Below are positions 1 through 64,000 of a DNA stretch of 64,000 nucleotides, piece by piece. Source of the DNA: Hyaloraphidium curvatum (lineage: Eukaryota; Monoblepharomycota; Hyaloraphidiomycetes; Hyaloraphidiales; Hyaloraphidiaceae); NCBI GenBank assembly GCA_025558095.1, contig JAIVFI010000005.1, positions 868,001-932,000 of the forward strand. Reading direction: 5' to 3'. The notes under the pieces were generated by a model, which worked only from the letters and a program-made list of their open reading frames with translations, ran no database searches and had not been told where the DNA came from. The position numbers and the translations under genes are program-made. The stretch's first letter is position 1. Every line of letters begins with the position of its first letter.

Positions 1-720
1 CGTAGGAATCCCGCTGGTTCACGTCGACCCGCCGCTGGGGCTCGTCCAGGAGCATCTTGAAGATATCGGTCCGATGCTCGACGCAAGCGGACATCAGAGG
101 CGTCACGCCTTTGTGGTCCGCGGCGTTCAAATCTGCGCCGCCGTGGGCCAGCATGGCGCGAAGCGCGCCGACACGATTGTTGTGCACCGCAAGGTACAGC
201 GCCGTCCGGTTCATGTCGTCCTGCGCGTCCACTTCCAAGTCTGCCCGCGCTAGCAGAGACTCGACGATGAGCTCGGCGTCGCCGTTCACAGCAGCAATCA
301 TGAGGGCGTCATGCCGTGAGCCGTACGGACGTTGACGTCCAAGTTGGGCTCCATGACCACCAGGAGCTTGACAACGGCCGCCTGGCCCTTTGCAATGGCC
401 CTCAGCAGTCCTTCCGTGGCCGCGGCGCCCATGTCGTCAAGAAGCTTCTCCGTCAGAACATGGCGAACAAAGTTCGTATCGCCGCGTGAGCAAGCCTCGC
501 AAAAGGCATCCGCGGCCACTGTTCCGGGTGTGCGTCGCAACGTCACGACAACAGGCGGCGCGGACCGAGGGGGAGGCGGGAGCGGAGCAGGTGGGAGCGG
601 ATGTCGGGGAGCCTGAGCAGCGCGGGCGCGCTGAACAGGTTTCCGCTGGGGAGTTGTCCGTGCCGGAGCCTTTTTGCTCTTGGCTTTGCCAGCTGCGCCT
701 CCATCGCCGCCCTCCGACAT
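1..720 (-). CDS. Ankyrin-repeat protein, 3' truncated by the window edge, apparent frameshift
   Basis: The first 140 residues start at 720 with a Lys/Pro/Ala-rich low-complexity segment (about residues 10-65). Helical repeats with ankyrin signatures follow, such as NVRTAHGMTP. The frame then stops near 298-300. A second minus-strand frame continues directly with LMIAAVNGDAEL, RTALYLAVHNNR and GVTPLMSACVEH, three further ankyrin repeats running off the window edge. The two frames would be continuous with one extra base in the C-run around 308-312, and no GT-AG intron fits there. This is either a sequencing/assembly indel or a disabled gene. Ankyrin repeats mediate protein-protein contacts and do not identify the partner. 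The upstream space to the next gene (721-1483) should hold its promoter. Confidence 0.75.
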
Positions 721-1483
721 GTCGGCGTGCGCGGAGGCTCAAATGCTGCCTTATCGGAAGCGTGCCGCAAGAGCCAGAGCCGAGCACCGAGGCCGGAAAG
801 AAAGAAATAGTCAAGAAATAGCTCCGAAGAAGGCCCAAGGGCAAGGAGAGCGCTGCCGAGGAAGTCCCAAACACGAGCCGGAACGGTGCCCAGCATTCAC
901 GGGGTCCGGAGCCCTCCAAAGGACTGAGATCCTGGGGATTGTTAGTTTCGAGGCAATATCTGGGACGATCCCGTGGTTAGCGGGGCATCCTCGAAGGCCA
1001 GTCGCGCAGTGGAACAGGGCGGTCGGGGAGGCCGAAGGAGGACTTCCGTCGCGCCGCCGCGCTCGTGCGCCGTCGTGCGCCCGCAAAATGGAAGAATCTT
1101 ACCAACGGTGAAGATTCCGGGCCCATGGCTCCTTATCGTGGAGCCCTGTGGTAGGGGAATCGGGCGGAGTTGTCCCGGGCGAGGCTGCCTGCCGTATGCG
1201 TCGGCGTCAAACCGCGGGCGGACTGCCTCACCCGCTTGGCCCGAACGACGGCCAACAACAAGAACATCACGGCGCCCTCTAGATTACGATCTTTCTTTTT
1301 GCGCTACATCTACTTATTACATCGATCCGAGCTCGGTAGCGTGAGGTTAGCAAGAACGATCGCCCAAAAGCAGCAACGAACAGAACAGGATGTAACAGAA
1401 CCGCAAGGCACGGATGGCCGACACGTGCGGCGGAGCGATAAGGTCCGATGAGCTCAAGAATCACGGCCTGCGCAGCAGCGCCG
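721..1483. other. Intergenic, upstream of the ankyrin gene
   Basis: No supportable gene. It lies between the ankyrin gene start (720, minus) and the Prp39 stop (1484, minus). Open frames here are short and lack recognisable domains. An AT-richer patch sits near 1287-1322. It presumably holds the ankyrin promoter and the Prp39 3' end. Confidence 0.5.
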
Positions 1484-3656
1484 TTAGTGAGCACCCCACG
1501 GGTTGGCAGCACCGACGCCGTTGCCCTCAGCCTTGGCCGCCTTGCTCGCACCTCCCGCGTCGTCTTCGGCCTTCCGCTTCCGCGACGCCGAGCCACCGGC
1601 AGATCCGGCAATGTCCTTCTCCGCGGACGCGGTGATGGCAACGAACGACGCCATGTCGTTGCCGCGCTCCATCAGGAAGTCCAGGTATCGCTGCGCGAAG
1701 TCGCGCTTGTCGTCCTCGGGGATGGTGGCGAGGGATTTCATGGACTCGAAGAAGGCGCCCACGTCGGCAGTCGCGGTCTCACCTGAAGCCAGGAACGCAT
1801 GAGACGACATAGAGGAAAGCAGCGCGCGAGCCACGCTCACCTGTCTGGGCAAGCTCCAGAGACATCCAAGACGCCCAGAAGTACTTGCAGCCCTTGCACG
1901 CCTCGACGTTGTCCTTGTACGTCTCCCTGGCACCTTTGGTATCCCGCGAATGATATGCCAGGATCCGCGCCTTTTGCGAAACGAGCAAAGACCTCCCGTT
2001 GGCGTCATCCTGGGGCATCCCAGCCAGTTCCCGGTCCAGAACCGCGATACCGGTGTCCGGGCCGGCTCGGCGGGCTTCGAGGTAGGCAAGGCGCACGACG
2101 GTTTCGGCGTGGTGTGGGAGGGAGGTGAGGAGGGTATCGAGGATGGCCTTGGCACTGTCCGCGCGGCCCTGGGATTCTTCGAACGCGGCGTAGAGATGTC
2201 GAACTGCGGGGCGACTGCGATACGGGAGAGTAAGACCTAGCCTGAGGTAGGGGAACGACGACCTTACGTTGGGTTGACGAAGATCGAGCACGCTCGGTAA
2301 AGGACGTTTTGGGCGCGGTCCATGTCGTGCAGAGCAATGCAGTACTTCGCGTACCTGAGCCAAAACTCCTCATACGACGCCTGAAGCAATCTGGATTAGG
2401 AACGCAAGAGACTGAGTCCAGCGCAGCACTCACACAAGCAACAAGACACCGCTCGTAGAGAGCATAGGTCCTCGAAATGTCGCCCTCCCCTTCCTCGAAG
2501 AACAAGTACTTCCTCCAGTTCTCCAGCTGCGCGTCGTCCAGCGGCTTCACGTGGAAGTACGGCCGCTTGACCTCGCCCTCGTACACCCAGCGCTTCATGA
2601 CGGCCTCCTGCGTCTTCATGTAGATCTCGCTCTTGAGCGCGTGGATCTTCTGCCGCAGCGCCTGGTCCATCTCCTGGGCCGACTTGCCGGACAGCTCCTT
2701 CTGCACCTCCTCGTAGATCCGCGAGTAGTCTTCGGGGCTGACAAGCTCCTCCACCGGCCGCGTCACGCTCATTTGGGAGTACTTCTCGAAGAAGCGGGCG
2801 TACTGGTGGAGCGGAATCCGGATGATACGTTCCAGGAGGGCAAAGGCAAGTTCTGGGCGCTTGTGACCCTCCTCAAAGGCGAGGTACGCGTCCCACAGAG
2901 GGTGAGCCAGAAAATCCAAACCGGCGGCAGCCGCAGCGCGCTCGAAAAGCCTGCGGTCGGCAACAACAGAACAAGAGGAAAGGGCGGCATACAGTTAGTT
3001 CACGTTTGGTGTGGGCCATTGCTCCCGAGCAAAAGGTAGCCGGTGAGATCCCCAGCAGCCGCAAGGCACCAGCGCAACGGCATTACCGGAACCTTCCATT
3101 GTGGTAGGCCCACAAGCCAGCCACAAGGCGCGAAACGACGTCGCTGGCGGAAACCGGGGCCAGTAACCGGGCCGGCACCTACGGCTACTCACATTCGATT
3201 TGTCTCCTCCTCGGTGGGGTAATTCGTGGTCCGATGGTTAAGGTAGTGGACCCAAAGATCCACAGAGTTGTGAATCGAGGTCACTCCGCGCTCGTAGATC
3301 TGCGGAATGGAGCTGTCCAGGCCAGTTCCTGACACGCGGCCACGGAGCCGTCCACCCACTTCGTCTCCCTTTGTCAAGCCGTCAATGGTGACCTCGTGGT
3401 CCGCATACTTCTTCCAGTAGCCGAAAAGAAGAGGGTATTTGGTCAGGAAGTGGTCGTAGGCCGTCCGCAGTCCCGACACGACGTGGGCCGGGCTGTTCTT
3501 CCGCACGCCGCCGCCCTCGGAGTTCTCCGACACCCGGATGAGCGACTCCCACGACGCAAAGTCCTGCGGGTCGGCCGTGACGGCGTCCCACAGCTTGTCC
3601 CATTCGGCCTTGCCGGCGTCGCCGTCTTTTGCTGCGTCCGATGCCGCCGCCGCCAT
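1484..3656 (-). CDS. PRP39: Pre-mRNA-processing factor 39 (U1 snRNP, HAT/TPR repeats)
   Basis: A multi-exon gene read from ATG 3656 to TAA 1484-1486. Exon 1 carries AEWDKLWDAVTADPQDFASW and the first HAT repeats (WKKYADHEVTID, then IYERGVTSIHNSVDLWVHYL). The central exon (about 2400-2960) has the diagnostic block LDFLAHPLWDAYLAFEEGHK, then ARFFEKYSQM and KRWVYEGEVKRPYFHVKPL. These HAT motifs are typical of Prp39, a U1 snRNP component that acts in 5' splice-site recognition. Later exons give KAILDTLLTSLPHHAETVV and SLATIPEDDKRDFAQRYLDF. The C-terminus is basic (SRKRKAEDD), a likely nuclear signal. At least four introns interrupt it. The one at about 2990-3190 is long for this genome. Another in-frame insertion near 3300-3370, before IYERGV, looks like an unspliced intron. 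Exact junctions are not all resolved. Confidence 0.9.
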
Positions 3657-4504
3657 CGCGCACAACGGGTCCGCGGCACGCCGAGGCGCCGGCGATAGAA
3701 AGGTCCAGAGGATTTGAAGTCTAGGCCCAATGCTCCAGAAGAGCTGGCCGAGGTTTCCCGGGGGAGGACTGCGCAAGGTTTTCTGCTCCCGGGTGCAACA
3801 GCGCGGCGCGCCGCGGCGCCGCTTCGGCCGGCTTTCGGCAAGCTTCCGCGCCGCTTCACACCGCGATCGAGTTTCACTTCTAGCCATCCGCGAGATATCT
3901 ACATTCTGCTGCCAAGGATCTTTTATCCGAAGTCCGGATTTGCTCTGGTTGCGTTCGATTCGCTCGTCTTCAGCTAAGCAGAAGACCCTAGTGGCAGATC
4001 GCCAGAGGGCCTCAACTTCTACATGTCACAATGATGCATTCGGAAGAAGAGACCACGTTGCTCGACTGGATGACTTCGGGAACCCCCATCGCTATGCCTC
4101 AGTCTAGAGGATCTCGGACACGGCACGATCAGCTCCATTTCCAATAGGATGCTAAATTCGATGATCGATCAGCAAGAATATCGCGAACTACGCTGTTTCG
4201 GAAGGACCGTGTCGTCGCCATCGGCGGCACCGTGCAGACCGCGCGGTTCGGGCGCTCCCGACGCGCGCTGCCCGACAGCGCGGTTCATCACCTTCAACGG
4301 AAAGCATCCGACGTCTGTCCCCCACTCTTGACGGCCTCGAGACGCGTGTCGTGCACGTCAACGTCCTGCTATCTCATTTTGGGTCGCAGGGGAGCTCTCC
4401 CAGCGCGGCGGTCGTGCCGGGAGGACTTGGGAGGCAGTGCCAACGGCGATTCATTCCCGGACTTTAAAGGACCCGCATCCCCGCCGCGTACCGCCTTTCC
4501 ACAC
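3657..4504. promoter_or_regulatory. Divergent intergenic region between PRP39 and the DUF3237 gene
   Basis: About 850 bp separate the two divergent start codons (3656 minus, 4505 plus). No conserved coding frame is visible. Positions about 3880-4200 are markedly richer in A/T than the flanks, as expected of a promoter region in a GC-rich genome. No specific element is identified. Confidence 0.4.
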
Positions 4505-5023
4505 ATGTCTTCTTCGACCGCCAACCCCGAAATCGGCGTGGTCGACCCCATTACCGTCGACCTCGCCCTGAACCTCGTCGTCACCTGCCTCGACCCCGTC
4601 CCGTACGCGCCCGCGGGCGCGCCCACGATCTCCAAGGACGGCGACCGCATCCGTTTCTATCCAATCGTCGGCGGACGCTTTTGGGGCTTCGGGATTTCGG
4701 GCCGTGTGGTCCCCGGTGGCGCGGACTACGCTGTGCGCCGGCCTAACGGGCAGTACTTCTACGAAGCGCGCTATGCTATCGAGACGGACGACGGCTACAC
4801 CATACTGGTGCACAACAAGGGTGTGCAGGTGGCCTCGACCCCGGAGGGCAGGCCGAGGTTCAGGTTCGTACCTGAGTTCACGGTTTCGGGCGAGAAGTAC
4901 GCCTTCCTCAACACGGACGTGTTTGTGGCCACGCTGACGGTCGGGGAGATGATGCCCGAGGGGCTCGCGATGGCGGGGGAGGGGCAGAATGACAGGCTGA
5001 TCCAGGTGTTCAGGGTTGTGTGA
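4505..5023 (+). CDS. DUF3237 family protein
   Basis: A single-exon, 172-residue protein. The ATG at 4505 is chosen because the family fold begins a few residues later; the open frame extends further upstream but without similarity. The segment FYPIVGGRFWGFGISGRVVP followed by GGADY is the hallmark of DUF3237, a small beta-rich domain seen in bacteria and fungi, often near oxidoreductases and catabolic enzymes. Residues 75-120 (FYEARYAIETDDGYTI) and the C-terminal block FLNTDVFVATLTVG fit the full domain, so the gene looks complete. The biochemical role of the family is unknown. It lies next to an MDR reductase and an SDR dehydrogenase, which would suit a small-molecule catabolic context, but that is only proximity. 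Confidence 0.85.
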   Translation: MSSSTANPEIGVVDPITVDLALNLVVTCLDPVPYAPAGAPTISKDGDRIRFYPIVGGRFWGFGISGRVVPGGADYAVRRPNGQYFYEARYAIETDDGYTILVHNKGVQVASTPEGRPRFRFVPEFTVSGEKYAFLNTDVFVATLTVGEMMPEGLAMAGEGQNDRLIQVFRVV

Positions 5024-5149
5024 GTTGGGACGAGGCGGGGACTGGAGGGCAATAGAGGCGAGCGGAGGCGAGTCAGATGGAATCCCTGCTTCATAAGCTT
5101 GCAAGTCCAGGGGTGTCTGCGATGCGGTCTGCAGGGTGGTTCAATCGGA

Positions 5150-6259
5150 TCAGCTCAGCACGGCTCCTCGGGCACGGAATGCACACCCACACACTAGCTT
5201 CTCCCCACTGACTTCCCCCCTCTCCAGCATTCGCAGCCCCTCCGGCACCCCCGCCAACCCTCCCGGCAGCACCCGCACCCTGTTTGCGTGGAACGTGCCT
5301 TCCCCCAGCCACCGACCCACCCTCGCGAACCACCGTGCTGCGAATGGTCCGTCACGCGCGAGATCGTGCGCCGCGCCCACCAAGCTTGGCACCAGCTCCA
5401 CGTTGCGCGGCACTCGCGCGAGGTCAGCCGCAGGGATCGGAATCGTCCGGGGGAGGGGGGCAACACTCCTAACCACGCAGATTTTGCCGCCATGAGGCTG
5501 CATTGCTGCGGCGAGGTCCAGGAACGAGAGCGAGCAGCCCGACGGGCCTGAGTGAGCATCCAATGCGCTGTCCAGAGTGTCCCCGCCGAGGGCGGCGCGG
5601 AGGCGGGCGGGGAGATTGGGCAGGCGGTAGTCCACGACGACGTCGCAGCCTGCCTCGAGGGCGACGTCTGCGCCGCTCCCGGCGACGCCAATCACCCGCA
5701 GTCCGGCGACCTTGGCTAGCTGCACCGCATACGAGCCGACGCTGGAGGAGGCGCCCCACACGACGATGGTCCTGCCCTTGGCACCCGGGTTGGGGCCGCC
5801 GTGCTCGGTAGGCTCCGGGAGGCCCAGCCGGATAAAAAGGCCCAGGCACGCGGTCATGAACGCCAGCGGCACGGCGGCAGCGTCCTCAAACGAAACAGAA
5901 GATGCTATCCGGAAAGCGGTGTGCGCAGGGCAGACGGAATAGAGCTGATAGGCTCCGAACCGGTCGTGGCTTGCCATTCGAGTAAACCCGGCCACCCGGT
6001 CTCCCGGTTGGAAGCCCGCTCCCGACTCCCCACCGGCCGCATCACCCACGGCCTCCACGATGCCCGCAACATCGTTTCCCTCGATGTGCCCGCCATCCCA
6101 CGCGCCCGTCCGCGCCAGCTTGAAGTCCTTCGGATTGCTCGCCACCACGACGTTCCGCACGAGCAGCTCGCCCTTCCGGGGGGCCGGAGGGTACGGCCGC
6201 TGCGGGTTCGGGGAAAGGACGGCGCCCGACGCGTACACGCGCACGCACGGGCTGTCCAT
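5150..6259 (-). CDS. Zinc-independent medium-chain reductase (quinone/trans-enoyl reductase type)
   Basis: The protein starts MDSPCVRVYASG at 6259; a possible alternative ATG in frame is at 6298. The N-terminal catalytic fold is recognisable (ASNPKDFKLA, EGNDVAGIVEAVG, FQPGDRVAGF). The NAD(P)H-binding Rossmann motif is VVWGASSSVGSYAVQLAK. The Cys/His zinc ligands of classical alcohol dehydrogenases are absent. This is the pattern of quinone oxidoreductases and of stand-alone trans-enoyl reductases, which reduce C=C bonds with NADPH. It is probably cytosolic. The last residues after SGEKLV are atypical, and a GTGTG donor lies just there, so the true C-terminus may be encoded by a short extra exon near 5100. 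It is divergent from the SDR gene that starts at 6531. Confidence 0.82.
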   Translation of the reverse strand: MDSPCVRVYASGAVLSPNPQRPYPPAPRKGELLVRNVVVASNPKDFKLARTGAWDGGHIEGNDVAGIVEAVGDAAGGESGAGFQPGDRVAGFTRMASHDRFGAYQLYSVCPAHTAFRIASSVSFEDAAAVPLAFMTACLGLFIRLGLPEPTEHGGPNPGAKGRTIVVWGASSSVGSYAVQLAKVAGLRVIGVAGSGADVALEAGCDVVVDYRLPNLPARLRAALGGDTLDSALDAHSGPSGCSLSFLDLAAAMQPHGGKICVVRSVAPLPRTIPIPAADLARVPRNVELVPSLVGAAHDLARDGPFAARWFARVGRWLGEGTFHANRVRVLPGGLAGVPEGLRMLERGEVSGEKLVCGCAFRARGAVLS

Positions 6260-6530
6260 CGCGGGGTAGGAACAGGCGGTGTTGCTTCGCGCTATCAAAC
6301 AAAGGACGCATCTCTCCCATGATCTCTCTTGCTCGTCGGTTCGACCTAGTCCATCCGTTCATATTGCTCAGTCGATCACCTCCAATCGCGATGCATTCGA
6401 TCTTGCTTCGATTAGTTGCCAAACCGGAATCGGTTGACAATCGACCCTTCTTCGCCGAACATTCCTCCGAACACCGCCGCGCGGGAGACACCGCCCCACA
6501 TTGCATTCCAAACACCATCGCACCTCAACG

Positions 6531-7651
6531 ATGCCCCGCCTGCACAACGCCTCCGTCTCCAAGCCGCGCGTTGCCCTCGTCACCGGCGCCTGCTCGCCCA
6601 AGGGCATCGGACGCGCGACCGCGAGGAAGCTCGCCGAGAATGGTGCCATCGTCGTCGTGACAGACCTGCCCAAGTTTGCGGAACTGGGGAAGGAGCTCGT
6701 GGCCGAGATCAAGAAGAACGGAGGCGAGGCCGGTGCGTATACTTGCCCTCCCCTTGTTGAACGGCCTCTGATTGCGATCCGTCGCAGCCTTCATTCCGCT
6801 CGACGTGTCCAAGGAGGAAGACTGGCGCGCCGCCATCTCCCAGACGGAATCCCTCTACGGGCCGCTCGACGTACTGTTCAATAACGCAGGCAATATGGCC
6901 GAACAGCTGTTTGCGGGGCCGTTGCACGAGCACCCCACGGACCTGTACGAGGCGACGGTGGGCGCCTGGCCCTGATGCGACGAACTACCAGCGCTCATGA
7001 ATGAGCTCCAGATGGACGTCAACGCCAAGGGCGTCTACTTCGGGATCAAGCATGCTGCGGGAAGCATGGCCAAGCGTGACCCGGCGATCAAGGAGTGGGC
7101 GAGCATCATCAACACCGCGAGCGTCAATTCGTACGTGGGGAACATGGGAACCTTTGCCTGTGGGAGACCCGGCGTCGGCGGATTGGCAGGTGACCTCATC
7201 GCGGGGCTGCACGGCAGATTGCATGTCGAAGCATGCAGTGGCAGGGGCTACCAAGTGGGCGGCCAACAATCTCACCCCGCAGAGAATCAGGGTGAACGCG
7301 TGGGTTACCCGTTCCACGCCAACATCCCCGCACTCACTTCAGCGTGGTCCTCCCCCGGGTGCACCAGCCTTTGCCCCGGTATCATCGCTACCAACCTCGC
7401 GGACGACCTCATGGCCAACTCCCCGCTCTCTTGGGAGTCCGTGGGCGATTGGGCGCCGATGAAGCGGCCCGCGACGGCGGAAGAGATGGCGGTGGGGTTT
7501 CTGTTCCCCCAGGATTACGGAAGAGCATGCTGATCGCCCGTGGCAGCCGCTCGTCGTGTTCCTCGCCTCGGACGAGAGCTCGTACTGCACCGGAGGGCTG
7601 TACCTTGCGGATGGCGGTATCATTGCTGTCGGCGGCAAAGGCGGGTTCTAG
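6531..7651 (+). CDS. Short-chain dehydrogenase/reductase (classical SDR), multi-exon
   Basis: The cofactor motif VALVTGACSPKGIGRATA follows ATG 6531. Exons join as NGGEA-AFIPLDVS, then YGPLDVLFNNAGN (the NNAG motif), LYEAT-MDVNAKGVYFGIKH, NTASVNSYVGNMGTFA-YCMSKHAV (Ser-Tyr-x3-Lys catalytic residues), KWAANNLTPQRIRVNA-LCPGII, and EEMA-PLVVFLASDESSYCTG. It ends GGIIAVGGKGGF at TAG 7649-7651. Every splice keeps phase. Four of the five introns begin GTGGG, and the tyrosine of the active site is itself split by an intron. It should oxidise or reduce a small hydroxyl/keto substrate with NAD(P); the substrate is not predictable. All the expected catalytic residues are present. Confidence 0.9.
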
Positions 7652-8107
7652 GAGCTTTTGTATGGGCAGTGGGACCAGGGACGCCTAACGGCGGGAGTTT
7701 CAGAGTGTCGCGATGAGTTTGGCAACTGCTGTACCCAGCGACTGTCATCCGTTGCCCCAGGAAGCCCTCATGATTTCCCCTGTCCGTCCGACATATCCAA
7801 GCGGCCGACCATTGCATCCGCACAGAGTAGAGAAGTGTAGAGCCTCAAAGACGTCCGACGAGGTACAAGTGCCACTTCATAACTGCTGTGCAACAAGATG
7901 TTCTCGGCCCAGACAAGATCTACTTCCCTCCTCTGCTGGCAAACACTCCATTTCTTCTCTTCCCCAGGCCCAACAAGCGGAGAGGCATGCTGTCCCATTC
8001 AAGAACAGCAAGGTGCCCATACGAGTCTTTGGCCAAGGCCTCTTTGTCCCCGTAGAGCTTCCGCCTTGCGAGCCACGTCGTCCACCCTCTACCCAAACCC
8101 TTCCCGT
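7652..8107. other. Convergent 3' intergenic region
   Basis: It lies between the SDR stop (plus) and the RDD-protein stop (minus). No conserved coding frame or RNA gene was recognised. It presumably contains both transcript 3' ends. Confidence 0.4.
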
Positions 8108-8602
8108 TCAGGCTCTCTTTACCACCGTCGTTCCCAGCACGTAGTCCTCCACCGTCCTCCCCGTCCAGGCGGCCAGCCCACCATCGAGCACCGAAAGCAT
8201 CGGCACCGTCGCCCTTGCGGCGCCCCTCAGGAACCGCCGCCCGAACGGGGCCGACTTGCCCGTGCCGTCGACCACACGCAGCCCGGCGAGCGATTTCCCA
8301 AACTGCAGGAGGGACAGGACGAAGCAGGCGACCAACGTGGCCAGCAGGGCGACGTCGGCGTCCGTTTCGCCCATTCTGAGGAACCCTTCGAAGCCGTCGG
8401 CCGCCCTCTTTGCAAATGCCGTGTTGCCGAAGAATCCGGCAATGTCCTTGGATAGCTTGCCGCCGGCGGCGGGGGCGGTGGGGCGGGAGAGCAGCGCGGC
8501 GAGCAGCGCGCACAGCGGGGGGTGCAGGAGGCCGAGGAGGAACGCGTCGAGGACGTACGCGGCCAGGCGGGGGAGCGCGGGGGCAGGCGAGGGGCGGGAC
8601 AT
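8108..8602 (-). CDS. RDD-family membrane protein
   Basis: A single-exon protein of 164 residues from ATG 8602 to TGA 8108-8110. The segment near residues 10-35 (AAYVLDAFLLGLLHPPLCAL) and the one near 85-105 (VALLATLVACFVLSLLQFGK) are predicted membrane helices. The sequence GKSLAGLRVVDGTGKSAPFG followed by GRRFLRGAAR matches the RDD domain (PF06271), which is named for its conserved Arg-Asp-Asp residues. The C-terminal EDYVLGTTVV block corresponds to the usual end of that domain. RDD proteins are mainly prokaryotic membrane proteins of poorly defined role, possibly in transport. The family match rests on the central motif and could be wrong. Confidence 0.6.
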   Translation of the reverse strand: MSRPSPAPALPRLAAYVLDAFLLGLLHPPLCALLAALLSRPTAPAAGGKLSKDIAGFFGNTAFAKRAADGFEGFLRMGETDADVALLATLVACFVLSLLQFGKSLAGLRVVDGTGKSAPFGRRFLRGAARATVPMLSVLDGGLAAWTGRTVEDYVLGTTVVKRA

Positions 8603-8774
8603 TGTTTGCAGGGTGGAAGGAGGGGGAATGCGGGAGGACGACGGTGGGGAGTTGGAGGTGTTGTTTGGCAGTTCGGCCGTCGGCAAGGCGGAGCTGCACG
8701 AGCACCCGAACTCAACATGGCAACCAGAAGTCAATTTTACGCTGATCAAGATGTGCTGACAGAGATTCATGAGA

Positions 8775-10195
8775 TTAAACAGCTCCCGCGTCCACCATCC
8801 GTCCGGCAACCCTGGAGGAGCGGAACGGGCCCGGCCCGCCACTCGGCATCCGCACCGGGACCGGCCGCGGCCCCGGCGGGCTCCTCGTGCCACTTGCAGG
8901 CGCCGGGCCCAGGACCGCGGCAAGTAAAGCGGCCTCATGCGCCTCGAGAGCGGTCTGCAAGGTATCCCGCCGCGGCGGAACGACGCGCTGCGCTTGCCGC
9001 ACTTCCGCCGTCAACGTTGCCGCCCCGTAGCCTGAAGCAATGTCCCCCCGAGACCGCGGTCGCAGGAGCGGATCCGTCTCCCAGTCCTCCTCCACCTCAC
9101 CGCCGGTCTCGACGGCGCCGCTGACCTCCGCCGGCCCCGTCCCCGAGCCAGCATAAAGCACGTAGCGCTGCACCAGGAAAGCGGCGTCGAACGCGAGCGA
9201 CAGCACCCCCGTTCCCAGCTTTGCCGGGTTGCCCGCGATCCCCGCCCGCACCCAGTCCCCTCCCCCGATCGCGGCGTCGGCAAACAGCTGCACCAGGCTG
9301 AGAACCGCACCCGCGGCGTCCAGCCACACCTGGCCCACGGCAAAGCCACGCGTTGACCGGAGGGAGGCGTTAAGGAGGAGCTGAGGGATGCTCTGGATGC
9401 ACGAGACGGCGAGCTTGACGGCGGAGAAGAAGTACATAAGGTCGATCCAATCCGGGTACACCGGCGCGGGGACGGGGCCGTTGCCGCCGGAGGGTGGCTG
9501 CGAGAGGTGCTGCGTCCCGATCCAAAAGGTGAGGAGCAGCGCTGCGGACGAGGCGAGCCCGATGAACAGCTTCGTCCAGCCCTTGAGCACGAGCGGGTCG
9601 TGATCGTAGACCCAGCACTGCGCCATCGTGAAAAGAGCTGGAAGGGAGGGCTCTCAGCAAGCGCCGCCGGTACGGCAGACCGGCTTGACCCACAGATGGC
9701 GAGCGAGTGGCAGATGTGTAGCAGGTCCGCCGTCACGACGAGGTTCTTGAGCCCCCCGTTCCGCCGCGAATACTCGTCCTGCACGCCGCGGTCGAAGAAG
9801 AAGACAAAGGTGTAGATGGCGAGGGCGACGAAGCCGAAGACGTAGAGGACGATGTAGTCGAACGAGTAGCCGCGGACCGACTTGCGGCGCCAGTTCCGCA
9901 GGGGCTGCGGGTAAAGCGAGACGGCCCTGTGCCGAGGCAGAGACGGAAGTTAGCCGGCCAAGGAGGTGTACGGGGGCAGGGGCAACGGCGAGGAGAGGGG
10001 AAGGGCGGAGCAGTCCGGGAGACAGGGAACAGGGACACGGACCCACGGAGGTCGGCGAAGGTCAGAGCCCGCCAGCGAGGGCAGTAGAGGTCCTTCTCAC
10101 CATGCAAGCACGTATCCCCACCCGCAGACCTGCGAAACGAGGGCCAGGGTGCCCCCGACCGGGGCAGCGTCCGGTGTCCCTGGCAAGGGGGCCAT
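8775..10195 (-). CDS. CTNS: Cystinosin-like lysosomal/vacuolar cystine-proton symporter (PQ-loop)
   Basis: Three exons are read. Exon 1 (10195 to about 10100) ends SQVCGWGYVLAW. Exon 2 (about 9929-9690) continues AVSLYPQPLRNWRRKSVRGY and SFDYIVLYVFGFVALAIYTF. Exon 3 carries the second PQ-loop (FFSAVKLAVSCIQSIPQLLL followed by NASLRSTRGFAVG) and the signature GNPAKLGTGVLSLAFDAAFL. These are the two PQ-loop repeats and the conserved sites of cystinosin, which exports cystine from lysosomes or vacuoles driven by protons. Seven membrane segments are expected. A hydrophilic tail of about 120 residues (EEDWETDPLLRPRSR onward) is longer than usual and contains a dileucine-like ETDPLL motif, a plausible lysosomal sorting signal. 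Confidence 0.88.
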
Positions 10196-10736
10196 GGCGG
10201 TCCAACCCCGGCGGCGCCCGCTCGGACGCCGCTCGGCAACGGAAGCCGAGCGTACGAAACAACGAGCTACAGCAACGTCGCTCAGCGGAGGCCTTTTCCG
10301 CGGGGTGGGACCGCAGCGGGGCAATCGTGACGAAGGGCCCTGAAAACACATCGCCGCCCGCACCGCACCGGCCGGCCCCGGTTCTGGGCCCTCGAGGACC
10401 TGCGCGCCCGGATCGGCCCGCCTCTGCCCTATTCCCGATCCGAGACACTCAGCGGTTTCCGGTGCACTTCGCGCGGTCTGCATGCCGCGCCGAGCGGTGA
10501 GGGCGAGGCCCGCGCGACGATCGGCCGACAGGTCGGGAAGCCACACCGCGCCGCCCGCAATAGCAGCCTTGGCGCACTGGCGGCTTCCTGCGGGGCACTC
10601 TTCAGCATAGTTCCCATTGTGTGCACTCAGTATCGCCCTCATTCTGTATCGCGGTCCCCGCCACGTTCGCTCTCTTTCGTGACTCCGAATCAGCGCGTCT
10701 CGCCGTCATCCTCCCAATTTCCCCATCCAAAGCGGT
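10196..10736. promoter_or_regulatory. Upstream region of the cystinosin gene
   Basis: It lies between the cystinosin start and the stop of secreted family member A, both on the minus strand. Long GC-driven open frames exist but show no domain. It presumably contains the cystinosin promoter. Confidence 0.4.
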
Positions 10737-11409
10737 TCACGCGAACGGCTCCGTGATGTGGGCCACGTCGTTGAGCGTCGCACACGTGTCGTCGTCGTAC
10801 AGCAGCAGCGAGTTGCAGTTGGGCCCGAAAGCGATCGAGTTGCTGGGGTCGATGTCGATGCAGCTCCCGGGCGTGCTGGGGCCGGGGGCGATGGTCGCGT
10901 TGAGCACCCACGGGTCCTGCGGGCACGCGCCCCCGCCCACGCCGTACTGGAGGTTGCCGGCCGTGCCGTGGAAGGAGATGCAGCCGAAGCTGCCAACGCC
11001 GTAGTACTTGCCCATCAGGCCGGGGCGCTCGAGGCAGTTGTCCGCGGCGGCGTCGTAGCGGCGGTACAGAGCGCGCCCGTCGCGGGCGGGGGCGATGCAG
11101 GCGAGGGGCAGGTCGGGTGTGGCATCGGGGTGGCCGAATTCGCTGTGGGCAGGAAAGACGCGGGCGGGTGAGCGGAGGAGCAGCGCGGCCGGTGCTGCAA
11201 CCACGGACCAGAACGTGCCGTCGAGGCATTCGGCACAACTGCGGACGAACAGGTGCACATCGGGGCTGCCGACAGGACCACCCTGGACGGCACTGGGATC
11301 GGAGCGGTCAGCAACCGAATCGCGGGCCCGCCGGGGAAAGAGGGGCTCACAACTCGGCCCCGCAGAGGACGCCGGCCAAAAGCAGCACGAATGCGGTGGT
11401 GCGCGGCAT
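10737..11409 (-). CDS. Small secreted Cys-rich protein, family member A
   Basis: A three-exon model that keeps phase: 11409-11351, 11265-11209 and 11142-10737, giving 173 residues. Exon 1 is a signal peptide (MPRTTAFVLLLAGVLC). Exon 2 gives RSCAECLDGTF, and its last two bases (TG) are completed by exon 3 to read CEFGHPDATPD. Then come LACIAP and LYRRYD, followed by a Cys-containing C-terminus ending DVAHITEPFA. The motif RSCxECxxxxFCEFxxP plus LYRRY recurs in four other minus-strand loci in this window (near 24.2, 27.6, 44.7 and 50.2 kb). No known domain is recognised. It should be secreted or cell-wall/surface associated. The first exon boundary inside the signal peptide supports the model. 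Confidence 0.75.
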
Positions 11410-11628
11410 GGCGATGTTGCGGAGCGGTCGTGAATGCGGATCGATGCGTGTCGAAAGATGTGATAGGGTCCGATTGTCTGCTGATGCGCCGTTGCGGGCC
11501 GAGGCCTCGGCGGGGCGGAAGCGGCACTCGGAGCGGCCCAGCCATCCCGACGGCCCGCTGTTCTGCCGCGACGGTATCGCCGCCCGCCGACCTTGGTCCC
11601 GATCGATCGCGCTGGCGAGGAAAATTCT

Positions 11629-12483
11629 TCACATCCATCTATCCACCAGCACCGACCGCCGCAAGGACGATTCGCTCAAACGCTTGAGCTCGGCCACGGC
11701 AGAGAGCCCCAGGGATCGCACGCTGCGTTGCCGTCGATCAGGAACAGGGCGCGGTGGAACAGCTCCGCCGACGCCCGCGGCACGCGTCGGCCCAGGGGCG
11801 CGGGCTCTCGGCCGCGCAGAGCTGCACACCCGGGCGTAGCCGTTCAGACGCCGCATGCGATCCAGGAACCGGAATTCGTCTTGGAGGGCGCGGATGGGGC
11901 CGTCGCGGGACAGCTCCCAGAAGGTACAGGAGGCCCGGGCCAGGTCGGGGAGGGCGCCGTCGGCGAGCCGACGCCTCACGGGCCGCGAAAGGGCGGCGAG
12001 CACCGCGGCGATCATTCCCGCAACATGCACCTGGGGACCGTACATCCGGTTGTATCGCGCGGTGGCGTCCAGCGCGGCCCGGTCCGGGGTTTCCTTTGTC
12101 CATGGGTAGCCGGCCGCCGCGTCCAGGGAACCTGCTACCGCCCGGAGCACCGTCGAGCGGGGCCCGACGAGGTCATTCAGACACGTCCGCATCAGCGGCC
12201 AGAACGCGCGGAATATCGCGAGCGCCCCGCGGGCGGCGTCCTGTTCGGGGGCGGGCCCGTCGGCGACCGCGCCGGCCGCCGAGGTCCAGAAGGAGGCCGG
12301 CGCATCCTGGGGGCGCCTGAACGCCCGCAAGACGCCGAAAACGGCCTCCAACAAGAGCAGCAGCGGCTTCTATGCCTCGACCGCGGCGTCCTCTCCGATG
12401 TCGCATACCTGCCGAAACGCGTCCAGCGCGGTCCGCGCCTCCGCCAGCAGCTTCGACGCGCGCTCCACGACGGCGTCGATCAT
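11629..12483 (-). pseudogene. Alpha-helical hypothetical gene interrupted by an in-frame stop
   Basis: From ATG 12483 the minus strand reads MIDAVVERASKLLAEARTAL and then a TAG at 12370-12372. The same frame continues without shift for about 240 residues, for example LLEAVFGVLRAFRRP, LAIFRAFWPLMRTCL and DEFRFLDRMRRLNGYARV. The amphipathic pattern of the whole stretch suggests a helical protein, and no family is recognised. Either the TAG is a nonsense mutation or sequencing error, or two short frames happen to abut, or an intron removes it. The last 50 residues are Arg/Ala rich and may not be coding. Because the reading depends on GC-driven open frame length, confidence is low. Confidence 0.35.
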
Positions 12484-12827
12484 ACTCGGCGTCCAAATGT
12501 GCTCCGCTGCCGTTTCCACCCCGCTAATCGCGTCGGGACCGCGACGCGATATTGTCGGAAGGCCCCGTCTGCCCGGGAGGCAGGCCGCCCTCCACTCCGC
12601 ACCCTGCGAAACCAGGCAGGGCCGCTCCAAAATCAGGATTTGAGCGTATCGTGCATTTCTCATATGGGAAACGGGCACCGCAGCGCGATTCGTGCCGTGT
12701 GCGCGCAACGTTCCCAAGTTTCACAAACGAGGCAATCATCAGTCAGTCAGCCGCTCCCCTCGGCCCCCACGGAGCGCCACCGGCGGATAACAACGGCACG
12801 CGGCCGCGGCCGGCTTTGTACAGCTAA
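12484..12827. promoter_or_regulatory. Divergent region before the kinase gene
   Basis: It is bounded by the 12483 minus start and the 12828 plus start. No motif was recognised. An AT-richer stretch is visible at about 12635-12665. Confidence 0.35.
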
Positions 12828-14516
12828 TTGGCAGCCATGGACCGCCCCCCTCCGCCGCCGAGACGGCAAGCCGCTCCGCCCCCACCCCCCGGCCGTGGGA
12901 TTCCGCTCCCAGGTCTGGCCGTCGAGGCTGCTCCGCGCCCCCCGCCACCTCCCCCGAGCCGGAGGGGACCACCACCGTCCCCCCCGGCACGTGCCGCCAT
13001 CGTTCCCCCCCCGTCTCCCCCCACCGGTCCTGCTCCGCCGTCCTCCTTTCTCGAGATGTTTGGTGGCAAGGCAGCTAAGCGTTTGCAAGCTCTCCAGCCG
13101 CACGCCGAATCCGAAGACGACCGCCGCCGCCGCGCCGAGAAGGAGGAGATGGCGCAGCGCCGCCTCGCGGCCGAGCAGTCGAAAGCGGAGGCCGAGGCCC
13201 GCGCCGCGCAGGCCGAGATCCGCCGGAAAGCCGAGCTGGAGCACCTCGCCGAGCTCGTGCGGCTCGAGGAAGAGAGGCAGGCGCTGGACAAGGCGGCCCG
13301 CGCCGTGGAGGAAAGGCTGCAGGCGGACGAGAGGGCGCACAAGGCCAAGGAGGAGGAGCTGCTCCGCAGGCTGGGGAGGCTGACGGCCAAGGAGGAGGTG
13401 GTGGAGCGTACGGTGCGACCTGCGTCGGAGGCGTCCAGCGGGGACGTGACGGCGGGCGAATCGGCGGGCTCGCAGTCCGGGGAGGCAGCGGCCAAGGGCA
13501 CCGCCCACCCAAGCTTGCGCTCTTCGTACGAGATCGCCCCCTCTGACATCGAGCAAGGCAAGTTCCTGGGCGCCGGCGCGTTCGGCCAGGTCTACGAGGG
13601 GACCTACCAGAAGCACACCCGGGTCGCGCTGAAGATGATTGGGGCTGGCGCGAGCCCGCGGCAGCTCGAGAAGCGCAGGGCCGACTTTGAGGCGGAAATG
13701 TTGATACTGGGGGCAGCTTCCATACCACGCCAATGGTGGGTGCTGACCCATTGATGACTTCGCTCCCGCCTCCGTCAGTCCTCCCGCTCATCGGCTGGTG
13801 CAGCTCCCCCCTCTGCATGGTCACCACCTTCATGCCGCGCGGCACGGCCGTCCAGCACTTGGGCAAGCTTTCGTGGAACCCACTCACGATCGTGAAGCTC
13901 CTCTTCGAGGTAGCCTTGGGTATGAACCACCTCCACTCCCGCCCCACGCCCATCCTCCACTCGGACCTCAAGGGCGCCAACGTGCTCGTGGACGAGAACG
14001 GGACGGCCAGGGTGGCCGATTTCGGGCTGACGAAGATCCGGCAGGGGGCCACGGCGGGGACGTTCTTCTTCGGAGGGACGCCAGCGTACATTGCCCCTGA
14101 AGGTGGGCCTCTCGGCGCGCCGGAAGAGCGGGACTGACGCTGCTGCTTCTGACTAACCAGTCCGGCGCCACACCCGCAGCCGGGCATCCGACGTCTACTC
14201 GTTCGGCATGATGACGTGGGAGCTCTTTTCCATGGGCGAGATGCCTTTCGAAGACGACCTCCTCGAGATCCCGGCGCAGGCGGTTGCCCAGATGGTGGGT
14301 CGCCCGCGACCTGCTCGCAGCGCAATCTCATCCGAGCCCGGCTAGTTCGGAGAAAGAATCAAGAGCGAACCCGATTACCGCCCGACGCGGCCGGACGGAT
14401 GCCCCGACGGCGCGTGGGATGTCATGACGCAGTGCTGGGCGTTCGATCAGGCGGCGAGGCCGGCGTTTGGGGCCGTGGCGGACGGGCTCAAGGGCGTGCA
14501 GATGGGCACGCCGTGA
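12828..14516 (+). CDS. Protein kinase (TKL-like) with Pro-rich and coiled-coil N-terminus
   Basis: Residues 5-75 are a polyproline region (PPPPPRRQAAPPPPPGRG and similar), a likely SH3/WW or profilin ligand. Residues about 85-190 are a charged Ala/Glu/Arg/Lys coiled coil. The kinase domain begins with KFLGAGAFGQVYEGTY (Gly loop) and VALKMIG (ATP-binding Lys). After an intron come LPLIGWC and MVTTFMPRG, then LHSDLKGANVLVDENG, ADFGL and GTPAYIAPE. Further exons supply SDVYSFGMMTWELFSMGEMP and PDGAWDVMTQCWAFDQAARP, ending at TGA 14514-14516. The catalytic loop reads HSD instead of HRD; Asp and the later Asn are kept, so it should be active. The Cys-Trp-Ala sequence near the end is typical of TKL/tyrosine-kinase-like lobes. 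The first intron junction near 13730-13780 could not be placed in phase. Confidence 0.85.
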
Positions 14517-15290
14517 TGGGGAGCTGGACCGGATATTGCTTACTATCCCATCAGGCGTTTCGACTTGCTGCTCTCCCTGCATTTGCATTTAGCGGAAGGC
14601 AGTTGATAGATTCCAAGAATCCCCGAAAGTTTCACCGCCGAAACGGGCCCCATCCCCGACCACACGCCCCCCGCGGGGTGTCGGCCATCGCCTCGACGCC
14701 GCCATCGCCGCGGCGCCCTGCAGCGTGCTCACCGCTCGTAATACGTCCGCAGAGCACCGTCGCGCGTCCGGTGCGTTTGGCGGGGTCGGCGGAGTAGATA
14801 TAGCCCGCGAAGAGGACTCCACACCTTGCTGAGGCCCGGCAACAGCGGTCCAGAGCTTTGTGAGTGCACAGCTTCATAGTTGCTGGTACGGTGCCAGCCC
14901 GGGCTGCTCCAAAGCGATGGATGGCATCCGGCGACGGCGGTGAGGCCGGCTGACCATCGTCCCATTCGCGGGGGAGCGACGCGACTGCCCTGGTAATTGC
15001 GTTGCCTGGCGAGTATATTGACGGGCATGACCTAACAGCTGGTCTGCTTACTTAGCAGATCGCCCGAGTTTTCGCGGAAACCGATACGGCCGCTCGCCGC
15101 CGCTTGCCAACGAGCCGGTTCCGCCCGCGGTGATCTCGGCAGCCGCGCGTCCGACCAACTCATTTGAACGCGCACGTTGCGGCCCCGGTTCCCCAGCGGC
15201 GCCGTTCCCTCCCGCGGCCGCACGGCATAGCCCCATTCAGCATCGCGCGACTTCGCGCCTTCAAGGCCTCCGCCGCGCTCCCTCTGCACG
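14517..15290. other. Intergenic region before the orphan secreted gene
   Basis: No gene recognised. It holds the kinase 3' end and the promoter of the gene starting at 15291. No repeat or RNA gene was found by eye. Confidence 0.4.
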
Positions 15291-16083
15291 ATGCGCCGCG
15301 TCTTTGTCGTTGTGGTTCTATTCTTCGCGCTGGCCACCTGGGCCGCGGCGGACGACGACGCGTCGCCGCCGTCCGACCCGCTCGACGCCAAGGTGGGCAT
15401 GCTGGCCGCGCCGGCGGTCCTCCGGGCCTAAACGCCCCCGTTCCGCAGTCCAAGAGGACGCACAAAGTGGCCGGGCAGGCACTCATCGCCGCCACGGACC
15501 GCACCGGCATGAGTGTGGGTCCCTCGTGGATCAACACCGACTGGGACAAGCGGCCCGGGTACGTGTGCAAGCTGAGGAAAAAGAGGCTGGCCTACGTCCG
15601 CACCTCCGACGTTTTCGACGTAGGTGGCCGTCTGCATTGGTGCCGGAGGCCGCCGCCGATCCCCGCCCGCCCGTCCCCAAGGCCATGAAGTGGAAGAGGA
15701 ACCGGGGCGAAGACGACGCGACCAAGCAGCTCAAGCTGCCCAGCATGTTCGGAAGCGACCCCACCGAGTTTTCCCAGCAGCGCGTGCTGGTCGGCTACGC
15801 CCTCGGGCAGTTCCCCGTGTGGGTTTACTTCTCGTACGAAGGTGGCACCCTGGGAGTCGGCAAGGTCCGCGTGTTCGAGCACCTCTTCGTGGACGCGGGC
15901 GACCAGACCGCGTGCCAGTACGAGGAGATCAACAACGGCGCCGGCGGGGCCGGGGTCACACAGAGGAGGAGGAGGCTGCGGTGCTTCCCGGGCTGCCTGC
16001 CCACCAAGGACAAGTGGGACCGTTTCGTGGCCGGCAGCGGGGTGCAGAAGTCCCTGGTGGAGCCCACGCTGCCCAACCTCTGA
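15291..16083 (+). CDS. Orphan secreted protein, three exons
   Basis: The model is 15291-15392, 15449-15619 and 15682-16083, which gives 224 residues in phase with introns of 56 nt (GTGGGC...CAG) and 62 nt (GTAGGT...AAG). The start MRRVFVVVVLFFALATWAAA is a classic signal peptide. The mature protein has GQALIAATDRTGMSVGPSWI, RPGYVCKLRKKRLAYVRTSD, VGYALGQFPVWVYFSYEG and DQTACQYEEINNG, then RRRLRCFPGCLP. There are five cysteines in all, one in the signal-distal exon 2 and four in exon 3. No domain is recognised. The aromatic, beta-like pattern and cysteines suggest a small extracellular domain. The exact phase match across both introns is good evidence that the gene is real. Confidence 0.75.
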
Positions 16084-16857
16084 TCGGGGCTCGGGAAGGG
16101 CGGGGAAGCGCATTGACTTGCTCGCCGGCATCGCTGTGTGTCTGCTGTGGCGGCACGGGCCGCCTAGGCTAACTATTTCCTATTTGCATGTCTCTTCGCA
16201 TTTGCTGGGGACAAATGTGATCGCATAGGCGGCGGTGATGGGGCGGAGCGGGACCGGGACCGGGACCTGGTCTGGCTAGGGCTCGCACCAGACCCCGAGG
16301 GGATTCAAAAGAGCAGCGCGAAATTGCAGTTGGAAACGGGGTTCGACCGTACCTTTAAAGTCATTGTCTCATCGTCGTTCGGGAAGCGTGCCGTTCGGAA
16401 ACCGGGCTCCGCGTGTTCCCTACGGAGCGCGACTCTGTGACCGGCCATACCCTTCTGTGAACCTTCCGCTCGCGGACGCATCGAAACAAAGTCTATTCCC
16501 GGGCGACTAACCAAATCAAAGGCCTATCAGTCCGGCGTGGCACTGCTGGGAGGCGGAACCCAAGCGAGCCGGAAGGCCCGGCCAAGCCCGGGCCATCACA
16601 CATGCCCTCTATATCCCCGCCTGCGGGGCACGGAGAGCGAGCAGAAGGAGTACGAGGGTTTGCAACCTTCATCCGATGCGATACAGGTGCAGATCTATGA
16701 GTTTAATTGGTCCAGCCGCGCAAAATGAGACGCAGTCCGGATCGAACTTTCGAGAAGCAGCCGACGAAAACGCTCAGCCCTTGCTGAGCGCCGCTGCCCA
16801 ACTTCACCTCCGCAGCCGACGGCACCCGGCGGCACGAGTCCTTCGCGGCCCTCGAGA
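16084..16857. other. Intergenic region
   Basis: No gene recognised between the orphan secreted protein and the thioesterase-like frame. An AT-richer segment at about 16310-16400 is visible. It may include the unresolved 5' part of the next gene (an ATG at 16725 does not join it in phase). Confidence 0.35.
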
Positions 16858-17188
16858 TGCCCCCCGGCGACGCATCGGGGATCTACACCGCCGAGCTGCG
16901 CGGCGCACCCGAAGGCCGCGCCGCCGCACAGGGAGGGCCGACCTCGCGACCGTCTTTGCCGCCGTCCGATCCCTCGGGAAGCTCGCGCCGCACGTCGCGA
17001 TGCGGCTGGACCTTGCGCCGGGTTTGCACTCGGTCGACCCGGCGTGGCTCGCGGTGAGGGTGGACAGGGTGGAGGCGGGGGAGCGGAGGGCGAAGTTCGC
17101 GGTGCTGGTGGAGGACGGAGAGGGGAGGGTCCTGGCTAGGGGAGAGACGCAGCACGCGCTGCTCAAAGGGGACGTGCCGAAGCTGTAA
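16858..17188 (+). CDS. Thioesterase-superfamily (4HBT-like) fragment with apparent frameshift
   Basis: The 3' part reads ADLATVFAAVRSLGKLAPH, MRLDLAPGLHSVDPAWLAVR and LVEDGEGRVLARGETQHALL, ending at TAA 17186-17188. This resembles the second half of hot-dog-fold acyl-CoA thioesterases (PaaI/4HBT type: a helix after GGxxAT, then the strand with a D-E-G-R-L-x-A-x-G turn). The preceding MPPGDASGIYTAELRGAPE lies in a different frame. The two would be continuous with a single-base change near 16925-16942, and no GT-AG intron fits there. It is therefore either a disabled gene or a sequence error. The N-terminus is not identified. Family assignment is tentative. Confidence 0.45.
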
Positions 17189-17287
17189 TCTGCAGCCCGA
17201 ATGTGACCAGTTTGCGATCGGGCAACGTGTTCTTCACCACGAAGGGCACTCGGTCGCGTTTGGATGCATGCGCGTGCACGACCCGTG

Positions 17288-18083
17288 CTACACTTTGGCG
17301 GCGGAAAGGAGCTGCTCCTCCGCGAAATCCCAGTTGGCCAGCTTCCACCAGGCGTCGATGTAGGCCGCGCGGGCGTTGCGGTAGTCGATGTACTGGGGGC
17401 AAGGGGCAATCAGCGGCGCCCGGCATCCCGTGACCGCGCCCGACCCACGTATGCATGCTCCCACACGTCGCAGGTCAGGATGGGGTGCAGGTTGGGATCC
17501 TCGAGTGCGCTTCCGGCGTCGTGAGTCTGGACGACCCTGAGCTTGCCCGACGCGCGGTCCAGCACTAGCCAGGCCCACCCGGAACCGAAGTGGCCCGCGG
17601 CGGCGGCGGAAAACTCCTTCTTGAAGGCGTCGAAGGAGCCGAACGAGTCGTCGATCCGCGCCGTGACGGCCCCGGTGGGTAGGCCGTACGAACCATCCTT
17701 GGGCGGGGCGAGGGACTGCCGCCGGGGAGTCAGCCGCCGCCCCGAGCTCCGTCGGTTGGAGGGATCCGGGCCCACCTTCCAGTAAAAGTCGTGGTTCCAA
17801 GTTTGCGCTGCGCTGTTGAAGACGCCCGGCGCCACCTCGGCGCGGGCCCTGACGATGTCCTCGATCGACTTGGATTCCAGCGGCGTGCCCGCGGTGAGCT
17901 CGTTCAGCTTGGCCACGTACGCTGCGGTCGCCAGCCGGCCATCGGAATGGGTCCCGTGACCGCGGGCCGCGCGGCGTACCCACCGGCGTGGTGTTTCCCG
18001 TGGTGGAATGCCAGCGTCTCCTTGGAGATGAGCGGCTCGAGCGCATCGGAGGCATACGGCAGCGGGGCCAGCGAGAACGGCAT
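17288..18083 (-). CDS. Iron/manganese superoxide dismutase
   Basis: The three-exon model 18083-17984, 17921-17449 and 17392-17288 keeps phase and encodes 225 residues. It starts [20 protein letters not shown] and continues [12 protein letters not shown] (first metal His), then [12 protein letters not shown] (second metal His), [16 protein letters not shown], and [20 protein letters not shown] with the metal-binding Asp and His. All four metal ligands are intact, so it should convert superoxide to hydrogen peroxide. Both introns begin GTGGGT (62 and 56 nt). A 20-residue Arg/Ser/Pro-rich insertion follows the second His. There is no clear mitochondrial presequence, so it may be cytosolic. It is divergent from the SodC-like gene that starts at 18554, an intriguing pairing. 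Confidence 0.93.
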
Positions 18084-18553
18084 GGCGGGGTCGGGCTACG
18101 GTGGAGCAGGAAAAGCGGCACGCGCATCGCGCGATCGCCCCCAACACTAGGGGTCCAAACGCCACGCGCCATCGGCAATCCACACCTGCCCGTCTCTTCG
18201 CTCCGGAAAGGCCGCGGCGCCCCGCGCCCGCATCGCCAAGACCTGGAAGGATAGCGGGGCCGTGGCTGGAAGCGGGTCCAGCAGGCCGCGGAGGTGGGGC
18301 GAAAATCGCTCGTCCGCGCCACGGGACCCGGTCCGACCGAACCCGGCCCACGATAGGACCAGGCTCCGGGCTCGAGTCACTTCAACGACCATCTCCCGCC
18401 GGAAACAATTGCGGAAACACCTGCGCTGCCGACGTACCGCGCCAACCGCTGGGGCTGTCGGGGAAGGCCGCGCGGAACATCGCCACGTACTCGGCATCGG
18501 AGGCGAACCTGGCGACGACCTCGTCCCGAACCCCGTCCGTCACCCCGAGCTCG

Positions 18554-19307
18554 ATGCGTTCACGGATCACCTACGCCGCCACTCACGAGATGCCTGACGG
18601 GAGCGGTGCTCGATGGGCCACGGTCGCCTCTTGCAACGTGGTATGCCGCGATGCGGCATCCTGTGGCCGCATCGCGTTCCAGCTCGCGGGCAACGGTCCC
18701 TGCGCGCGCACGGTGCTCGACCTGCGCAACCTGCCTCCCGGCCTGCACGGCATCAGGGTCAGGTGGGCCGCCGCACTTTCCAGACAGAACCGTACTGCAA
18801 TGCTGAGGGCATGGTTTCTGCATCGCAGCGAGTACGGCGACATGTCGGATCCTCCGCGGTCGCTCGGGCCGCGGTTCCTCTGGCGGCCAGCGGGTTCGCG
18901 GACCGAGGACTCGGAAGCGGGCGGTCGGGCGGCACCCTCGGACGTCGAAAGCGCGGATTCTCACCTTGTAGCGGCCGCAGATGACCTCGCCGTGATCTAC
19001 GTGGGAGCGGATGGCACCGCTTCCGGGAGCTTCGTGGTCGGCGAGCTGTCACCGTGCTCGCTCGTTGGGTAAGCGGGTCATCTCGGCGCAGACGAACGTT
19101 TCCGCCCGCTAATGACCGTGGGAAAAGTCGATCCGTCGCCTTGTACAGAATCCTGGACTCGGGGCTCGCCGACCGCGATCCGCGGCAAGAGTGGGACGAC
19201 GAGTCCCCGCTGGGCTTTGCTTGGGGCGTCATTGGTGGGCTCGATCGTCGCCACAGCTGCGTGGATGCTCATCTGACGTCATTTGGTCAGGGTTTTCCGG
19301 CGACTGA
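18554..19307 (+). CDS. Cu/Zn-superoxide-dismutase-fold protein lacking most metal ligands
   Basis: The SodC core is visible: TVLDLRNLPPGLHGIRV, then after a 66-nt intron (GTGGGC...CAG, 18763-18828) SEYGDMSD and SLGPRF, then DDLAVIYVGADGTASGSF and SPCSLVG. A 59-nt intron (19069-19127) joins this to RSVALYRILDSG. The protein continues GFAWGVIG, and a 56-nt intron (19235-19290) leads to a final FSGD and TGA. The order and spacing match the Greek-key SodC fold (normal motifs GLHGFHVHEFGD, GPHF, VGRALVVH, ACGVIG). Here HVH is RVS, GPHF is GPRF, the VVH histidine is Tyr and the disulfide Cys before GVIG is Trp. It cannot bind copper normally. It may be a structural or regulatory paralogue. The 5' end is uncertain. 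Confidence 0.6.
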
Positions 19308-19549
19308 GCCCTGGCGGACAGGCTGCCTGTATCGGGGCCGAGCGTCCATGCAATTTTCACCTCTGCCCTGCCACCCCGAACTGCGGCTCCACCGCGTGAC
19401 TCCCGCCCTCCAACCACGCCTTCAGCTCCGGATCTGCGGCCGTGGACTGCCAGTCACTCTTCGACGCCGTGAGGGGCGTCCACGTGCAAGCCCAATAGAT
19501 CATTTCCGCAGACACCCGCAACTCCGAAACGCAACACCTGCACCTGCAA

Positions 19550-20557
19550 TCACAGCCTGCCCTTCTCTCCCTCCCCCTCCCCACTCTCCCCGCCCCCGTT
19601 GGCCCCCATCACCTTCCCCCAGTCGCGCACCTGCCTCTGCTTGTCCTCCTCCGCGAAGTTCTCGCCCTTCTTCTTGCGGCGGAGGTTCATCTTGAGCACC
19701 GCCTCCCACCGCGAGGCGTCGGCGGGCTCGGAACCGAACGTGGAGTACGCCGCGAACACTGCCCGTGCGTCAGCGTGGAGCCCGGAGCGCCGCAGCGCCG
19801 CGGCCGACCCACCCGGCCTCCCGTTGTCCGGCATCGTGTCCCCCCTGCACCCCGCGACCTCGACGGCGAGGTGCACGAGGATGTGCGCGGTCAGGCCGAA
19901 TGTGGGCGGCTGGCCCGGGAGCGCGAAGCGGTGCCGCGCGGCCGAGTTGGGGGTCTTTTCGGTGGAGTGATGCGACGCCGAGAGGAAGTGCGAGAGGGGG
20001 ACGTAGAACACTGGCGCGGGGTGACGGGCGGCTGTTAGGGGGAGAAGACGCGTGGGCAGCCCGGGAAGGGTACCCCTGTCGACCTCGTGGTGGTTGAGCT
20101 TCAGGTCCAGGTCCGGGATAGGCGGCACCAGCGCCACCACGGGCGTCACCAGCAGCCCGTTCCTGCTCACGTGCCCGGCCATCCAACCCCCCGGCACCAG
20201 CAGCTCGCACCGCCCCGGCTCCAGCCCGACCTCCTCGTGCGTCTCCCTCAATGCGGTGTCCGCCGGCCCGGCGTCCTTTTCCGGGTCGGCGCGGCCGCCG
20301 GGCAGCGCGACCTCGGAGGGGAAGGTGTTGAGGCGGCTGCTGCGCACGGTGAAGAGCACGTGCAGCTCGGGGTCGGGGTCGGCGTAGGAGCGCGGGACGG
20401 TGAGGGCGACGAGCACGGCGGCGCGCGAGTCGCCGACGCGGGCGGGGAAGAACGACTGGTCGACGTTGGGCTTGTAGGACTGCAGCCGTCGCACGGCGTC
20501 GAGCGCGAACGACGGCCGCAAAAGGGAGGAGAAGGTGCCGGCGGGGGCCGTCGCCAT
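19550..20557 (-). CDS. Nudix hydrolase, probable CoA pyrophosphatase (Pcd1/NUDT7 type)
   Basis: It begins MATAPAGTFSSLLRPSFALD at 20557. Upstream of the Nudix box is FTVRSSRLNTFPSEVALPGG, matching the region before the box in CoA-specific Nudix enzymes (LTxRSxxLxxHxGxVxFPGG). The box itself is GGRADPEKDAGPADTALRET followed by HEEVGL, with all catalytic Glu residues (RExxEE). After LNHHEVD an intron of about 70 nt leads to VFYVPLSHFL. The enzyme would cleave CoA or acyl-CoA at the diphosphate, typically in peroxisomes or mitochondria. The C-terminal 90 residues are Lys/Glu rich and poorly conserved, so the true end may differ. The C-terminal tripeptide GRL is not a standard peroxisomal signal. 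Confidence 0.82.
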   Translation of the reverse strand: MATAPAGTFSSLLRPSFALDAVRRLQSYKPNVDQSFFPARVGDSRAAVLVALTVPRSYADPDPELHVLFTVRSSRLNTFPSEVALPGGRADPEKDAGPADTALRETHEEVGLEPGRCELLVPGGWMAGHVSRNGLLVTPVVALVPPIPDLDLKLNHHEVDRGTLPGLPTRLLPLTAARHPAPVFYVPLSHFLSASHHSTEKTPNSAARHRFALPGQPPTFGLTAHILVHLAVEVAGCRGDTMPDNGRPGGSAAALRRSGLHADARAVFAAYSTFGSEPADASRWEAVLKMNLRRKKKGENFAEEDKQRQVRDWGKVMGANGGGESGEGEGEKGRL

Positions 20558-21298
20558 CTCGAAAACTGGCAGGGTGGTGGAGGAGGAAAGGGAGACACTT
20601 GGCCCAGGAGGGAGGCACGCGATCGCGGTCCGCCCGAGTCCCTGCCGGCTCAGTGCCGATCCGGAGACGGATCTCCGGGAGATGCCTCGGCAGCTAGCGT
20701 CGGCCGTCTAAACAGAACGACGCGTTAGCGGGGGATTAAGATAAACACACGATCGGGCCGACACGCGTCCCGGAGTGGCAAACGGGAATTCTTTGATTCC
20801 AGGCACCCACTTGAAAGGTTCCGAAAACCATCTCGTCCCATCCATCCCGAGATGTCAAGCTTCTGATTGGCGGGGATCGAAGGCTGCATCCCCAACCACC
20901 TCGCCGACGTTCGCTGAGGCAGTTGGACACCTGCCGGGACGGGACCTCCTCCCGCGAAACACTGAGCCCCGAAACCTGGTGTTGGGAAAAGAACTCCGGG
21001 TCAGTGATGGCGCCCGGCGACGGAGTCGAAATCGCATCGGCCGGCTCGGAACCCATCGTTCGATCCGTTCGGGCTGGTGCACCTCCGGCCACCCCGCCTG
21101 AAGAGCATCGGAACCCCCGTTCCGCGCCTCCGTCACTCCGCCCGACTCACTTCGAAGCTGCCAACGGTGCGTACACGCCTTCCGCGTCCGTCCCCGGCGG
21201 CGGATGTTGCGGCGACGGCGCCCGCCGGCGGGGCCCCCGGCACCCGTTTCAGGGATCCGGCACCCGCTGACTGTCCGCCGCCCCAGCGCCCGATCCCA
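20558..21298. promoter_or_regulatory. Divergent region between the Nudix and CobW genes
   Basis: About 740 bp between two divergent starts. It contains a 31-bp sequence at 20754-20784 repeated exactly at 23041-23071 on the other side of the CobW gene. No coding domain is visible. Confidence 0.45.
20754..20784 (+). repeat. 31-bp direct repeat, copy 1
   Basis: The sequence begins CGGGCCGACACGCGTCCCGG. It is identical over 31 bases to 23041-23071 in the same orientation. The two copies flank the CobW gene. The flanking bases differ. Confidence 0.85.
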
Positions 21299-22903
21299 AT
21301 GGCCACGGAGCGAGACGATCGCATCCCGGTCACCGTGCTCACAGGTGGGCACGCCGCGACGGTCCCGGCGGCGCGCTGACGGCCGTCTTCCTGCCAGGGT
21401 TCCTCGGGAGCGGCAAGACCACGCTGCTGAACCACATCCTCACCGCCGAGCACGGCAAGAAGGTTGGCCGCCGCGGTCTCGAGCCGGTTACGTGCCCTGA
21501 AGCCCTCCGCCCCCCCTCCGGAGATCGCGGTGATCGAGAACGAGTTCGGGGAAGTGGGGGTGGACGATGCCCTCGTGCGGAACCGCAACAGGTTCTACGG
21601 CGAGGTGGGCCCGCTCGGATCCGCTCCTGCCGCCGCCTCTGATGATCGCGACGGCCCCCCTTGCAGGAAGACATCTTCGAGATGAAGTTCGGCAACCTCC
21701 AACGCACCCGGCCTGGACTGCCCTGACCCCGACCCGCCGCCCACAGTAACGGCTGCATATGCTGCACCGTCCGCAGCGACCTCATCGACATCATCGGCCG
21801 GCTGCTCGCCCGCCGCGTCAGGCTCGACGGCATCGTCATCGAGACCACGGGCATGGCCGACCCCGCGCCCGTCGCGCAGACCTTCTTCGTCGAGGACCGC
21901 ATCGCCGCGGCCTGCCGCCTCGACGCCATCGTCACGGTCGTGGACGCCAAGCACGCGCTGCCGCACCTGGACGAGGTCAAGCCCGAGGGCGTGGAGAACG
22001 AGGCCGTGGAGCAGGTGGGACGGCGGCGCCCCCAGCGCCCCGGGAGCGAGCTCACCGCACGCGCGCGCAGGTGGCCTTCGCGGACAGGATCCTGCTCAAC
22101 AAGGTCGACCTCGCCACGCGGACCGAGGTCGACGCCGTCGCGGCCCGCATCCGCGCCATCAACCGGTTCGCCGAGATCATCGAGACCACGCACTCCTCCG
22201 TCGACATGGACCGCATCCTCCGCATCGGGGCTTTCGACCTCCGCCGCGCGGTGGAGCTGGACCCCGAGTTCCTCGAAAACACCGACCACCAGCACGACCA
22301 GTCCGTCACGTCCGTGGGATTCAGGTGCGTCCCGCGTCATCGTGCGCCCGAGCGGTCGCATGCCGCGGACGCCGACCGCCGCCGCCGTGCAGGTTCGAGG
22401 GCAACGTCAGCAAGGCCAGGCTGGAGGAGTTCATCGGCGACCTGATGCGCACCAAGGGCACGGATCTGTACAGGTACAAGGGCGTTCTCTCCGTCCAGGG
22501 CATGGACCAGCGCTTCGTCTTCCAGGGTGGGGCTTCCGCGCTCCGCTCCCTCGTGACATCCCCGCTACGGCCTCCAACCCGCCCGCCTGCAGGCGTGCAC
22601 ATGCTCTTTGGCGGCACCTTCGCCGACCCGTGGGGTCCCGACGAGAAGCGCGAGAACCGTTTCGTCTTCATAGGCAGGAACCTCGACCGGGAGCGCCTCT
22701 CGCGCGGGTTCGAGGCGTGCCGCGTCCCGGCGGACCTGCGCTTTCCCCTCGGCGCCAGGGTCAGGTGCATCGTCAGGGCCGGGTGGAGGAAGGGCACGGT
22801 GATCGGGCTGTGGGACGGCGGCAACGCCTACAGGGTGAAGCTGGACGCCGGGCACGACGTGTGGGCGCCCGAGGACGACGATTCGTACGTGCGCGCGGCT
22901 TGA
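21299..22903 (+). CDS. CobW/COG0523 metallochaperone GTPase with a C-terminal extra module
   Basis: ATG 21299 gives IPVTVLTG, then a 53-nt intron (21345-21397, GTGGGC) leads to FLGSGKTTLLNHILTAEHGK (Walker A). Later exons give IAVIENEFGEVGVDDALV, NGCICCTVRSDLIDIIGRLL (the zinc-binding CxCC motif), VIETTGMADPAPVAQTFF and DRILLNKVDL (guanine specificity). The CobW C-terminal domain follows, with FEGNVSKARLEEFIGDLMRT, YRYKGVLSVQGMDQRFVFQG and HMLFGGTFADPWG. COG0523 proteins deliver zinc or another metal to client enzymes with GTP hydrolysis. After the normal end there are 50 more residues (GARVRCIVRAGWRKGTVIGL then YRVKLDAGHDVWAPEDDDSY), a small beta module often fused to other domains in algae and oomycetes. 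At least five introns, all short. Confidence 0.9.
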
Positions 22904-23040
22904 GCCCCGCGGACCGCCAAGGGGGGCCAGAGGAGCGTGCCGCGTGGCACTTGCATGCAGCGCATACATCGTTAACGCGACTGGCGAATACAATAGGGGG
23001 CGAGCTAGCGAACGCCGCGCGGGTAAACGGGGACGGTCGC

Positions 23041-23071
23041 CGGGCCGACACGCGTCCCGGAGTGGCAAACG
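23041..23071 (+). repeat. 31-bp direct repeat, copy 2
   Basis: Identical to 20754-20784 and in the same orientation. It lies in the 223-bp gap between the CobW stop and the enoyl-CoA hydratase start, so it may sit in the promoter of the latter. Confidence 0.85.
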
Positions 23072-23126
23072 CGGCAACATCTCCCCAACCAGCACCTTCC
23101 TTGAAGTCTTAACCAGCCTGATAGCG

Positions 23127-23918
23127 ATGAGCGCTCCCCTCGTTCTGGTCGAGCGCGACGGCCCCGTCGCCGTGGTCACGATGAACCGCCCCTCCGCCAT
23201 GAACGCGCTGTCCCGCGCGCTGCAGGCCGACCTCGCCAGGGCGTTCCGCGAGCTCGAGGCCGACGCCTCCGTGCGCGCCGTGGTGCTCACCGGCGCCGGC
23301 GACCGCGCCTTCACCGCCGGGCTGGACCTGCGCGAGGTCGGCCGGGTCGGCCTGTCGGGGGGCCCGGGCACCGAGGGCGCCCGCCGCGAGACCGACCCCG
23401 TGGTCGCCATGCACGCCATGTCCAAGCCCATCATCGGCGCAATCAACGGCGTCGCCGTCACGGGCGGCTTCGAGGTCGCGCTGGCATGCGACGTGCTCGT
23501 GGCGTCGACAAACGCCCGCTTCGCAGACACACACGTGCGCGTGGGCGTCACCCCCGGCTGGCTGCTCTCGCAGCGGCTGTCGCGGCTGATCGGCATCTCG
23601 CGGGCCAAGGAGCTCAGCTTCACGGGGAACTACATCGACGCGCAGACCGCCCTCGCCTGGGGCCTCGTGAACCGCGTGGTGCCCCCCGCGGAGCTGCTCC
23701 CCCTGGCGAAGAAGCTCGCGGCGGACATGGCGTCGACGGACCCGGACATGCTGCGGAGGTACAAGAGGCTGATCGACGACGGGTTCGACCTGCCGTTCGG
23801 CGAGGCGAGGAAGCTCGAGGCCGCGAGGGCCGCGGAGGACAACAAGAAGGTCACCGCCGAATCGGTCGAGTCCAGGCGCGTGGGGATCAAGGAGAGGGGG
23901 AGGTCGCAGAAGCTGTGA
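23127..23918 (+). CDS. Enoyl-CoA hydratase/isomerase family protein
   Basis: A single-exon protein of 263 residues. It starts MSAPLVLVERDGPVAVVTMN, with RPSAMNALS, the oxyanion-hole segment AFTAGLDLREVG, and NGVAVTGGFEVALACDVLVA then ADTHVRVGVTPGWLLSQRLS. In crotonases the two catalytic Glu residues lie in these last two segments. The first (GFEVA) is present and the second position is Gly (TPGW). This is the pattern of a subgroup of EchA-type proteins, so hydration may be weak or the reaction different. The C-terminal helices EARKLEAARAAEDNKKVT are complete. The protein ends SQKL, not a canonical peroxisomal signal. Its stop overlaps, antisense, the end of secreted family member B by about 30 bp. 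Confidence 0.9.
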   Translation: MSAPLVLVERDGPVAVVTMNRPSAMNALSRALQADLARAFRELEADASVRAVVLTGAGDRAFTAGLDLREVGRVGLSGGPGTEGARRETDPVVAMHAMSKPIIGAINGVAVTGGFEVALACDVLVASTNARFADTHVRVGVTPGWLLSQRLSRLIGISRAKELSFTGNYIDAQTALAWGLVNRVVPPAELLPLAKKLAADMASTDPDMLRRYKRLIDDGFDLPFGEARKLEAARAAEDNKKVTAESVESRRVGIKERGRSQKL

Positions 23919-24508
23919 GGTTCGTCGTGGGATGGGAGGGGGAGGGGGTCGGGAATCCGGTTGGAGCGAAATGGGCGGGAATGGCAGTCGATTGGAGCAC
24001 GGATTCGAATCGCCCAAGTACAGAGTTCCCATCGTCCATGCCCGCCACGGACCGCTCCCAGGGATCAGCAACCCCTCTCGTCCAGCCGTCCGCTCGCGTC
24101 GCGCTTGCGCCTGCAGTTCGGCGCCTCCAACGACCGTCAGCCCCCCTCTCCCCCACAGCGACGGGGCAGACACTCACCGGGTCGTACCGCTTGTACAGCC
24201 CCTTCCGCCCGGCGTAGCCCACGCAGGCGACGTGGTCGGGGGGCGCGTCGGGGTGCGAGAACTCGCTGCGAGGGGGTCAGCGCCGGCCCGGTCCCGGGCG
24301 CGGGGAAAAGGCGGGTACCAGAACGCGCCGTCGAGGCACTCGGAGCAGGCGCGCGCGAAGAGCACCGTCTCGGGTGGGGGGTTGGGAGGGAGGGGGCTGT
24401 GCCGGGAGGTCAGCGCGGGCCGCGGGAGAGGGGCGGGCGCGCGCACGTTGCGGTGGCGAGCACGGTGAGCGAGAGGAGGGCGAGGAGGAGGCGGGGGAGG
24501 AGCACCAT
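23887..24508 (-). CDS. Small secreted Cys-rich protein, family member B (degenerate C-terminus)
   Basis: The signal peptide MVLLPRLLLALLSLTVLATA starts at 24508. A middle exon gives LFARACSECLDGAF. As in member A its last TG joins the next exon to read CEFSHPDAPPDHVAC, then LYKRYDPVSVC. The donor after TTCTG and acceptor before CGAG are at the identical codon position as in members A and D. After PVAVGERGADGRW the frame loses cysteines and becomes Ser/Pro/Thr rich before stopping at 23887. The second disulfide-rich half present in members C, D and E is therefore missing. It may be a shortened but functional version or a decaying copy. The first intron junction (near 24400-24475) is not resolved. 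Confidence 0.55.
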
Positions 24509-25618
24509 CGCGGCGACCGGTTGGGGATGGGGATACGGCCGGCGGAAGTCCCCTGATTGGTCCCTCAAAAGGACAAGCCGCCCGGACCGGCCACCGAGAA
24601 ATCGCCGCTTATCCGGTGCGCGACATAGCTCCAAGGGAAGCAACGATGCCCGCGCGCACCCGCCGTCCGTTTTGAAAGGTCCGCAGCCCGGTTCCCGCGC
24701 GGTCGGCTGGACAGCCGGCCGCGGAAGCGGACGGAACGAGCCGGCCATCTTGTCCGCCTTTGCGTAGCGCGGGAGAAGCATAAAGATCTCGTGCCGCTGC
24801 GATGCACGCCCTTGCTGGGCGGGGGCCGTGCTGGAGGTGCACCAAACGCGGGCATCGAGGGCTTCTCAGGACGCCCTAGCTGGCCTGCGTCGTCCCAGCA
24901 CCTCCAGCTCCGCCGGTTCAGAGCTCACATTGTCCCCCATCTGCAAACGCAGATCCGATGGCCAAAATTACCCGAAGCTGGGTTCCCTCACATAGGAGAT
25001 GCGCGCCGCGGATTGCTAGTCCGCGGCAGCCTCTCCCCCTCCCCCCTCCTTCCACGCGGCAGTGCTGGAGGGAACCAAAACGATGCGATGACCGTGGTGG
25101 CGTCTCGAGCCAACATCTGCCGATGCCGGTTCCGAGCTCCGCGCCCCGTCGGCGTCGGCAGAGGATCTCCGCACCGCAAGGAAGGTACGCGCACAGTCGC
25201 ACGCGGGCGCCGCTGAAATCCGAGAGGCTAGCCAGCCAGCGCCGTGCAGCGCAGGTCGGCTCGGGCAAATCGGCGGCGCCCCAGTCGTCTCCGGCCCTTA
25301 GGTACGGTGCCGAGAATCCCCCCAGAGTCCGTCCGGCCTTCGTCGGCCACTGACGCCGGGGAACTCGTTCCAGGCCGCCGGCACCCCTGGCGCCGCAACG
25401 ACCCGTGAAGGGCGTGCTGGAGGAGCTCGACGGGCAGATTCAAGAGACCTACTCTCGGTGAGATACGCACGATGTCTCTCGGGGTTTCGGGACCAAAGCT
25501 CCTTCGATGGGCGGACTCAAGAAGAAGAAGCTTGGAGACGCGGACAGCCCGTCGAGGCGCGGGCGCCCGCCGCCAACCCGTTTCTGACGCACTGCCTCCC
25601 AACCCCTCGGAAATCGCC
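24509..25618. other. 1.1-kb intergenic region between divergent genes
   Basis: It separates member B (minus) from the multipass membrane protein (plus). It has several GC-driven open frames but none shows a domain or a codon pattern like its neighbours. No RNA gene was recognised. Confidence 0.4.
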
Positions 25619-27139
25619 ATGGCCGCGGCGGAGTTCCCCATACCGCCGGCCGCCTTCCTCGCGTGCTTTCCCGCGCCGCCGCCCGCGCGCGCGCCGCGGT
25701 CGCTGCCCGAAGCCATGGCCGCGCGGTCGGCCGACCCGCCAGACATTGCCGCGCTGCGTGCCGCGCGTCCGCTGGACGAGGCGTCCGTCCGCCGGGCGCT
25801 GCGGGACCTACCACTGCTGGCCGCATTTGTCGCCATCTCGACGCGGCTCGGTCGGCTTCTGCGCCACGCCTGGGCACGCGTCCTGCTGCTCAACGTGCCC
25901 GAGATATTCCTGTTCCTGCTCGTGTTTCCCTTCGGCAACGGCGCCTTTGCAACCCGAGCGCTGGCCGCCGGTACCGTCGCGATCGTACTGCAGGCGGCCT
26001 GGTGGACGTGGACCGTCCACAGCGAGCGCTCGAACTGGTTCAGCGGCGGAGTCGGCCCAAAGGCCGAGCGAGATGACCCGGAGAAGGCCCCCGAGCTGCC
26101 GAGCCCGTCTGAGGAGCGGGATGAGGCCGGCGCACTGGCCGGTGTGGTGCGCTACCTCCAGCTCGTCGGCGACTGCAGTGCACAGGGAGGTTTCGCCTGC
26201 TCCGCGTTTCTTGAGCACGATTCCACGAACGAGGACCTGTGCCCTTGCACGAAATGCACAAAAGTGGCCGTGAGGGTGGGAACTGTTCTCACGGCCGTGG
26301 CCGGCATTTCCTTGTTCGTCTTCGGTATTTGTGTTTGGATCGTTCTCAGGACCTGGACACCGGTCGTTTCCCTCGGCCAGTACGTCTGGCGCACGCCGTG
26401 GTCCGCGACCTTGGCTGCGGTCGCGCTGGCTGCTATGGTCATCTACGCGCCCGCCTCGTGCTTTGTGCCGTTGAATATCTTGAACGGCGGCTGGCTGGAC
26501 CTGGAACTTCGCCTTCGCTTGCGCGCCGTGACTACATCGCTAGCAGAACTGCACGACAAGCTCGCCCGCGCCGCCTCGGAACCCGATTTCCGCCCCCCCG
26601 AGATCTCAGCCTCCCCCTACGTTGCCCTTCACGGGCGCCTGCTGAGCGAATGGGCCGACAACGTGCTCTTCTCCGCCTTTTTCGGCCGCGCCTTCCGTAA
26701 CTTTGTCCTCTCCGACCTCCTCGCCGCCCTCCTCAACGCCGCCGTCGCAACGTGCATCCCCGCTTCGTACGTGGCCAGCATCGCCCTCGTCCTCTACATG
26801 GCCTCGTGGTACATGTTTGCCACCGCGGCAGTGAACAGGCAGTGCGATGCGGTCGCGGTGGCCTACCGCCGCGCGGCGCTGGACCTCGACCTGCTCGCCG
26901 ACTCTTTCCCCGACGCCCCCGGCGTCGCGCGCCGCTCCATTGCCGCCCACAAAGCGGTGCTCGAGCGGTTCTCGCAGCTCGACGGGGCGCGCGCGAGGTT
27001 CCTCGGGCTGCCGGTGACGGTGGAGGTAATCAGGGCGCTGGCCACCACCGTGGCCACCCTGGCGGTGGCGCTGTGGTCCGTTCTGAGGTCCGTGGGGGTG
27101 TCGATTACTATCGAGAACCTGTGCCCAGTGGGGAGCTGA
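25619..27139 (+). CDS. Multipass membrane protein, 7-TM-like, unknown family
   Basis: A single-exon gene of 506 residues. The ATG at 25619 precedes AAAEFPIPPAAFL; the frame is open 49 codons further upstream. About seven hydrophobic segments are visible: VLLLNVPEIFLFLLVFPFG, LAAGTVAIVLQAAWWTW, AVAGISLFVFGICVWIVLR, LAAVALAAMVIYAPASC, FVLSDLLAALLNAAVATCIP, VASIALVLYMASWYMFATAA and IRALATTVATLAVALWSVLR. A cytosolic or lumenal loop has a CxxC pair (DLCPCTKCTK). The last helix follows a conserved-looking FSQLDGARARFLGLPVTVE segment. That layout resembles the gustatory-receptor-like (GRL) proteins reported from chytrids and other eukaryotes. The resemblance is architectural only, so no function is assigned. 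Confidence 0.7.
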   Translation: MAAAEFPIPPAAFLACFPAPPPARAPRSLPEAMAARSADPPDIAALRAARPLDEASVRRALRDLPLLAAFVAISTRLGRLLRHAWARVLLLNVPEIFLFLLVFPFGNGAFATRALAAGTVAIVLQAAWWTWTVHSERSNWFSGGVGPKAERDDPEKAPELPSPSEERDEAGALAGVVRYLQLVGDCSAQGGFACSAFLEHDSTNEDLCPCTKCTKVAVRVGTVLTAVAGISLFVFGICVWIVLRTWTPVVSLGQYVWRTPWSATLAAVALAAMVIYAPASCFVPLNILNGGWLDLELRLRLRAVTTSLAELHDKLARAASEPDFRPPEISASPYVALHGRLLSEWADNVLFSAFFGRAFRNFVLSDLLAALLNAAVATCIPASYVASIALVLYMASWYMFATAAVNRQCDAVAVAYRRAALDLDLLADSFPDAPGVARRSIAAHKAVLERFSQLDGARARFLGLPVTVEVIRALATTVATLAVALWSVLRSVGVSITIENLCPVGS

Positions 27140-27390
27140 GTTGCGAAGTCAGGCCCGAGCCGTCGTCGCCACGGGACGGTCCGCGACGGGGAAGCCTGGT
27201 TCCAGAACACGTAGTTATCAGTCTTTCCTTTCGATACACAGAGATTGCTACACTGCGAGTCTCATTCCCCGAAGTGGTAACAGATCGGCTGAAGACAGAG
27301 TCCCCAAAGGCATCACTGACAACCATCAACCCAACCTGCTTAGCGCCAACGCAAAACTGCCCTCCCTCCCCCGGACCTTGCAGTACATGT

Positions 27391-27729
27391 TCAACAGCCG
27401 AGCGCCGGGCACGCATTGCCCTTGTACCCCATCGAGTAGCCCGACTGGGTCTGCCTCCCGGGTGCCGAGCTCCACCTGAAGCAGAAGTTGGCGCTGGAGC
27501 GCGCATAGGCGACGCAGGACGCCAGCGCATCGCACAGGTCTCGGCAGGCCGCGTCCGTGAAGACGTTCTGGACGAGGCCGCCGACGGCCACGGTGTTCCG
27601 CACGGGAAGGAGTTTGACGGGCAAGACACAAAGTCGGAGGCGTAGCGGCGGTAAATGGCCTCGTTGTCGTTGGCGATGTGCTCGATGCAGGCGACCATGC
27701 CGTCGGGGGCACCCGGGTGCGCGAACTCG
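27391..27729 (-). pseudogene. Small secreted Cys-rich protein, family member C (5' truncated, frameshifted)
   Basis: After a typical acceptor (CCCGCAG at about 27730-27736) the exon reads CEFAHPGAPDGMVACIEHIA when completed like its relatives. Then come IYRRYASDFVSCPSNSFPC and, in the next frame, NTVAVGGLVQNVFTDAACRD then LCDALASCVAYARSSANFCF. It ends CPALGC at TGA 27391. One base is missing near 27597-27605 relative to a continuous reading. A 62-nt GTGTCT...CAG intron could also join RRYASDF to NVFTDAAC, but it would remove two conserved cysteines. No signal-peptide or RSCxEC exon was found upstream to 28188. The copy thus lacks its 5' part and probably is not functional. Confidence 0.55.
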
Positions 27730-28188
27730 CTGCGGGGCGCGGGTATGGGCGATCCAGAGCGAATGTCGCAATCCCCCTCGGCCACAGCCCAACCCCGTCC
27801 GCGTCCCGCCGTGCAGACGCGCCCCGCTTCAGCGGTTCTAGCTCCTTTTTCTATCTTGGAGATCCCTCCCATCACGCAAACTTGTTTTGCGAAACGTGTC
27901 TTCAGTTTCGGTACGCCACAGCCGGCGGTGACCCGTCGACGAACGTCTCTGGGGCCTCATCGACCGATCCTCCGACAGCAGATGATCGGGTCAATTGACC
28001 CTATCCGAGGCCGGAGGAGGCAGAAAGCACCGAACCGGGCCAAAAATCCGGGCCGGGCGCGGGTTTTGCTCATGAACAAACGTTTGGCGAGTGCGCGCTT
28101 ACGACGCTCCTTGCCCCCACCCCGCTATTTATGCGCCTGACCCTCCGCCACCCAGCACACGCGCCCAAATACACCGAACTCCCACGCC

Positions 28189-29063
28189 ATGCACACCCTA
28201 CCCAAATCCGTATTCGTTCTCGGCGGCACCGGCCTCATCGGCGTCCTCACGTTGAAGTCGCTCCTCTCCCGGGGCCACTCCGTGACCGCCTACGTGCGCA
28301 CGCCGTCCAAGGTGCCCGTCGACCTGCTCTCCAAGTACCCCGACACCTTGCACGTCGTCCAGGGCTCCATCGACAGCAAGGAGCAGCTGGTGGCCGCGCT
28401 CACCGCGCGCCTGCACGACGCCGTGGTCTCCTCTATCGGGCCGGTCGACCTGCGCGGCCACGTCGCGGGGACCCTCGCCGCGAGCTACCGGACCATCGCG
28501 GCGGCAATGAAGGAGGCCGGCGTGACGAGGATCTACGCGCTCTCGACCTTCTCGTACACCACCGAGTCGGACAAATTCTCGTTCGGGCGGAGTGGGTTCT
28601 CGTCCTTGCCTCCGCGCATCAGCAGCAGGCTGACAGTCCCTGGGACCTCCAGATTTTACCGTCGGCGTGGTCACCCTACTCATCCCAGCCTCCAAATCCG
28701 AGTTCGTGCAGATCGCCAAGGTCTTCAACGAGGAGGGCGTCTACGGCGGGATTGACTGGACCGTGTTCCGCGTGGGGATGCTCAAGGACGGCGGGTCTCC
28801 GCAGGCAGTCCGCAGCATGGTCATTTCTCATGCAGAGCTCCCTCCAGGCGAACCGGGCAAGGTCAGCGCTGGCACCATCGGGGCTTCCGAAAGCAGCGGC
28901 GGGATCACGAGGGTGGGCTTCTCCGCGCGTTCGAACGGCCGGGATCGCTCTGACGTCCCTTCCCTCTGCAATCCAGAGCGGCATCGCGCAGTGGCTGACC
29001 GAGCAGGTGGAGAAGAACTCGAGGGAGTGGGTGGGGAAGCTGCCGTACATCAGCAACATATAG
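28189..29063 (+). CDS. NAD(P)-binding NmrA-like reductase/epimerase
   Basis: It starts MHTLPKSVFVLGGTGLIGVL, with the GGTGLIG dinucleotide-binding loop, followed by SVTAYVRTPSKVP (a basic residue suggests NADPH). The domain continues HVVQGSIDSKEQLVAAL, DAVVSSIGPV, AAMKEAGVTRIYALSTFSYT, and after an intron (about 28604-28670) VVTLLIPASKSEFVQIAKVF and GGIDWTVFRVGMLKDG. A second intron (about 28910-28970) leads to the C-terminal exon SAIQSGIAQWLTEQVEKNSR, which ends LPYISNI at TAG 29061-29063. The fold is that of atypical SDRs (NmrA/isoflavone-reductase class). These can be reductases or redox sensors without catalysis, and which applies is unknown. Confidence 0.85.
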
Positions 29064-29270
29064 CCGACGCGCCGGCGCTCGATCTACATCGTGTACATCG
29101 TCGTTGTTTGTAGCATTCTAGCAAATCATAAACCGTCCTGAAATGTTTGCCTTGCCTGGCAGCTGAATGCATCGGCGTCCGAAGCCCAATGCGAGACGCA
29201 CCAGCCTGATGAAAGGAGTCGTTGCAGTCGCTGCTCGGAGTCGCAGTCTGGCAATGCGGTGGCGTGCCGC

Positions 29271-29304
29271 GACGCCGAAGCCGCCACGACGCCGAAGCCG
29301 CCAC
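29271..29304. repeat. 17-bp tandem repeat, two copies
   Basis: The unit GACGCCGAAGCCGCCAC occurs twice in a row, with a partial third copy (GACGC) after it. No function is evident. Confidence 0.8.
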
Positions 29305-30739
29305 GACGCAGACATGCAAAGCGAGCCTGGTGCGCGCGGTGACCAGTCCGTGACGAGGCCCCAGCGTCTCCGTCCGATAGCAAGGCGGTCCGAGCTTCCT
29401 GACGCCGATGCATCGCAACATGCGAAGGCCGAAAGGGGCCCCAGCTCGAGCTTCTTCCGATATCCATGGCAGCGGCAGTGCTGGCGAAACCTATCCCGAT
29501 CCTGTACGGAGACGTCACACGACGTCCCCGTCGGGCCGGTTCTTGCCCAGCTTCAGTTCCAGCGCCGGCGGCCACCCCGCTCGAGTACCGGCGTCTTCCG
29601 ACGCCGGCGCGAGTCCGTCCCGCCGCCGGCTCTGTCACCGTGCAAGTTCCCGCTACGCCGGGTGCCGCTGCCCGTGGCGCCGGGGAACCACCGAGCGACC
29701 AGACTGTCACACGCGAGCGCCAGCAGTGGGTCGTACGAAGGTCCCCGGCTCCGCCGTACATGCCTTGCAGATGATTCCGCCCCAGGCGTGGGTGCCACGG
29801 CCGGAGAAGAGGTCCCCCGAGGCGTTGGGGACGGCGTGAGTCCCAGACGGTGGCGTCGGACGGCCAGAACGGCGAACCAGCGCCCTCTTGGCACCGGCGC
29901 GTCCGATCCGCCGTCCGGCGTCTCCTCGGAGGGCATGTCGACGGCGGCAGCTCATCGCAGAATGCACGCCCCGGTCGAGGTGGACACATCGATGCCGACC
30001 CGCCGCCGTCCACACGCCCTCGCAGCTGATTGCGTCCCCGGTGATCGGCGTCCCGATCCATGTCCGAAGCGGCGCGGAGCCGGTGCTGGAAGGCCTAGGA
30101 GGGCGCTTTCTGCCATGAAGGAGGAGTCGACTACGCGACACCTCTACCGTTCCGTCCTAGGTACTCCAGCTCTGCCGATCCGGTCCTTGCGAGCGTGCGC
30201 ATCGGGTCGTGTCCCGCGCCGGCGGTAGGGTAGTAGAGCACGACGGGCATCTCCGGCGCCCGCCGCCGACTCGGTCCGTACACCGCCGGCACGGCAAATC
30301 GCGTCCGATCGACGTCCAGGGGCGAACTACAGATGGGCGCAGTGAATCCGACCACTCCTGGTGCTGTCAGCACCATTCAGCGCCGGCGGGCGGCGTCGAT
30401 CCGCTGCGCCCCGCGTCCTTCCATCCAGGTCCGACTGCCGTCGTGTTACCCTGCAATCCAGCCCGGGAAGGATGCGGAGCCTCGACGGCCATCGTCCACG
30501 GCGCTCGCAGACGCCGCAAAGAATCGCCCGGCGCCGGAGGGCTCCAAGAAAATGTGCTCCCAAGGAGGTGGCGTGCGACGCCTCCTCGCCCCGTCGGTAC
30601 CCCTCCAGCTCCCCATACTCCTGCACTCGTTTCCCATGTTCGAGCTTGGCGGCGGGCTGGCTTAAACGGCTAGCCCCGGCGGCAGCCAGCCGTCGCCGGC
30701 GGAGGTCCGGTCGCGCCCACCGCCTGCGCCTCCTCGTCC

Positions 30740-30790
30740 GGTCCGACAGTCAACTCGACCAACATTGGTCCGACAGTCAACTCGACCAAC
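30740..30790. repeat. 24-bp tandem duplication separated by 3 bp
   Basis: A 24-base unit starting GGTCCGACAGTCAACTCGAC occurs at 30740-30763 and again at 30767-30790 with ATT between. The copies are identical. Confidence 0.85.
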
Positions 30791-31094
30791 GGGCGCCGGA
30801 AGATCATGAAGGGACGGCAGACATCCCCAGACGTCTCCACTCCCGCCCGAGGCCCCCGGCGCCCGTCCACCACCAGTGCCCGTCGCGGAGGCCGGCCGAC
30901 GGCGGGACCGCAGTCACGTTGCGCCCGCCCATCTGGGGGCGGGCTTGGCGCGGCGGGCCGAGGAGGAGTAAGGTGTGTTTGGGTGATGACGCGGCGGTCC
31001 GCGAAGCCCCGCCCTGCTCCCATCATTCGCAAACACCGAACAGCCCGCCGGGAAACGCTCCGGGACGTCTGATCCGGGAAAATGATCTCCGCGC

Positions 31095-32327
31095 TCAGGA
31101 TGCGGTTCCATTTGCCCCCGTCGCCCCTGCTCGTCCCGTCTCGCTTTCCACCCCGTCGGCTTCCGCCCCGAACGCTAGCTTCCCCCCCTCCTCCGCCCAG
31201 ATTCCCTCCGCCTCCCTCACCGCCTCCTCCAACGCCTTGCCGCGGTCCATGATGAACGCGTGGTAGTGCGCCTTCAACCTCCTCGAGCTCGGCTCGACGG
31301 GCACGCCTAGCTCTTCCGCGAACCGCGTCTGCGCGGCCCGCGCGAACCCCGCGGCGCGCTCGGCGTCCGTCCCCTCCCCCTCTCCCGGGGGTTCCATCGG
31401 TTCCAGCCAAACGACGCGGCAGCCAACGCTCCACTGCGTCGCGAGGCGGAACCACCACTCCCCCGGGCTCTTGGTCTCCCAGGACGGCGAGTAGCGCTTC
31501 CACGGGTAGCGCAGGAGGACGGGCTGCACGGGGCAGAGGGGAAGGAAAGCACCGCGGCGGAAGGGGAGGATTGCGGTACCGTCTGTCGGGGAATTGGGTC
31601 AGAAAAACGGAAAGCAAGGACGGGGAGGGGAAAGTACTGGTGGTGGTGCCCTCGGGGAACGTGACAAGGGGCGGGCCGGTCCCGTGGGCGCGGGAGGAGA
31701 TGACGGGGAGGGCGTCGGGGGAGGACGGGCCGACAGGGATGCAGCGCTGTCCGGGCCGACGCGTGGTGAGGACGCGCAAGAGAGGGCGAACGGGAGCCAG
31801 CGGGAACCCACCATGGCCCTCGCAACGGTGCCGATTAGGGGTACCTTTGCGATGCCCTCCCTCGCGACAAACGAGGGCAGAGCGTCGCACGCGTACATGA
31901 GCACGAGGACGTCCAGGATGGAGGTGTGGTTCGCCACCACGATCCCCGGCCGCCCCGTCCTCCCGGGCGGACGCCGGTCGTCGATGCGGATCCACCATAC
32001 GCCCATGGAGAGGAGCGCGAGGCGGGCGTGCCATGCCAGGAGGGAGAGGAGGGCGCGGCGCCATAGGGCCGGCGGTCCCGGGGCGGGGTCGTCCGAGGGG
32101 AGGCCCAGGGACGCCAGCGACGCCGTCGTCCAAGCCGAGAACACCGCGAAAAGGAGCAGCAATATCCGCGGGGGGAGGAGGATCACGCACGCCGCCGCGG
32201 CCTTCGATTTGTCCCACAGCGGCAGGGAGCGGAAGGGCGCGTCGGGGCGGACGAAGGGCGCCGAGAGGAGCGCCGAGGCGGCGGAGAGGTCGTGGATCGA
32301 GACGTGGTGCGGGGCGCCGCGGAACAT
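31095..32327 (-). CDS. 1-acylglycerol-phosphate/lysophospholipid acyltransferase (PlsC type)
   Basis: Starting MFRGAPHHVSIHDLSAASAL at 32327, a hydrophobic segment (AAAACVILLPPRILLLLFAV) anchors the protein. Then come IVVANHTSILDVLVLMYACD (the NHX4D catalytic motif), SFVAREGIAKVPLIGTVARA, and after an intron LVTFPEGTTT (the glycerol-phosphate-binding EGT motif). A further exon supplies QPVLLRYPWKRYSPSWETKS and a hydrophilic end ending at 31095. This motif order matches LPCAT/AGPAT enzymes, which transfer acyl groups to lysophospholipids in the ER. Two introns lie near 31530-31660 and near 31690-31830, and their junctions are not fully resolved. The C-terminal tail (EEAVREAEGIWAEEGGKLAF) is not part of the domain. 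Confidence 0.85.
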
Positions 32328-33425
32328 GGCGGGGAGGGGAGGGGAGGGAGGGCGGAGAGGGAGGACCTGTCGCGTTGTTTACGCGTCGGCGACACGCCGC
32401 GTCGGGCGGCCGATGGGCAGATCGACGGAGGCGGCCGGGGTCGCTCGCTTACGGAATCAGGTCTAGAAAGTAGGAAAACGCATCTGGATGTCTCCCTTTG
32501 GCTGCCTGGACGCCGTCTCTATCAGGTTCGGACTCACCTCGCCCAATGGGACTCGCGTGGGTTGGTGACGAGGGAGACAGAGACAGACTTACGATTCTCC
32601 AGGGCTGCTTTTGATGGCAATCGAAATGGTGGAAGTAATAAATGGTTCTGCAAAAGTAGGGCTCGGGCTCATTGATGGTTCGGCGTCGAGCTTTCCGCGA
32701 GGGCTTCCGCGGCCCGCCCAGTCATTGTCAGGACGGGGCGCGGGGGACCCGTAAAGACCTGTGTTGACGACGTTGAGGAGTCACTACACAGCACTGCGCC
32801 TAGTCTTCCCTCGCCGGGGACCACCGTCCCCCTTGCCCCGACGCCGGCGCGTTACAGTCATCACCCTCCCCCGCGCGGTCCTCTCCGCCCGCCGACCTCC
32901 AACGGTCCTGTGGCACGACACGGCACGACAATGATCCACCAGTGCACCGCCCGACGGCGTCCGAGAGCGGGACGAGCCGGTCCCCATGAGAGCAGATTCG
33001 TTCGAAGCACGGCGCCCTCGGCAAACTGCCCCCGGGCGCGACGGCAAGCAAACGACGGACGAGGACGCGGACGGTGGCATTGCCGTTCGGCAAGACCCGC
33101 CCCCGCGAGGGCGGGTCGCCCTTCGGCCACCTGATGCCGCCGTCCGCCCATGGGCTCGAGGACGGGGCGGAGCCGGGCGGGCATGGCACCGCAGTGCCCC
33201 GGTGCTGCATGGCACTGGCGTAGGCGGGAAAACGCTCACCCGGCACCGCGGCGGCTGACCTCGTGCAAGGCATTCCCCGGGGCCTACCGGGTATGGCGTA
33301 GGATAAACCGCCGTTGGCGAGTCATCAACGCCGCGGAAGGCTTAGACACTGGCCTGTTGAGCGTTGGGACCGTACGAGCGCGCGCGCCGGCCCGGGGAAG
33401 GATGCTTTGGATTCCACCGCGCGCC
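32328..33425. other. 1.1-kb intergenic region
   Basis: It sits upstream of the acyltransferase (minus) and downstream of the lumenal protein gene (minus). A moderately AT-rich block lies near 32570-32680. No gene, repeat or RNA was recognised. Confidence 0.4.
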
Positions 33426-34787
33426 TCACCGCCCCTTCCCGCATTCGTTCGGCAGCCCCACCTCCCCCCCCCTCAGCATCGCCTCCGCCACTTCCACGTT
33501 CCTCCGCATCAGACACTCCCTGTTTTCCAACAGCCTCGAGAGCATCCCCCCGTACTCCCCCTCCTTCCCCACCATCGCCTTGTGCGCCGCTAGAACGGTC
33601 CCGTCCTCGGGGTTAAAGTGCGCCCGCGGATCGAGGAACGAATACAGCGCGAGCACCTCCGCGGGCACGGCGAGGGGCGTGAGAGAGACGAGCGAATTGA
33701 ACAGCACCGACGAGGCGGTGTGCACCGTGTACCCGGCCCCCGTTTTGAACGCCGGGAGGAGCGCGCGGGCGAGTGGGAAGTGCTTGAAGAACTCGCCGTA
33801 TGGCACCCTCCTCCCCCCTCCCGGCAGGTCGACCAACCCGTTTTGGAGGAGCGCTGGGGGGATGGTCGCGTTGGCGTGCGGCGGGCCGAAGGAGCCCAGC
33901 AGGCGCACGGGGAGGGCCGGGGAGCCAGCCGGCGGGGGGGAGGTTTCCAGTTCGCGGAAGACGGAGGCGTAGTCCCGCCGCGTGGTGTCGAGCTGTCCAC
34001 CGATCCCGAGCCCGCGGCGGGAGGTGGAGTTCCACCCCTCCGGGAACAGGGGGTACAGGCTCGAGAGGTAGTCCACCTTCCCAGGGCCGAACGACCGCAT
34101 GACGTCCGCGGTGTGAGGGGCGGTGCCAAGGACGTAGGAGGGTCTGAGCCAGGCGAGCTGCCGCGCGGCCAGGGGCTTGGAGAAGTGGTCCGCGATGTGG
34201 ACCATCACGGCGATGATGGGCCGTTGCCCGCCGTCCGGGCAGGAAAGCCAATGAGCGGCCGCGGTCTCGTTGATCGGGGGATGGTACTGGTCGAACGGTG
34301 CCGTCACGATCAGAACGAATTTGTAGGAGCACGCGGCTGGCCAAAAGTCAGCGGCGGGTTTGGCCGGGAGGGGATGCCACGAGCGCATGACCTCGGAGAT
34401 GCCCTGGTCCCACCCTGGGAGCGTGTAAAGGTCCACATAGGGACGCGGAGCGATCGAGGACAAGATGAACGTGTGGGCGGCGTAGACCTCGTGGTGCCAC
34501 GACACGTCGTTGAAGATGGCGACGCGGGGCCGGCGAGTGGGGGCGCCATCGTAGGCCGCCGCGCCCTCAGTCCCCTCAAGGGCCTCCTTAGAATATGACG
34601 AGCCGTGCGGAGGGCCCAGCGGGGTCCAATCGCCACCGGAGCCCACGAGCGTTCGCCAGATCCCGGCGACGAGGGCGGCGGCGAGGGCTAGGCGGAGGAC
34701 GCGTCCGGCGGCGTTGTGCCACCGCCCTGCGGCGCCCTGGAGAGGCGGCGGCGGGCGTTCGCGGCCGTCGTTCGACGGCCGCCCCAT
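33426..34787 (-). CDS. Type II membrane (Golgi-like) protein, possible glycosyltransferase
   Basis: A single exon encoding 453 residues from ATG 34787. After a short basic N-terminus, VLRLALAAALVAGIWRTLVG is a signal anchor. The lumenal domain reads PRVAIFNDVSWHHEVYAAHT, LYTLPGWDQGISEVMRSWHP, IIAVMVHIADHFSKPLAARQ, YVLGTAPHTADVMRSFGPGK and LPVRLLGSFGPPHANATIPP. There are potential N-glycosylation sites (NET, NST, NAT). Short anchor plus large lumenal domain plus the alternation of hydrophobic strands and loops resembles fungal GT-B-like glycosyltransferases, but no catalytic motif is clear. It lies on the same strand directly downstream of the dideoxysugar-synthesis fusion gene (about 260 bp apart), so a role in using that sugar is possible and untested. 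Confidence 0.6.
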   Translation of the reverse strand: MGRPSNDGRERPPPPLQGAAGRWHNAAGRVLRLALAAALVAGIWRTLVGSGGDWTPLGPPHGSSYSKEALEGTEGAAAYDGAPTRRPRVAIFNDVSWHHEVYAAHTFILSSIAPRPYVDLYTLPGWDQGISEVMRSWHPLPAKPAADFWPAACSYKFVLIVTAPFDQYHPPINETAAAHWLSCPDGGQRPIIAVMVHIADHFSKPLAARQLAWLRPSYVLGTAPHTADVMRSFGPGKVDYLSSLYPLFPEGWNSTSRRGLGIGGQLDTTRRDYASVFRELETSPPPAGSPALPVRLLGSFGPPHANATIPPALLQNGLVDLPGGGRRVPYGEFFKHFPLARALLPAFKTGAGYTVHTASSVLFNSLVSLTPLAVPAEVLALYSFLDPRAHFNPEDGTVLAAHKAMVGKEGEYGGMLSRLLENRECLMRRNVEVAEAMLRGGEVGLPNECGKGR

Positions 34788-35045
34788 GCAATGGTACAGG
34801 ATGGTTTGTGTACGGAAGGTGCGGTGGTCGCGACCCGGCTTCGGGCCGAACCGATTCAGCCACGCAGCGTCCCGTCGCCGCAGGACGATGTCTTCCCTCT
34901 CTTCTATGGCCAACATCGAAAATGGCCTGCTAATGATGTCGTCGCTTTCCCTCTCTTTTCTCTCCTCACTCGCCCCGCTTTCTGATATCTCGCCCTGGCG
35001 CCACCCGCGACGAGTCAGCCCTGTCCGCTTGCTCTACCCCGCGGC

Positions 35046-37409
35046 CTAATCTCCAAGCTTGGCACGGTTCGCCCGGTACCACTCCACCGTCTCGCGGATG
35101 CTCTCCGCCAGCGGCGCGAATCTAAAGTCGGGGCACGCGGCCTCGAACACGCTGGTATCCGCCGTCCTCCTGAGCGGCCCATCCACCGCGTCGGTGTCGA
35201 AGGCCAGCCCCCCCTTGAACCCGGCCGCATCTGCAACCATGCCCGCAATCTCCCTGATCGAGTGCTCCGGCCCCGCAACAATCAGCGGCTCCCCTCCGCG
35301 GTGATGCTCCAGCGCCCACATCAGCGCCCGCGCGAGGTCGCGCGCGTGCATGAGCTGCCGCAGGGGCCGGCCGGTGCCCATCACCTTGAGCGGCGCGTCT
35401 CCTCCCACTTCTCCCGCCGCGATGGATTTGGCGATGAGCGCATTGACCAGTGGCGCCGTGGCGGCCCCGAAATCCCCGTGCGCGCCGAAGAAGTTGCCCG
35501 GCAGCACGGTGGAGAAATCCTCCCCGTGTTCCTTGTTGTACCAACGCGTGAGCGCAGCGAGCGCGCGCTTGGCCAGCGCGTACGACTCCCCGGCGGGGTG
35601 CAGGGTGCCTTCCTCCGCCTGCGACGCGGTGACGGGGTAGGTCGCATCCTTGGGGAACATGACCGTGGAGAGCACCGACACCACCCGAACGGGTCCGCAC
35701 AGGTCGCGCATGTCGTGCGCCGAGCTGAGCACGTTGTTGTTGGCGGCGACGTTGCCGAGCCAGAACTCCACGGGGCGGGCGGTCATCTCGTTGAGCGACT
35801 GCAAGCTGGCGGCGAGGTGCAGCACCTGGGTCGGCTGCACGCGGCGGAAGAGGGCTGAAGTGGCGAGGGGGTCGGTGAGATCGGCGTTTGCGCGGCGGGC
35901 AAAGAACCATTCTGTCGAGGAGGCATCGTCGGATGGGGGGCGATCGCAGCCGACAGCGCTGAGGCCGCAGCCGTTGGTGATTGGTGCACCCTGAGCCGTC
36001 CTTTGCCCGTTGGAGAGCCGAAGCACCTCGGCCTCCACCGCGCGCCCGAGCATGCCCGCCGATCCGGTAACCAGCACCACATGATGGGGCCGGAACTCAA
36101 AGCCCAACAGCGCATCCACCAGGAACGCGACGTCGGCGTCGCTGACGGGCGAATGGTGCACCCCAACAAAGAATCCGCGCGTGTGCAGCACCTCCGCTCC
36201 CGGGAAGTCCGACGGCCGCAGCCCCGGCATCGCGGCGGCTACCATCGGCTGGCGGGCAAAGTTGCCACTCACGATCGGGCGGTTTTCCACGCCTGCCGCC
36301 GTGAGGTGCGCAAGGAAGGCCCGCAGCTGGTGGGCGTACTTGCGGCGGAGTACGAGGCCGACCCCGAACCACGCGGGATCGGTGCCCTCCGCGGCCCGCA
36401 TCAGCGACATCCTGTCCGCGAACCGCGCATCGGCTTTCAAAGCGGCCTCGATCCTGGAGAGGTTGTCCTTGCGGCACGCGTTGAACTCCTCCAGCTTCCC
36501 CAGCTGCACCCTGAGCATGGCCCCTTGCACCTCCAGCGGCCTCACGTTGAACCCGGCCCCCACGAACAGGAACCGCGGGTCGATGTCCGGGTGCGCTGCT
36601 TCCGTTTTCGAGCGATCAGCGTCGTGCCGCGTCCAGCCGTGCGCTCGAAGGCGGCGGAGGCGGTCCGCATCGGCGGGGGTGCGGCAGACGACCATGCCGC
36701 CCTCGCCCGAGGTGATGTGGTGCGAGAAGTAGAAGGAGAAGGCGCCGAACTCGCCAAAGGTGCCGAGCATCCGAGGGGGAGACTTGCCGATCGTGGAGCG
36801 GGAGCCGAGAGCCTCGCAGGCGTCCTCGATCAGAAGCAGGTTGCGGGCGCGGGCGAGGTCCAGCATGAGGGCCATCTCGGCCGAGTTGCCGAGCACGTGC
36901 ACGGCCATCAGCCCCCGCACCCCTGGGTTCGCTTCGCACGCGGCCGCCAGCGCCGGCAGCGATATGTTGAACGTCCCCGGATCGACGTCGACAAACACCG
37001 GCTTGAGCCCCAGCTGCAGCATTGGAGCCACCGATGTCGACCAGCACACCGCCGGCACGAGCACCGCGTCGCCCCTCTCCAACTTTTGCTCCCTCGAGGG
37101 GTCCATCAGCGCGCACAGCATCAGCAAGTTCGCCGAGGAACCCGAGTTGACCATGACCGCGTGCGGGGCGCCGACGGCCGCGGCGAACTCGCGCTCCGCG
37201 GCCTCGACGTTGACGCCCATGGTCAGCCGGCCGCTGAGCAGCACTTCGGTCATGGCGAGCAGCTCCTCTGCGCCGAAGGCGTTGGCGGCGAGTGGGAAGC
37301 GGGGTGCGGAGGAGGTGGCGGAGGTGCGCTCGGCGCCGCAACGGGAGGCCCACTCCGCGGCGACGGCCGCACGCCAGGGCGCCGCGTCGTCTGCCGGTAC
37401 GTCGGGCAT
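35046..37409 (-). CDS. Fused ColD-type sugar 3-dehydrase and GDP-fucose/colitose-synthase-type epimerase-reductase
   Basis: An intronless gene; ATG 37409 gives 787 residues (the frame is open to a further ATG at 37586). Residues 40-435 are a DegT/DnrJ-fold PLP/PMP enzyme: MVNSGSSANLLMLCALMD, AVCWSTSVAPMLQLGLKPVF, IEDACEALGSRS, RAHGWTR, GFNVRPLE and GVENRPIVSGNF. Where aminotransferases carry the PLP-binding Lys it reads SFYFSHHITSGEGG (Ser229-His230), the hallmark of ColD/RfbH 3-dehydrases that remove the C3 hydroxyl of GDP- or CDP-4-keto-6-deoxyhexoses. Residues about 442-787 are an extended SDR: VVLVTGSAGMLG, STVMFP, SYALAKR (Tyr609, Lys613), LPGNFFGAHGDF and VMGTGRPLRQLMHARDLARA, close to GDP-fucose synthase and colitose synthase (ColC). 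The joined activities predict GDP-L-colitose synthesis from GDP-4-keto-6-deoxymannose. No GMD-type dehydratase is in the window. Confidence 0.9.
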   Translation of the reverse strand: MPDVPADDAAPWRAAVAAEWASRCGAERTSATSSAPRFPLAANAFGAEELLAMTEVLLSGRLTMGVNVEAAEREFAAAVGAPHAVMVNSGSSANLLMLCALMDPSREQKLERGDAVLVPAVCWSTSVAPMLQLGLKPVFVDVDPGTFNISLPALAAACEANPGVRGLMAVHVLGNSAEMALMLDLARARNLLLIEDACEALGSRSTIGKSPPRMLGTFGEFGAFSFYFSHHITSGEGGMVVCRTPADADRLRRLRAHGWTRHDADRSKTEAAHPDIDPRFLFVGAGFNVRPLEVQGAMLRVQLGKLEEFNACRKDNLSRIEAALKADARFADRMSLMRAAEGTDPAWFGVGLVLRRKYAHQLRAFLAHLTAAGVENRPIVSGNFARQPMVAAAMPGLRPSDFPGAEVLHTRGFFVGVHHSPVSDADVAFLVDALLGFEFRPHHVVLVTGSAGMLGRAVEAEVLRLSNGQRTAQGAPITNGCGLSAVGCDRPPSDDASSTEWFFARRANADLTDPLATSALFRRVQPTQVLHLAASLQSLNEMTARPVEFWLGNVAANNNVLSSAHDMRDLCGPVRVVSVLSTVMFPKDATYPVTASQAEEGTLHPAGESYALAKRALAALTRWYNKEHGEDFSTVLPGNFFGAHGDFGAATAPLVNALIAKSIAAGEVGGDAPLKVMGTGRPLRQLMHARDLARALMWALEHHRGGEPLIVAGPEHSIREIAGMVADAAGFKGGLAFDTDAVDGPLRRTADTSVFEAACPDFRFAPLAESIRETVEWYRANRAKLGD

Positions 37410-38060
37410 GGTCGAGAGGGCGATTAGGCGCGCGCGGAAGTCTTCGTCTTGAAATCTGCTATCCCCGTAAGCTCGGTCCGAGGGGTGGTCCAGGCCGGGG
37501 TCCACCGCGGTGCAACCGCATCCGTTCCTCCACAACCGCCCGCATGCCCCTTTGGTCCCGGACGATGCAACGCACGGAGGATGCAATGGAAGACCGCCCG
37601 CTGGGCAGCCGTCCCGCCACGTCCATGCAATACCTATCCACGGATAGGCCGTCCATGTGATCCCTCAAGGTGGTCCCTCAACGCTGCCGAGAGCCTGGGC
37701 AATCCGGAACCGACGTCCTGTCCTACCGGCCAGCAGGTGCCACACTGCCGGGCCAATCCTGCGAAAACGCGGGGTAGGCCAATCGGATCGCCAGTATGGA
37801 TCACCGAGTCGAAGTCTCCGTGTCCAGCATCTCGATGTGGGGCTTTTGGGGACGGGGCGGAGCCGGGAGTATCGGGTCGGACGAAAACCGGGACGGCGAT
37901 CCTGTTTTCGCGAGCCTTAGCCTTCGGCGTCCCCCGCGATCGGGAAGCAAGAGACAGAACGAAAGGATCAGATCGGGGACCCAACCGTGCCGTGGTGGTG
38001 CGCGAGAACACCGAGCAGCAGCAGCAGCATTACACAATCCAAAGAGTTCCAAAATCCGCC
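37410..38060. promoter_or_regulatory. Region upstream of the sugar-synthesis fusion gene
   Basis: It lies between the fusion gene start and the glutamate-receptor-like stop, both minus. No domain seen. It presumably holds the fusion-gene promoter. Confidence 0.4.
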
Positions 38061-39841
38061 TCATTTGCCCCGCACCTCGGCCGCGTACTTCCTCTCCAAC
38101 CCCGCCCTCAACCTCCTAGCCGCGGCCTCGAACAGCCGATCCGCGGCTTCCAGATCCTCGTTCCCCTCCTTGGTCGCCTTCCCCCCCACCGTCCCCTCGT
38201 CTCCCTCCTCCCGCGGCGGCGCCGCGCCCACCTTCTCCCGGGTCCACGCCCACCCCTTCCCCGCCAGGCCGGCCCAGTCCGCCGCGGATCCCAGCAGGTG
38301 CAGCACGAGCGCCGCCGCGCACGCCCCCCCGAAGCACACGAACAGCCCGCCGAGGAATCCCCACGTCAGCGGCTGGGTGGTGTACGATGCCGAGGCCACG
38401 GGGCGCGCGGAGCAGTCCACCGTGCGGACGGTGGCGAGCGCGGCGTTCCATGCCTGCTGGATTACGAAGGTCTCGGTCAGGCCGACGAAGATCTCCGAGA
38501 GCACGGCGCCGAAGGCCGCCGTGCACCGGTCGTCCAAGTCCAGCCGGTAGGGCAGCTGCACCGTCAGGTCGCGGATGTTGGGCCCGACGACGGTCAGGTT
38601 GCAGAGCTGGTTCGAGGCCTGCCATCCGACGATCTGCCAGTCGTTGTACGACAGGACGGCTGCGTCGCACCGCTGCGCCTGGAGGTACTCGAGCACCTGG
38701 GCGTTGGAGTTGGCGTCCGTGACGATGGGCTGGATCTGCGGGTAGAGGTTCATGACGAGGTCGCGGGCGGAGGAGGTGGCGCGGAAGCAGACGCGCGCGC
38801 GCTGCACGTTGGCGTCGGTGATGGAGGTGATTTGGAGGCCCTGGCGAGGCGAGCCGATCCAGCGGTACGAGGGGGGGCGTCAGTGTCCAATCAGAACCAC
38901 TTTCGGGGAGGAGCCCACCCTCGAGTTCTGCAAGATCATCAAAGACGTCAGGTTGGCGACGTAGAAGGCGCAGATGCAGAAGGTGAAGAAGAGGTAGAGC
39001 AGGTACAGTGCCCTCCCGGAGCGCTTATCCGGCAGGTAGGCCTCCCCGTGCCGGAAGGTGCGGGCCGAGTTGTACAGCGCGATCTCGGCGGGCGGGTCCG
39101 CCAGGGAGTCGGACTTGGGCACCCCGCGCCGGATCTCGAACCGCGATATCAGCAGCTGCGCGATCCAGTGGCACACCACCGCCACCCCGACGGCCACCCA
39201 GAGCGACCAGTCCAGTGGGTACAGGAAGATCCAGAAGGTCGACGCCGGCGGCGCCGAGTTGGTCTGCTCGTTGACGATGAGCACCAGGGAGGCCTCGAGC
39301 AGGGCGGGGGTGAAGGACATGCCGAGCGCGCGGCGCGACGAGGTGTCGAAGACCACGCGGGCGACGGTGTCGTAGTTGCGCGTGACGTTGTTGAGCCAGA
39401 CGTCGTCGGACGTGTTGGCGGTCTGGCTGGGGATGAGCACGTAGTTCCCTGCCACCCGGAAGGGGGCGATTAGTCGGCAATCAGGAACGGGCCCGATGCG
39501 GTGTTCCCACAATCGAAGGCACCCTGGACGGCGGCCTGGTTCAGCACGTCGTACAGGAAGCCGGAGCGCGGCTTGCCCTCGGGGGTCAGCGAGAGGTATG
39601 CCGGGTTGGCGGCCGTGAAGACGGCGACGGTCGGCCGCATGCCCTCGAGCGCGCGGCGGGCGGCCACCGAGCCGTTCCGCACGGCGGCGGCGCGGTCGCA
39701 GAAGTCCGTTCGCTGGCCGGCGGAGGGGGGCAGCAGCGCCAGCAGGAGGGCGGCGAGGGTGGCGAAGAAGAGGGGCGGCCGGCCCCACCGGGCGGCGCGG
39801 CCTCCGGGCGGCCCCATCGGCAGCCGCGTCGGCCGCCGCAT
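38061..39841 (-). CDS. Ionotropic-glutamate-receptor-like ligand-gated channel
   Basis: It starts MRRPTRLPMGPPGGRAARWG at 39841 with a signal/anchor LFFATLAALLLALLPPSAG. S1 of the ligand-binding domain follows: MRPTVAVFTAANPAYLSL, GFLYDVLNQAAVQ, then after a 75-nt intron NYVLIPSQTANTSDDVW and RRALGMSFTPALLEASLVLI. The second Arg has the spacing of the agonist-carboxylate-binding Arg in animal receptors. TM1 is LDWSLWVAVGVAVVCHWIAQ. The pore loop and TM3 are RTFRHGEAYLPDKRSGRALY then FCICAFYVANLTSLMI, the position of SYTANLAAF. After an intron (GTGGTT...CAG) S2 carries RCDAAVLSYNDW, CNLTVVGP and TFVIQQAW, and TM4 is GFLGGLFVCFGGACAAALVL. The topology and order are complete. No animal-type N-terminal domain precedes S1. 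Confidence 0.82.
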
Positions 39842-39973
39842 CGGAGGGAATTGGGGCGCCGAGTCGGCTGCGGGGACGGCTCCGAGTGAGGAATCGGGAT
39901 TGTGGCTTGGAAAGTTCCAGTGTGGCTGAGCGGAGCGTCCCCCGCCGACCGCGCACGGGCTTCGCTGGAAACG
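39842..39973. promoter_or_regulatory. Short shared promoter region for two divergent receptors
   Basis: Only 132 bp separate the minus start of the glutamate-receptor-like gene from the plus start of the PstS-like receptor. The two must share or overlap promoters, so coordinate expression is plausible. No specific motif was identified. Confidence 0.5.
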
Positions 39974-42862
39974 ATGCGGGGCCTCCACCAGCCGGGCAGC
40001 CGGCCGGCACCCGCCCTCCTCCTTTCCCTCTGTTTGTTTGTTGGGGGCGCGGCGGCGGCGCGCGCGGTGCTGCCGGGCACGAGCGACGCCGCGGTGGCCG
40101 ACGTGCCCTCGCAGTGGTCGCTCGTCTACCCGGTGTCGCAGGTGGCCCGCGGCGCGCAGCTGCAGTTCCCCCTGACCGCCGTCGCGGACGGCGAGCAGCC
40201 CGGCCGCGACGTCGCCGTGGGCCGCGCCGCGTGGGGCGTCGCCCGCGTGCCGCCGTCGGGGCCGCTCGCCAACGTCGGGCTGAAGCCGGTGCCGCTGTTT
40301 GCCGCCGGCGTGGCCATCGTGCACCGGCTGCCCATCAGCGGCCTGCTGAACCTGTCGCAGGACGCGCTGGTGGCCATGTTCGATGGCAGCCTGGGGGGGT
40401 GGGCGGACGAGCGGATCGCCAGGCACAACCCGGGGCTGTCTGCGATTGCCGCCTCCGCCGGACCACCCGTGCTGGTGGCTCCCGGGGAGCCCGTTTCGGG
40501 CCTGACCTTCGCCCTGACCTCGGCGCTGGCCAAAATGTCGCCGGCCTGGGCTTCCTCCCTCGGCGTATTTTCCGATGCCTCCAAATTCCCAATACCCTCG
40601 GCGAACCGCTCCATCGGCCCCGAAGCCACGGTGCCGCAGCGCGTGTTCGCCACCGACTGGTCCTACGGCCTCGTCGACTACGCCACCGCCCGCGCCTTCG
40701 GCCTCCCGTTCGCCGCCGTGCAGAACGCCGCGGGCACCTTCGTCCCCCCCTCGGTCGACTCGATCCGCGCCGCCGCCTCCGCTGCCTACGCCTCCTCTCC
40801 TCCCGCCGACTCCCCCATCGCGGACGCGGGCAACGCCCCCGGCCCGTCGAGCTACCCCCTCGCCGGCACCGCCTCTCTGCTCCTCCGGGAGGGCAACCCC
40901 CCGGACTGCCGGCAGGCCTACGAGGCCGTGCGCTTCGCTTACTGGACCCTGCGCGACCCGGACGCGCTCGCGATCCTCCGCAACCGGGGTTTCGCGGATT
41001 TCCCGGCGCTGGCGGCGGCGGGGGAACGGGCGCTCGGCACGGTCCGGTGCACCAACGGGATCGCGATACTGCCGCAGGTCCAGGCCGACATCGCCTACGA
41101 GCAGAGCTCCGTGCGCGACAGGGTGTTCTTGATCTGCGTGTGCGTGGCCGCGGGGACGGTGCTCCTCGTGGCGCTGGGGTCGTGGCTGTGGTTCCGCCAT
41201 CAAGACGGGGTGAGGAGGGAGGAGATCAAGGACAGCAAGCGGACGCTGGTCAGACTGCCGGCCGAGGTGGTCGAGCGCTCGCAGAGGGAGCTGAACGACA
41301 AGGTCAACGTGCCGGTGCTCGAGGCCGCCGAGAAGCCGGCGGTCGGGCCGACCGGCGCGGCGATCCCCGTGCCCGCGGACCCCGTCTGGCAGGCCCGCAT
41401 CATCCGCACCCTCGGCGGCAAGGTCCGCGCCGTCTTCGGCCCGGCCCCGTACGACTCGCTGGTCTGGAAGCCGGGGATGCTGCACGCGCTCCGCCCCGCG
41501 AGCATCGGCGACACTCTCACGCGCGCCGGCCGCGCGCGGAGGATGTCGTCCGCGGCCGCGGGGGCGCCGAGGGACGAGAAGGGGAGGGTGGTGCAGGTCG
41601 CCGCGCCCTTGGCCGTCCGGCCCTTCTGGCAGGCTTCGTACCTCTCCCACGTGCTGGTCACGCTCCTGCGCACGCTGATGGACGCCGCGGGGCTGGCATT
41701 GAACTGGGTAGCGCTGTACTCGTTGCCCGAAGGGGTGACCCTCGCCACGGCCTACGGCGCGCTGTGCGTGATCGGCTCGGTGCTCTTTGTCGCGCACGCG
41801 GCCACGCTCTGGGCGGCGGCGATGGCGAGCCGGAGGGAGGACGTGGACATTTCCAGAGCCACGCTGCGGGGCAAGGAGAGGGTGATGCGGCACACCCTCG
41901 CGTTTTTGAAGGCGGAGCTGAGGAGGGTGAAGCTGGCGTGCGTGCGTGAGGGCGTCAGCCGGACGTCCATGGTGGGTCGCCGCCCCTTCCGGAGGACCCG
42001 GTCGACTCGCTGACCCGGCCCGGTCCAGCTCCTCCGCGAGATACCCTTTATCGCCGTCACCGCCGTCCTCATGATCGACTCGGCCTTTGTCGACCCGTTC
42101 GTGCTGCTGGGCCTGTGCGGAAACTGCGTCTCGCTGGGGTTCAAGGCGAGGTCGCTCCCCATGTCGCTGGAGGACTTCCGCGCGCTGGGGGATCTGAGGG
42201 ACCTGTACGGGATACTGGCACGGGCCGAGGGGGGGGCGGGGGACGGCGTGGTGCCCCCGGATGGCGATGGCGAGGCGGAGGAGGGCAAGAAGGGTGGGGG
42301 CGAAGGGGCTGCGGGGGTTGGGGAGCGGGAGGACGGGGACTCGGATGCCGGCGGGGAGGCGGGGGAGCTGGAGGTGGACGACGGGACTCTCCGATCGACC
42401 GCCCAGGGCTCGGGGTATCCGGCGCACGAAGCGGAGCTGCTGCCTTCGGTGGCCGATGCCGCGCTTCCTCCGCCTTCTTCAGACGGGGAGCTGGATCGTT
42501 TGGACGATGCCGAGCCCCGGGACGCCGTGTCGGCTGAAGCGGTTCCGCACGAGACGCATGGTTCCGCGGCGCCTGCCGATCGCCACGTCACCTACGCCGG
42601 GCTCGACGCCTCTGACACCATCCCACCTCCTGACAGCCCCGAGGACCCCAGCACCGCCGTCAACTCCCCCAAGCCCGCCGCTCCCGACCTGACCGCGGAC
42701 GCGGATACCCTTCTCGCCGATCTCGACGGCCCTCCGGCCCTGGGACCCGCAAGCAAGCTAGCGCAGCTGGACGATCGGCGGAAGGACGCCCGCGCGTACG
42801 GCGTGGAGCTGTACGCGAGGATGCTGGGAAGAAGGGAGGCCGCATCTCGCGGCGGAACGTGA
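39974..42862 (+). CDS. Membrane receptor-like protein with PstS-type phosphate-binding fold
   Basis: Two exons (39974-41971 and 42029-42862, 57-nt GTGGGT intron) encode 943 aa-long protein minus stop. A signal peptide (LLLSLCLFVGGAAA) is followed by a substrate-binding domain: VAVGRAAWGVARVPPSGPLA, VPLFAAGVAIVHRLPISGLL, NLSQDALVAMFDGSLGGWAD then PGLSAIAASAGPPVLV, and NAPGPSSYPLAGTASLLLRE. These are the landmarks of PstS-family phosphate-binding proteins. A helix at about 383-405 (VFLICVCVAAGTVLLVALGS) crosses the membrane, then a cytosolic stretch, then at least three more membrane segments at about 557-583, 592-620 and 675-715, and a Glu/Asp/Ala/Pro-rich tail of about 230 residues. The protein could sense or bind phosphate or another anion at the cell surface. 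Output is unknown. Confidence 0.78.
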
Positions 42863-44458
42863 TGCAAACTGGGACTGCAACGGACTTGCATGCTGATATT
42901 GATCATGATGTATTCTCTTCGCTTTTCAGCGTTAGAGCCGAACTGTCTTTTGTTTGGGTCCGTGCCGGTTTGCGAGGTTAATGAAGTTCGGACTGCCCCG
43001 TCACCGCTGCCCCCTGAGCCCGTACCGCTCCAAGCGCCTGCCTTGGGTCTGAGACCCCTGCGCGACGTTACACCGTGAAGGGCGGTAGACGAAGTCCTCC
43101 CGCGGGGGGAACCGGCCTTCGGCGCGGCCGACAAGGCTGGTTCCAGTTGAAGCAAGCGTAGGTTGCCGTCGGCCGTCCGCCCAGACTTTTGTCCCTTCCC
43201 GGGACGTTCGCGAATGGCAGCGGACGGTGGATGGAGGGACGGTAGCGCGCTCCCGGGGCGAGATTGTCGTCTCCGAGGTCATCGTCCCTGGAACTGGGGC
43301 GGGGGCGAGCGGCGCCGGGGCGCTCTGCGGGTCCGCCGGCGTCCAGGGATCCCGGCAACCCAGGGAAAGCAGGTACCGTCACCGCTAACCCACTTCTATT
43401 CCAACAAGATCGGGTTGGCCCGAGGACGAGGCTCTGGACGACGGGGACCAAGCCGGTGGCTCAACGGACCTTCGCCGCCGTTGGCAGTGCCCATCCGGAA
43501 AGGCCGGAGTTACCGCCGCCGGCACTGAGCCGCAGCGCTAGCATGACCTCGAACTGCGGGCCTGGAGAGACGCGGACCGGCTCGACGGGGCCTCCTTGGG
43601 AAGCCTCCGTGAGCCAACGCACGGTGTCCTTCCAGCGCTAGCTCCTTTCGCACTCGGAGGAGGAGCTGGCTCGGACATACGCCACAATTCGGAGCTGCCG
43701 ACCAGAGAACAGCAGGATCAGAGCTCATGGGACGGGGTCCGCGTGGAGCAAGCAGATCGGAGCTGGTGGGACGGGCGCCGCCGCCGGGGGCGTCGCGGGA
43801 AGCCCCGCACAAGCTTCGTGGCAGCCCTCCCTCCAGCGCGCGGGAAGTCCACTTTCGGGGAGCCCGGGGACACCTACAGACAGACCGGAGCCCCTTGGTT
43901 CCTGCTCGTTGTCAGCGTTGTCCTGGCGCGGAGCTGTGCATTCTGGCCTGCCCGATAATCCAGGACCGTGGACGGGGCGACGACACGGTTAGGTTAAGGC
44001 CCGGCAACGGGAAGCAGCCAGCGCCGAGCTCGTCATCCTAGTCGTCGCGACAACCGAGTATCCGTCCGTTATTCGGAAGATCCAGCATGACGACGAGGTG
44101 CGGGGAGGCCGAAGGACTGGGCGCCTCAGATAAAACCATCCGGCGCAGGATGGTGCCAATTGGTTGAGCAGTTTGGGGTGTCTACTTGGTCGTCGCTCTG
44201 GAAATGGTGGGAAAAGGCAGCCTTGAATTGGATCGGCCGCCAACTGGCGCCTCGTATTGCTCAATGTACATCCGATGCTCCAATCAAGGGCTAACCGAAG
44301 ACCCTGCTCCGGACCCCGAATAAGTACACCTCCGAACTTGAGGGGCCAGTAATTGGATCTGTCTGCGGAAGGGGGAAGGAGGTGAGCTTCCGTCGAGGCC
44401 ACTGCTGCGCTCTGGCAAGGAACCTTTAGCCCGCGGGAAGCCGCGGCTGCAACGGGGC
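42863..44458. other. 1.6-kb region without a recognisable gene
   Basis: Open frames on both strands lack domains or initiation contexts that stand out. An AT-rich spot at about 42885-42965 follows the receptor stop and may be its 3' end. Confidence 0.45.
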
Positions 44459-44994
44459 CTAGGCCGGAATGACGGGGCAGGCCCCGCCACCAACAACGAG
44501 GACCGTGTTGTCCGGATTCGGGGGGGCGACCGGGCACGCGAGGGCGCAGGTGCAGGTGTTCGGGGCGACGGTGAGCAGGGTGGCGTACGGCATGATTGGC
44601 AGCTGCGATGCGCACTGCGCGGCGCAGCTGTCGGGCGTAAAGTTGATCCCCGGTTGGGCGACGCCGGGACACATGCGGGTGGCGCAGGTTGTATAGACCG
44701 GGCCGTAGCGGCGGTACAGGTGCTTGCTGCTGCCGTAGCGCACGCACGCGACGTGGCCGGCGGGGGCGCCTGGGAACGCGAACTCGCTACGGTAGGAGCG
44801 CTCAGCGCAGGGTACGACGGGAGCGGGGGGCTCGGATCCCACCAGAAGTAGGCCTGCTCGCACTCGGAGCACGAGCGACGGAACACCGGGGCTACCGCTG
44901 GCGCGGGCGACGCCGCGGCACCGGCGACGAGGAGGAGCACTGCGGCGACCGCGATAGGCAGCAGGGGGCGCACCGGGCGAGGCATTATTGTCAC
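44459..44994 (-). CDS. Small secreted Cys-rich protein, family member D
   Basis: Starting MTIMPRPVRPLLPIAVAAVL at 44994 (an alternative ATG is three codons later), it has a signal peptide ending near AGAAASPAPA and then VFRRSCSECEQAYF. The exon ends TTCTG and a GTGGGATCC...TAG intron of 60-70 nt leads to CEFAFPGAPAGHVACVRYGS. Then come HLYRRYGPVYTTCATRMC, NFTPDSCAAQC and TLLTVAPNTCTCALACPVAP, ending VVGGGACPVIPA at TAG 44459-44461. This is the most complete family member in the window: signal peptide, RSCxEC motif, LYRRY motif, and a Cys-rich second half of the form C-x4-C-x8-12-F-x4-C-x3-C. The fold is unknown; the second half loosely recalls PAN/apple or WSC-type cysteine spacing. Confidence 0.75.
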
Positions 44995-45927
44995 CGGGAG
45001 GAGGAGCGATGGGTAGGGGAATGGGGATAGGGGTTGTGGGGACTTTCAAGGATCGTCTCCTGGGTTGAGGGACGTTGAGGGACGTGCCCTCGATCCATCT
45101 CCGCGGATTGCTTACACTCTGCGGCCACCTGAAACTCATGGGCGAGTGCATTGGACCGCGTGCGGCGGCGCCGGCGGCGCGGCGCGCGTCTCGCCGTCGT
45201 TCTTCGGCCCGGTCCTCGAAGTCTGTGACGTAATCATAGGGGACGGTCGGATTTGCCCGTCTGACCCGTAGTCGGGAGACCCGTGCACGTCCGCATCTCG
45301 ACTCGCGCAAACCACTTCACCAGATTAGGTGACGTGACGGACCGGCCGAAGTTCCGCCCGTCGGGTTCCCGCAATGAGTTCTCAAGGGCCGGAGCTCACA
45401 GGCGATTTCGTTGCCATCCTGCGAATGCGTGCAGCTCCCGGCAGCAAAGGGCTTGAACGGACGACACCGCGGCGCGGCAAGTTATATGGGGAACACGGGC
45501 GGTGAGCGGACTCCTCACTTGGTTGTCTGACAGGCCGACACAACTTTGACTTTGTCGGTGCGGTACGAGCACAATCACTGCAGTGAAGGGCAAGGTAGGG
45601 ACTCGGAAGTCAAGTCGCGGCTCGTAGTCTTTAATTGGTGGCATCCGTGGCGGTTCGAATAGGCCGCGATAATCGGCCACGTCATCCCGCCCGGGTGGAC
45701 ACGGCAACCTGAAACAAGAAGAGTTCCCACCCGTCTCATTTCCTCCGGGGCTATTAACATTGAACGACAGTTCGGACTTTGGGAAAGGAGAGGCAGATGT
45801 GGCCCCGCGGTTGGCTGATCGAATCTCCCGACGAGGGATGAGTCTGCAGCCTTCTGCAGAGGAGAAACACTCGCGACATCCCGCAAGTCCCTTCCCTGTC
45901 TCCCCTTCGGCCCTCGACCGCGCCAGA
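44995..45927. other. Intergenic region between divergent genes
   Basis: About 930 bp between member D (minus) and the monooxygenase (plus). No gene or repeat recognised. Confidence 0.4.
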
Positions 45928-47682
45928 ATGGCCTCCCACGGCGGCGCTCACCCGTCCTCCCTCATCGCAGACTACGTCGTGGTCGGCGCGGGCGCGATGG
46001 GTCTTGCTTTCGCCGACGCGCTGCTCTCCGAGTCGCCGACCGCAACCGTCGTGCTCGTCGAGCGGAACGACCGCCCGGGCGGCCACTGGCAGGTGCAAAG
46101 TCGATCAGCTGCTTCGAAAAGCTCTTTTGACGCGTCGGTGGCCCGACAGTCCGCGTATCCCTTCGTCCGGCTGCACCAACCCGCCCAGGTGATCCCCGCA
46201 AAGAGCGCGTCGCGCCGCCCCCCGCTGACCGCCCGAAACAGATATACGGCGTCAACTCCATAGAGCTCGCCCGCGGCACCGTCGACTCCTCCGGCCCCAA
46301 CGCCGGCCTCGAGTCGCTCAGCACGGGCCACGAGCTTCGCGGGTACTGGGAGCGCGTGGTCGACGAGGGGCTGCTGCAGACGGGGCGGTGCACGGCGTTA
46401 TTTTCGCACGATTACGACTTTGCGACGTGCAGGGCGAGGAGCTTGGTGACGGGGGAGAGCGTTGAGATCAAGGCGGCCAAGGTGGTGGACGCGTCCTACT
46501 AGTGAGCAGGCTCTCGACGCGTTTCGCCGCGTTTGAGCCTGAGCGTTCGCGTCGCCAGCACAACGGTGACCTCGGCCATGAAGCCCCCCTCCTTCACCGT
46601 CGCCCCCGACGTCACCTGCATCCCCCCCAACGAGCTCCCGCGCGAAGCCTCCGTCTCTCCCCCGCACTTCTGCGTCATCGGCGGCGGCAAGACCGCCATC
46701 GACTCGGTGTGCTGGCTACGCTCGCGCGGCGTGGCCCCGGCCAAGATCACTTGGACGTTCCCGCGCGACTCGTGGTTCATCTGCCGGGAGGCGCTGCAGG
46801 TGCAGCAGAACATCGCGGAGACGATGAAGAGGCAAGGTCTGGCGGGGCCGGCGATCGCGGCGTGTGCGAGTGCGGCCGAGTGCCTGGAGAAGATGGACGA
46901 GATCGGGGTGCTCGCCAGGCTGGCTCCGGACATCGTGCCGTCCATGTACCACTGGTGTGTGGTGCCGCTCCCCCAACTGCCACGCTCACACATTGACTCA
47001 CTTCGAAACAGCGCCTGTGTCAGTTCCGGCGAGCTCACCCTCCTCCGCTCCGTCACCGACGTCGTCCGCGGGACGAAGGTCGCCGCACTCACCCCGACCT
47101 CGATCAGGTTCGAGGACGGCCGGGAGAAAGAGCTTCCTGCCGGCACGGTGTTCGTGGACTGCACTGCGCAGACGCTTGCCCCGCGGCCCAAGGTGCCGGT
47201 GTTTCAAGGTGGTAAGATCGTGCTGCAGCCCGTATCGGGATGCCAGGTGAGATTCTTCGCGGCCTTCGTGTGATACTGATAATCCATCGTCGTCGCACGA
47301 ACAGCAAGTCTTCTCGGCCGCCCTGATCGGCTACCTCGAGGCTCGTGGGGGCACGGACGAGACCAAGAACGCCCTCTGCGGGCCGGTGCCGCACCCCGAG
47401 GTCCCTCTGGACTTCCTCCGCATCCGGCGGGAAGGCAACGCCAACCTCGTCGCATGTACGTCGGCACCCTCCCCCTCCCTGCCCCGCATCTGATCTCGTG
47501 TTCCAGGGATGCGCGACCCCGCCCTCGTCGTGTGGCTCGGCAAGTCCCGCCTCTTCCTGCTGCGGTACATGTTCCCCTTCCCCGCGGACGAGGTCGCCGC
47601 GGCGGCCTTCGGGCCCGCGGTGGCCGCGGCACTGGAGGCTGAGCTGCCCAAGCTGGACGAGCTGATGGCGGGGGGCCTGTGA
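45928..47682 (+). CDS. FAD-dependent monooxygenase-like oxidoreductase, multi-exon
   Basis: ATG 45928 leads to SSLIADYVVVGAGAMGLAFA then DALLSESPTATVVLVERND and RPGGHWQ, the FAD Rossmann motif and the end of its acceptor strand. After introns come YPFVRLHQPAQVI, YGVNSIELARGTVDSSG, LRGYWERVVDEGLLQTGRCT, then PHFCVIGGGKTAIDSVCWLR (second, NAD(P)-type Rossmann motif) and ITWTFPRDSWFICREALQVQ. Further exons give VPSMYHW, GTKVAALTPTSIRFEDGR, GTVFVDCTAQTLAPRP, and QVFSAALIGYLEARG. It ends LPKLDELMAGGL at TGA 47680-47682. Two dinucleotide-binding motifs and the overall order match flavin monooxygenases/NAD(P)-binding oxidoreductases of fungal secondary or xenobiotic metabolism. At least six introns. 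The substrate is unknown. A stretch near 46500-46560 reads less well and may hold another intron. Confidence 0.8.
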
Positions 47683-48055
47683 TGCGTGACGGAGGTTGTT
47701 CTCGGGGGATATTGACTGTCATGTCGAGTATGCCGTATTCGCATTGCGCGAAGCTCTATGGATTGCGCGAACCACTTCTTCGAGGCACTTTCCCGGACTT
47801 GCCTTACGGAACCGCGCGCTCGCCAGTCCTCGGCGGAAGGGGCTCCGGGCCGATATTGGGGCGCGGAGGATCGCGTCACCCGCGGCAATCGCTTCCACGC
47901 CTCAATTGTTAGGGGATCCAGCGTTGCCGAAAACCGACCCCTCAGATGACCCAACGCCATGTTTCATGACGCCGGCCAAATGTGCGCAGAAGGGCCCTGA
48001 AAGGGTCCTCCACCCCGCCCGCCCACGATCATCTCCCCCACCGCCCGCCCGCACC
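47683..48055. other. Intergenic region
   Basis: 373 bp between the monooxygenase and the acyl-CoA-binding protein gene, likely the latter's promoter. No motif recognised. Confidence 0.4.
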
Positions 48056-48395
48056 ATGTCCGATTTGGCGCAACAGTTCGAGCAGGCCGTGGAGGCCATG
48101 AAGTCGCGCACGACGGCCCGGGTCGAGGTGGTTGCCGCCGCCGCCCGAGCTCGACCACGCGCGTGCTCACAACCGACCCGCGGCGCCGGCCCAGGCGGTG
48201 AACAACGACGACCTGCAGGAGCTATATGGGCTATACAAGCAGGCCACCGTCGGGGACATTAACAGCGCGCGGCCGACGGGCTTTCACGACTACACCGGCA
48301 AGGCCAAGTGGGACGCCTGGAACAAGAACAAGGGCATGTCCAAGGAGGATGCTCAGCGGGCATATGTGGACTACACCGCCAGGTTCAGGTACTAG
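48056..48395 (+). CDS. ACB1: Acyl-CoA-binding protein (ACBP)
   Basis: Exon 1 gives [20 protein letters not shown]. An intron of about 70-80 nt starts near 48120, just after the TTAR codons, and the next exon reads [20 protein letters not shown], then [20 protein letters not shown] and [15 protein letters not shown], ending at TAG 48393-48395. The motifs [11 protein letters not shown] and KAKWDAWN are diagnostic of the four-helix ACBP fold. The residues binding the CoA phosphate and adenine (Tyr of LYGLYKQ, Lys of KAKWDAW) are present. With about 85-90 residues it is a typical cytosolic single-domain ACBP, which buffers long-chain acyl-CoA for lipid synthesis. It lies in a region also coding for CoA-linked enzymes elsewhere in the window, but no functional linkage is shown. 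Confidence 0.93.
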
Positions 48396-48946
48396 GGCCG
48401 GCTACGGCGGGTCTTTGTTGGCCGTGCTGGTGGGTGTCCGCAAGATGGGGCCGGGGCGGGGAAGGAGGGGACGAGTCCTCACGTCGGCGATGCAGGTCGA
48501 CGGAGCTTTCTCTTCCTTGAGACTTTCTTGTGAAGGTGGCCACGGCTACCTTAAAGATGGCAGAATGACGCAACTTCTAGTCGGTGACGTCGCTTGACTT
48601 GATCCGGGTCAGCATTGACTTCAGGGACTCGTAGTTTGATTCCTTTCATCCTCGATGAAGGGCCCAATGAAGCTGACGGGGCTGCTCCTTGTCCGCCGCG
48701 GACGTGGGGCGCGTTGGGACGACACACGGGCACGGAGCTCGATGGATACCACGCGGTAGCTTCGGCCGCGGGCAGCCCTTGGGCGTCATTTCAGCAGCTC
48801 GAAATCTGCACGCCCCACGATTCCGTCTTTCTTGCATCGCGCGAGAGGCGAAATGATTGCCGGGGGATTGCCTGGGCTTGCCGCGCTACGCCGCGCGCTC
48901 TTTCCTGTTTCCGCGATCCAACCAACTCCCTCCTCCGTCCGCCGTG
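48396..48946. other. Intergenic region
   Basis: 550 bp between ACBP and the Met/Gly-rich protein gene. AT-richer around 48540-48660. No gene recognised. Confidence 0.4.
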
Positions 48947-49759
48947 ATGCCGCCTCCGAACCCGCGCGACCTGCTGATCTTCTCAACCGCGGCGCAACTC
49001 GCCTCCCTCGGCCGCGCCGCCGAGGCCCGCTCGGCGCTGGACTCGCTCGACGCGTCGCTGGCCGCGGACCCGGACCCGCCGCTGGAACTCCGCGCGGCGG
49101 TCAGGGCGATGCGCGCCGAGGTGCTTCTGGCGATGGGCGAGTTTGGGCTGGCGATGGGCGTGCTCGATGGGCTGCTGGCGGAGGACGGGCACGGCGTCGG
49201 CGCTGTTGGGAGGGAGCGGCTGCGGTTCCAGAGGGGCTGCGCGGCGTACGCGCTTTCGAAGCTGGGCGACGTCGACGATTCCGTGCTCGAAACCGCGGTG
49301 GAGGACTTCGACGCGGTGCTGGGGCCCAGGCAGGACCGCCAGGTGGAGGGGCTGGCGGCGGCGCTGGCCGGATTGTCGGCCGCCGCCGGGTTCTCCGCCC
49401 CGGTGATGGGAATGGGCGGTCCAATGGGCGCAATGGGACTCGGTGCAGGGATGGGCATGGGAATGGGAATGGACCCCATGTCCGCCGCCATGGGCTTTCC
49501 CGGCGGAGGCGACCCCTTCTCCACCTCGGACCCCTTTGCCCCGCCCTCGTCCCCGGTGTCGGACAGGGAGAGGGTGATGGCAGCCGGTCTGCGCGGGCTG
49601 CTGACGCTCAGGCTGGGGAGGCCCGGTGCGGAGGCGGATCTGAGGACGTTCGCGGGGATGAAGGGGGTGTTTGAGGGCGTAGAGGGGGGCATGGGGGGGA
49701 CCGCGGGGAGGGTGGGGAAGGAGGTGGACGAGGCGCTGGCGCTGATCGGAGGGATGTGA
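48947..49759 (+). CDS. Helical protein with central Met/Gly-rich segment, TPR-like
   Basis: A single exon of 270 residues from ATG 48947 to TGA 49757-49759. The N-terminal 140 residues are amphipathic helices (LLIFSTAAQLASLGRAAEAR, RAEVLLAMGEFGLAMGVLDG, FQRGCAAYALSKLGDVDDS) with the spacing of tetratricopeptide-like repeats. Residues about 150-185 are Met/Gly rich (GMGMGMGMDPM), followed by a Pro/Ser stretch, then another helical region (RVMAAGLRGLLTLRLGRPGA) to the end. No named family is recognised. A Met/Gly repeat can act as a flexible linker or a copper-binding segment, but nothing here decides that. Confidence 0.55.
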   Translation: MPPPNPRDLLIFSTAAQLASLGRAAEARSALDSLDASLAADPDPPLELRAAVRAMRAEVLLAMGEFGLAMGVLDGLLAEDGHGVGAVGRERLRFQRGCAAYALSKLGDVDDSVLETAVEDFDAVLGPRQDRQVEGLAAALAGLSAAAGFSAPVMGMGGPMGAMGLGAGMGMGMGMDPMSAAMGFPGGGDPFSTSDPFAPPSSPVSDRERVMAAGLRGLLTLRLGRPGAEADLRTFAGMKGVFEGVEGGMGGTAGRVGKEVDEALALIGGM

Positions 49760-49930
49760 TGCGTCGATACACCAGCGCTGCTACAATGGAAACCTTTGTC
49801 TGCTCGGATGCGGACGTCGCGCACGGTCCCATCGATTTTCGTCGCGGCGCCCCTCAAACACGGACGTGACCGACGACGAAAGATCCGATTGACCGCCGAA
49901 GACCCTCTTCGCGGACTCACATGCGCGCCC

Positions 49931-50490
49931 TCACGTGTCGCAAACGGTGGGCGCCAGGACCGCGGTCTGGGTTTCAAAGATGATGTCCCAGGAGGTGCAG
50001 GTGTCGCGGGTCGTGCACTGCCCGCTACCGAAGAACACGACGGTGCAGCTGCCGGTGCAGAGCGCCTTGCACGCGTCGAGATCCGCTGCCGCGGCCACGG
50101 CGGAGTTGGCGCCGTCCACGCAGACGACTTTGAGCTGGCACGTCTCCCACACGGGTCCTGCGGGGCGCGGCTGGCCAGTAAGCGGGGGAGGGGCGCGATT
50201 GTTGGTATGGCCCACCGTAGCGCCTGTAAAGCCCGGCGCGGTCGCCCCTGCGATGCAGGACACAGGCAACGGAGCCCTCGGGGGCGCCGGGGTAGCCGTA
50301 CTCGCTGCGGCGGCGCGGTCAGCGCGGTGAGGGCTGTATGTGATCGCGGCAGTCACCAGAACGACGAGGCGCAGCAATCTCAGCACGAGCGGCGGAAGAG
50401 GACTTGGGGATCGGCGCGGGGGGTGGGGCTGGGGCGGTTCAGCGGCGGCGGAGCGGCGGCGGAGGAGCGGACGCGCCTGGCGACAGCGCT
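49931..50490 (-). pseudogene. Small secreted Cys-rich protein, family member E, with a premature TGA
   Basis: The 3' part is intact: CEYGYPGAPEGSVAC, LYRRY, then a GTGGGC...CAG intron joined in phase to GPVWETCQLKVVCVDGAN, LDACKALCTGSCTVVFFGSG and TRDTCTSWDIIFETQTAVLA, stop at 49931. The first exon, upstream of the conserved TTCTG splice, reads VLFRRSC, then TGA, then DCCASSF. Spacing to the other members (RSCxECxxxxF) is exact, so the TGA (about 50378-50380) replaces the small residue (Ser/Ala) of that motif. Preceding sequence can be read as a weak hydrophobic segment (RVALAASAVARRV), but no ATG was found for it. Splice sites and cysteines are otherwise kept, so disruption looks recent, or the base is a sequencing error. 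Confidence 0.6.
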
Positions 50491-51642
50491 CGCGGCTAGG
50501 GCGACCCTAGGACGTTTACGTGCCTGCACTGCTGGTGCTGTTGGTCGAAGAGACGGACCACGAGCACGCGCGCTGGGAGACTAGAAGTGCGTCCGCGCCA
50601 ACCGGACTGCAACGCGGTGGCAGCATCGCCGGCTATTGCTCCACAAGCTGGCGAGAAGAACGAAAAGATCGACGACTTTCCGGCAATCAGGGACCATCCC
50701 AACGGTCCGGCCGCGCGAGGCGCGCCGGCAGCCAAACACCGAGTTGCGTGCTCCTGCTCATAGCCCCATCCGATCTCGTAACCACGGCCGGGTCCATCGT
50801 TGCCCAGAGACCGATGTCAGTGCCCGCCGCACTGATCCGAACGGCGGCGCTGCCCGAGAGGCGGTGCTGCGGGGCTGATCGTGGCCGGCACCGGTCCGCT
50901 TTGTCACTTTGCGATGCGCGAGATCGTTAATGGGCAGTGCCCGCTGGCCGTGGGCTTGCGGATGCTGTCCTCCTGGAGGACCGAGGCGTCCCTGTTTTCG
51001 CTCCCGGTACCCGCGTCCGGGGCAGCGTAGTAGTCTCCTCCGTTGCCGTGCCGTCCGTTCATCGAGTCGCTAAACAGCGCTGGGGACCCAACCTTCGGAC
51101 AACAAAGGTCGCCGCAGGGCGCCAACGCGTCCATCGTCCAATCCCCGCCCGGTCGGCGTCCACTCCGTGCAGACATGGCGCGCACTCCCTGAAGCGTCCT
51201 TCGCGGGCTCTGTTCCAGAAGTGCCGGGGATCAACCCGCTCTTGAAGTTGTGCTGGCGTCGTCCGGCGCGTCCTTTGGGCAAAACGCCGGCAGAACTCCC
51301 AATACATCGTCCGATTAGTGGTTTTGGGAGTCCAAGAAGCCGTCTTGCCCGCGGCACCCCATGGCGGCGCTGCGGCCCAGCACGAGCGTCCCCGGCCCAG
51401 CCTGAGGCCCCGTCCAATCCGGAAGCTCAAATCGCCATCCATCGACCACGGATCGCCTCCGGCTGGATATGCTACGCTGGCGAACACCACAATCCAGATG
51501 CGGCGCCAGACGGGTGCTGCGTCGTCCGTGCGTGTCACCAGCACAGCTTCAGACCCGGCTCGCTCCATCGGAATCCGTTTCCGATAGCCCAACAGCCCCC
51601 CCCCCCCCCCGCACCCCCCCCCCCGCAGCGCGCGCCTCCCGC
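50491..51642. other. 1.15-kb region without a recognisable gene
   Basis: It includes a long minus-strand open frame with no domain. At its 3' end (51596-51624) lie two long C runs. Nothing else recognised. Confidence 0.4.
51596..51624. repeat. Poly-C tracts (C15 and C11)
   Basis: The run at 51596-51610 is 15 C, then GCA, then 11 C (51614-51624). On the minus strand these are long G runs with quadruplex potential. They lie just 3' of the decayed propeller-like gene. Homopolymer lengths are the least reliable part of any assembly. Confidence 0.8.
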
Positions 51643-52400
51643 TCACAGCCTGAACCCGAACACCGCGATCCCCCTGTAGAACCTGTTTGTACCCGCCGCC
51701 GCCGCCCACACGATCCACTCCGGCGTCCCCGACCCCCCGTCGGGATCGACCGCCGTGACGATGCTCCCGTTGCTCGCCACGGCGTACAGCACCACCCCGC
51801 CCGCGGTCTCCCGCGCCGCGAGCGACCGGCACCCGGGGAACCCCGTCCGGATCCACCACGCCAGCGGCCACAGCCCCGTGCCGGCGTACCCGGCCGGCAC
51901 GGTGAACTTGAGCAGGCCGCCCATGGGCTGCGCCAGGTCGTTGCACAGGTAGATCGACGCCGTCCCCGTGCGGTTGACCCGCGAAGCCGTGCGGGCTCGT
52001 GGTGTTTGCCAGCCACGAGAAGCCGGCCGTCTGGCCGCGGGGCACGGGGCCGAGGGAGCCGACGCCGAAGAGGCCCGTGATCGAGTTGGAGAATTACATC
52101 CGGTCCCCGAAGATGCCGAGGTACCGGTACGACGACGGGTTGGTCGTCAGCATCGTGCCGTCCCCCAAGCCGCCCCGGCGGGTGTACACGAGGCCGTTGG
52201 GCGGGCCGCCGCCGATCCAAACGTCCTGGCCCGAGGCGACGGCGGTGCGGACGTCCGTGCCGCTGAAGGCCGTCGTGGTGGTGCTGGTGTCGACGTTGCC
52301 GGAGGAGTCGATGAGGGCGACGACGCGCCGGGAGAAGGTGGTGTTGGTGGTCCTCGGCGCCCGCGGCCACCGGCGGCGACCCGTCCGGCTTGCGGAGCAG
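51643..52400 (-). pseudogene. Secreted propeller-like repeat protein, decayed
   Basis: Conserved pieces appear in order on the minus strand: NTTFSRRVVALIDSSGNVDT, TDVRTAVASGQDVWIGGG, SSYRYLGIFGDRM, then FSNSITGLFGVGSLGPVPRG and GFSWLANTTSPHGF, TASIYLCNDLAQPMGGLLKF, and VVLYAVASNGSIVTAVDPDG, ending FYRGIAVFGF. The order matches a family of secreted proteins with repeats of the type seen in fungal and plant extracellular seven-bladed-propeller-like proteins. Between GDRM and FSN is an in-frame TAA (52094-52096) where relatives have a residue such as Tyr. Near 51975-51990 the frame shifts before TASIY. Two independent lesions mark it as a pseudogene. The 5' end is unclear, and no ATG was placed. 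Confidence 0.6.
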
Positions 52401-52766
52401 CACCTAACCTAACCTCGAACTCGGCGCCGTCCACCGACAGCAGCCGCGCGCCCTGCCCCGCAGCCGCAGCGCGCCCGCCCACACGCCGCCGACCATCCCG
52501 GCGGGGTTGCCGACACCCAGTCGCGCGCACTGCCGCCAGCCTCAACCGTGCGGGACGGGGCCGGTGGTCGTCGTCACCGACGTGGTGGTATTCCCTCGCG
52601 GACCCTTCGCCAATCCCCTTGAAATGCGATGTCCGATCTGCCGTCGGCGGCCACCACCAGACAAATCCATTTCTTGTTCTAGCCGGGCCTTTCGCCCCCT
52701 CTCCCCACAAAGAACCCATGCCAAAGACTCATGTCCCCTCCCCGCCACCCTGGTCCGCGCATCCAT

Positions 52767-55126
52767 CTAGACGACCCACGGCTTGAGCCACCTTTCCAGC
52801 ACCAGCAGCTCCCCTTCCTGCGCCGGCAAGCCCCCCAGCCCGCCGTCCTCCCCGTCCCCGGCCGCGATGGCGTTCATGGCCACCCCGGCCTCCGCCATCT
52901 TGCGCCTGAACGCGCCGGCCACCGCGGAAGCTATCAAGGATCGCCGAGTGAGCTCCCACCCATCCGCCGGACAACGGCACCGCGACACCCACCCAGAGGC
53001 TTGAATCGCGCCCCCAGCGCGTCCAAGCACCCAGACACCACCCGCACGTCCTCGGCCCACCCCTCCGCCACCCCCTGCCCCCTGGGCAGCACCACCAACG
53101 CCGACAGCCCCAGCAGCCCGATGTTCAGCAGGCCGGGGAACACCGCGTAGGGCGTCCACGGCAGCCCGGGCTCGGCGAGCAGCAGCGCGCGCGCGATCCG
53201 CAGGCACACGACGGCGGCCTCGAGCACGTCCCTGTAGGCCTGCGTGGCGGCGAACTCGGGCCGGCTGAACTCCAGGTGCCCGCTGAGCCAGTTCTCCATC
53301 GGCATGCAGCGCGCGACGAACAGGTGGGCGAGGAGCGCGTGCGCGTGCGGTTCGCGGGGGAGGTACGCCTGCCAGCCCGCCAGCACCGGCTCGGGCTCGC
53401 CGCGGGCCAGGGGGGCCAGGTCGGCTGGCAGCCCCGCGAAGCACGACCGCGCGATGCCGTCGAGCGCCGCGGCGCCGGACCGGTAGGCCGCCTGCGCCGG
53501 GGTGTCGGAAGCGGGCGGCTGGCTGGCCAGCGCGACGAGGTCCAGGTCCGAGGCGGCGGCGAGGGTGCGCAGCCGGGAGCGGAGGTGCCGCATGAACCAG
53601 CCGACGAAGGGGAGAACGGTGATGCTTGCGCGGCGGGAGCACACGGCCGCGACGGCGCGGCGGGCCTGCTCGCCCATGGGCGTCCAGTCCGCGGTGGCAG
53701 AAAGGTCCAGGAAGGCGCGGCCGTCGGAAGCCTGCTGGATGCGCCACAGAGAAAAGCCATCGGCGGGGTTGGCGTGGTCGAAGAAGAACTCGGACGCAGG
53801 AAGGGGGAGGGGGTGCGAAAAGTAAGGGTATAGGGCGTTACGGCCGACGTAGTAGCTGTACTCGCTGCAAGGCGAAAGCCGGAGAGCCGAAATCGGGCGG
53901 CAGGCAGCGAGCGTCAGCAGGATCCATCGGTTCCGCGGCGCGAGACACCCACGCGTCCAGGCCGGCGAACGACATCCAGCACCGCAGCGCCATCTCGGTC
54001 CGCAGCCACTCGTCCGCCGTCGCCGGGTCCGACTGGCTCCTCACCAGCGACGTCCCCGCCCCGGGCGCGCCCGGCGCCGCGCACACCCTCAGAAGCACCT
54101 GCAGCCCCGGCCGGAACATGTGCGCCACCGTCGGCACGTTCCCCGCCGGCATCAGGTACGAAAACAGGAGGATGATGGTGAGGATGGCCTCGAGGTCCGA
54201 CATGGCGCGGGACCCGGGTGGCCGGTCAAAGTACCCTGCCCTGAGCGCGTCCCTCGCGCGCTCGCAGAACAGCCTGCCGTGCCGCGCGTCGTCGGGCGAC
54301 GGGCCCCACGCCGATACGAACCGGGAGCCGTTCGCCGCGAGCGCGAAGAAAAGGGCGAGCGGCTTGCCCGGGCCAAAGACGGACCCGGTGGTACCCAGCA
54401 GGGCCTGCTCGACGGCGCCGCGGTGCACCATCGGGCCCTGGGGGTGCACGTGGGTCCAGTACGCGTCGACAGCAAGGCGGAGGGCGTCCTCGATCGAGGA
54501 GGCGTTGGCGCCGGGAGCGGCGAGGGGGCGGGGCACGGCGGCAAGGGCGGTGCCGGCGGTGGCGGGGGGCGAGGCAAAAGGGGGTCCCGAGGCGGAAAAC
54601 AGGGGGTTTGGCGACGAGAAAAATCCCCCGCCGGGAGAGTAAGCCGCTCCAGCCCAGGCAAAGTCGTCCGATGGTGGCCGCAGGGCGGGGCGGGCGACCA
54701 CGGCGGCCGGCAGTGGGTCCGGCTTGGCCGCCGGGGACGCCTTCCCCCCGCTGGGAGCCCTGCTGCCCTCATCCTCCTCGTTCTCCTCCTCCGAGGGCTC
54801 CTCACTGTCCTCGCTATCGTCTTCATCGCGCCGCCGCCTTTGTTGCTCGCGCTTCCGCCGCGGCACGCCCGAGGCCTCTGGCACGCACGCGCCTCCCAGC
54901 CGCAAGCACCGCAGGCACGCGTCGTCGTCCGACAGGTACTCGCACTTCTTTTTGAGGCGAGAGCATGTGAGACTATCAAGAAACGCGAGTCACAAAGGCG
55001 ATTTTATCGGAGAGTGAGAGGAGGAGGAGATGGCGTTAGAGGGGCCCGGGAGAACAGGTTACCCGCCCACCAGCTCCGCTTCGCCCGCCTCGTCCGCTTC
55101 GGCGGCGGCACACCCTCTTCCTCCAT
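52767..55126 (-). CDS. Zn2Cys6 transcription factor with fungal-specific regulatory domain
   Basis: The start MEEEGVPPPKRTRRAKRS at 55126 is followed by a 98-nt intron (GTGGGC...TAG, 55070-54973). The split codon TG|T supplies the first cysteine, so the spliced protein reads C-L-T-C then SRLKKKCEYLSDDDACLRCL and RLGGAC, the exact C-x2-C-x6-C-x8-C-x2-C-x6-C of a Gal4-type zinc cluster. Acidic and Pro-rich linkers follow (EDSEEPSEEENEEDEGS). The middle-homology/fungal_trans region reads VDAYWTHVHPQGPMVHRGAV, ALFFALAANGSRFVSAW and SDLEAILTIILLFSYLMPAG. Later exons give WTPMGEQARRAVAAVCSR and GLLNIGLLGLSALVVLPRGQ, then the end LERWLKPWVV at 52767. A frame change near 53830-53880 is not explained by a clear intron. 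It probably regulates catabolic genes; the next gene is an amidase. Confidence 0.85.
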
Positions 55127-55681
55127 GCCGCTGCCGTCCCGCCCCCGCCGTCGGGCACGCGTGCGGCGAGCGGACGCCGGGATGCTGTCGGGGGGAAAGC
55201 CCTTGCCACTTTCGAGCCGGCCAGCCGATCGCGGTTCTAGAGCCGGCGGCAAAGCAGGACGCACGCACCCCGCGGACCGCGGCCATGCATTTGGGGGACG
55301 GGCAGCGCAAGGTCACCCATCCGAGCTGCAGGGGCCGGCCCGCCTCGGCCGCCGCCGTTGCGCCCCGGCGGGAACCTAAACAGCGGCGGCCGCCTCATGC
55401 CGCCCCAGGCCACCGTGCCGCCGTGGAGGAGGTCGGAAAATTGCGACCCGCCCCGGAATCCGCTTCCCCGGTCGCCGCCGCACGGATGGGCCTACCGCCG
55501 CGGGACCGGGCACCGCATGTCGGGCCCGACAGGATGGCTGGAGGCTGCATAGCCGGTTTCGGAGGGCGGGCCGAGGGCGGCCCAGATCCCGCACCGCCGC
55601 GCCCGGACCTTGGCTCATTTCGGCGTCCGCATCTCCGCAACTCTATCCTGCGCACCGAAACACCGCCCTTCCGCCTACCAG
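55127..55681. promoter_or_regulatory. Region between transcription factor and amidase genes
   Basis: 555 bp between the transcription-factor start and the amidase stop, both on the minus strand. It presumably holds the regulator's promoter. No gene recognised. Confidence 0.4.
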
Positions 55682-57448
55682 CTACACGGGAGGCTCCATC
55701 CGCCCGCCGATTGCGGCCTCGATCGCCCGCGCGGCGGCGAGCAGCTCCCCGTCCTTCCTGCGGCGCCCGACGAGCTGCACCCCGAACGGCAGGTTCTGGA
55801 GCGGAGGGGGATAGGAGCCGACGGGCAGCGCGACGACGGGTGATTGGGTGAGTGTGATCAGGTCTGCGAGGAGGGAACGCGTTCGGCAGAGTCAGATTCC
55901 CGGCATGTGCTGCCGGCCCCGCAGAGGTCCTGGTGGCAAGTTTTCGCAACCCACACGTGATCGAGATCCACTCGAAGTAGCTCGACATCTTCTTCCCGTC
56001 CACCTCCTCGGGCGCCCACATCTCCGAGTGCGGAAAAGGCGGCGCGGTCGCCGTCGGCACAACGACGATGTCGTACTCCCCGGCGACCTTCTCCTGCCAC
56101 CGCGCAAAGAACAGCGCCGCGTGCGCGTGCGCGGCCATCCGGTCGTGGTACGCGTAGCCCTCGGCCGAGGCGATGTTGGCGGCGACGGGGTACGAGAGCT
56201 TCTCCCTGTTGGCGGGGTTGCGCGCGTCGAACCGCGAGAGGAAGTGCTCCGCGCGCAGCACGGAGAAGACGTCGTGCATGGTCTTGACGTGCGGGGAGGT
56301 TTGGTTGAGGGTGGGGAGGGCGTAGACGGACGCGAGGAGCGCCGAAACGTCGCCCGAGCCGGGGGCAAAGAGGGGCAGCAGCCTGGCGACGGCGCCGGCA
56401 AAGGCCTCCCGCACGAGCGGGTCGACGGCGCACATCCCGCCCAGGTCGGGCGAGAAGCCGACCTTGAGCTTCTTGAGGTCCACGGCGGGGAGCTTGGAAG
56501 GGTGCATCTCTGCTCCCCTGATCCCGGGCCAGCTGAGCGGGTCCCGCGCGTCCTCGGCCGCGATCACCGAAGTGAAGAGCGCGAGGTCCTCGGCGGTGCG
56601 CGCCATCGGGCCTTCCACGCCCAGGGGGGAGAAGAGCAGCGATTTCTTGTGCAGGTCGGGGACCAGCCCGGGGGTGGGGCGGAGGCCTAGGACGGAGCAG
56701 AAGGAGGCGGGGGTGCGGAGCGAGCCGCCCTGCAGGTGGGGGTGTGGGAGGTCAGATCAATCATGTCACCAGATGAAGGCAGCCCACCATGTCGGAGCCG
56801 AGGGCCAGCGGGCACATGAACGCCGAAACGGCGGCGGCGGAGCCGCCCGAGGAGCCGGCCGTGGTGAGCTTGGTATCGAACCTTCCGAGGGGTCAGGCGG
56901 TGTCAAGGCGGCGGACGGCAGACACCCACGGGTTGCCGGTGGCGCCAAAGACGAGGTTGCGCGTATTGGCACCCGCTGAACGTGGAACGGTCAGTCCCGT
57001 CTGGAAGGAGGAACGCCCTCCGGGCGAACCCACCGCCAAACTCGGGGGTGTTCGTCTTGCCCACGATGATCGCCCCCGCCTCCCTCATCCTCGCCACGGG
57101 ATCGCAGTCCTTCTCGGCCGGCGCGGCATCGGCGTACATTAGGCTGCCGTACGTCGTCTTGAGCCCCTTGGCGTCGTTGAGGTCCTTGACGCCGCACGGC
57201 AGCCCGAACAGCGGCGGCAGCGTGTCCGCCGTGCCCCTTTTAATGGCATCGGCCAGCTCGGCGTCCTTCGCGGCGGCCTCGGCGCGCAGAGATCCCTCGT
57301 CGGCGAGCGCGACGAACGCGTTGACCGCCGGGTTGGCGGCGCGGATGCGGGCGAGGCACGAGTCGAGCAGCGCGGACGGGGTGAGCGCGCCCGCGCGGAA
57401 GGCGGCGAGCGCCTCGCTGGCAGAAAGGAGGTGCGGGGCGCGGGGCAT
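55682..57448 (-). CDS. Amidase-signature family hydrolase
   Basis: ATG 57448 gives MPRAPHLLSASEALAAFRAG, then LPPLFGLPCGVKDLNDAKGL with the catalytic Lys in GVKD and GAIIVGKTNTPEFGGGF. Introns near 56960-56990, 56880-56930 and 56700-56760 interrupt it. They supply LTTAGSSGGSAAAVSAFMCP (the signature Ser-Ser motif GSSGGSAA) and GSDMVG. The long C-terminal domain includes FGVQLVGRRRKDGELLAAAR and ends GGRMEPPV at TAG 55682-55684. The Lys-cisSer-Ser triad appears intact. Amidases hydrolyse amides or nitrilase products, often to ammonia and an acid. It is flanked by the Zn2Cys6 regulator (downstream on this strand) and the zinc-type dehydrogenase (upstream), which could be a small catabolic group. 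Confidence 0.85.
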
Positions 57449-57524
57449 GGCGGCGGGAGAACGGGGTGGGGGGCAGAACTGGTGGGGGGCACGGCCGATC
57501 GGTTCGACAACTAATTCAAGTACA

Positions 57525-58794
57525 TCAAAGGGTGGCATTCTGCGGCTGCGGGATCTCGAACATGACCTGCGGATGATCGATTAGCTGGATTCTCGCTCGC
57601 AAGCGGGCAGCCCACCTTGGTGCACGTCCCCCCTGCCGCGCTCTTCTTGAATGCCGCATCGACGTCCTCCAGCCCCACAAGGTCCGTGATCATGGGCCGT
57701 ACATCGACCTTCCCCGTATTGATCATCTCGAACGCCGCCCTGAAGTCCGTACCGAGCCCGCCGTAGCAGTACGACCCCCTGAAGTCGAGCTCCCGGTCCA
57801 TCAGCGCGCCCACGAGGAACGCCGACAGCCGCGGCGGGGGCATGCCGATCAGCACGACGGTGCCACTGATCTTGGCTGCGCGTAGCGCTGTCTCGATGGA
57901 GCCCTCGAAGCCGGCGGCGTCGAGGACCACGTCGGGAGCAGCGGGGGCCTTGGAGAGCGCGAGGGAGGAGGCGGCGCGGGGCTCGAGGTCGGCGGTGAGG
58001 ATGGCGGCGTCGACGCCCGTGAGCTGCGATGGGGAAGGGAGAATGAGCTACGGGTAGCGGCGGCGTGAGTCGCGGGGAGACCGACCGCCTTGGCCCGTTC
58101 CAGCCGTTCGGGGTTGATATCCGTGACGCCGACCCACGACGCGCCGAGCGCCTTGGAGGCCAATATGCAGTTGAGCCCGATGGGACCGGCGCCGAGCACC
58201 AGCACGCGCGAGCCGGGGCCCACGTTGCCCCTCACGGCGCCTGCAGGGACGCGGTGCGTCAGCGCCGAGGTCCGCTTTCGCGGGAAGCAGGCGGCCCACC
58301 ATGGTACGACACCGCGAACGGCTCCGCGTACGCTGCCTCCGCCAGCGACACCCCCTCGTCCAGCTTGTGGCAGCACTCCTGCGGCGTGACGAAGAACCTG
58401 CTGACCATGCCCGCGACGAACGCCGGCCGCGTCACGGGCTCCAGCGCCACCCTGTCCCCGGGCTTCACGCGGGTGACCTTGGAGCCGACCGCGTGGACGA
58501 TCCCGGCACCCTTGGAACGGCCCCGGCGTCAGCGGAACCGGCCGACCCGCCGGCGTTCCCCTTCCCGACCTCGTGGCCCATCGTTATCGGGTAGTTCCGC
58601 CTCATCTCCGCCTTCCACATGTGCACATCGCTCCCGCATATCCCCACGTGCGTCATCCTCACGACCACCTCGTGCGGCAGCGGCGCGGGGGCGTCGGGCG
58701 CCGCGCGCACGCCGAGCTTGTACGGCGCGTCGAGGAACAGGGACCAGTTGGCGGTGGGGCGGGACCACGAGGCGCGGATGGCGTCGGGGATCAT
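57525..58794 (-). CDS. Medium-chain polyol/alcohol dehydrogenase with reduced structural-zinc loop
   Basis: ATG 58794 starts MIPDAIRASWSRPTANWSLF. The catalytic zinc region is MTHVGICGSDVHMWKAEM (Cys) and NYPITMGHEVG (His-Glu). After an intron GSKVTRVKPGDRVALEP is followed not by the usual four-Cys lobe but by VTRPAFVAGMVSRFFVTPQE. Then LDEGVSLAEAAYAEPFAVS, NVGPGSRVLVLGAGPIGLNC (Rossmann), WVGVTDINPERLERAKAVG (Asp typical of NAD), DVVLDAAGFEGSIETALRAA and FRGSYCYGGLGTDFRAAFEM. It ends FEIPQPQNATL at TGA 57525-57527 after a GTGGGC...CAG intron. This is a sorbitol/xylitol-dehydrogenase-like protein. The missing structural-zinc Cys cluster is notable. The stop is 77 bp from the amidase start, so the two are tandem. 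Confidence 0.82.
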
Positions 58795-59419
58795 TGCGGC
58801 GCGTGGGGGGTTGGGATTGGGCGGGAGGACGGACGGTGGGAGGGAGGAGACGGCGAGGGGGAGACACTGAAGACGTGGCAACGACGGTGGCAAGTGCTCG
58901 GCGCAAGTGGCCGCAACCCCTGCGCCAGGGACCCTATTCCCGACCATTTGAGAAGCTTATCAGGACGTGGAATCGACAATACTCGCTGGGAATATGCTCC
59001 AACGGATTGGATCATTGCGCCTCAGTTGCGGAAGTTCCGTGAGGCTGCCTTGTCCGCGGCCATCTTCCAGAGCCTGCCCTCCTCCTACTTCCTCCCGTTG
59101 TTGCTATTGACGTAGGTTGTGGGGTGATCAGCGGCAGAGGGATGTGTAGGCCCGGGAAAGGGTGAGTGCCGCAATGGGAACCGGCGGTCGCGGGGCTTGC
59201 CGTCCGTCTCGTGCGACCCTTCCGCCCCACGTCGTTGCCCAAGTGCTCGCGAAGTCCCACGGAACGTCCTCTGCTAAACTTGAAGAAGTGGAAGCTGTGA
59301 AGCGGGAAGGCGGGAAGCGGCGGGCCCTAGCAAGGGATCGGATCCCCGCCGCACGTCGCATCCCCCCATCGCCGGAATCGCGTCTTGTCCAGGCTGCGCG
59401 ACTTCTGACCTTTGCCGAC
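58795..59419. promoter_or_regulatory. Divergent region containing a 63-bp direct repeat
   Basis: It lies between the dehydrogenase start (minus) and the F-box gene (plus). It contains one copy (58963-59025) of a 63-bp repeat whose second copy is at 60822-60884. AT-rich around the repeat. Confidence 0.45.
58963..59025 (+). repeat. 63-bp direct repeat, copy 1
   Basis: It begins GGACGTGGAATCGACAAT and ends CATTGCGCCTCAG. It matches 60822-60884 with three mismatches in 63 bp, same orientation. Its base composition is much more AT-rich than neighbouring genes. The two copies flank the F-box gene at 59420-60643. Confidence 0.9.
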
Positions 59420-60643
59420 ATGAAGGTAGAACGTTCCTCCGAATCCCCTCCAGCGGCGCCGCCGCCCACGGTGCCCGAGCTCCCCCCCGAAGTCCTCGCC
59501 CCAGTCGTGCGTCTGCTCCGCGAACCCCGCCCCTCGGACCTCCTCGCGTTCATGCTCACATGCCGGGCGTGCTACGACTTCGGATTGCCGTTCCTGCTCG
59601 AGGACGTGTCTTTTGGGGCAAACTGGACGTCGTTTCCGGCGTTCGCGGAGGGCTACCTTGCCTCGGCCGAAACACGCCGCAGGCTGCGAGAGGTGAAGAA
59701 GATCCGGCTGAATCCCATCCTGGACGGCGCCGGTGAGGTTCTCCGGGAGTGCCTTTCGCTCGAGTCGCTCGCGGTCATCATCGAGCTGGGGGAGGACCAG
59801 CACGCCGGCTTCTCCGAAACCGAACTGGACGCCGTCCCGCCATTCTTCGACCTTCTGCCGAGCTTGTGCGCGCTGCAGCATCTCACGATCGGGACCCTCG
59901 ATGCGTCCGGCGCGGGGGCCTTGGACATGCTCGCCGGGAAGCGCCTGCCGCCGTCCCTGGCCACGGTCGCGCTGTTCATCGTCGACGACGGAGACGAGGG
60001 GTCGGGATCCACGGCGCTCATGAGGCTCCTCGACACGGCGCCCGCGCTGGAAAGCTGGGGAATGTACCTCGGATTCGCGGACGGCGTCGTCGATCTCTCG
60101 CCGTTCCCGGGTCTCGCGGGCAAGCTCCGCTGGTGGCGTTCCGAGCCGGCGCTGTTTTCGACGGGCGACCCGGCGGCGCTAGCCGCCTTTCCGAGGACGC
60201 TGCGGCGACTCGAGCTCGATGACACGGCCGGGGATCTGACCGAGGAGGAATCCATCGGCATCGTCCGGGACGCCTGGAACCTGGTGTGCGAGATGAACGA
60301 CCTCGAGCTCCTGCGCTTGGTCAGCTTCCCCTCTTCCCTCTTCCTCCGCGGCTGCCCCCGGCGCCTCAAGGTCCTGCAGCTCGAGGACCCGGTGCCGCCC
60401 ACTCCGCAGGACGCCGACGCCGTGCGCGAAGCCCTGCGCACCGCCGGCGCGCGCCGCATCCAGGTCGGATTCACGGACGATGACGAGGAGACGGTGGTCG
60501 AGCTCGTGGAGTTCTGGCGCACGGTCCCCGGGGCGGTCGTCGCCGCGGGGTTGGATGCGATCGAGGAGGTGTTTCCGTGCTGGGCTGAGGAGCCCCTGGA
60601 CGAGGCGTTCGCGCACGGGTGCGATTGTTCCAATTGCTCGTAA
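59420..60643 (+). CDS. F-box-like protein with LRR-like repeats (first copy)
   Basis: A single exon of 407 residues from ATG 59420 (the frame is open upstream to 59162). The N-terminus has an F-box-like segment: ELPPEVLAPVVRLLREPRPS then DLLAFMLTCRACYDFGLPFL. After this the protein shows leucine-periodic segments such as RLNPILDGAGEVLRECLSLE, LQHLTIGTLDASGAGALDML, FPRTLRRLELDDTAGDLTEE and RRLKVLQLEDPVPPTPQDA, resembling LRR-containing F-box proteins. Such proteins recruit substrates to SCF ubiquitin ligases. It ends with a Cys-rich tail (HGCDCSNC). No substrate can be inferred. The gene is flanked on both sides by a 63-bp direct repeat. Confidence 0.7.
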   Translation: MKVERSSESPPAAPPPTVPELPPEVLAPVVRLLREPRPSDLLAFMLTCRACYDFGLPFLLEDVSFGANWTSFPAFAEGYLASAETRRRLREVKKIRLNPILDGAGEVLRECLSLESLAVIIELGEDQHAGFSETELDAVPPFFDLLPSLCALQHLTIGTLDASGAGALDMLAGKRLPPSLATVALFIVDDGDEGSGSTALMRLLDTAPALESWGMYLGFADGVVDLSPFPGLAGKLRWWRSEPALFSTGDPAALAAFPRTLRRLELDDTAGDLTEEESIGIVRDAWNLVCEMNDLELLRLVSFPSSLFLRGCPRRLKVLQLEDPVPPTPQDADAVREALRTAGARRIQVGFTDDDEETVVELVEFWRTVPGAVVAAGLDAIEEVFPCWAEEPLDEAFAHGCDCSNCS

Positions 60644-61206
60644 GACGTCGTCATCTGTACATTCGCCGTTTTCCTGCAGTCGGTTCCAAGAGATCCAATC
60701 CTACTCCGTGACTTCCACTCGTCCGCCGAGCTGGTCTCCATGAACGATGTCCACCCCGTCCACGTCCGGCCACGGTGGAACGGGTGCCCGGCTCAGCAGA
60801 ACGAACCGCGTATCGAGACCGGGACGTGGAATCGACAATGCTTGCTGGGAATATGCTCCAACGGATTGGATCACTGCGCCTCAGCTATTCCTAACTAGGT
60901 GGATCATCGCATGGATAAAATTGCGTCCAACAGTGCGTGAGAACCTTTCGCGGAATACATTGCTCGCTCGAAAGTAGACAGATGGCGGTCGGTCCGCTCG
61001 CCTCGGGGAGTCGAGAGCCTCCGTTGCGGACCGCGCGCACCGACCGTTCGACGTGCCACACGGGCTCTATCCACAAGCGATTGGCGCCACCGGCGCAGCT
61101 GTACATCCCCCGAAGAATGGCAAAGCAATGGCAAGCGCCTTCCCGGCGCATCAAGATCCCTCCGTTCCCTTCCCGCACCCCAAGACCTCCCCGTTCCCGG
61201 GCGCGA
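60644..61206. other. Convergent intergenic region with the second 63-bp repeat
   Basis: It lies between two convergent F-box-like genes. It contains the second repeat copy at 60822-60884. AT-rich around 60880-60970. No gene recognised. Confidence 0.45.
60822..60884 (+). repeat. 63-bp direct repeat, copy 2
   Basis: It differs from 58963-59025 by three transitions in 63 bp. It lies 3' of the F-box gene, in the convergent region, and has the same orientation as copy 1. Flanking bases of the two copies do not obviously match. Confidence 0.9.
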
Positions 61207-63381
61207 TTAAGACCTCCGCTCGACGACGATCCAACCCCCCTCGACCGCGTACCCGCGGAAGCCCTTGAGCGGCGCGCCGTCGGCCGGGAGCACCGCGTGC
61301 GCGTGCGGGTGCCCGTGCGCGTGCGCATGGTGCCCGACGCCGTGCGCGTGCAGATGCGGGTGCGGCGCCGACCCCCTCCTCCCCCCCGTCCCGTGCGCAT
61401 GCGGGGCCTCCCCGAACCCCTCCTGCCTTAGCATCCGCCACACGCCCTCCCCGGTCCTGAGCTCCGCCCTTTCCAGCCGCGCACACAGGGAGACCAGCAG
61501 CCCCACGAACTCGGGCACGCGCAGCGGGACCAGGCCGCCCATGTCGAGCCTGAGCCGGCGGAGGGAGGGGGAGCGCGTTTGGAGGAGGGAGAGCAGCGCG
61601 GCGAACTGGTGTGCGTGTGTGAGTCAGCGCGGTGTGCGGCGCGGCGGCGGAGGGGGAACGAACCTCGGTCTCGTCCCCGTAGCTCCACGCGCTCGCCGTG
61701 TGCATCCCCTCCCCCTCTTCCGCCGCCTCGTCCTCGCCGATCTCGCTCCGCCGGCGGCGCCAACCCCTCCTCCGCATCTCCACGTCGCGCTCGCCGTCCC
61801 CTTTGGGATCCTCCGCTCCGAGCCGGACGGAGAAAGACTCCAGGCGGTCGCCAAAGGCCGCCAGCACGACGCCGAGGTTCGCAGTGCTCCACCACGTGCC
61901 CATCTCGGCCATCTCGACCGCGAGCTCGCGGGTGCCGCCCTGCGCCAGCCTCGCGCAGGCGGAGTGCAGCAGCTCCCGCCGGTACGCCGCCGGATCGCCC
62001 TGCGCGGCGCGCGGGTCGGAGGCGAGCCACCGCTGCCGCGGGCTGCCGGGGAGGCGCAGGCACGCGAGCAGCCTCCTCCCCGCGGTGCGCGCCGCGCTCC
62101 GTCTCGCCAACGCGTCCATCTCCGCGTCGTCCGCCGTCGGATCCGCCACAAAGTCTTCCGGGGGAGGGACGTCCACCGCCGCGCGCCCGTCGCCGAGGAG
62201 CAAGCGGCGCGCGGGGGGCAGCGAGAGCAGCATGCCGCCCATCCACGGGCTCCTGACCCCCCGCGCGTCGATCTCGTCGCACCCGCTCGCGCCCCGCAGC
62301 GCGCCGATGTCCGAGGCGCGGTACGCCGGTGCGTAGGGGAGAAGGAGGCGGCCGACGGGGCCGGCGAGGCGGATCAGGGGCGCGAGGAGTGACCACATCG
62401 CCGCCGGGCCGGGGAAGGTGCCCGGGAGCATGGGGGCGGAGAGGTCGAGGGTGCCGATCCGCGGCCCAGGCTTGGTCTGTGCGCGGGGGCGGGCGGTAGG
62501 GGGGCGGGAAGGGGGGTCCGCGTGGGGTGCGGGCACCCGGCGAGGGAAGATGGGGGCGGGAGGGGGCAGCGCGGGGACGGGGCGGGGGTTGCGGTGCAGG
62601 AACAGGAGGAAAGCGTGGCAGTGTTCCGCGGTGGGGAGGCGCACGTGGGAGTAGAGGTGGGGCTGGGAGGCGAGGGGGCGTCAGCACTCGATACGGCGGT
62701 GATCAGCGGTGATCAGCGGTGGCGGGGGCACTCCCGTGCCGAGAGCACCCCTGTCACCGCGATCCCAGCACGGCAACGCACCTTTGCGTACGACCACCAC
62801 ACCCTGCCGACCCTGCCTGCAGCCAGCACGTCCCTCGGCCTCCTCAGCCTGCGCACGATCTTCTCGACCAGCTCGGGCGGCAGGTAGCCCTTCTTGTAGT
62901 TCGGCGGTGGGCAGGCGGGTGCGTGTGCGACGAGGGCGCCGACCACCGCGCGGCCGTACTGCTTGGGCAGGCCGGGCAGGCCGGGCGGCAGCACCTCGAT
63001 GGCGTCGTCGGCGGGCGCGGCGGGCGGGGCGGGCAGGGCGACCTCGAATGCCTGGCGCTTGGGGGCGCCGACGGATGGACCGGGGCGGGCGGGGGCATCG
63101 CGCAGGCGCAGAAGGAGGTCGGCGTCGTCGGCGTCCGAGGTGCAGTCGTCCTCATCGGGGTCGGCGAGCGGCGAGCCGGGCGGCGGCGGGGCGACGGCGA
63201 CGGCCGCCCGCGGCCCCCACTTGTCCGCCTGGGCGTGGTGCGCGTGCTTAGAGTGGTCGTCGTGGTCGTCGTGCAGGGCGAGCAGCAGCTCCTTGAAGTT
63301 GGGCAGGTGCGGCAGCGTCGACTTGCGGCGGGCGGGCACCGCGGCGTCGCGGGCCTCGGCGGGGAGAGATATGGCCGTCAT
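61207..63381 (-). CDS. F-box-like protein with histidine-rich ends (second copy)
   Basis: ATG 63381 starts MTAISLPAEARDAAVPARRK. An early His/Asp cluster (HDDHDDHSKHAHHAQADK) precedes an F-box-like segment YLPPELVEKIVRRLRRPRDV then LAAGRVGRVWWSYAK. After an intron near 62640-62800 come MWSLLAPLIRLAGPVGRLLL, DALARRSAARTAGRRLLACL, STANLGVVLAAFGDRLESFS and a final exon MGGLVPLRVPEFVGLLVSLC. The C-terminus carries a long run of His with Ala/Gly/Pro (HAHGVGHHAHAHGHPHAHAV) and ends WIVVERRS at TAA 61207-61209. His-rich tracts bind zinc or nickel in vitro. This suggests metal binding, but no direct evidence is present. Introns of about 100-160 nt appear, longer than typical here. Confidence 0.7.
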
Positions 63382-64000
63382 GATCGGGAAATCGACCTCA
63401 CCGGCGGTGCGGAGGCGCCGGCGACGGCACCCGGCCTCGTGGCAAAGAGGTCCCTTCGGCCGGCTGCCCTTCTCGCGGCGGCCGAAATCCGCTGCTGCCC
63501 TCTCGCAAGGCCTTGCGGCGGGGCCCGAATCGACCGCGGGCGGCGTCCCAAGGCGCAGGGCCCGGAATCAGGAGGGGGGCCGGGGGTCGGGAGGAGCAGG
63601 AGTTGGGGCGTGACGGCGGCGGGGGCTGGGGCCGACGGGCCGCTTGAAGAGAGCACCCGGAGTCTCCCACGCCGCAAGCCACCCCGCCGAGACTGCACGG
63701 CCCTGCACATCCTCCGCCGCGGATCAGAACGCTTGCATATATTCCCTACCAGTCCCCGGGCGCCGATCCGCGCCGTTCACCACCCCCACCGCACCACGCC
63801 CGTTCTGCTGCCCGCCACCGATAGCAAGCTTCGCAAGGGCACCCGCGCACATCGCGTGCTCGGCTTACCTCCCCACCGCACAAAAGGGCGGATCATCTTG
63901 CCAAGGGACTATTCTGGGTGGGAGCGGGCGATTTCATGCATTGCCCTGTTGGGTTGGGATGCGTCTCCGGCGGCGGGTGGGCACGGCGGCAACCGCGGTC
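63382..64000. other. Window end, no gene recognised
   Basis: It includes the 5' flank of the second F-box gene and runs to the window edge. No coding frame with a domain was found. Confidence 0.4.

Follow-up and report, generated by a model that had tools for sequence, protein, structure and literature searches.

The window, a 64,000-nucleotide stretch of Hyaloraphidium curvatum DNA, contains on its minus strand a single uninterrupted frame of 787 codons that joins a DegT-fold domain to an SDR domain (Table 1). Both are recognized by Pfam in the 787-aa protein, with DegT_DnrJ_EryC1 matching residues 46-433 (E = 3.2e-69) and Epimerase residues 445-707 (E = 8.9e-34), which bears out the one-frame reading of the preliminary description. 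The motifs quoted there were also all found, SFYFSHHITSGEGG in the N-terminal domain, where it holds Ser 229 and His 230, and GSAGMLG, SYALAKR and LMHARDLARA in the SDR half. A hidden intron is unlikely, because the relatives of the fusion gene can be aligned over its entire length and the sole variable stretch of the protein (residues ~464-497) is also occupied in its nearest relatives (P0002, P0004, P0006 and P0007).

Table 1. Features of the fusion gene and the adjacent open reading frame (positions in the window)
Feature	Position	Strand	Description
Fusion gene	35046..37409	-	787 aa; ATG at 37409, stop TAG at 35048-35046; ColD-like 3-dehydratase plus GDP-fucose-synthase-like SDR (predicted C4 reductase) lacking the epimerase dyad
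N-terminal domain, residues 1-441	36087..37409	-	DegT fold, PMP-dependent 3-dehydratase type
Ser229-His230	36720..36725	-	Equivalents of ColD Ser187-His188 in the PDB alignment; His in place of the PLP lysine
C-terminal domain, residues 442-787	35049..36086	-	Extended SDR, GDP-L-fucose synthase-like
Val583	35661..35663	-	Position of the GDP-fucose synthase general base Cys (E. coli C109, human C116)
Tyr610-x3-Lys614	35568..35582	-	With Ser581, the retained Ser-Tyr-Lys reduction triad
Pro653	35451..35453	-	Position of the GDP-fucose synthase general acid His (E. coli H179, human H186)
Downstream ORF	33426..34916	-	496 aa, same strand; ATG 129 bases beyond the fusion-gene stop

The host genome looks fungal. 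The fusion gene sits on a 937-kb contig, and the genome yields 96 Zn2Cys6 and five Chitin_synth_1 matches, compared with none for either family in 14 prokaryote controls; bacterial contamination, which the preliminary description had also discounted, is very improbable. Third-position GC is 0.87 in the fusion gene versus 0.86 in the downstream ORF. Judged by eye, the downstream protein has one N-terminal hydrophobic segment followed by a soluble region, and it is possibly a lumenal glycosyltransferase-like protein. It matches no Pfam family at E 1e-3, and scoring 7998 candidates gave no homologue except the ORF's own entry; on these grounds an assignment as a glycosyltransferase was not adopted; any functional link with the fusion gene is speculative. 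Upstream, the translated minus-strand frames between 38061 and 42427 of the window resemble, by eye, pieces of ionotropic glutamate-receptor-type channels, which would be odd in a fungus.

At least 104 proteins, including the query, match both halves of the fused protein, a sample drawn from the best 120 of 1409 matches with 8000 candidates scored. The fusion is not restricted to the fungus; its named carriers also include the bdelloid rotifers Rotaria and Adineta, Chromera velia and Bathycoccus prasinos. Database names for the family are odd: fused members are labeled ‘CDP-6-deoxy-D-xylo-4-hexulose-3-dehydrase’, and SDR members that stand alone are labeled ‘GDP-L-fucose synthase’, a name that the residues of the SDR part contradict (see below). 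The ORFs of the 80 top-scoring bacterial and archaeal loci listed, and those of the 80 top-scoring viral loci listed, include no frame carrying both halves; both sets are samples from which rarer members may be missing. Likewise, the matches listed for 38 out of 290 genomes from a single phylum span the N-terminal half only (E up to 1e-60; three candidates or fewer scored in each), and in one of the scanned genomes (G047) a 751-aa open frame surrounds a match confined to query residues 35-435. A viral origin was rejected, as a viral scan with the single protein was empty and the 80 viral loci lack a two-half frame; the 28 Fcl-like frames at these loci comprise 23 with the Cys motif, four without a motif and one with a non-catalytic string.

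The nearest solved structures of the N-terminal domain are those of ColD, by both sequence and fold, in a list of 50 rows that tests chiefly this domain and includes GDP-fucose synthase as one row. ColD is a standalone enzyme, whereas here its counterpart is fused to an SDR; the two show 34-35% identity in a structure alignment and align across residues 37-424 in the PDB alignment. In the latter, Ser 229 and His 230 fall on the Ser-His pair of ColD (2gms), which is Ser-Asn in the mutant chain 3b8x, confirming the earlier placement of a histidine at the PLP-lysine position. The Ser-His pair is present in all 119 family proteins with residues at the site, query included (131 were considered, 12 of which reach too little of the N-terminal domain). 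The active-site loop, residues 229-235, lies below pLDDT 50 in the predicted structure. The cysteines at 24, 99, 122, 158, 198, 242 and 312 do not form the C-x-C-x2-C pattern that marks the [2Fe-2S] cluster of E1/SpnQ. E1 and SpnQ carry a four-cysteine cluster that ColD lacks (PMC8987622). An RfbH/E1 identity was rejected because the protein lacks C-x-C-x2-C and scores 248.6 bits with NCBIfam PRK15407 (RfbH, E1), below the curated cut-off of 423.

The suggested comparison with ordinary lysine-containing aminotransferases also favors the dehydratase: the fused protein matches the ColD entry with 219 bits versus 103 bits for the perosamine synthetase entry, and the N-domain tree places it among His-type proteins, separate from a pair of Lys-type aminotransferases encoded by this genome, which are the only Lys-type rows in the outgroup. 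The genome holds six further DegT-family genes in all (C29:586637, C4:312180, C24:606392, C39:299416, C37:182644 and C21:392207; L003-L008), five with the PLP lysine and one, C29, apparently with histidine (FYASHV). This second His-type gene joins the two Lys-type rows on long branches, a placement that may be false. Ahead of the DegT domain, C39 and C21 have a stretch that appears acetyltransferase-like by eye, as in the RffC-RffA fusion. Taken together, the histidine and the missing C-x-C-x2-C support the assignment of the N-terminal half as a ColD-type 3-dehydratase domain. Among 78 bacterial or archaeal loci with a His-type relative, gmd lies within 3 kb in 50, an Fcl-like gene in 52, both in 45 and neither in 21. 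Because of its ColD-like features and the frequent location of its relatives in GDP-mannose clusters, the domain fits a GDP-4-keto-6-deoxymannose 3-dehydratase.

The SDR half retains Ser 581, Tyr 610 and Lys 614, which are invariant in a 34-sequence alignment, as well as the Gly-rich NADP motif, and the structure model is confident in this region. In GDP-fucose synthase (GFS), Ser107/Tyr136/Lys140 serve reduction, and Cys109/His179 serve inversion at C3 and C5 (PMC7949155). Human GFS (TSTA3; 4bkp, 4e5y), the E. coli enzyme and the genome's own GFS (on C1) all keep the cysteine and histidine, whereas the fused SDR has valine and proline at these positions and is joined to a 3-dehydratase. The C1 match contains one TGA, which we read as lying in an intron. 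Since one keeps the dyad and the other has Val/Pro, the fungus, judged by these residues, has a normal GDP-fucose synthase plus the separate, altered SDR of the fusion gene. Scanned whole, the fused protein reaches only 135 bits with NCBIfam GDPFucSynFcl against a curated cut-off of 500.

Loss of the dyad is a feature of the family. Neither cysteine nor histidine is found at the dyad sites in 103 of the 104 two-half proteins (query included; two have a gap), P0094 being the only one with both, and 64 of the 104, again counting the query, have Ser-Val-Tyr-Lys-Pro at the triad and dyad positions. By comparison, Fcl-like ORFs on bacterial ColD-type loci have Cys and His in 52 of 57 cases, Ala/His in five and Val/Pro in none. 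The Ala/His genes lie in actinobacterial gmd/Fcl-like/colD clusters (L044, L060, L064, L070 and L094), with alanine for the epimerizing cysteine and the histidine kept; the sugar made by these clusters, too, may be other than colitose. Serine, tyrosine and lysine of the triad are all retained in 91 of the 104 proteins. Several fused relatives (P0046, P0047, P0048, P0049, P0051, P0053, P0055, P0063, P0068, P0069 and P0088) combine a preserved dehydratase motif with a degraded SDR half, in which Ser-Tyr-Lys or the Gly motif is changed; P0055 is from the bdelloid Adineta steineri and P0046 groups with bdelloid proteins. In human GFS, the C116A and H186A mutants have activity on the fucose precursor below detection, so that loss of the dyad alone does not guarantee a working reductase, and C116S gives mostly the product without C5 inversion, the altro product (PMC12362431).

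The two halves appear to have different histories. The SDR tree, rooted at the midpoint, comprised 38 of the 104 fused proteins, 32 of the 57 bacterial ORFs, nine solo proteins, two eukaryotic GFS and E. coli Fcl. All fused SDR domains except that of P0094 form one group with seven solo proteins (100/97); this group adjoins human GFS, the genome's own GFS and P0153, and the 32 bacterial Fcl/ColC rows are set apart, by a 100/99 branch, from eukaryotic GFS and the SDR halves of the fused proteins. The seven solo proteins, of 327-371 aa, look like later fissions, because they are nested within the fused group. One SDR protein (P0141) and one N-domain protein (P0114) are each on a contig of 9687 bases, probably one and the same. 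P0094 lies outside the GFS and fused proteins in the SDR tree and inside the fused group in the N-domain tree, on long branches; given these conflicting placements, it could represent a second fusion or a domain replacement.

The N-domain tree comprised 38 of the 104 fused proteins, 13 of 27 N-only proteins, 30 of the 78 loci and ColD, and a follow-up tree 26 fused and four N-only proteins, 19 loci, ColD and L184. ColD of 2gms falls in a different clade from the fused N domains, whose bacterial relatives reach 44% identity among the best listed loci and 49% in the one-phylum scan. With modest support, the fused clade takes in three Pelagibacteraceae genes in the N-domain trees and also, in the free follow-up tree, the L184 gene, from the phylum to which the Bdellovibrionales record L025 belongs; a single clade of 30 fused and N-only rows versus 21 prokaryotic rows (ColD included) was not rejected (p-AU 0.186). 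The Pelagibacteraceae loci (L018-L024 and L026) encode a stand-alone N-domain relative with no gmd or Fcl-like neighbor within 3 kb at the scores used, and the three used in the trees (L018, L020 and L023) have SHQ at the active site. A bacterial origin is likely for the N-terminal half alone. Acquisition from bacteria, as put forward in the preliminary description, does not hold in that form, given the grouping of the SDR half with eukaryotic GFS and the lack of a two-half frame in the prokaryotic, viral and one-phylum sets described above; uptake of an entire bacterial colD-colC fusion was rejected on the position of the SDR half. The simplest history would be a single fusion of a bacterial-type dehydratase with a duplicate of eukaryotic GDP-fucose synthase, after which vertical inheritance or transfer carried the gene to further eukaryotes.

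A pathway for the fused protein can be outlined from the genes of the same cell. Two GMD-like genes are present as exon-sized matches on C18 and C24, neither with a single piece over the family cut-off, so that the substrate is probably available; the earlier idea of a eukaryote equipped for a 3,6-dideoxyhexose is strengthened. The GMD enzymes would supply GDP-4-keto-6-deoxy-D-mannose, from which the ColD-like domain, using PMP and His 230 as acid/base, would remove the C3 oxygen to give GDP-4-keto-3,6-dideoxy-D-mannose. The SDR domain, a presumed paralogue of eukaryotic GFS that has kept NADPH binding and Ser-Tyr-Lys and lost the Cys/His pair inverting C3 and C5, would then reduce the 4-keto group directly, without C5 inversion, leaving a D-sugar. 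No RmlC-type epimerase (PF00908) was detected in the genome, while 11 of 14 controls were positive; with exons read separately, a gene with many introns could have escaped. Tyvelose is 3,6-dideoxy-D-mannose; L-fucose, L-colitose and D-tyvelose have the same configuration at C4, and C5 is the only center at which colitose differs from tyvelose. We infer the face of C4 reduction to be that of GFS from this shared stereochemistry and the altro product of C116S. With no C5 inversion and the usual GFS face, the expected product is GDP-3,6-dideoxy-D-mannose (GDP-D-tyvelose), its C4 epimer being less likely and GDP-L-colitose not expected. On balance, then, the protein is probably a bifunctional enzyme that carries out 3-deoxygenation followed by C4 reduction without C5 inversion to form a GDP-D-sugar, most likely GDP-D-tyvelose; the substrate, the order of steps and the product are deduced from the residues and gene content.

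The preliminary description read the protein as ColD plus ColC. Its ColD part stands, but synthesis of GDP-L-colitose, with the SDR half both inverting C5 and reducing C4, seems unlikely. The ColD-like domain and the membership of the SDR half in the GFS superfamily, with Ser-Tyr-Lys retained, would suit such an activity, but valine and proline have side chains incapable of proton exchange and occupy both epimerizing sites; the dyad is missing almost throughout the fused family while most bacterial Fcl/ColC-like ORFs retain it, and the SDR half lies outside the bacterial ColC/Fcl group. Slightly more credible, though still improbable, is reduction from the opposite face to give GDP-3,6-dideoxy-D-talose, the C4 epimer of tyvelose. 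Dyad loss reshapes the sugar pocket, the face is not readable from sequence and a shifted binding mode would yield this epimer; against this, the SDR half groups with GFS, whose outcome at C4, also on the altro path of C116S, is that of D-manno/D-arabino.

There is less still to recommend a non-catalytic, structural or regulatory SDR half, which would make the protein a 3-dehydratase and leave completion of the sugar to another enzyme. The SDR half can evidently decay, because Ser-Tyr-Lys is not intact or not fully aligned in 13 of the 104 proteins, several of which keep the dehydratase motif, but the query itself retains the invariant triad and the Gly-rich motif in a confidently modeled region. 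Least probable of all, and very improbable, is that the gene comes from contaminating bacterial DNA or that a colD-colC fusion was recently transferred from bacteria. A single long exon and the identity of the N domain to bacterial relatives would agree with such an origin, but the large contig in a genome with fungal markers, the GC3 resembling that of the neighboring ORF, the lack of a two-half prokaryotic frame in the sets searched and the trees, in which the closest relatives are fused-family proteins, all speak for a resident gene. Within the preferred reading, bifunctional synthesis of GDP-D-tyvelose, all fused proteins need not make one sugar, since P0094 keeps Cys and His.

The predicted enzyme differs in several ways from the systems it resembles. 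Bacterial ColC, a GDP-L-colitose synthase, is like the step expected here in reducing GDP-4-keto-3,6-dideoxymannose. Campylobacter MlghC (Tyr/Arg) and DdahC (Thr/His) are likewise related to GFS, lack the full dyad and act as C4 reductases, but they belong to heptose pathways with separate epimerases, prefer pre-epimerized substrates and are not said to be fused in the available text of PMC7949155. Because these precedents act after separate epimerases, an epimerase of an unrelated kind could act in the pathway here as well. The CDP-tyvelose pathway, as generally known and as treated in the accessible part of PMC8987622, may share D-tyvelose as its final sugar with the fused enzyme, but it uses CDP, an iron-sulfur E1 and a C2 epimerase, whereas here the carrier is GDP and mannose already has the C2 configuration.

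Searches of the open-licence literature showed no gene of a 3,6-dideoxyhexose pathway from a eukaryote, and the term GDP-tyvelose did not turn up in any paper. To our knowledge, the known 3,6-dideoxyhexose pathways are bacterial, and ascarylose occurs in nematodes. In its available text, a review describes NS 3-dehydratases from bacterial pathways only (PMC8987622), tyvelose occurs on Trichinella glycoproteins (PMC3755266), and the accessible portions of PMC7725333 and PMC11242134 gave no lead to a eukaryotic pathway. The fused protein combines known kinds of enzyme, and its altered second half changes the predicted product. The occurrence of the fused family in algae and bdelloid rotifers as well as a fungus leads to the prediction that eukaryotic cells contain a new activated sugar. 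More tentatively, the family may represent a bacterial-type ColD fused to a duplicated GDP-fucose synthase lacking its epimerase residues that makes GDP-D-tyvelose in one polypeptide. Eukaryotes would then have a single-gene path to a 3,6-dideoxyhexose that differs from both the CDP-tyvelose and the GDP-colitose pathways of bacteria, and the family would be a candidate for explaining the origin of tyvelose in animals such as Trichinella.
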